DNA of 24,837 bases. It comes from a virus. The DNA lies in IMG/VR virus record IMGVR_UViG_3300030099_001998, positions 1-24,837 of that record; one strand, 5' to 3'. Positions 1 to 24,837 of the stretch are shown piece after piece. Made by a program: the position numbers and the translations under genes. Within the stretch, counting starts at the first letter, position 1. Every line of letters begins with the position of its first letter. The notes under the pieces were generated by a model. That model was given only the letters and a program-made list of their open reading frames with translations. It was not told the DNA's origin and ran no database searches.

Positions 1-320
1 ACGTTGTTATGCATGCCTGTTTCAAGGGCTTTGTTGATCTTTTCTATATCTTTTAATATTGATTCGATAAGTAAAAACTGTTCCTGGTCCGCGGGTAGTG
101 ATCCCATCTGGCCACGTGGCCATTTTATTCTAAACTCTGTATTTAGTTCTAGGTCTTTCTCCATAAGATCTAGTCTAGTGCTGTGTTGATTAATTTTTTC
201 TTGGATACCAAAGTAGCTCATGGTTCCAACAGCTACAATCGCGATTAGACTCAAAACCGTTTTAAATGGCATTTGAATCTTAGACTCTTCGCTAATCTTC
301 ATTATCTCTTTTTTTGCCAT
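1..320 (-). CDS. Small single-TM membrane protein, partial (C-terminus cut by window edge)
   Basis: Unknown function. The frame opens at an ATG at 318-320 and stays open to the window edge for 106 codons, so the 3' end is missing. The N-terminus (MAKKEIMKISEESKIQM) is charged. It is followed by one hydrophobic stretch at about residues 22-38 (VLSLIAIVAVGTMSYFG) and then a charged, helix-prone region up to the edge. This layout suggests a single-span inner membrane protein with a soluble coiled-coil-like tail. It overlaps the end of the preceding 57-aa membrane ORF by 29 nt and is the last of three consecutive small one-span proteins. A role in lysis, superinfection exclusion or envelope anchoring is possible but not shown. 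The gene call rests on the open frame, the start position and the context. Confidence 0.7.
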   Translation of the reverse strand, partial: MAKKEIMKISEESKIQMPFKTVLSLIAIVAVGTMSYFGIQEKINQHSTRLDLMEKDLELNTEFRIKWPRGQMGSLPADQEQFLLIESILKDIEKINKALETGMHNN

Positions 321-465
321 AAAACTTATCTCTTCTTTTTTCTGCTTCTATTTCTGCTATCCATTTCTTTGTTTCTGGATCTTGTGGATCTTTTGTAACA
401 AATGATTTTTGCATATAGTCTAAAAAAATTATTATTGTTGCAATAAATAATAACGCATCAACCAT
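292..465 (-). CDS. 57-aa putative membrane peptide
   Basis: A short frame with ATG at 463-465 and stop TAG at 292-294, encoding 57 aa. The ATG overlaps the upstream stop by one base (TAATG), the coupling seen throughout this genome. Residues 4-16 (ALLFIATIIIFLD) are hydrophobic and could be a short membrane helix or uncleaved signal anchor. The rest is charged (KWIAEIEAEKRRDKF). I do not recognise a family. Its place between two other one-span proteins, the tight junction upstream and the 29-nt overlap downstream support a real gene. Nothing indicates a function. Confidence 0.6.
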   Translation of the reverse strand: MVDALLFIATIIIFLDYMQKSFVTKDPQDPETKKWIAEIEAEKRRDKFYGKKRDNED

Positions 466-722
466 TATTTTAACAATGGGTTGTCGTTTTGCATTTTAAA
501 CTCTTTTATGGTTAGTTCTAAAACTTGTATTGTTTTTTCTAACACAGCAATCTTTGTTTTGTTATCAGCAATTTGTTTTGTAAGTGGGCTAGGGTCAAAA
601 GGCTCAGCGATGTTAGCCAGCTTCTCTTCAATCTGACCATACTTTACAAAGCCTGCACCAATTGCACCGATAAGTCCAATTAATGTTACAATGTTAGCTA
701 GGTTCTTTTTTATATTATCCAT
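465..722 (-). CDS. 85-aa single-TM, coiled-coil protein
   Basis: Unknown function. Residues about 11-28 (IVTLIGLIGAIGAGFVKY) form one glycine-rich membrane helix. After a short PFDPSP linker, residues about 48-77 are a regular heptad-like charged helix (KTKIAVLEKTIQVLELTIKE), probably an oligomerising coiled coil. The layout resembles phage one-span accessory proteins such as holin-associated or spanin-like proteins, but no diagnostic motif or lipobox is present. The start overlaps the end of the 519-aa secreted protein by 8 nt, and its stop overlaps the next start by 1 nt, so it belongs to the same transcript. Confidence 0.75.
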   Translation of the reverse strand: MDNIKKNLANIVTLIGLIGAIGAGFVKYGQIEEKLANIAEPFDPSPLTKQIADNKTKIAVLEKTIQVLELTIKEFKMQNDNPLLK

Positions 723-2274
723 TTTTCAACATCCTTATTTCGTCTAAAAGTTTTTGTTTTTGTTTTTTTATACTTATAATCTTATTTTGATATTTTACAA
801 CAGGGTCGTTTTGTATGTAACTTGTCAAGGTTTTATTGTAGATTAGTCTATTATCTAGAATATCTGCTTGTTTTTCATAGATTTTTTTGTCTTTGTAAAA
901 AGGTTTTTGATATAAATTTAGTTTAGTATTGTCCATCATAGCCTGTAATTTTATTACATTTTTTACTTGCAAATTTTTATCTATATCTTTAATCTGTTCG
1001 TCCACTTTATCCATTATGACTCTAAGATTGGCTTTGATAGTTTTTTTCTGTTGTATCGCTTTTTGTTCCTTAGTTTTTGTAGTTTGAACAGTGGACTTCT
1101 TAGAAGTTTGGCGAACGGATTTTGTTTTTTGTTTTTCTTTTTTTTCAACTTTAGTTACCTCCTCTTTCTTTTCTTTTTTTTCTGATGTTGTATTTGTTGG
1201 CTCTGCCTCTAGTTCTACAGTTTCCTCTGTATTACTAGGTTCTTCTTTTTCCTCTGGTTGCATCGTAGGCAGCATTGTCATTTGAGGTTCTTTTTCCTCT
1301 TGCATATTTTCTGGTGGTGGCATCAGTGTTGGCTCTGGCATCACTTCAGATTCTTTTTCTTCTGATGGTAGCAGAGTAAACATTTCTGTAAATGTTTCTA
1401 ACTCCACAGGTTTTTCTTTTTCTTTGGGTGCCACTATCATTGGTTGCATAGTTATCATTGGAAGTTCTTCTTTTGGTTCTGGTAATAACATAGGCAAAGC
1501 TTCAAATACTTCTAACGTTACAGGTTCTTCAGGTTCTGTCATTCTTAGTGGTTCAAATTGTATTTCTTCGTTTAGTTCTAACTTTTGAAATATTTCTCTA
1601 ACTTCAGTAAATTCTGTAGATAAAGTTTCACTAACACCAATTAAATTATTTTCTATCGCTGGAGGCAACACCACATCATCATACGTCATGGTAACTGATA
1701 TATTGTCTACGTTAGGTCCACCTAAACTAGAGGGTGCATTAGCATCAGATCCACCTATATTTATATTACCTACGTTTGATCCTATACCTGTATAGATAAG
1801 TTGATCAGTAAAATTTTGTCCATTGATATCTGTAACATTAGTTCTACTTTGTGTAACTGTTGCTAAAACATTACCAGCATCATCTTTAATAGTTAGTGTA
1901 TTTGTAAATGTATCTGCAGGTCCTGATCCACCCCAACATCCTGCAACACCACACTCACCATTTTGCACTTCTATTTTAGAGTTAAGTGTTATGCCATTGT
2001 TTAACATGGGTTGTGTAATACTCTCTGATGTTAAACCAAAGTCTTGATTTATAGATCCGTTGTTACCAAACTCTAAATCATATTGACTAGGTAAATTATC
2101 CGGTCCTGTGCAACAATCATTTAATACTTGAACATCACCTTGTGTGGTCCAACCATTAGCATTACCTGTTTCAAAGTTTCCGTTGGTGATTAAATTACCT
2201 GTGGTTCTCTCTTGAGCGTTACTTAGACTTAGACTTAATAGAAGGCAAAGGCTTGATAACAATAGTTTCTTCAT
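715..2274 (-). CDS. Secreted protein: signal peptide, CBM-like jelly-roll domain, acidic Pro/Glu linker, basic coiled-coil tail
   Basis: 519 aa. Residues 1-20 form a clear Sec signal peptide (Lys-Lys then a Leu/Ser core, likely cleavage after SNA). Residues about 24-205 look like a carbohydrate-binding jelly roll. They include the LITNGNFETGNANGW opening seen in CBM or galactose-binding-like folds, several cysteines (DCC, GECGVAGC) that could form disulfides in the periplasm, and the closing DNISVTMTYDD strand. Residues about 225-355 are an unstructured Glu/Pro/Met-rich linker. The C-terminal 160 residues are very Lys-rich and helical. The first 56 nt overlap the end of the upstream 205-aa secreted protein, so the two are probably made together. 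An exported phage protein with a sugar-binding-like domain could act on the envelope or be a surface or virion component. Function is inferred only from architecture. Confidence 0.8.
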   Translation of the reverse strand: MKKLLLSSLCLLLSLSLSNAQERTTGNLITNGNFETGNANGWTTQGDVQVLNDCCTGPDNLPSQYDLEFGNNGSINQDFGLTSESITQPMLNNGITLNSKIEVQNGECGVAGCWGGSGPADTFTNTLTIKDDAGNVLATVTQSRTNVTDINGQNFTDQLIYTGIGSNVGNINIGGSDANAPSSLGGPNVDNISVTMTYDDVVLPPAIENNLIGVSETLSTEFTEVREIFQKLELNEEIQFEPLRMTEPEEPVTLEVFEALPMLLPEPKEELPMITMQPMIVAPKEKEKPVELETFTEMFTLLPSEEKESEVMPEPTLMPPPENMQEEKEPQMTMLPTMQPEEKEEPSNTEETVELEAEPTNTTSEKKEKKEEVTKVEKKEKQKTKSVRQTSKKSTVQTTKTKEQKAIQQKKTIKANLRVIMDKVDEQIKDIDKNLQVKNVIKLQAMMDNTKLNLYQKPFYKDKKIYEKQADILDNRLIYNKTLTSYIQNDPVVKYQNKIISIKKQKQKLLDEIRMLKNG

Positions 2275-2836
2275 CGATTTTTTCCATTATTTTTAAATTT
2301 TTTGTATACTGTCTGTAATCAGGTCTTAGCTTGTCATATTTTTTCCAAAGTGTATTAGCTTGTTTTCCTATCTTTCCTTCAAACGGACAAGGTGTTCCTG
2401 CTTGTACCATTGCCTCAAACACACGTGGATCTTGGCAGAGAAGAGATATTGCAGCTACTTTCATACCCATTGAATCTAATTGTCTTGATAGTTTTATTCT
2501 TTCACAGTTTTCATCTCTAAATGTTTTACCACCAGATACACCTAAACCAAAAGTTTGTACTCCTGCACTTGCTCCAACACTACACACATCAACACCAGAT
2601 GAGTTTACACCAGGAGCAAAAGCACTTGGTGGTGCTGATCTTATGTTAGAGGTTGAATTATTTGTTGTAGTGGAACTAGAACTAGATCCTGATTCATATG
2701 TTGTAGAAGATGTGTATCCACCTTCAATAGCTGTGTTAGATCCAGATGTATTGTTTTGTGTTGATCCAGTGTAAGCATCACTTGTTAATCCAATTAATAT
2801 AATTGATACAAGTAATAGCTGTTTAATCCTTTTCAT
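2219..2836 (-). CDS. Secreted Ser/Thr/Gly-rich protein with conserved Cys-containing C-terminal domain
   Basis: 205 aa. Residues 1-21 are a probable Sec signal peptide (MKRIKQLLLVSIILIGLTSDA). A low-complexity Ser/Thr/Asn/Gly segment follows at about 22-66. A compact domain follows at about 75-165 with four cysteines (VCSVG, ENCERIKL, SLLCQDPR, GTPCPFEG) and a glycine-rich stretch (GVQTFGLGVSGGKTF). The C-terminus is basic. I recall similar proteins in marine phage contigs without an assigned role. The even number of cysteines in an exported domain suggests disulfides. It overlaps the 216-aa gene upstream by 14 nt and the 519-aa secreted gene downstream by 56 nt. The pair is probably co-translated and may function together at the envelope. 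Confidence 0.75.
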   Translation of the reverse strand: MKRIKQLLLVSIILIGLTSDAYTGSTQNNTSGSNTAIEGGYTSSTTYESGSSSSSTTTNNSTSNIRSAPPSAFAPGVNSSGVDVCSVGASAGVQTFGLGVSGGKTFRDENCERIKLSRQLDSMGMKVAAISLLCQDPRVFEAMVQAGTPCPFEGKIGKQANTLWKKYDKLRPDYRQYTKNLKIMEKIDEETIVIKPLPSIKSKSK

Positions 2837-3473
2837 CTTTTTTATCTACCTCATAAAACATTCTGTCAGAGTCCTCAGTAATCAGCCCTTTGTTCTCAAC
2901 ATTCCAATAGGTTGTTTGTACCTTGTAGTCTGGCCAGTTGTTCTTTACTGTAAAGCTTGGAACACTCCAGATTAATCTATTGTTTGGTTGAGCGGCAAAG
3001 TTGCCGTTATCTAAAGCAAGAACATGAGCACATTTATGTTCTTGAGGTATTTCTGAGTGCTCTACATCTAGTATATTACTATCTGGAGCAGCCCAGTCAA
3101 TGGTAAATAGATACTCACCATGATAAAATTTTTTGTCTATGCCTCGAAACTTTCCTTTTTCTCCTACTAAAAAATCAAAGCAATGCACACTAGGGTGATA
3201 ACTAAAACAGTTCCACAGTTCCAACTCGTGTACTGACATATCCGGCACTTTGGCTCGGTCATGCGATTTTTGGAAAAACGCTGAGATAGGCAGTCTCCAA
3301 TAACACGCGCCGTTCTCCAACATACAGTGGAATAGTATGGCACGTCCTGCAATACTCGTAATACCAAAGACCACAACGTCTTCAGCTTCTCCGTGATGTT
3401 CTTGTAAATCATATAAATATTCTCTCCTTATTTGACAGTAGATTGGTGGTATATTTGCATTTAAATAAGCCAT
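2823..3473 (-). CDS. Conserved phage protein of unknown function (216 aa)
   Basis: I recognise no catalytic motif. The frame extends 24 nt further upstream only through a TTG codon inside the polymerase gene. I chose the ATG at 3471-3473 (MAYLNANIPPIYCQIRREYL), two bases after the polymerase stop, because it is the first ATG and fits the compact spacing. The protein is soluble, rich in aromatics and His (HCMLENGACYWRLP, NCFSYHPSVHCFDF) and of globular composition. It has no signal peptide or membrane segment. Similar proteins occur near the polymerase in marine podovirus-like contigs as far as I recall, which suggests a link to DNA metabolism or take-over. The product remains hypothetical. 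Confidence 0.75.
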   Translation of the reverse strand: MAYLNANIPPIYCQIRREYLYDLQEHHGEAEDVVVFGITSIAGRAILFHCMLENGACYWRLPISAFFQKSHDRAKVPDMSVHELELWNCFSYHPSVHCFDFLVGEKGKFRGIDKKFYHGEYLFTIDWAAPDSNILDVEHSEIPQEHKCAHVLALDNGNFAAQPNNRLIWSVPSFTVKNNWPDYKVQTTYWNVENKGLITEDSDRMFYEVDKKDEKD

Positions 3474-3475
3474 AG

Positions 3476-5332
3476 TTAATCGTAAATATCGCCCCAAGTT
3501 TCGCCTGATTCATAGTCAACTTTGTTTGGGACTTCCAAGTTAACGGCATTTTCCATAATCTCAACAATTTTTTTAGCATGTTCATTAGATTCAACTGATA
3601 AATCTAACTCATCATGAATTTGAATATGTGCTATAATACCTTCTTTGTAAAGTTCTAACATTGACTTTTTTGTCATGTCTGCTGCAGATCCTTGTATTAA
3701 TTTATTTAGTGCCTTGTATGTGTAAGCTCTTCTAATCCCTGGTCCGTGTTCCTTGAGTGCCTCTTCGTGAGGCATGGCTTTGTGCATACCAAACTGATTT
3801 GGCTCCCACAGATGAAACCTGCATAGTCGTCCTAGTAAAGTTCTTATCTGTCCACGATCTTGTGCACGATTAGATGCTGCGTTCATTAGCTGTTTTACAA
3901 AGGGAACTTTTTTGTGATACTGATTAAATAATTCTTCTGCTTTTTCTTTTGTGACACCTAACTCTGCTTGTAATTTATTTTTACCCATACCATAAAATAA
4001 ACCTAGATTAATTGTTTTAGCTTGTGACCTTGGTATCTGTGCCATGTCCGCAACAATCTGATGAAAGTCAGTTGAGGTATCATTGTTGTATGCTTCAATA
4101 ACTTCATAAACAGATGGAAACTTATATAAAGATGCATAGTGCACAACTAGTCTAGGTTCTTGTTGTGAATAGTCAAAACATCCCCAGGTATGTTTCTCCT
4201 CTGGTAAAAATAAAGATCTAATCAGTGGTCCTAGGTCCTTGTTCCTTGCTGGTAGTTGCTGTAAGTTTGGATTATTATAACTAAATCTACCTGTCACAGT
4301 TCCGCCTTGATCTGATCTTATTTGATTTATATCCGCATGTATTCTACCTTTGTGTTCATATTTTATAATCGTATCAATAAATGTTGTGTGAGCCTTGTTT
4401 ATCTCTCTAGCTTTTGCTATTCTTTGAACCATAGGATGTTTATGTTCTTGAAGAAAGTTTTTGGTAAAAGATGGTGACTCGGTTTTTTCAGTTCTGGAAT
4501 AATCTAGTCCAAGTTTGTCAAAAACTTTGGCGATGCTACGTGCGGCCCATATCTGAACATTTATTTGTGTTTCTTTTTCAACTTCTTGCAGTAATTGTGC
4601 TTCTTGTTTTGACAATTGTTCTTTCAGTGTGTGAGCTCTTTCGACATCGACGCGAACCCCTTTAAATCTCATATCAACTAAACAAGGAAATAAATCAGTT
4701 TCTAAATTAAAAATAGACTCTAAGTCTTGATGTATGATTTCTCTTTTCATAACTTGCCAAAGTTCTAATGTTAACTCTGCATCTCTTTCTGCGTAAGCTC
4801 CAACTTCCATAGCAGGTAGTTGCCACAGATCTTGTTTTGGATCTAAACCACGTGATTTAGCTGCTTCTATTAATGCATTTTCTGATTTACCATAACCAAG
4901 ATAATCCCAACCTAAACTATTTAAACTATATTGAAAACGATTCTCATCTACAAGTGATGCAGCAATCATCGTGTCTACTATTAAACCATTAATTTTTATA
5001 CCTAACTGACGTAACCAACACACATCATACATTGCATTGTGAAATATTTTGACAGAAGTTGTGGACATGATATCTTGAAACCATGATAAGACTTTTTTTC
5101 GATGCATATTTTGACCTGATGCGTGAGCAATCGGAAAATAAAATTTTCGACCAGGGACAGCAACAGCAATTCCAACAACGTCGCCATTTCCTATCACCGA
5201 TCCTGAACCTAATTTTTTCAAATCAGGATCACGAGTCTCCAAGTCAATCGCAATCTCGTCGTAAGATCTAAGATCCGGAAACTCCTCTGGCTCTACCCAT
5301 TCAGTTTGTGCAACAAAGAAAGGAACTTTCAT
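3476..5332 (-). CDS. polA: DNA polymerase I, family A, with 3'-5' exonuclease (Leu762 type)
   Basis: Replicative DNA polymerase of the phage, 618 aa, lacking the 5'-3' exonuclease domain of bacterial Pol I. The proofreading exonuclease comes first: Exo I Asp30-x-Glu32, Exo II Asn99-x-x-Tyr102-Asp103, Exo III Tyr180-x3-Asp184. The polymerase domain follows: motif A Asp387 (DYSQQE), motif B Arg435-x3-Lys439 to Tyr447-Gly448 (AKTINLGLFYG), motif C His573-Asp574-Glu575. All catalytic residues are present, so it should be active. The residue aligned to E. coli Phe762 is Leu443, the variant widespread in virioplankton. The start overlaps the DUF3310 stop by 4 nt (ATGA), placing it last in the replication operon. 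Confidence 0.97.
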   Translation of the reverse strand: MKVPFFVAQTEWVEPEEFPDLRSYDEIAIDLETRDPDLKKLGSGSVIGNGDVVGIAVAVPGRKFYFPIAHASGQNMHRKKVLSWFQDIMSTTSVKIFHNAMYDVCWLRQLGIKINGLIVDTMIAASLVDENRFQYSLNSLGWDYLGYGKSENALIEAAKSRGLDPKQDLWQLPAMEVGAYAERDAELTLELWQVMKREIIHQDLESIFNLETDLFPCLVDMRFKGVRVDVERAHTLKEQLSKQEAQLLQEVEKETQINVQIWAARSIAKVFDKLGLDYSRTEKTESPSFTKNFLQEHKHPMVQRIAKAREINKAHTTFIDTIIKYEHKGRIHADINQIRSDQGGTVTGRFSYNNPNLQQLPARNKDLGPLIRSLFLPEEKHTWGCFDYSQQEPRLVVHYASLYKFPSVYEVIEAYNNDTSTDFHQIVADMAQIPRSQAKTINLGLFYGMGKNKLQAELGVTKEKAEELFNQYHKKVPFVKQLMNAASNRAQDRGQIRTLLGRLCRFHLWEPNQFGMHKAMPHEEALKEHGPGIRRAYTYKALNKLIQGSAADMTKKSMLELYKEGIIAHIQIHDELDLSVESNEHAKKIVEIMENAVNLEVPNKVDYESGETWGDIYD

Positions 5333-5553
5333 TTATAGTCTCTAGCTATAATCATGTCGATATAGTGTTTTGCTTTTTCTAAGTCTTTCTTTTTACCTTT
5401 TCTAGAATGTCTCAAAAGATATTTTATTGCATTGCCTGTTGGAAAATCTAATTTATTTTTTATAATAAACTCTGCAGGTTCTATCACATAACCTTTGTAG
5501 TGATCCCCACCTTTGTCTTTTAACACTGCTTCAAAAAACAATGGGTTCGTCAT
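5329..5553 (-). CDS. DUF3310 family protein
   Basis: 74 aa, matching the short DUF3310 phage family by the pattern HYKGYVIEPAEFI, then GNAIKYLLRHSRKG and KDLEKAKHYIDMI. The family is common next to phage replication and nucleotide-metabolism genes and is sometimes annotated as nucleotide-kinase-like, but its activity is not established. It is coupled by 4-nt ATGA overlaps to the UvrD-like helicase upstream and the DNA polymerase downstream, so it belongs firmly to the replication operon. Family membership is by recall of the motif, not a profile search. Confidence 0.85.
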   Translation of the reverse strand: MTNPLFFEAVLKDKGGDHYKGYVIEPAEFIIKNKLDFPTGNAIKYLLRHSRKGKKKDLEKAKHYIDMIIARDYK

Positions 5554-6968
5554 AAATTATATCCGTACCTTTCTATTTTAGCTCTCATTAAGTAAAGATT
5601 TTTTCTTGCACGAGTAACACCTACATACCACACTCTATGTTCCTCATCTCTCTTATTTACACTATTTTCTACAGATTGTCTAATCTTCCTAGCGTTATCT
5701 AAAATCAAAACTACATTATCAGATTCACCACCTTTCGCAGCGTGTATGGTAGATAGTCTTACCCTTGCATCTTCAAATAATTTTTCTTTATTTGATAGCA
5801 TTAAACGTATATAATCTTTTTGATTTTTTGGTGCGAAAGTAAAGCATTCAAACCAAGTAAATTTTTTATCCATCTTGTCTGTGTATTCTTGTATGTCTTT
5901 CATTTCATTCTCTGTAATACTTTCTCCTTTTGTCCATCTAGTGTAGTTCACAATCGCTTTGTAAAGTTTTACTGTGTAACTCTTTCCCTTTTTAGTTTCA
6001 TAATAAACTCCACGTTCTTCTAACTGTTTCATGATATCTTTTAGTCTAGATGCAGTTCTAGCTAATATTAACCAATTACCTTTTGTTGTATCAACTTGAT
6101 TAATATCAGATATGGTTGTTACACTACCCTCTTCATCTTTTGGACTATATCTTTTACCTACTCTAAGTCCTTGTATTCTATTAATTATTGTTTTTGATGT
6201 TTGTTGAACTTGTGATGGTATTCTGTGGGATTGTGTTAAAAATATTTCTCTACCAGATTCGTTAATAAATCTATTTACATCAGCTCCTGCCCACTGAAAT
6301 ATAGCTTGATCATCATCGCCTGCTAAATAAACATCTTGAGATTTTTCTACTAAGACATCATACATTTTCCATTGTAAAGGTGATAGGTCTTGTGCTTCAT
6401 CTATAAATACAACTTCAAACTCAGGACAAACATCTTTTTCTATAAACATAGAAATCATGTCGTTAAAATCTATTAAATTATTTTTAACTTTGTATTCTTT
6501 TAAATTTAAAGCTATGTGAGATAGTAGCTCCCATTTAATATCCTCGTTAATATATTCACTTGTATACCATTCAGATCTTACAGATATATCTTTGTTTCTA
6601 GCTTTGTTAATAATTTGAAAATATAAATTATCACACGTAAGATAGTGACTCTCCTGATCATTATATTTATCTTGAAAGCTAACTCTTATATTTAATATTT
6701 TACCTAAATCTTCGTAGTGGTGGGGTTGCATAATATTTTCTTCTCTAAGTCCAAGCGAGTGAAAAGCAAGCGAGTGTAAAGTTTGAAAATATTGTAAATC
6801 TTTTTTTGGTTTGTTCATTCTTTCTTTTGCTTCGTTAGCAGCTTTTCTCGTAAAAGCAAAATAACCAATCTTATCTAATGGTGTATCTATGTCTATGTAG
6901 TGTTTAACTATTTCTAAAAGTTTTGTAGTTTTTCCTGTCCCTGGTGGTCCATAGACTTTAGTTATCAT
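5550..6968 (-). CDS. UvrD/Rep-like superfamily 1 DNA helicase
   Basis: A 3'-5' SF1A-type helicase by motif content, 472 aa. In order: Walker A GPPGTGKTT at 7-15, motif Ia AFTRKAANEAKER at 38-50, Walker B Asp190-Glu-Ala-Gln, motif III GDDDQAIFQWAGAD at 217-230, the QSHRIP segment at 246-251, motif V STIHAAKGGESDNV at 406-419 and motif VI VWYVGVTRARKNLYL at 446-460. It is much shorter than UvrD or Rep (about 670-720 aa), mainly through smaller accessory subdomains. It overlaps the primase gene by 4 nt and the DUF3310 gene by 4 nt. No DnaB/gp4-type helicase is visible here, so this enzyme could unwind at the fork for the family A polymerase. That role is inference. Confidence 0.95.
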   Translation of the reverse strand: MITKVYGPPGTGKTTKLLEIVKHYIDIDTPLDKIGYFAFTRKAANEAKERMNKPKKDLQYFQTLHSLAFHSLGLREENIMQPHHYEDLGKILNIRVSFQDKYNDQESHYLTCDNLYFQIINKARNKDISVRSEWYTSEYINEDIKWELLSHIALNLKEYKVKNNLIDFNDMISMFIEKDVCPEFEVVFIDEAQDLSPLQWKMYDVLVEKSQDVYLAGDDDQAIFQWAGADVNRFINESGREIFLTQSHRIPSQVQQTSKTIINRIQGLRVGKRYSPKDEEGSVTTISDINQVDTTKGNWLILARTASRLKDIMKQLEERGVYYETKKGKSYTVKLYKAIVNYTRWTKGESITENEMKDIQEYTDKMDKKFTWFECFTFAPKNQKDYIRLMLSNKEKLFEDARVRLSTIHAAKGGESDNVVLILDNARKIRQSVENSVNKRDEEHRVWYVGVTRARKNLYLMRAKIERYGYNL

Positions 6969-8593
6969 CCTAGTATGTTTTCTCTGCTTTTCATGTTAAC
7001 AGTTTCTTCTTGATACTCGTCTTTTTTAAAATAAGATTTTAAAATTTTAACACAGGTTACGCTTGGGTTAGATTTTTTATCATCAGATTCTTTTGGATAT
7101 CTTTTTCTACATACAAAGTCTTTATCTTGTATTTTGTACAGTGTTTTCATCAACACACCTGTTCTGTCTTCTTTCATCTTCCATTCTTTATTTTTTAAAA
7201 AATTAAAAAATTTACCCCACACAAAGTAAACATGTTCATCATCCATTAGTGTAGCTCCATTTTTAAATGATGTATGACTGTTAGCCAATACTTGGAATAC
7301 ATATTCATTTAAATATTCATGGAGTTTTTCCTCCTGACTAGTTCCCTCTGCTGGTTTAATTAAATCTACTTTACTAAATAATGCTGTTTGTATTTCAAAA
7401 AATTCTGAATTTTTTATTGTTGGTGGAACTATGTGTGCTTGTTCCATGAGCACACCTTTTAATTCTCTTTGATCTCTAAGTTTGTTTACATGGTTTGCAT
7501 GAACCTGAACTGTTTCACCTCCAGGTTTTTCTACTGTAAAATACCATTCTGGATTTGGTTTATAATCTATCTGTGTAAGATTACTTAACATTGGCCAGTT
7601 TTTCTTTTTGTCAGATGCAACACCAAACTTTCTTTTAACACAAACAGATTTTATGCAATGATTTACAATTGGTTTTTGGGAGCAAGTATGACCTTTGGTA
7701 TCTTTTCTCCATGCTTTAATTTTTAATTCTACTTTTCTATCGTCCCACTCTTGTGAGTATACAAAATAATTTCTAGCAGCTAGTATGACTTGTTTTTCCC
7801 AGTCATCTGCATATTTTTTTTTCGCAAAAACCATATAATTATATAGAAAACGATCTCTACCGTCACTTAATTTATTTTTAGTTAACGCTTGCAAACAAGG
7901 CGGACCATCTATAAACTCTTCTGCCCCACCTGTTAGTTCATCTCTAACCAGCGAGTTTGCAAATTCTTCTAGCTCACTTGCTGTTTTTATGTTTGCATCT
8001 ACAACTTTTAAAAATTGTTCTAACGTAAACTCTACTCCATCATGTGGATTAACTGCTACTCTTTCCGTTTTGTTATAGTATGGAAGATTTATAAAATTAC
8101 CATTAATAGGTATGCCATCTTCTGTTTGTCCTAATTCTGTTTGTTTTGGAAATATTTCTGTATTAGATTCTAATTCTAAAATAAATAAAAGTTTGTCTAA
8201 AAAATTTCTAATAACTGTAGCTTTAGTTTTTTCTTTTAAGAAAACATATAAATGTAAACCACCACTTTTTGATTTTACAGGTATGATTGGTAATTTTTTT
8301 TCAACAATAGTTTTTAAATATTTTCTTAAATTAAAATTTTTATAATCTGGATCTATATCTATTGCACCAAACTGTGCCATGCCATTGTCATCACATGGTT
8401 GAATACCAATAGACTTCCTGCCTTGTAAATGATCGATGTAATCTTTATCTGATATTGCATTTTGTGACCAACCGTAGTCTCCTGGTTTAAATTTTATTTT
8501 ACCAGTGTCAGGATCTTTGAAACCATTTTTAATGTTACAATATCCATAATTACGTTTAAGACCTGCAAATATTTCTATAAATTTGCTTTCCAT
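6965..8593 (-). CDS. Archaeo-eukaryotic-type (AEP) DNA primase, TOTE-like primase domain
   Basis: Probably makes primers for the phage polymerase. The 542-aa protein starts with an AEP catalytic core: motif I Asp79-x-Asp81 (AIDIDPDY), motif II Ser110-Gly-Gly-x-His114 (SKSGGLHLYVF) and the EIFPKQ (146-151) and GNFINLPYY (165-173) signatures typical of TOTE-conflict-type and phage AEP primases. A C-terminal primase domain follows with four cysteines, Cys233 (PPCLQAL), Cys304, Cys313 and Cys318, spaced like a zinc or Fe-S site. Residues 340-542 form a further domain I cannot name. No Walker motif is present, so it is not a primase-helicase fusion. Helicase activity would come from the next gene, coupled by ATGA. 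The start is the ATG at 8591-8593, 15 nt after a strong hairpin. Confidence 0.88.
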   Translation of the reverse strand: MESKFIEIFAGLKRNYGYCNIKNGFKDPDTGKIKFKPGDYGWSQNAISDKDYIDHLQGRKSIGIQPCDDNGMAQFGAIDIDPDYKNFNLRKYLKTIVEKKLPIIPVKSKSGGLHLYVFLKEKTKATVIRNFLDKLLFILELESNTEIFPKQTELGQTEDGIPINGNFINLPYYNKTERVAVNPHDGVEFTLEQFLKVVDANIKTASELEEFANSLVRDELTGGAEEFIDGPPCLQALTKNKLSDGRDRFLYNYMVFAKKKYADDWEKQVILAARNYFVYSQEWDDRKVELKIKAWRKDTKGHTCSQKPIVNHCIKSVCVKRKFGVASDKKKNWPMLSNLTQIDYKPNPEWYFTVEKPGGETVQVHANHVNKLRDQRELKGVLMEQAHIVPPTIKNSEFFEIQTALFSKVDLIKPAEGTSQEEKLHEYLNEYVFQVLANSHTSFKNGATLMDDEHVYFVWGKFFNFLKNKEWKMKEDRTGVLMKTLYKIQDKDFVCRKRYPKESDDKKSNPSVTCVKILKSYFKKDEYQEETVNMKSRENILG

Positions 8594-8606
8594 CTTTTAC
8601 TTTCTG

Positions 8607-8630
8607 TGTGGGCAGTGTTACCTGCCCACA
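8607..8630 (-). other. Perfect 9-bp intercistronic hairpin before the primase gene
   Basis: Within the 47-nt gap between the ssDNA-binding-like gene and the primase gene, TGTGGGCAG (8607-8615) and CTGCCCACA (8622-8630) pair perfectly around a 6-nt loop. It is GC-rich compared with its surroundings. In the direction of the operon it is followed by a purine-rich leader and no T-run, so it is not a classic intrinsic terminator for these genes. Read on the plus strand it is followed by GTTTTGTGATTT and could terminate antisense transcription. An mRNA processing or stability element, or partial attenuation between abundant binding protein and scarce primase, also fits. Confidence 0.7.
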
Positions 8631-8640
8631 GTTTTGTGAT

Positions 8641-9411
8641 TTAAAGTATTGATTTAGTTTGTTCTGGAGCATCACCATGCTTAACCTGAACATCACCCTT
8701 TGAAACACTTTGATTGAAAGCTCTCGCTTGAGAGTAAAGTTGTTCGTCCTGTACTGGACCAACTTTGCTAACTTCCCATCCAAACCAAGTGCCTTTATCA
8801 TTAGATTGCTGCACAGTTCTTAACTTGTAAATGTGGCTAAAAGCTGGCGGCTTGAACATACCATTTTTACCTTTTAATAATATCTGGTTAATCATGGTAT
8901 TCCATTTTCTACTAATTTTAAGTTGTGTTGATTTCATTGCGATCAACGCTGTTGATGGTGTACTACCTTCACAAATAATAACAAAATGGTTTGCTGTTTT
9001 TTCAACATAGGTACCACTTGGTAATCTATCTTTGTAATCAGCTCCTCTTGTTGTTTGTGATAGGATATCACTAGATGATGGATGTATTGCAACTGGTGCC
9101 GTTGGCCCAGTTCCTCTGTCGTTCCATTCTATGTACTCTAACTTATAGTGACATGGAATAACAGTTATCCCTTTTTCTCCATCATATAATTCAGAAGTTA
9201 CTGTATTGATAATCATGCCAGGTTCTGCACCTTCAACATACTTACCTTCTCTCTTGTTTACTTCTGGGGACAATTGTCCCAATACTTTTAAAAAGGGTAG
9301 CGCTAAATCTTCTTGAGATAAATCACCAACACCTTTTCCTGCATCAGCTTCAAATGTAGTTGTAGCCAAAGCATTGTTTTTCTTTTCTGTCATTGCTTGT
9401 TCTTTGCTCAT
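8641..9411 (-). CDS. Putative single-stranded DNA-binding / recombination-associated phage protein
   Basis: 256 aa, soluble, no enzyme motif. It has the LALPFLKVLGQLSPEV opening and the extended beta-rich middle (GITVIPCHYKLEYIEW, TYVEKTANHFVIICEG, LKISRKWNTMINQI) of a protein type regularly found just upstream of phage primase or polymerase genes. That type is often annotated as ssDNA-binding or recombination-associated. The C-terminal 40 residues are polar and probably disordered, but lack the acidic tip of classical SSB. GAGGAAA, spanning the stop codon of the previous gene, serves as ribosome binding site for ATG 9409-9411; a second in-frame ATG lies six codons later. The assignment rests on position and general resemblance. 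Confidence 0.6.
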   Translation of the reverse strand: MSKEQAMTEKKNNALATTTFEADAGKGVGDLSQEDLALPFLKVLGQLSPEVNKREGKYVEGAEPGMIINTVTSELYDGEKGITVIPCHYKLEYIEWNDRGTGPTAPVAIHPSSSDILSQTTRGADYKDRLPSGTYVEKTANHFVIICEGSTPSTALIAMKSTQLKISRKWNTMINQILLKGKNGMFKPPAFSHIYKLRTVQQSNDKGTWFGWEVSKVGPVQDEQLYSQARAFNQSVSKGDVQVKHGDAPEQTKSIL

Positions 9412-9416
9412 CGTTC

Positions 9417-9962
9417 TTATTTCCTCGTTAGTTTGGTTCGGTTTCCTGCGAACACGTTAAATAGTTCTGTGGGCATATCATCACCTTTTTCGATACGCTC
9501 ACGAACTAAGGCTTTCAGAGTCATGGGTTCAACTTTTAGTTTTTGAACCGGTTCGAACCCATGCTCCTTGGCAAGGCTTGCATAATCGCTCGCCTTGTTA
9601 TCTTCGTTACGACCAAAGGAAACGGTCACTTCATTCTTGATGATGTTACCTAAGTCGTTATCTCGAAGCCATTTAAATGCCTCTTCTTTTTTTGCTTCTG
9701 TTATTGAGGCACCGTAGACGGGTTTAACTTCTATTGCTGATCCGTCTGCTAATTTCATTGTTTTTAAATTCATCTCTTGCATCATATTTGGTATGACTTC
9801 TCCTGAGATGTAATTCATTTCAGATTTTAATTTTTTTAAATAATCCTCTGTATCTTTTATTTGATCCTCCAAGTTTTTTAATTTTACTACTTGTGATGAT
9901 AGTGCTTTACCATCATCAATACTTGTTAGACTTTCTTGTTTATCTTTTTCAAAATCAATCAT
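9417..9962 (-). CDS. Conserved phage protein with N-terminal coiled coil, early/replication operon
   Basis: 181 aa, unknown function. Residues about 25-52 form a heptad-like coiled coil (VVKLKNLEDQIKDTEDYLKK). A conserved mixed domain follows with the pattern MKLADGSAIEVKPVYGASI, AFKWLRDNDLGNIIKNEVTV and PMTLKALVRERIEKG. I recall this pattern from proteins in the replication regions of many podo- and siphophages, without an agreed role. It ends in a basic tail. The start overlaps the previous gene by 8 nt, and a 5-nt spacer containing part of the next SD separates it from the ssDNA-binding-like gene. It may partner that protein or act early against the host. Confidence 0.7.
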   Translation of the reverse strand: MIDFEKDKQESLTSIDDGKALSSQVVKLKNLEDQIKDTEDYLKKLKSEMNYISGEVIPNMMQEMNLKTMKLADGSAIEVKPVYGASITEAKKEEAFKWLRDNDLGNIIKNEVTVSFGRNEDNKASDYASLAKEHGFEPVQKLKVEPMTLKALVRERIEKGDDMPTELFNVFAGNRTKLTRK

Positions 9963-10311
9963 CTATTTCTCCTTTCTCGTAAAGATTAATTGAAATAGGA
10001 TAATATCTTCTTTCTTGCTTATCCCATTTTAGTAAGTTGTATTTGCCATTTGTAATGTCCGATACAACTGAACATGCAACACCTATGATTGCAGGATCTC
10101 CAGTTAGTAATAAATAATCTTCTGGTTTATAATCTCGTAGCATTTTACGTAGTTTAAAAACCAGTGGACCAGGTGATAAAATAATTTGAGACGTCTCTGG
10201 TAATAAAACCTTTAACGTACCAAACTCAGATGCTCCTATAATATTAATTTTAGGACGGCCATCTCTTGTTCCTGGTATATCCTGTAAAACGTATACAAAA
10301 TTTTTATTCAT
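9955..10311 (-). CDS. Conserved phage protein, first gene of the replication operon
   Basis: 118 aa, unknown function. It is small and soluble with a compact alpha/beta pattern (FVYVLQDIPGTRDGRPKINI, YLLLTGDPAIIGVACSVVSD, KYNLLKWDKQERRYYPISI). Nothing in it points to an enzyme. The GDPAIIGVACSVV segment resembles conserved hypothetical proteins of marine phages that sit at the head of replication clusters. The ATG at 10309-10311 follows an AAGAAAG ribosome-binding-like stretch and lies about 10 nt after the expected start of a weak leftward promoter. It overlaps the next gene by 8 nt. As the first and probably earliest expressed gene it could be regulatory, but the sequence shows no DNA-binding motif I can name. 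Confidence 0.7.
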   Translation of the reverse strand: MNKNFVYVLQDIPGTRDGRPKINIIGASEFGTLKVLLPETSQIILSPGPLVFKLRKMLRDYKPEDYLLLTGDPAIIGVACSVVSDITNGKYNLLKWDKQERRYYPISINLYEKGEIDD

Positions 10312-10318
10312 AACTTTC

Positions 10319-10349
10319 TTGACAATAGATTTAGTTTATCCTATATAAT
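10319..10349 (+). promoter_or_regulatory. Strong sigma70-like promoter for the SNF2 helicase gene
   Basis: Consensus TTGACA at 10319-10324 and consensus TATAAT at 10344-10349 are 19 nt apart. A TATATA at 10342-10347 gives the more usual 17-nt spacing. Transcription would begin near 10356 and leave a leader of about 22 nt before the ATG at 10378. This is the best promoter-like match in the window and the only one facing right. Confidence 0.75.
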
Positions 10350-10356
10350 ATGTCAA
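10328..10356 (-). promoter_or_regulatory. Weaker leftward promoter overlapping the helicase promoter
   Basis: On the minus strand a consensus TTGACA occupies 10356-10351, and after 17 nt a poor -10 (TAAATC, 10333-10328) follows. Transcription would start near 10321, about 10 nt before the first replication gene. The core lies within the span of the rightward promoter, so the two could not be occupied by RNA polymerase at once. The -35 is convincing and the -10 is not. Confidence 0.45.
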
Positions 10357-10377
10357 TAGAAAGAAAAATTAAAAATT

Positions 10378-11811
10378 ATGAATTACAAGTTTAAGACGAA
10401 GCCATTTGCGCATCAGTTGAAAGCGTTAGAAATATCTCACAATAAAGAGGTTTTCGCCTATTTTATGGAGATGGGTACAGGTAAATCAAAGGTTCTAATA
10501 GACAATGTATCCATGTTGTACGATGCGGGTAAAATCAATGGTGTTCTAATTGTGGCACCAAAGGGTGTTTATAAAAACTGGGCAAACTCAGAAATACCTA
10601 CACATATGGTGGACCACATAGATAAAAAAGTAGTGGTTTGGCAGTCGTTAATTAACGAAAAACAACAAAAAAAATTAAACACACTGTTTGAAACTGGTGA
10701 AGACTTGCATGTTTTAGTAATGAATGTTGAAGCACTATCAACTAAAAAGGGTTTTCAGTTTGCAGTTAAGTTTTTATCAGCACACAAAGCTTTGACAGCT
10801 ATTGATGAATCTACAACTATAAAAAATCCTGGTGCAAAAAGAACAAAAAATATTTTAATGTTGTCAAAGTTTAGTAAATACAAAAGAATACTTACAGGGT
10901 CTCCCGTAACTAAATCACCACTAGATTTATATACACAGTGTCAGTTCCTTGATCCTTGGTTATTGGGTGAACAATCGTATTACAGTTTTAGAACACGATA
11001 TGCCATAATGAAAACTGCAAATTTTAGCGGTAGATCTGTGCAAATAGTCGTTGGATACAGAAACTTGCCTGAACTATCAGAAAAAATAAAACCTTTTTCA
11101 TACAGAGTCTTAAAAGATGATTGTTTAGATTTACCAGATAAAACATACATGAAACGTATTATTCAACTAACAGATGAACAAAATAAAATTTATAAACAAA
11201 TGAAACAACAAGCGTTAGCCGTGTTAAATGGTAAAATGTTAACAACTAAAAATGTTGTAACTCAACTTATGAGACTTCAACAAATTACATCAGGTCATTT
11301 TACTTCTGATGATGGTGAGATACAGGTAGTAAAAAATAATCGTATTAAAGAACTTATTAACATCTTAGATGAGATTAGTGGAAAAGTTGTAATATGGGCA
11401 CATTGGAGGTACGACATACAAACAATTGTAGAACATCTAAAAAAAGAATATGGGGATAACTCTGTAGTAACATATTATGGTGATACATCTGATGAAGATA
11501 GACAGAAAGCAATACGTGAAATACAAAACCCAGACAGTGAGGTTAGATTTATTGTAGGCACACCACAGACAGCTGGTTTTGGTATTACGTTAACAGGTGC
11601 ATCAACCATGGTTTATTACTCTAACGGATATGATTTAGAAAAACGTCAACAGTCTGAAGCTAGAATAGATCGTATTGGTCAAACTAAAAACATGACCTAC
11701 ATCGATATTATTTGTGAAAAGACGGTTGATGAAAGAATTGTTCACGCACTTCGTAGAAAAGTTAATATTGCAACAGAGATAATGGGAGAGGAGCTTAAAG
11801 AGTGGATATGA
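10378..11811 (+). CDS. SNF2-type superfamily 2 helicase/ATPase
   Basis: 477 aa, the only long gene on the plus strand. All SF2/SNF2 motifs are seen in order: Q-like HQLKAL at 12-17, Walker A GTGKS at 33-37, motif Ia IVAPKGVYKNW at 58-68, motif II Asp143-Glu144-Ser-Thr, motif III LTGSPVTKSPLDLY at 172-185, motif IV near VVIWAHW at 337-343, motif V GTPQTAGFGITLTGAS at 394-409 and motif VI QQSEARIDRIGQ at 424-435. DEST replaces the usual DEAH/DEGH box. SNF2-type phage proteins translocate on duplex DNA and are found in replication or recombination modules. This copy has the two RecA-like lobes and little else. It has its own promoter facing away from the replication operon. A role in replication fork remodelling, displacing host proteins or late switching is inference. 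Confidence 0.95.
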   Translation: MNYKFKTKPFAHQLKALEISHNKEVFAYFMEMGTGKSKVLIDNVSMLYDAGKINGVLIVAPKGVYKNWANSEIPTHMVDHIDKKVVVWQSLINEKQQKKLNTLFETGEDLHVLVMNVEALSTKKGFQFAVKFLSAHKALTAIDESTTIKNPGAKRTKNILMLSKFSKYKRILTGSPVTKSPLDLYTQCQFLDPWLLGEQSYYSFRTRYAIMKTANFSGRSVQIVVGYRNLPELSEKIKPFSYRVLKDDCLDLPDKTYMKRIIQLTDEQNKIYKQMKQQALAVLNGKMLTTKNVVTQLMRLQQITSGHFTSDDGEIQVVKNNRIKELINILDEISGKVVIWAHWRYDIQTIVEHLKKEYGDNSVVTYYGDTSDEDRQKAIREIQNPDSEVRFIVGTPQTAGFGITLTGASTMVYYSNGYDLEKRQQSEARIDRIGQTKNMTYIDIICEKTVDERIVHALRRKVNIATEIMGEELKEWI

Positions 11812-11873
11812 TGGTCATGTTAGCACTTACTATAGCTATTTTAGCTGTAATGTTTATTAATTCAGCGTCTTAA
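11808..11873 (+). CDS. Possible 21-aa hydrophobic micropeptide coupled to the helicase gene
   Basis: An ATG at 11808-11810 overlaps the helicase stop codon (ATGA) and opens a 21-codon frame ending in TAA at 11871-11873. The peptide is MMVMLALTIAILAVMFINSA plus Ser: one uninterrupted membrane-helix-length stretch with no charge. The coupling matches other junctions in this genome, and three of the first four codons are ATG. Against it: very short frames arise easily in AT-rich DNA and there is no homology I can cite. If real it would be a single-span membrane micropeptide. Confidence 0.4.
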   Translation: MMVMLALTIAILAVMFINSAS

Positions 11874-11900
11874 TTTTAGGGGTACCTAGGTATCCTAAAA
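11874..11900. repeat. Imperfect palindrome between convergent genes
   Basis: Arms TTTTAGG (11874-11880) and CCTAAAA (11894-11900) flank a perfect 10-bp palindrome TACCTAGGTA (11883-11892), with one bulged G and a possible G-T pair. It begins immediately after the stop codon of the putative micropeptide. It could form a hairpin on either strand, yet neither side has a clear T-run, so it may be a protein-binding site or an RNA end-protecting structure rather than a terminator. Confidence 0.55.
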
Positions 11901-11908
11901 AGTAAAAG

Positions 11909-11918
11909 AGAGGCCTCT
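11909..11918. repeat. Perfect 10-bp palindrome AGAGGCCTCT
   Basis: The second of three consecutive palindromes in the 65-nt convergent zone. On the minus strand it is followed by CTTTTACTTTTT, so with a minimal loop it might assist termination of the leftward virion transcript before it enters the helicase gene in antisense. It is short and could alternatively be a protein site. Confidence 0.4.
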
Positions 11919-11921
11919 ACG

Positions 11922-11940
11922 GCCATTTAAATGGCTTTTT
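11922..11940 (+). terminator. Intrinsic terminator of the helicase unit
   Basis: The perfect palindrome GCCATTTAAATGGC (11922-11935) can fold into a 5-bp stem with a TTAA loop and runs straight into TTTTT (11936-11940). This is the form of a rho-independent terminator for rightward transcription. The T-run overlaps the stop codon of the leftward 72-aa gene, so the two convergent units end against each other. Confidence 0.6.
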
Positions 11941-12157
11941 ATTTGTAAAAAATAGTGAAAAGAGACAAAAGTAGCATTCCTAGACCTCCAAGCAACCAGT
12001 AGAGTAATCTGTCTACTTTGCCATGAATTTTGTCGATATCTTGATGCATGTGTTTAAGATGATTGTTCTTAATAGAACTAACCTCACGTTTTAATCCTGT
12101 AATATAGCCATACAAAGCTATAATGTGTTCACCCGTTGTTTTAGGTTCTTTTGCCAT
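11939..12157 (-). CDS. 72-aa coiled-coil protein with C-terminal membrane helix (XhlA/holin-associated-like)
   Basis: The soluble N-terminal two-thirds forms an amphipathic helix (TGLKREVSSIKNNHLKHMHQ, then DIDKIHGKVDRLL), and residues about 52-70 (LLYWLLGGLGMLLLSLFTIF) form one membrane span ending almost at the C-terminus. This resembles the haemolysin XhlA-like family, which cooperates with holins in phage lysis. The similarity is one of layout and of the KVDRLLYWLLGG junction, so the family call is tentative. It is the last gene of the virion operon, coupled by a TAATG overlap to the 1318-aa gene. A C-tail-anchored inner membrane protein at the end of the late operon fits a lysis accessory role. 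Confidence 0.65.
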   Translation of the reverse strand: MAKEPKTTGEHIIALYGYITGLKREVSSIKNNHLKHMHQDIDKIHGKVDRLLYWLLGGLGMLLLSLFTIFYK

Positions 12158-15100
12158 TATCCTAATCCCCTTTGACGTAGTCTGATTGCTTTTTCTGATG
12201 GTGATAATAAAGCCTCTTCAGTTGGTGTCAAGCCAGTTTGTGCCACGGCTGCCGGTTGCACAGGTGGTGTAACCACAACTGGGTTAGGTTGTGGTGTTGG
12301 CTGAACTCTACTTTGATCTAGACTTGGTTGTTGTGTAGGTAAGAAGTCCTTTAGTTCTAATCTGTTTGGATTATCTAAACTTTGATTAGCAAAAGCATTT
12401 CTTATTTCACCTATTATTTGAGAAGCTTCAGCAAATGGGTTTGGTCTACCTGTTTGTTCAGAAATTTTAGCAAATCTTCTTTGTATATTTTCTGAAACTT
12501 CATAAGGTTTGAATTGACCAGCTAATAACCTTGCTGGGGTAGTTGTTGATATTCCTCTTTCATCAAATAGTTGACCTATATCTTCATCTTTTAATCCTAA
12601 TGTTTTTGCACCTTTTAATCTTTTACGAGCTTCTCTTTCAACTTCAAATAATTGTCGGTTGGCTATAAAATATCTCTCTATGACATCTCTTGGAGTTTTA
12701 ACTTCTCCTGATAATACACCTTCTTGACCTCCAGTAAATAATTGTCTTGCCTGTCTTTGACCTCTTTGCAATCTGTATATTTCAAAACCTAAACCTTTTT
12801 TAGGATCTATTTTTTCTAATCTCCAACCAAACACACCTGCAAGCTCATCAGGTATTTCATAGATAGTAGGTCCTTTACCAGGTTTACCTGTGATTGCTTT
12901 TGCTGTTCTTTCAAAAGCACCTGTTGAAGGTAATAAAGTTTTTGCTAAATGTTTTGATATAATTGCAACTTTTTCTGGTGTTGGTGTTTGTTCGTTATAT
13001 AATCTGACACCCTCATTAGTAACACCGTTTCTTGTAACGATATCTAAAAAAGCCTCAGTATAAATAGACTCAGAGACAAACGGAGAAGCTGCTTTTCCTG
13101 CTGCTACTGCAATACCTCTGATAAAGGATGGAATAAGTTGTTCTTCATCTTCTATACCTCTTTGTACCTCACGTAAAACATCTTGAAAAGGTTGTGTAAC
13201 AGTATCATAAACATTGTTTTGACTATAATTAATGTAATAAAGATTTGGATCATCTGGTTTTCTTACCCAAAACTTTTGACCTGATGCTGCCCATGGTGCT
13301 ACAAAGTCATTAGCTGCATCAGCTTCTTTTTGACTAACTCCAAAGATTGCTTGTGATCCTTTAATCAGTCCATATGGTAAAACTGCACCCATAAATGCAA
13401 ATCCAATAAGTCTCTCTAAACCAAAAGCTCTTGTTGCTGGATTTTTAAGATCCTTTAATGCTTGCTCTACAATTCCAACGCTTGTTCTAAACATTTCAGA
13501 TGACCAAGACATGAAATTACCAAAAGGTGATGCACGCATGGCTCTAACAAATTCTCCAACTCTTGCATAGTTAGGTATGGTATTTTTAACAATATCAGCT
13601 GCCTCTTCTTCAATTTCTTTTACAGTTTTACTTATTCCAAATTTTTCATATGCTTTTTGTCTTTTACCAAACTCCACCTCATAATTTATTACCTTCCAAA
13701 AATCATCCTCTGCCACATATAAATCTTGCGCTGTCTCAGCTGTTTTCTTTATGCCTTTGCCAACTCTACCTAGTTTTCTAAGTATTCCTCCTAATACTTT
13801 ATCTGTAGCAATGTTACCCTCACCAATACGAACATCTTTCATTAAGTTTCTAAGATCTCCAAGCCTAGTGTTTGTATTAACAACTCCTAATTCTAAATAT
13901 TTTCTATATCTTTCATTAGATAAAGGTTGTCTTAGACCTACTTGAACAGATGCTCCAGCTCTTCTCATAGCTTCAAAAAATAATTTTGGATCTCTAACTA
14001 ACGTTCCTAAGTTTCCATTAGCTACCGTGAACGCCCCTGAACTTAAAAAGTTTCTAATGTGTGTAGGCACAGATAAAATTGTTTTTGCATATTGTGCACC
14101 AGCCTTTGGTGTTAATAATAAATTACGATAACCCCAAGATAAAGTTTTACCTATAAAACCGCCTGACTCTCCTCTTAAAAAATTTCTAAAATTAGATACG
14201 TTTGTAAAACCCTCTGCTATAGCTCTATCAGTAAAAGTTCCTTTTAATCTATTTACTAAAATACCATTTTTAAAAAACTCCTCTAAATATGTATCAACAG
14301 GCACGATATCAGCGTTAGGCCCAAAAGCTTTTTGTGCCTCTAAAGGAGATGAAAAAAAGAAACCTTGTCTACCAACCTCTTTAGATCCTGCTGCTTTTAA
14401 TGCCTCATCCGCATCTAATATTTCATCAAAAAGTTGATTTTTTCTAGCTGTCATTGATAATCGATTTACTGCTTCAAAAATAGAATGACGTGCATCTTCA
14501 ACTTCTCCAAATAATTTTCTAAATGTTTTACTTCCCTTACCAATAACTTGAAGCTCTTTTATTCCACCCTTTATATTTTTTTCTAATGTTTGTTTAAATG
14601 TTTTAATGTTAAAAGGGTCTTGTGCACCTTGTGTTAAATTTTCATATGAAAAAAATGGTCCTTTTAAAGGGTCTGAACTTGGAGACTTACCTTCAACTTG
14701 TCTTATAATTCTATTAACTAATCCTTTTGCGTATTCATCTGTTAATTCAACACCATTTTTTCTTCCATATCTTTGAAATAATTTTACTGCTTGATTTATG
14801 TCCTGTGTTGTAGGTTTAAATTTTGTTAAAAGATTAGCCTCCTTATTATCAAAAATTTCATAAGTGCTACCTAAATAATCTTTAACTCTTTTACCCATGA
14901 TTTGTTTTAAATCTTGTTTTATGCCAGCGGGTAAATCTTGTCTTGCAGCTGGTCCTTCAGCTGTAATATTTAATAATTTAGCCATGTAACCACGTGATTT
15001 TGTTAGTGCAGAAAAAATATTATCAATATTTTTTTGTGATCCACCGGCTTCTGTTATTTTTTTTGCAATAGATTTAGATAAATTTGGGTCTAAACGTAAT

Positions 15101-16113
15101 CGTAAATCACCAGCAAATAATAATACATCTAAATCTTTTAATAAATCTTTTCTAGCTGTTCCTGCCACACCACTTATGTCAGGAAAAATTTTATTTATTT
15201 CTATATCAATCCTTCTAGTTTGTTCTCTAGCAAAATTTAAGTCTGCCATCTTTCTGCCTTGTTGTCTCTCTTTTGCAAGAAACTGTTCTTGAGGTCTAGG
15301 ACCTCTTGGTCTAAACGCTGCTCCAACTTTATCAATTGTTCTATCAATTTGAGAACTACTATATGCTAAATTTCTACCTCTTTGATATAAAGCTTTTCCT
15401 GCATAACCCACTCCGTATATAGAAGGAACAATAACTAAAGACTCACTAGCAAATTTTAATCTATTCATTAATTTTCTAGCAGCATCTTCTTGTGGGTCTT
15501 GTCTCTCATTAATATCTATAAATGTATTTGTTCCAAAAAAGGCATCGGTAAAACTTCCTAATTGTTCAACGTCTGTTACAAAAGTTTCACCCGCAGCTCC
15601 ACCAACTGCAATGGCAGCAAATCTTTGTTTTCCAGAAAGTTTATTTAACTGTTGTGCTTTTTGACCACCTTTAATTACATTTGGGCTAGATAGTTTTAGA
15701 TAAGTGCCTGTTCTTTTAGCTTTGATAGCTTTTTCAGCTAATCTAGTTGCAATTTTAGCTCCGGCTGTTGCAGGGACACCTAGCGATACAACCGCTTCAA
15801 TTAATTTTCCAGTAGCTCTCTGTTGTGCAACCTCTTCAAAAGGATTAATTTTATCAAAAAATGTTTCTACGCTCTTAGCTAAACTTGTACCAGCACCTAA
15901 ATCAATAAGTTCTGCCCCTAAAGATACAACACCTTCAGGAATTTTTATGATACCAGACGCAATACCAGCAAGGGATGCAGTTAATCCAGATACCTCACTA
16001 TTAGTTTCAGATTTTTCTATGCCGTAAGAACCAAGTTCATCAGTGAATATTTTTTCACCTCTTTTTTCTAACTCTGTTTCTTGTTTTAAGTATGGATTTT
16101 TTTCTACAGCCAT
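12157..16113 (-). CDS. Large virion protein, probable internal/DNA-ejection protein
   Basis: 1318 aa, the largest gene, with no enzyme motif that I recognise. The N-terminal about 200 residues carry glycine/alanine-rich amphipathic or hydrophobic stretches (SLAGIASGIIKIPEGVVSLG, FAAIAVGGAAG). The middle is long, helical and charged, and the C-terminal 60 residues are Pro/Gln/Val-rich (QPNPVVVTPPVQPAAVAQ). Size, helical content and late-operon position resemble the internal core or ejection proteins of podoviruses, which leave the capsid with the DNA and span the envelope. A tape-measure protein is less likely without obvious repeats or adjacent tail-assembly genes, but is not excluded. The ATG follows AGAGGA at good spacing, 8 nt after the stop of the previous gene. 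Confidence 0.7.
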   Translation of the reverse strand: MAVEKNPYLKQETELEKRGEKIFTDELGSYGIEKSETNSEVSGLTASLAGIASGIIKIPEGVVSLGAELIDLGAGTSLAKSVETFFDKINPFEEVAQQRATGKLIEAVVSLGVPATAGAKIATRLAEKAIKAKRTGTYLKLSSPNVIKGGQKAQQLNKLSGKQRFAAIAVGGAAGETFVTDVEQLGSFTDAFFGTNTFIDINERQDPQEDAARKLMNRLKFASESLVIVPSIYGVGYAGKALYQRGRNLAYSSSQIDRTIDKVGAAFRPRGPRPQEQFLAKERQQGRKMADLNFAREQTRRIDIEINKIFPDISGVAGTARKDLLKDLDVLLFAGDLRLRLDPNLSKSIAKKITEAGGSQKNIDNIFSALTKSRGYMAKLLNITAEGPAARQDLPAGIKQDLKQIMGKRVKDYLGSTYEIFDNKEANLLTKFKPTTQDINQAVKLFQRYGRKNGVELTDEYAKGLVNRIIRQVEGKSPSSDPLKGPFFSYENLTQGAQDPFNIKTFKQTLEKNIKGGIKELQVIGKGSKTFRKLFGEVEDARHSIFEAVNRLSMTARKNQLFDEILDADEALKAAGSKEVGRQGFFFSSPLEAQKAFGPNADIVPVDTYLEEFFKNGILVNRLKGTFTDRAIAEGFTNVSNFRNFLRGESGGFIGKTLSWGYRNLLLTPKAGAQYAKTILSVPTHIRNFLSSGAFTVANGNLGTLVRDPKLFFEAMRRAGASVQVGLRQPLSNERYRKYLELGVVNTNTRLGDLRNLMKDVRIGEGNIATDKVLGGILRKLGRVGKGIKKTAETAQDLYVAEDDFWKVINYEVEFGKRQKAYEKFGISKTVKEIEEEAADIVKNTIPNYARVGEFVRAMRASPFGNFMSWSSEMFRTSVGIVEQALKDLKNPATRAFGLERLIGFAFMGAVLPYGLIKGSQAIFGVSQKEADAANDFVAPWAASGQKFWVRKPDDPNLYYINYSQNNVYDTVTQPFQDVLREVQRGIEDEEQLIPSFIRGIAVAAGKAASPFVSESIYTEAFLDIVTRNGVTNEGVRLYNEQTPTPEKVAIISKHLAKTLLPSTGAFERTAKAITGKPGKGPTIYEIPDELAGVFGWRLEKIDPKKGLGFEIYRLQRGQRQARQLFTGGQEGVLSGEVKTPRDVIERYFIANRQLFEVEREARKRLKGAKTLGLKDEDIGQLFDERGISTTTPARLLAGQFKPYEVSENIQRRFAKISEQTGRPNPFAEASQIIGEIRNAFANQSLDNPNRLELKDFLPTQQPSLDQSRVQPTPQPNPVVVTPPVQPAAVAQTGLTPTEEALLSPSEKAIRLRQRGLG

Positions 16114-16121
16114 TAGTTCCT

Positions 16122-16787
16122 CTAATCTGCAAGAGGATTTCCATTAATATCCACTGCTACTATATTATTTTCTGAAAGTTTTTTATAGTAATTACCTTTG
16201 AAAGGATCATAATAAAAAGCACCATTAGGAACATTTTTAAGACCGTCTTCAAAACTAGGTCTACTAATATATTTTTTATCAGGATTTTTAGATCTAAAAT
16301 CAACGTTGTTAATTGCAATATCTGTAGCATAATTTTTTAATTTAGTAAATTGTTCTGTTTTCATAATTGAGTTACGCTCAGCGTTTATTTTAGCTGCTCT
16401 TGTTTGATCTGCAAACATTCTATTTGTTTTAGGAGCAATAACACTTTTAGCAGCCATTAGTCCTAATTGTCTTTGAAACTGGTCTTCTGCAGCTAACTGT
16501 TTTGCTAAGTTTGCTGATGGTGCTTGTGCTGCTCCAGCAATATCTGCAAGAATATTACCAGTAGTTGGTCTAGATGCAATCGCTGGACCAAACTGTAAAA
16601 GAAAATTTGTAAGTGCTGATCCTGGTGCAGGTTGTCCAACTACTTGTTTTAAAAAATCTTTGGTTCTTTGCGCTTGTTCTAAACGACCACCATTTTGAAA
16701 ATTGGTTCTATCTTCGATACCATTCATGACACCTTCCATGGCAGGTCCACCTTTTCTAAACATAGGTCTTTTTAATACTCTACTCAT
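16122..16787 (-). CDS. Virion-associated protein with N-terminal RPMFRKGG motif
   Basis: 221 aa, unknown function, probably structural. The N-terminus (MSRVLKRPMFRKGG) and the glycine-bounded motif at residues 13-34 (GG, then GVM, then R27 to GG34) recur in proteins of marine podovirus-like contigs. A related motif occurs in the 263-aa protein two genes upstream. The central part is Ala/Gln-rich and helical (DIAGAAQAPSANLAKQLAAE), and the C-terminus resembles a small globular domain (GAFYYDPFKGNYYKKL). It starts through a 1-nt TAATG overlap with the previous gene and precedes the large ejection-type protein, suggesting a part in the inner core or connector region. Confidence 0.65.
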   Translation of the reverse strand: MSRVLKRPMFRKGGPAMEGVMNGIEDRTNFQNGGRLEQAQRTKDFLKQVVGQPAPGSALTNFLLQFGPAIASRPTTGNILADIAGAAQAPSANLAKQLAAEDQFQRQLGLMAAKSVIAPKTNRMFADQTRAAKINAERNSIMKTEQFTKLKNYATDIAINNVDFRSKNPDKKYISRPSFEDGLKNVPNGAFYYDPFKGNYYKKLSENNIVAVDINGNPLAD

Positions 16788-17890
16788 TATCGATTTGGTC
16801 CTACAATTGCTCTATAAATACCAGCACCTGTTGCTCCAAGACCTAACGCTGTTGCTAATGGGCTAGGGTCAGGTGTTGTTCTAAATGTTTCTTGTTGTGG
16901 ATATCCAGATATAAGTGATGCCACACCAGATTGTAATGTTCGTAATCTTTCTAGCGGTTCTAGCTCTTCTGCTTTCGCAGTTTGTCTTGCAGCTTCTATT
17001 AGTGCTTGTGCTTGTGCCTGTTGGGCTGTTCCTACTTGTCCAAGTGTTGCAATATCTCGTTGACGTAGTGCTTGTCCTGTTTGACCTAGTCCAGCTTCAA
17101 AACCACCTAAACGTTGAAGGTCAGCTGCTAAACCTGTTCTTGCTGCACCAATACCTAATGCAGATCGCGCTAAATCTTGTTCAGCTCGACCAATACCAAG
17201 TTGTCTATTAGAAAGTCCAGCTTGTGCTTCTGCCAATCCTATTCTTCTAGCAAAATCTGCACCTGCTAACTGTTGTGCTTGTGTAAATCCTTGTTGTAAT
17301 AATCCAGCTTGTAGTGCTGCTCTGTTTGCATCTGATCTTGCTTTAAACTCTGCTTGTAAAACTCCCTCACGTCCACCACCAAATGCACCAGGCACTCCTG
17401 TTAGTACCGCTGCTGCTTGTCTTGCTTCTTCTATTTGTCTTTGTCTATCAAACTCTGCAAGTGTTGTATCAATAACATCTTGTTGAAATGGTGATCTGTA
17501 AGCTTGAAATGCAGTTGGTCCAATAAGTCCTGCTGCTCCTGTTAATGTTGTGTCTACATCAGTAAGTCCTTGTTGTGCAGCCGTGATTGCTGCAGGGACA
17601 TTTGCTAATCTTAAATCAGCAGCTTGAATAGCTGCAGGGACTCCACCTAATTGTGTTGCCGCTTCTGTTCCTCTTGCTGCAGCAGAGGTTAAAAGAGGTT
17701 CAAACGCTCCAACACCAGAAGCCGCAAGCGCTGCAGCTTGTGTTTGTAATGGATCTTGCGCCGCTACTGTTGGTGCAAATTTAGATGTATCAATTGGTAT
17801 ACCTGTTTGTGTTGTTAACGTATCAGCAAAAGTTTGACCTAATGCTTCGATAAATGGTGCGGGTAATGTTCTTGTTACTGTCTCTGCCAT
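16787..17890 (-). CDS. Ala/Gln-rich helical virion protein
   Basis: 367 aa, unknown function. The composition is extreme: mostly Ala, Gln, Leu, Gly, Arg and Thr, with long amphipathic helices and irregular repeats of AxxGLxxxQ type (QQGLTDVDTTLTGAAGLIG, QAGLSNRQLGIGRAEQDLAR). No Cys, signal peptide or membrane segment is visible. Such proteins sit beside large ejection proteins in podovirus-like genomes and are thought to be internal or DNA-ejection proteins, by analogy with P22 gp7, gp16 and gp20. The analogy is to composition and position, not to alignment. It is coupled by TAATG overlaps on both sides, so it should be made in step with its neighbours. Confidence 0.65.
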   Translation of the reverse strand: MAETVTRTLPAPFIEALGQTFADTLTTQTGIPIDTSKFAPTVAAQDPLQTQAAALAASGVGAFEPLLTSAAARGTEAATQLGGVPAAIQAADLRLANVPAAITAAQQGLTDVDTTLTGAAGLIGPTAFQAYRSPFQQDVIDTTLAEFDRQRQIEEARQAAAVLTGVPGAFGGGREGVLQAEFKARSDANRAALQAGLLQQGFTQAQQLAGADFARRIGLAEAQAGLSNRQLGIGRAEQDLARSALGIGAARTGLAADLQRLGGFEAGLGQTGQALRQRDIATLGQVGTAQQAQAQALIEAARQTAKAEELEPLERLRTLQSGVASLISGYPQQETFRTTPDPSPLATALGLGATGAGIYRAIVGPNR

Positions 17891-18681
17891 TATGCTACTT
17901 TATCCTCTAGTTTCTTCATTGTGTCATACATCTTTTGTGCACCCTTTTCAATGCTTCCGTCTCCTGCACCTCTGACTGCATCAGCTGTCATGACAAATTC
18001 ATTTTTAGATAACATCGCTGGAACGTCATCTGCTTTTTCTTTTATACCTACTGGAACAAAACCACCTTCATCTCTATAATCTCTTTCCTTAATACCAGCT
18101 GCATTTGTTCTCATGATACCTGTTGGCATACCACCTTCTGCAGCCATAGCATATGGAACAGATCCAATGCCAGGAAAACCTCTCGCAAGGTTTGCTGTGT
18201 AAGCAGCTCTTAATTTTGCAACATATCTATTTCTTTCTTCCATGGTCATATTCGCAATCTCTTCTTCACTTTTTCGATCCTCTACGGCTAATAAACCAGA
18301 TAGAGCAGCTAATCCTGCTACTGTGGTTCCACCACCAGGTATTGATTCTAACACTTTAGATCCTGCTCCTAATCCGCTTTGTAATGCTCTTTGAAATAAA
18401 TTTTGTCTACCTGTTAAAGCAACTTCATCAAATAAATTTGAAGATAATTGACCACCTCTAAATCTAGTAAATGCTTGCCCTATACCTTGTGTTCCAAATA
18501 AACCTGTTGCCGGTTCACCAAAAGCAGCTCTACCAAACAACCCACCAAATTGTGTTCTTGGTATACCAAAACCTATTGCAGCTACTAATGCAGCTTTACC
18601 AACAGGACTCTTTGCAACCTTCTCTACAGTTTTTACAACCTTCTTAACAGGCCTAGTTATTTTTCTTACTACTGATCCCAT
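17890..18681 (-). CDS. Virion protein with conserved NEFVMTADAVRGAGDG C-terminal motif
   Basis: 263 aa. The N-terminus is strongly basic (RKITRPVKKVVKTVEKVAK), followed by a hydrophobic glycine-rich stretch at about 27-50. The middle is low-complexity (Gly/Phe/Gln), with a short hydrophobic patch at 121-132. The C-terminal 45 residues carry a very characteristic motif, DDVPAMLSKNEFVMTADAV, then GAGDGSIEKGAQKMYDTMKK, that I recall from structural or tail-region proteins of many marine phages. Residues 183-207 match the GG/GIM/R/GG motif seen at the start of the 221-aa protein. The basic N-terminus suits DNA or membrane contact. It overlaps the acyltransferase-like gene by 13 nt. Exact role unknown. 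Confidence 0.65.
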   Translation of the reverse strand: MGSVVRKITRPVKKVVKTVEKVAKSPVGKAALVAAIGFGIPRTQFGGLFGRAAFGEPATGLFGTQGIGQAFTRFRGGQLSSNLFDEVALTGRQNLFQRALQSGLGAGSKVLESIPGGGTTVAGLAALSGLLAVEDRKSEEEIANMTMEERNRYVAKLRAAYTANLARGFPGIGSVPYAMAAEGGMPTGIMRTNAAGIKERDYRDEGGFVPVGIKEKADDVPAMLSKNEFVMTADAVRGAGDGSIEKGAQKMYDTMKKLEDKVA

Positions 18682-19088
18682 ATTTTTTTTGTTAAAATTT
18701 TTGTTTGTCTTTTAATTTTATTATCAGAAGATACTCTCAACCAGTTTATAGCTTTGTTAACTCCTAATAATTTTGTAAAATACTCTTTAGTCCAACGATG
18801 AACTTTTAAAATATTACCCATGCATAGAGTATCAATATGCCATAATCTATCACCACTGTTCCAATCCTCTGAATTTAACTCAGCAGTTTTAACATATCTA
18901 TTTTCAACTTCTTTACTCAAAAAAGCCCAATTCGTAAAAGCAATCACGTTTTCTCCGTCCTTGTGTATTTTATATTGTTTTAATTGAAAAGATGGCAGGA
19001 TATGTTGGTAGATCTCCTCGTCGGTGTTATCTTTGTATCTATCAAATTTTCTGTAGAAATTGATAACAACCTGCATATCTTCATTCAT
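18669..19088 (-). CDS. HlyC/RTX toxin-activating lysine acyltransferase family protein
   Basis: 139 aa. HlyC-type enzymes move a fatty acyl group from acyl carrier protein to internal lysines of a partner protein. The match is clear in the core: ILPSFQLKQYKI, IAFTNWAFLSKEVENRY and EDWNSGDRLWHID follow HlyC's VLPAI..QY, AYCSWANLSLENEIKY and EDWTSGDRKWFID at nearly constant spacing. Asp86 corresponds to catalytic Asp92 of HlyC. By ungapped alignment from the shared Leu-Pro, the position of catalytic His23 holds Tyr18; the nearest His residues, His29 and His42, are elsewhere. Length is slightly below HlyC (170 aa). The gene lies within the virion operon with no RTX toxin nearby, so any substrate is probably a virion or host protein. 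Family membership is firm; activity is uncertain. Confidence 0.88.
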   Translation of the reverse strand: MNEDMQVVINFYRKFDRYKDNTDEEIYQHILPSFQLKQYKIHKDGENVIAFTNWAFLSKEVENRYVKTAELNSEDWNSGDRLWHIDTLCMGNILKVHRWTKEYFTKLLGVNKAINWLRVSSDNKIKRQTKILTKKIWDQ

Positions 19089-19155
19089 CTTAATTAAACT
19101 GCAGGTATTTCACCTGAACCTTTATACTTACCCGTTTTTATCCTATAAAGCAAGA

Positions 19156-19497
19156 TTATGTTGTAACTTCTCTTGGCTTTATTTCTAAGGCTGATAGCAC
19201 CACATGTAGTCTATTACCTGTTGCAGCTGTCACTTTTATGACCTCTGATTCTGTTGCTACTAGCGGATTTGTTAGTAATTCTGTTGTCCCATTTGCACTA
19301 ATAGACTTTGTTTTAAATAAGCTAAATACATCATCTGATGTATCTGTAATCGTCACCGTTATAGTGTCCGCGTTCCCTGAGTCTTCAGACACGAGTATAG
19401 ATCTAATCACCGAAGTTGTTGCACTAGGGACCGTGTATAGAGTTGTTGCACTCGTTGTTGTTAGATCCACTTTTTTATTAATAAATGTATTAGCCAT
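19156..19497 (-). CDS. Small beta-rich virion protein (decoration-like)
   Basis: 113 aa, almost entirely beta-strand and turn (TTTSATTLYTVPSATTSVIR, DTITVTITDTSDDVF, VIKVTAATGNRLHVVLSAL) with many Thr, Val and Ser and no Cys. Small beta-sandwich proteins of this type in marine podovirus-like phages are usually head decoration, tail or fibre-base proteins. Without a capsid gene beside it I cannot choose between them. It is coupled to the 54-aa gene by a 1-nt TAATG overlap. A 67-nt spacer follows before the acyltransferase gene. Confidence 0.65.
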   Translation of the reverse strand: MANTFINKKVDLTTTSATTLYTVPSATTSVIRSILVSEDSGNADTITVTITDTSDDVFSLFKTKSISANGTTELLTNPLVATESEVIKVTAATGNRLHVVLSALEIKPREVTT

Positions 19498-19661
19498 TAA
19501 TTTACAAAGAAGTTTTGTGCTTCAACTTCATCCTTTAAATCTTGTTGATACGTTGTATTCAGTTTTTGTACAATACCATCAATATCACGAACCAGTGATC
19601 TTGCTGTAAGCACATCATAATTTTCATCAGGTTGTGTAAGTGATTGTACAATCTTAGCCAT
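19497..19661 (-). CDS. 54-aa small conserved-type phage protein
   Basis: ATG at 19659-19661, TAA at 19497-19499. Both junctions are perfect 1-nt TAATG overlaps with the 720-aa gene before and the 113-aa gene after, strong evidence that this short frame is translated. The product (MAKIVQSLTQPDENYDVLTA...) is polar and mainly helical, with no membrane segment. Its place between a tail or head-completion protein and a beta-rich virion protein suggests a small virion or assembly component. I do not recognise a named family. Confidence 0.75.
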   Translation of the reverse strand: MAKIVQSLTQPDENYDVLTARSLVRDIDGIVQKLNTTYQQDLKDEVEAQNFFVN

Positions 19662-21823
19662 TATCTTCTACCATCTGTATTATAATCTATTCTAAAAGTT
19701 CCAACTTTCCAAAATTGACTAACTGCATCATTAAATATTTTTAAAGATATAAATCTACCTCTAGCCCTTGAATCTATTTTTTTAGTGGTAGCATCAACTG
19801 TAAAAGGTCCTAAAGATGAACTTGCTGAAGTATCATTTGGAAAATCTTTTAAATCTAATTGTATTTTAGCTTGACCTGTTTGTGATGAGAAGTCAGGAAA
19901 AATTCTACTTACTCTCATCATTTCATCACCGTCACCTTGTAAACCTTGACCTCCAATATCAAAATCACCTGATTTAATATTTGCAGCAATCGCTGTCTCA
20001 ACTCCAGCTAAAACTTGATTTAGTCCTGTCTCATGTTGATAATATACAGAGCAACCATCTAAGTTACCTTGAACATATGTTGTTGAATCAGATGAAACAT
20101 TAGAGTCTGCATCATAATCTGTTGCGTGAGGTTTACCAAAAACAGCAGAGTCCTCCCAAGCTGTTCTGTCTAATGTTCCAATGGACCATACAGGTCTTGC
20201 AGCTGTTGAGTCCAGATAGTTATAAGATACCATTCTATTTACTGTGTTTGATCCTGAGTTTGGATAAAACCAAATAACCTCACCAAACAAGTTGTTAAGT
20301 CCAGCATTGATATGTTGTTTAGGAGTTGTGTTAATATCATCAAAAACATGATCTTCTACTAAACATGGTAATGATTCTAATCTACCAGCATATCTAAAAA
20401 AACCATTTTCTGACATCCAGTATGCAGCACCATCTACTTCAACACATGCATTTTGTCCGATCAAACCACAGTTCGTTCCAACTTGTTGAAATGAAAATGT
20501 AAAAGGTGGTCCAACAAAACGCATTAAAAATAATGCGGTGTCCGTCCAAACATAGATTGCATCACGACCACGAATGGCTCCAACAATTTTAGAACCATCT
20601 GCAAGTCTTTGTGTGCCTGCAGTATTGGTTGACGATGGAGTGTATGATGTTGTAGCATTAATACTTTCTTGATCTGAAAATCGAATAAACATTTCGTCTT
20701 GTGTTGATTTAGTTCCAATCGTAGTTTCTGTTCCAAATAAAATTAAGTGTCTATCAGGAGCTGAAACTAAAGTAAAAGCAGAAGCAGTAGGCGCGTTTGC
20801 TAATATTGTTGCACGAGTTGAGTTTGCAGCAGTTGCTTCTGAGTCCCAACTAAATGTTTCGCCACCATTAATAGTTGCAATAAGTAAACTACCAAAGTTA
20901 TCAAGTGACCACATGCCGGGTGGATTAACAACATCACCAGAAGGTGCACTGTTCCAACCAGAATAACTAGAAGCATCTGTAACTGTTGCTCCAGAGTCAT
21001 GCGATGCAGCTGTTGTTCCTTGTGCGCCTCTTGTTAAACCTGATAAGGTTCCAGAATCATCGTTAGCAGTATAAGTTATAAGTTCGTCATCTATTAAAAC
21101 AGTTCCAGAAGATGAAAACGAAACTGAGCTAGCCATCGTTAAACTTGTAGCACTAGAACTTAACGATGATGATAAAGTTGATGTAAACTGTCCGTAAACG
21201 ATACCACCCCATTGTCCAAGTCCCCAACCGGTTGCTGCTGTTTCTAAAGCTAAACCTACAGGAAAATAATGTTGAACTCGTATACCTCCAGATGTGGTCG
21301 CACCAGAACCAGACTCTGCTGATGGCATGGTAATTGTAATTGTTGTACTAGTGGGTATACTTGTTACCGCAAATTTTACATCGTTAAAATCAGATGCACT
21401 AAAATTAGAGTTAGTAATAGAAGAAAAATTATCTAGTAAAACAATGTCACCAATATTTGTAATATTGTGGTCGCTTGCAAAAGTTATAGTAACAGATGTT
21501 GAACCATTAGTAGTGCTAAACGCACTTGTTAATGTTGTTGTTGTTTTTATTGGATGAACGTCGTAAAAAACACCACCAGAATAAACATATAATATTCTAT
21601 TTGTCCCTAACGCTGCATACTTAATACCATCTTTTGTAACAAAGTGGTGTAGGGAAGTGTTTCGACCTGTGATTTTAGTTCCGCCTAGTTGTGCCCAACC
21701 ACCCATTTTCTCTGGTTTACCATAACGAAACCTTACATTATCTCCATCAACCCATTGATATTCACCGCCAGAGGAGCTGACTTGTTTATTGATTCCTGGT
21801 AAAAATTTTAGTTTCTGTAACAT
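19661..21823 (-). CDS. Large tail or head-completion protein, modular beta structure
   Basis: 720 aa. The N-terminus (LKFLPGINKQVSSSGGEYQW, then DGDNVRFRYGKPEKMGGW) and the body with repeated W/G-rich strands (IYVWTDTALFLMRFVGPPFT, CVEVDGAAYWMSENGFFRY) match a class of marine phage structural proteins. They resemble beta-propeller tail-hub or packaged-DNA stabilisation proteins (P22 gp10-like), by general pattern only. Two Ser/Thr-rich beta modules appear inserted: residues about 93-183 (TSVTITFASDHNITNIGD...) and about 216-287 (TVLIDDELITYT, LTRGAQGTTAASHDSGA). These are phage plug-in modules that occur in unrelated virion proteins. No SD is evident before the ATG at 21821-21823. A candidate promoter -10 lies only 9 nt upstream. 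Confidence 0.75.
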   Translation of the reverse strand: MLQKLKFLPGINKQVSSSGGEYQWVDGDNVRFRYGKPEKMGGWAQLGGTKITGRNTSLHHFVTKDGIKYAALGTNRILYVYSGGVFYDVHPIKTTTTLTSAFSTTNGSTSVTITFASDHNITNIGDIVLLDNFSSITNSNFSASDFNDVKFAVTSIPTSTTITITMPSAESGSGATTSGGIRVQHYFPVGLALETAATGWGLGQWGGIVYGQFTSTLSSSLSSSATSLTMASSVSFSSSGTVLIDDELITYTANDDSGTLSGLTRGAQGTTAASHDSGATVTDASSYSGWNSAPSGDVVNPPGMWSLDNFGSLLIATINGGETFSWDSEATAANSTRATILANAPTASAFTLVSAPDRHLILFGTETTIGTKSTQDEMFIRFSDQESINATTSYTPSSTNTAGTQRLADGSKIVGAIRGRDAIYVWTDTALFLMRFVGPPFTFSFQQVGTNCGLIGQNACVEVDGAAYWMSENGFFRYAGRLESLPCLVEDHVFDDINTTPKQHINAGLNNLFGEVIWFYPNSGSNTVNRMVSYNYLDSTAARPVWSIGTLDRTAWEDSAVFGKPHATDYDADSNVSSDSTTYVQGNLDGCSVYYQHETGLNQVLAGVETAIAANIKSGDFDIGGQGLQGDGDEMMRVSRIFPDFSSQTGQAKIQLDLKDFPNDTSASSSLGPFTVDATTKKIDSRARGRFISLKIFNDAVSQFWKVGTFRIDYNTDGRR

Positions 21824-21832
21824 AGCTTAAAA

Positions 21833-21861
21833 TTTATAACACCTTTTAGGGGGATCAACAA
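21833..21861 (-). promoter_or_regulatory. Candidate promoter for the structural operon
   Basis: In the 59-nt gap upstream of the 720-aa gene the minus strand carries TTGTTG (21861-21856), 17 nt and TATAAA (21838-21833). The -10 fits well and the -35 matches only at TTG. A perfect TATAAT also occurs slightly upstream (21870-21865) without a good -35. Transcription from the first would start about 3 nt before the ATG, giving a nearly leaderless mRNA. Confidence 0.35.
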
Positions 21862-21882
21862 CTAATTATAAATCGTGACTTA

Positions 21883-22098
21883 TTATTTAATGTCCTCTTT
21901 TCCATCCGACATTTTATTTTGAAGCTCTTTAGGTAAATTAGGAACCCATTCAAACAAGCATCTTATTAAATGATTAATCGCATGCTTAGATCCCTCAAAG
22001 CTTAGCGTTATCGTTGGTTTAAATAAAAGTTTTATTCTTTCTCTCCAAGTAAAAAGAATTACAATTTTTCCTGTTTTTGCCTCTTGTTTAAACTTCAT
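21883..22098 (-). CDS. 71-aa hypothetical protein
   Basis: Unknown function. It is basic and partly hydrophobic (GKIVILFTWRERIKLLF, HLIRCLFEWVPNL) without a clear membrane helix, ending in a charged tail. It is coupled to the oxygenase gene before it by a 4-nt ATGA overlap, which is the main support for its being real. It is the last gene before the structural gene block and its promoter-like gap, so it belongs to the cargo cluster. Confidence 0.6.
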   Translation of the reverse strand: MKFKQEAKTGKIVILFTWRERIKLLFKPTITLSFEGSKHAINHLIRCLFEWVPNLPKELQNKMSDGKEDIK

Positions 22099-22658
22099 TT
22101 TTTAGCACCCGGAAGATTTCTACGATCTAAATAACAATCTTTGTTTGGTCCATTTGCATCTACATAATGCATAAATACTTGCATCGCCCAGTCCCCCAAA
22201 AATTTTTCTCTATGATGCTCAACTTGTTCTCCTAGATAAACACAAGCTTCTCCAGGCTCTAATTGAACTGGACGACCATCCATGTAAATAGGCCAAGGGG
22301 TTTTATCGCTATTAATATTAATAGTTACGGATATTTCACAAGAAGGTCTATCTTTGTGTTTTTTTAAAAAAGCTCCGTGAGTATAAACTCTAAAATAAGT
22401 ATAGGTAGGTAATAAATTTTTATTAACTTCTTTTTCAATTAACTTTCTTTTAAGAATCATTAAACTATCCGTTAAATAATCTCCATATTGATAAGTATCT
22501 AAATTAGACGATAAGATAGTGTCACCCTCTGATTCTTTATCCATATAATTATGTCTATGAAAAAGTTCTATATAAAGAGATAATAATTTTCTTTCCTCCT
22601 CTGTTAAAAAATTTTTTATAATTTTATATTTAAAATCTTTTCCTATAGTGCCCAACAT
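22095..22658 (-). CDS. 2-oxoglutarate/Fe(II) oxygenase-like protein (first of tandem pair from the left)
   Basis: 187 aa, probable member of the double-stranded beta-helix 2OG-Fe(II) oxygenase superfamily. These enzymes couple 2-oxoglutarate decarboxylation to hydroxylation of a protein, nucleic acid or small molecule. Visible signs: FRVYTHGAFLKKHKD with His101-x-Asp103 as the first two iron ligands, the strand pair SCEISVTININ and MDGRPVQLEPGEACVYLG, and the EHHREKF segment (His148/149 as third ligand, Arg150 following). This HHRE...QVFMHY ending is a phage and bacterial subtype distinct from canonical P4H. It is not a duplicate of the next gene, since the sequences differ throughout. It overlaps that gene by 16 nt. 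Substrate unknown. Confidence 0.75.
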   Translation of the reverse strand: MLGTIGKDFKYKIIKNFLTEEERKLLSLYIELFHRHNYMDKESEGDTILSSNLDTYQYGDYLTDSLMILKRKLIEKEVNKNLLPTYTYFRVYTHGAFLKKHKDRPSCEISVTININSDKTPWPIYMDGRPVQLEPGEACVYLGEQVEHHREKFLGDWAMQVFMHYVDANGPNKDCYLDRRNLPGAKK

Positions 22659-23221
22659 ACTATCGTATACCTTTCACCATTTGTAACTGGAGAGACAGCG
22701 TGAGGAAATAAATGATTACTTGGCCAAATCATTAATCTACCTGCTCTTGGTTTTATTTCTAAAATATTATCCTTTCCAGACGGATCATAAAAAAGTAAAT
22801 CTCCTCCCTCATACTCATCATTAAGCATAAAAATACAACTTAAAGTTCTAGGTATAAACGGATTGTGATCTGTGTGAGGATGAAAGTGACCTTCTTTTTT
22901 ATATTTTAAAACTTCTATACTACTTATTTTATTCATAGTTAGATAATTTAAATTTAAATTTTTTTTATATTCTGTAATTTGTTTTACAAAAAACTTAGAA
23001 TAAAAATTAGCCCAATGAACAATAGCTAAATTTTTATCTTCGTTTGATAAAGACAAACTATAACAATCTCTGGATTTTTTATCATAAGAGGTTTTAGATT
23101 TATCATTTACAACACCCGCTAAATTAAATTTATTTTTTTTAATAAAACTAAGAAAATTTTCTATAGCCTCTCTACTCATTACATCATCATATATTTCTAT
23201 ATGATCTAATAAAGAACTCAT
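22643..23221 (-). CDS. 2-oxoglutarate/Fe(II)-dependent oxygenase, prolyl 4-hydroxylase-like
   Basis: 192 aa with the canonical P4Hc pattern: YKKEGHFHPHTDHNPF (His116-x-Asp118), the strands RTLSCIFMLNDEYEGGDLLF and AGRLMIWPSNHLFPHAVSPV (His174 third iron ligand), then GERYTIVCWAL with Arg184 at the 2-oxoglutarate carboxylate site. All metal and co-substrate residues are present, so activity is likely. Known family members hydroxylate proline or other residues; in marine phages these genes are frequent near tail fibres and their substrates are unknown. A good AAGGAG ribosome binding site precedes the ATG at 23219-23221, inside the end of the preceding gene (4-nt ATGA overlap). It belongs to a cargo cluster and is not a core virion gene. 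Confidence 0.9.
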   Translation of the reverse strand: MSSLLDHIEIYDDVMSREAIENFLSFIKKNKFNLAGVVNDKSKTSYDKKSRDCYSLSLSNEDKNLAIVHWANFYSKFFVKQITEYKKNLNLNYLTMNKISSIEVLKYKKEGHFHPHTDHNPFIPRTLSCIFMLNDEYEGGDLLFYDPSGKDNILEIKPRAGRLMIWPSNHLFPHAVSPVTNGERYTIVCWAL

Positions 23222-23991
23222 TTAAACTCCTTTTTAAACCATTTAAACTTTCTATACCAGTGAAGCCATTGTAAATTATATCGACCCACCTCTCTAAAAT
23301 ATTCTTTAAAATTTAACTTTTTTATTTTCATTTTCCAAGAATCTCTTTTAAAAGGTATAACTTGAACAAAAGGAGTTCCCGCTTTTATAACCGTATCCAC
23401 ACCATCTGGAAATTTTTCTTTATTTAAATGAAATGGAAAATTAACAGGAAGATTAAAAGTATCAGTATCAACAATACCTGCTATGATTTCAAAAGGTAAA
23501 GAGTGATTATTTAATGGATGAACAAATAAACAAGAATATCCTAAAGGAGTTTTAATTACCCAAGGATTTAGAAATTTTCCAAAATTCACATTATAATTTT
23601 TTTCTTGTAATTCTTTATACTCAACTTGTTTAGAGCCATGATACTCAATACTTGGATCTGCGTTTATTTTTTTTAAATAATCATCAATGCCAGCCAAACC
23701 TGTGTTTTGAAAAAGTGGTCCCATCTCAACTTTAAACTTTTGGTTTTCTTGTTTTGTAATTCGTAGATGATAATCAACTGGTAGTTTTAAAGCATATCCT
23801 GTTGTAAGAGCATCTAAAAAAGGCACACATGATTTTACTGTCCTACCACGCTCTTTTCCAGCTGATACATCAACTAGTTTTGCAGGGTCCATTTTTTTAT
23901 ACCACTCTGGTAATGAAAATTTTATAGGTTCTGGTGGATAATTAGCCATGGCAATATAATCATCGCCAGCAAGAAAAGTGATCTCTTTCAT
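23218..23991 (-). CDS. Conserved marine phage/bacterial protein of unknown function (DUF6065-like)
   Basis: 257 aa, soluble. The order NYPPEPIKFSLPEWYKKM, TVKSCVPFLDALTTGYALKL, FLNPWVIKTPLGYSCLFVHP, IIAGIVDTDTFNLPVNFPF and GTPFVQVIPFKRDSWKM is that of a conserved family in cyanophages, other marine phages and bacteria. I associate it with DUF6065, without certainty. The VIPF and NFPFHLN strands suggest a cupin-like beta fold. It is often next to 2OG-Fe(II) oxygenases, as here, so it may help define or bind their substrate; that is inference. The start has no SD and is only 10 nt from a promoter-like -10. It overlaps the next oxygenase gene by 4 nt. Confidence 0.7.
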   Translation of the reverse strand: MKEITFLAGDDYIAMANYPPEPIKFSLPEWYKKMDPAKLVDVSAGKERGRTVKSCVPFLDALTTGYALKLPVDYHLRITKQENQKFKVEMGPLFQNTGLAGIDDYLKKINADPSIEYHGSKQVEYKELQEKNYNVNFGKFLNPWVIKTPLGYSCLFVHPLNNHSLPFEIIAGIVDTDTFNLPVNFPFHLNKEKFPDGVDTVIKAGTPFVQVIPFKRDSWKMKIKKLNFKEYFREVGRYNLQWLHWYRKFKWFKKEFK

Positions 23992-24000
23992 AAAAGAAAT

Positions 24001-24028
24001 ATTTTATATTAAAGAAATAATATGTCTA
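24001..24028 (-). promoter_or_regulatory. Candidate promoter for the oxygenase cargo cluster
   Basis: On the minus strand TAGACA (24028-24023, five of six) and TAAAAT (24006-24001, five of six) are separated by 16 nt in the 34-nt gap upstream of the 257-aa gene. The -35 overlaps the previous stop codon. The start would fall about 3 nt from the ATG. AT-rich DNA makes such matches common, so support is modest. Confidence 0.3.
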
Positions 24029-24457
24029 GTAATTTTTAAATTCACCTGAGACGGCTTGACCTTTATCGTGTAAATATTGCATTGGAGACTTACTTTGTGG
24101 AAAAGTTATATTATCTATATCGTTAAGAATATGTGTTTGAACCTTAACTTTGTCTTCAACCGGAACTTTTTTACTCCAGTCTGTCCAATAATGGCCAAAA
24201 CCTTCATAATGTTCTTTTGTCCAAGATGTTTGTTCATTTATAAAAGAAATTGAATTTGGTAAATCATCTAAATCGATTGCAGACTCATCAACTTGTTTTT
24301 TTACATATTTAAGATCATAAGCATCATCATCGTTAATTGTAGTTGATGTGTAACAAACATAAGGTCCATATTTTGTGTCCATTGCAGTAATTTCATCAGC
24401 TGTAATTCCAACTGCAATAATTCCTTTATTTGATTTTTGTATGTATACCTTTGCCAT
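24026..24457 (-). CDS. 143-aa hypothetical protein downstream of the glycine-rich adhesin-like gene
   Basis: Unknown function. Soluble, acidic and Asp/Tyr-rich, with no signal peptide or membrane helix. An N-terminal beta segment (AKVYIQKSNKGIIAVGITAD) is followed by TAMDTKYGPYVCYTSTTIND and an aromatic-rich C-terminal half (HYEGFGHYWTDWSKKV). It starts by a TAATG overlap with the adhesin-like gene, so the two are co-translated. It could be a tail-fibre chaperone or accessory protein, as genes directly after phage fibres often are, but no chaperone family motif is recognisable. Confidence 0.6.
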   Translation of the reverse strand: MAKVYIQKSNKGIIAVGITADEITAMDTKYGPYVCYTSTTINDDDAYDLKYVKKQVDESAIDLDDLPNSISFINEQTSWTKEHYEGFGHYWTDWSKKVPVEDKVKVQTHILNDIDNITFPQSKSPMQYLHDKGQAVSGEFKNY

Positions 24458-24837
24458 TATTGACCTTCAAAAATAACAACAGCGCCACCTCCACCATCAA
24501 ATGACGTACTGTTAGATGGACCTCCCTGTCCACCCTCACCAAGATCTCTTAAACTTCTAGATATTTCCGGGAATAAATTAGATATATTTACACTTGTTGG
24601 GTTTTGACCGGGTTGTCTGTTTGGATTAATAACTGAATTCAAACCACCAAAAATACCTACACCTGAAGGGGATGAAAAGTTTGATAAAGAAGTTAAGTTA
24701 GTTGAAAAACTTCCAGCGTTGCCTGCAGTGTTGTTAAAACCAAAACCACCTTGACCACCATTACCTGTTGCTAAATTACCAAAACTTGACGCTGATCCAG
24801 AGTTACCTTGACCATCGTTAGCAGGACCTGCAGTTCC
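24457..24837 (-). CDS. Glycine-rich adhesin / tail-fibre-like protein, partial (N-terminus outside window)
   Basis: The frame is open from the window edge (first full codon at 24837-24835) to TAA at 24457-24459, giving the last 126 residues. The part from 24642 begins with an in-frame TTG codon that is not a true start, since the frame continues beyond it to the edge. The sequence is low-complexity Gly/Asn/Ser/Phe (GNLATGNGGQGGFGFNNTAG), then a Ser/Pro/Asn section, and ends GGGGAVVIFEGQ. This ending is typical of phage glycine-rich tail fibre or adhesin tips (polyglycine II-like sandwich followed by a short hydrophobic strand). A host receptor-binding role is likely but inferred. Confidence 0.65.
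   Translation of the reverse strand, partial: GTAGPANDGQGNSGSASSFGNLATGNGGQGGFGFNNTAGNAGSFSTNLTSLSNFSSPSGVGIFGGLNSVINPNRQPGQNPTSVNISNLFPEISRSLRDLGEGGQGGPSNSTSFDGGGGAVVIFEGQ

Follow-up and report, generated by a model that had tools for sequence, protein, structure and literature searches.

Divergent promoters that occupy one short stretch of DNA are familiar from several systems. In temperate phage switches of the lambda-like and TP901-1 types, repressor-controlled divergent early promoters lie in one intergenic region. On plasmid pLS20, each of the promoters Pc and Pr has its −35 and −10 boxes on or next to the −10 and −35 boxes of the other, a single polymerase occupies the strong/weak pair, and the system further includes the regulator RcoLS20, DNA looping and a poor Pr (PMC4207663). 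The bidirectional promoters described by Warman, Grainger and colleagues consist of pseudo-symmetric DNA from which one polymerase produces divergent mRNAs, and they have one shared −10 and starts that are 7–25 bp apart (PMC12825309, PMC10268837).

Here, we describe a 38-bp element in the only divergent gap (10312–10377) of a pelagiphage-like contig with HTVC023P-type relatives. The contig is itself a virus record, 24,837 bases long, referred to as a whole as the window. The gap, which separates the starts of a leftward 118-aa gene and a rightward SNF2 helicase gene, very probably contains a complete sigma-70-type promoter on each strand, the two being fully superimposed, so that RNA polymerase would bind in one orientation at a time. 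The interlocked boxes, single polymerase occupancy and strong/weak pairing resemble those of pLS20, whereas the two −35 boxes of this element come close to consensus, the pair would drive the replication genes of a phage group and no regulator was recognised. Separate −10s and predicted starts ~35 bp apart place the element outside the Warman type. Unlike in the lambda-like and TP901-1 switches, the gap is flanked by a helicase gene and the first gene of the replication operon, with no recognised repressor gene. Thus, the geometry is already known from pLS20, and what is new is its near-symmetric form across a phage clade without a recognised regulator, together with one side that is probably leaderless and a design with a shared −10 to which some relatives have naturally changed over. 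HTVC023P-type pelagiphages are described as occurring widely and as ranking with the most abundant pelagiphages (PMC9599517); in the literature searched we found neither a promoter description for this group nor an earlier description of a superimposed pelagiphage promoter.

The SNF2 protein has its closest named relatives in Pelagibacter phage HTVC027P (64%) and phage 023Pt_psg01 (62%), both of HTVC023P type. In Pseudanabaena phage Pam3, the orthologues gp31 (the helicase), gp32, gp33 and gp34 all point in the same direction. The pelagiphage group retains this gene order with the helicase inverted relative to the other three genes, which gives rise to the divergent gap. No phage RNA polymerase was seen in the window, and Rfam and tRNA scans of it returned no matches. 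A replication origin at the gap was considered and dropped, as GC skew has no gap-specific sign change beyond that of the inverted SNF2 gene. Coordinates of the genes and promoter features are collected in Table 1.

Table 1. Genes and predicted promoter features around the divergent gap (window coordinates).
Feature	Position	Strand	Remarks
Remaining leftward replication operon: Pam3 gp33-like, gp34-like, primase, UvrD-like helicase, DUF3310, DNA polymerase A	3476..9962	-	
118-aa protein, first gene of replication operon, Pam3 gp32-like	9955..10311	-	PF23992, phrog_5888
AGAAAG	10314..10319	-	2 nt before ATG of 118-aa gene
Predicted leftward transcription start	10319..10321	-	~10320, from spacing; leader ~9 nt
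Rightward −35 box TTGACA, SNF2 promoter	10319..10324	+	TTGAC in 158/168 window- and psg01-clade gaps
Leftward −10 candidate TAAATC	10328..10333	-	17 bp, weak; TAAAT also in L103, L095, L092
Rightward −10 region TATATAAT	10342..10349	+	TATATA at 17 bp, TATAAT at 19 bp; 17-bp TATA conserved
Leftward −35 box TTGACA, replication-operon promoter	10351..10356	-	conserved while spacer diverged
Predicted rightward transcription start	10354..10356	+	~A10355/A10356, from −10 position; leader ~22 nt
TAGAAAG, Shine-Dalgarno-like site of SNF2 gene	10357..10363	+	14 nt before ATG; conserved
SNF2-family DNA helicase	10378..11811	+	sole rightward gene of window

Direct reading of the window confirmed the preliminary description of two inward-facing TTGACA boxes that form an inverted repeat with outer ends 38 bp apart, and AGAAAG extends the repeat on both outer sides (10314–10319 and 10358–10363). 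Exact TTGACA is rarer in the window than expected (10 seen vs 22.8). The window has a single exact TTGACA/TGTCAA pair that faces inward at this distance, with 0.03 expected per window under a first-order Markov model, and a single TTGACA-N15–19-TATAAT (0.08 expected). The rightward site has a TTGACA-like −35 and a TATAAT-like −10 at the 16–18 bp spacing of sigma-70-type promoters, and takes rank 1 among 49,584 scored positions, the leftward site (TTGACA, 17 bp, TAAATC) being rank 133; these consensus scores use −35/−10 weights derived from E. coli and not from SAR11. The rightward promoter had been described as consensus TTGACA/TATAAT. Both hexamers are present, but TATAAT (10344–10349) stands 19 bp from the −35, and the element at the optimal 17 bp is the overlapping TATATA (10342–10347). 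For the leftward promoter, the preliminary description gave no −10; the hexamer at 17 bp is the weak TAAATC. A general promoter scan of the window, whose counts equalled those in shuffled DNA, missed the site because it allowed only 16–18 bp spacers. Since the leftward site ranks only 133, the window sequence alone is no proof of a leftward promoter, and its support comes from comparison with relatives, in which the sigma-70-type pattern is strong across the clade.

For this comparison we used 285 distinct gaps from metagenomic sequences, which fall into four SNF2 clades. The divergent gene pair occurs in 77 of the first 80 relatives, in gaps of about 49–102 bp. In the search of related phages for the arrangement, a check proposed in the preliminary description, the two-box element is present in 103/110 distinct gaps of the window clade and 55/58 of the psg01 clade, so that 158 of these 168 gaps keep both boxes while the intervening sequence has diverged. 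Information reaches 0.85–2.7 bits per column in the boxes (1.2–2.7 in the first five) and 0–0.5 in the interior. Element length varies across relatives (33, 34, 36, 37 or 38 bp) and has switched many times on a tree of 113 SNF2 proteins, with 34 label changes counted across all classes. Outside the gap, TTGAC box pairs are rare: 1.68 Mb contain 10 distinct ones, most of them unrelated, and three of the 10 resemble the same element and lie in longer psg01-clade gaps. In the related phage DSL-LC04, the gene pair is divergent and the two-box element is absent.

The spacing of the −10 sequences carries the case for two promoters. We grouped the elements into 35 clusters at 75% identity and compared them with 400 shuffled controls, a procedure in which relatedness is reduced by clustering only and not fully removed. 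In 17 of the 35 clusters, the rightward and the leftward −35 each have their TATA at 16–18 bp, compared with 0.135 in the shuffles (maximum 2); counted separately, 26/35 clusters have it rightward (2.4 in shuffles) and 26/35 leftward (2.5). A weighted promoter score gave the same outcome in the window clade. The psg01 clade taken alone (10 clusters) has no significant −10 excess and adds little independent −10 evidence. The variance of the distance from TATA to the far box is 0.40 (left) and 0.89 (right), against 3.08 (left) and 2.82 (right) for the near box. TATA is thus anchored to the far box despite the 33–38 bp drift in length, which is promoter grammar and not that of a dyad operator. 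The boxes, their conservation and this two-way spacing rule are observed, and they bear out the earlier claim of overlapping divergent promoters for the helicase and the replication operon, with correct −35/−10 spacing in both directions.

The positions of ribosome sites and start codons agree with the predicted starts. TAGAAAG is complementary to the CTTTCTA that follows CCTC in SAR11 16S rRNA genes (...GGATTACCTCCTTTCTA). On the right side, AGAAAG begins at offset 36–42 and never earlier in 72 of 73 representatives, and was not located in the remaining one. The left-side AGAAAG is probably too near the ATG for normal Shine-Dalgarno function. Three relatives without the 118-aa gene beside SNF2 (L014, L020, L037) lack the two-way element and retain AGAAAG, which supports a ribosome-site role for this motif. 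For the left gene, offsets were counted from the right-hand box, and a promoter with a 17-bp spacer would start at offset 36–37. The left ATG lies at an offset of at least 36 in 100/100 distinct window-clade gaps, a limit that stems in part from the sequence of the box, where an ATG does not fit. No start codon of the relatives is upstream of the predicted leftward start offset, and in 65 of the 100 gaps the ATG is at offset 36–40, that is, 0–4 nt after the predicted start. Start-codon position is thus linked to the predicted transcription start, which suggests that the replication-operon mRNA is leaderless in most relatives, a class of mRNA known in alphaproteobacteria (PMC3616915); the window's own left leader is predicted at 9 nt.

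Two other clades have different designs in this gap. The two-box element is absent from all 59 HTVC023P-clade gaps, in which the left gene has a classical GGAGG site, and the whole element is likewise missing from cultured HTVC023P. The HTVC027P clade keeps the rightward TTGACT-17-TATA and usually lacks the right-hand box, as does cultured HTVC027P. Among the HTVC027P-clade gaps without the element, 40/42 show CTTTC-TATATA-AGAAAG mirrored around one −10, resembling the shared −10 bidirectional promoters of the Warman type. Leftward initiation is therefore probably retained by other means in HTVC027P-type phages, judging from these mirrored sequences.

Taken together, the sequence comparisons lead us to infer that both promoters are transcribed, that they exclude each other and that they differ in strength. 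In each, the −35 would sit at the outer end and the −10 just inside the −35 of the other, so that host RNA polymerase would bind the same 38 bp in either orientation, never both. A rightward polymerase would make SNF2 helicase mRNA with a short leader beginning almost at the Shine-Dalgarno-like TAGAAAG; a leftward one would make replication-operon mRNA, with a leader of ~9 nt here and putatively none in most relatives. The preliminary description held that RNA polymerase cannot occupy both promoters. Exclusion does follow from the geometry, given the size of the polymerase and published work on overlapping promoters (PMC4207663, PMC12825309), and the host enzyme probably starts only one gene set at a time; measurable competition need not result, as weak E. 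coli bidirectional promoters show none while stronger or activated ones compete (PMC12825309). In its simplest role, this single site would be a compact means of expressing two replication modules constitutively, with polymerase orientation setting their ratio.

The overlap may also have no regulatory meaning and simply be how a compact genome accommodates two promoters in the least space, a reading compatible with superimposed promoters and to which we give a little less than even weight. Most adjacent genes in the window overlap or almost touch, many left genes begin at the predicted transcription start and so save a leader, and low-activity bidirectional promoters need not compete measurably (PMC12825309). 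Compactness leaves unexplained why the boxes stay 33–38 bp apart in gaps of about 49–102 bp, though inertia could account for this. More tentatively, the superimposed promoters might form a clade-wide orientation toggle without a regulator, in which polymerase competition sets the SNF2:operon ratio, evolution tunes it by single −10 changes and HTVC027P-type phages have switched to a shared −10.

A regulated switch at the superimposed promoters is possible but unlikely in the form in which a phage or host regulator flips polymerase orientation during infection and SNF2 is expressed first. The same geometry, with a strong promoter, a weak promoter and a regulator, operates in the real pLS20 switch (PMC4207663), at E. 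coli bidirectional promoters the activation of one direction can lead to repression of the opposite one (PMC12825309), and the window does hold a strong/weak pair, since the ranks of 1 and 133 uphold the earlier expectation that the rightward promoter should be the stronger in this phage. Against a switch, there is no operator-like motif beyond the boxes, the AGAAAG sites and a modest preference beside the left box, and no regulator was recognised among the scanned proteins of the window, a 24.8-kb fragment. The strength balance is also not conserved. By consensus score with E. coli weights, 28 of 73 representatives have a rightward bias, 17 have a leftward bias and 28 are even; in the nearest relatives, sister phages L102 and L005, the bias is leftward. 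This lability led us to reject a general SNF2-first rule, and with it the earlier suggestion that the SNF2 gene is favoured. In HTVC027P, the early genes are all of unknown function, so that the annotated helicase is not among them, which speaks against early expression of the helicase in that phage (PMC12753301); the text of this RNA-seq paper reports no start sites or promoters and names no class for gp01 or gp87.

Less likely still is that only the rightward promoter works in the window phage, the leftward box being a relic and the replication operon being transcribed from elsewhere. The weak leftward −10 and rank of 133 would fit such a relic, as would the loss of the right-hand box in HTVC027P-type relatives, but there the box is replaced by the mirrored shared −10. 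In the window, the leftward TTGACA still matches at 6/6 positions, and TAAAT at the right spacing is common to the three relatives named in Table 1, whose elements equal the window's in length. The top 25 sites include no stronger leftward one between the first gene of the operon and SNF2. That the TTGAC...GTCAA inverted repeat is the operator of a dimeric DNA-binding protein and not a −35 pair is very improbable and was rejected, despite near-perfect palindromes with 11-bp arms in L040, L058, L063 and L064, since half-site spacing is not fixed and its 5-bp range, equal to half a helical turn, would break the shared face, TATA tracks the far box and not the arm containing it, and promoter hexamers are matched in both directions.

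The predicted superimposed promoters at this gap give the HTVC023P-type pelagiphage group a precise, conserved and testable promoter site. The natural length and strength variants are a ready-made series for polymerase competition at superimposed promoters, and the alternative design is found at the corresponding place in HTVC027P, a phage on which RNA-seq work has been published.

Other promoter-like sites were noted. The second-best in the window (12231–12204, minus strand; TTGACA-16-TATTAT) is near the 3′ end of a 1318-aa gene and upstream of the gene for a 72-aa protein, and is also found in L102, L005 and L062; as it lies within coding sequence, its conservation may be that of the protein. 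In L103, L062, L027, L119 and L143, a recurrent TTGACA..ACCCTnAGTACCCCCTATATTTT with 19-bp spacing on the minus strand, about 1593–2109 bases past the SNF2 start codon, is a possible late promoter. In the window, a hairpin followed by a T-run (GGCCATTTAAATGGCT TTTTATTT, 11921–11936) lies between the SNF2 and 72-aa genes, which are convergent, and is likely the terminator for SNF2.

The 118-aa protein belongs to a family without assigned function (PF23992), and its AlphaFold model has a pLDDT of 83. Nearly all of the 50 structural matches listed for this model are CARF or SAVED cyclic-oligonucleotide sensors, including Csa3, Cad1, Cap4/Cap5, Can2 and ring nucleases; among the matches listed, Z is at most 7.9 and Foldseek E is 0.008 or weaker. 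The matches are weak but uniform. Based on the model, a counter-defence role in binding or cleaving cyclic nucleotides is possible. Elsewhere in the window (22095–23221, minus strand), two adjacent proteins match PHROGs annotated as ferrochelatase (the first) and 2OG-Fe(II) oxygenase (the second).
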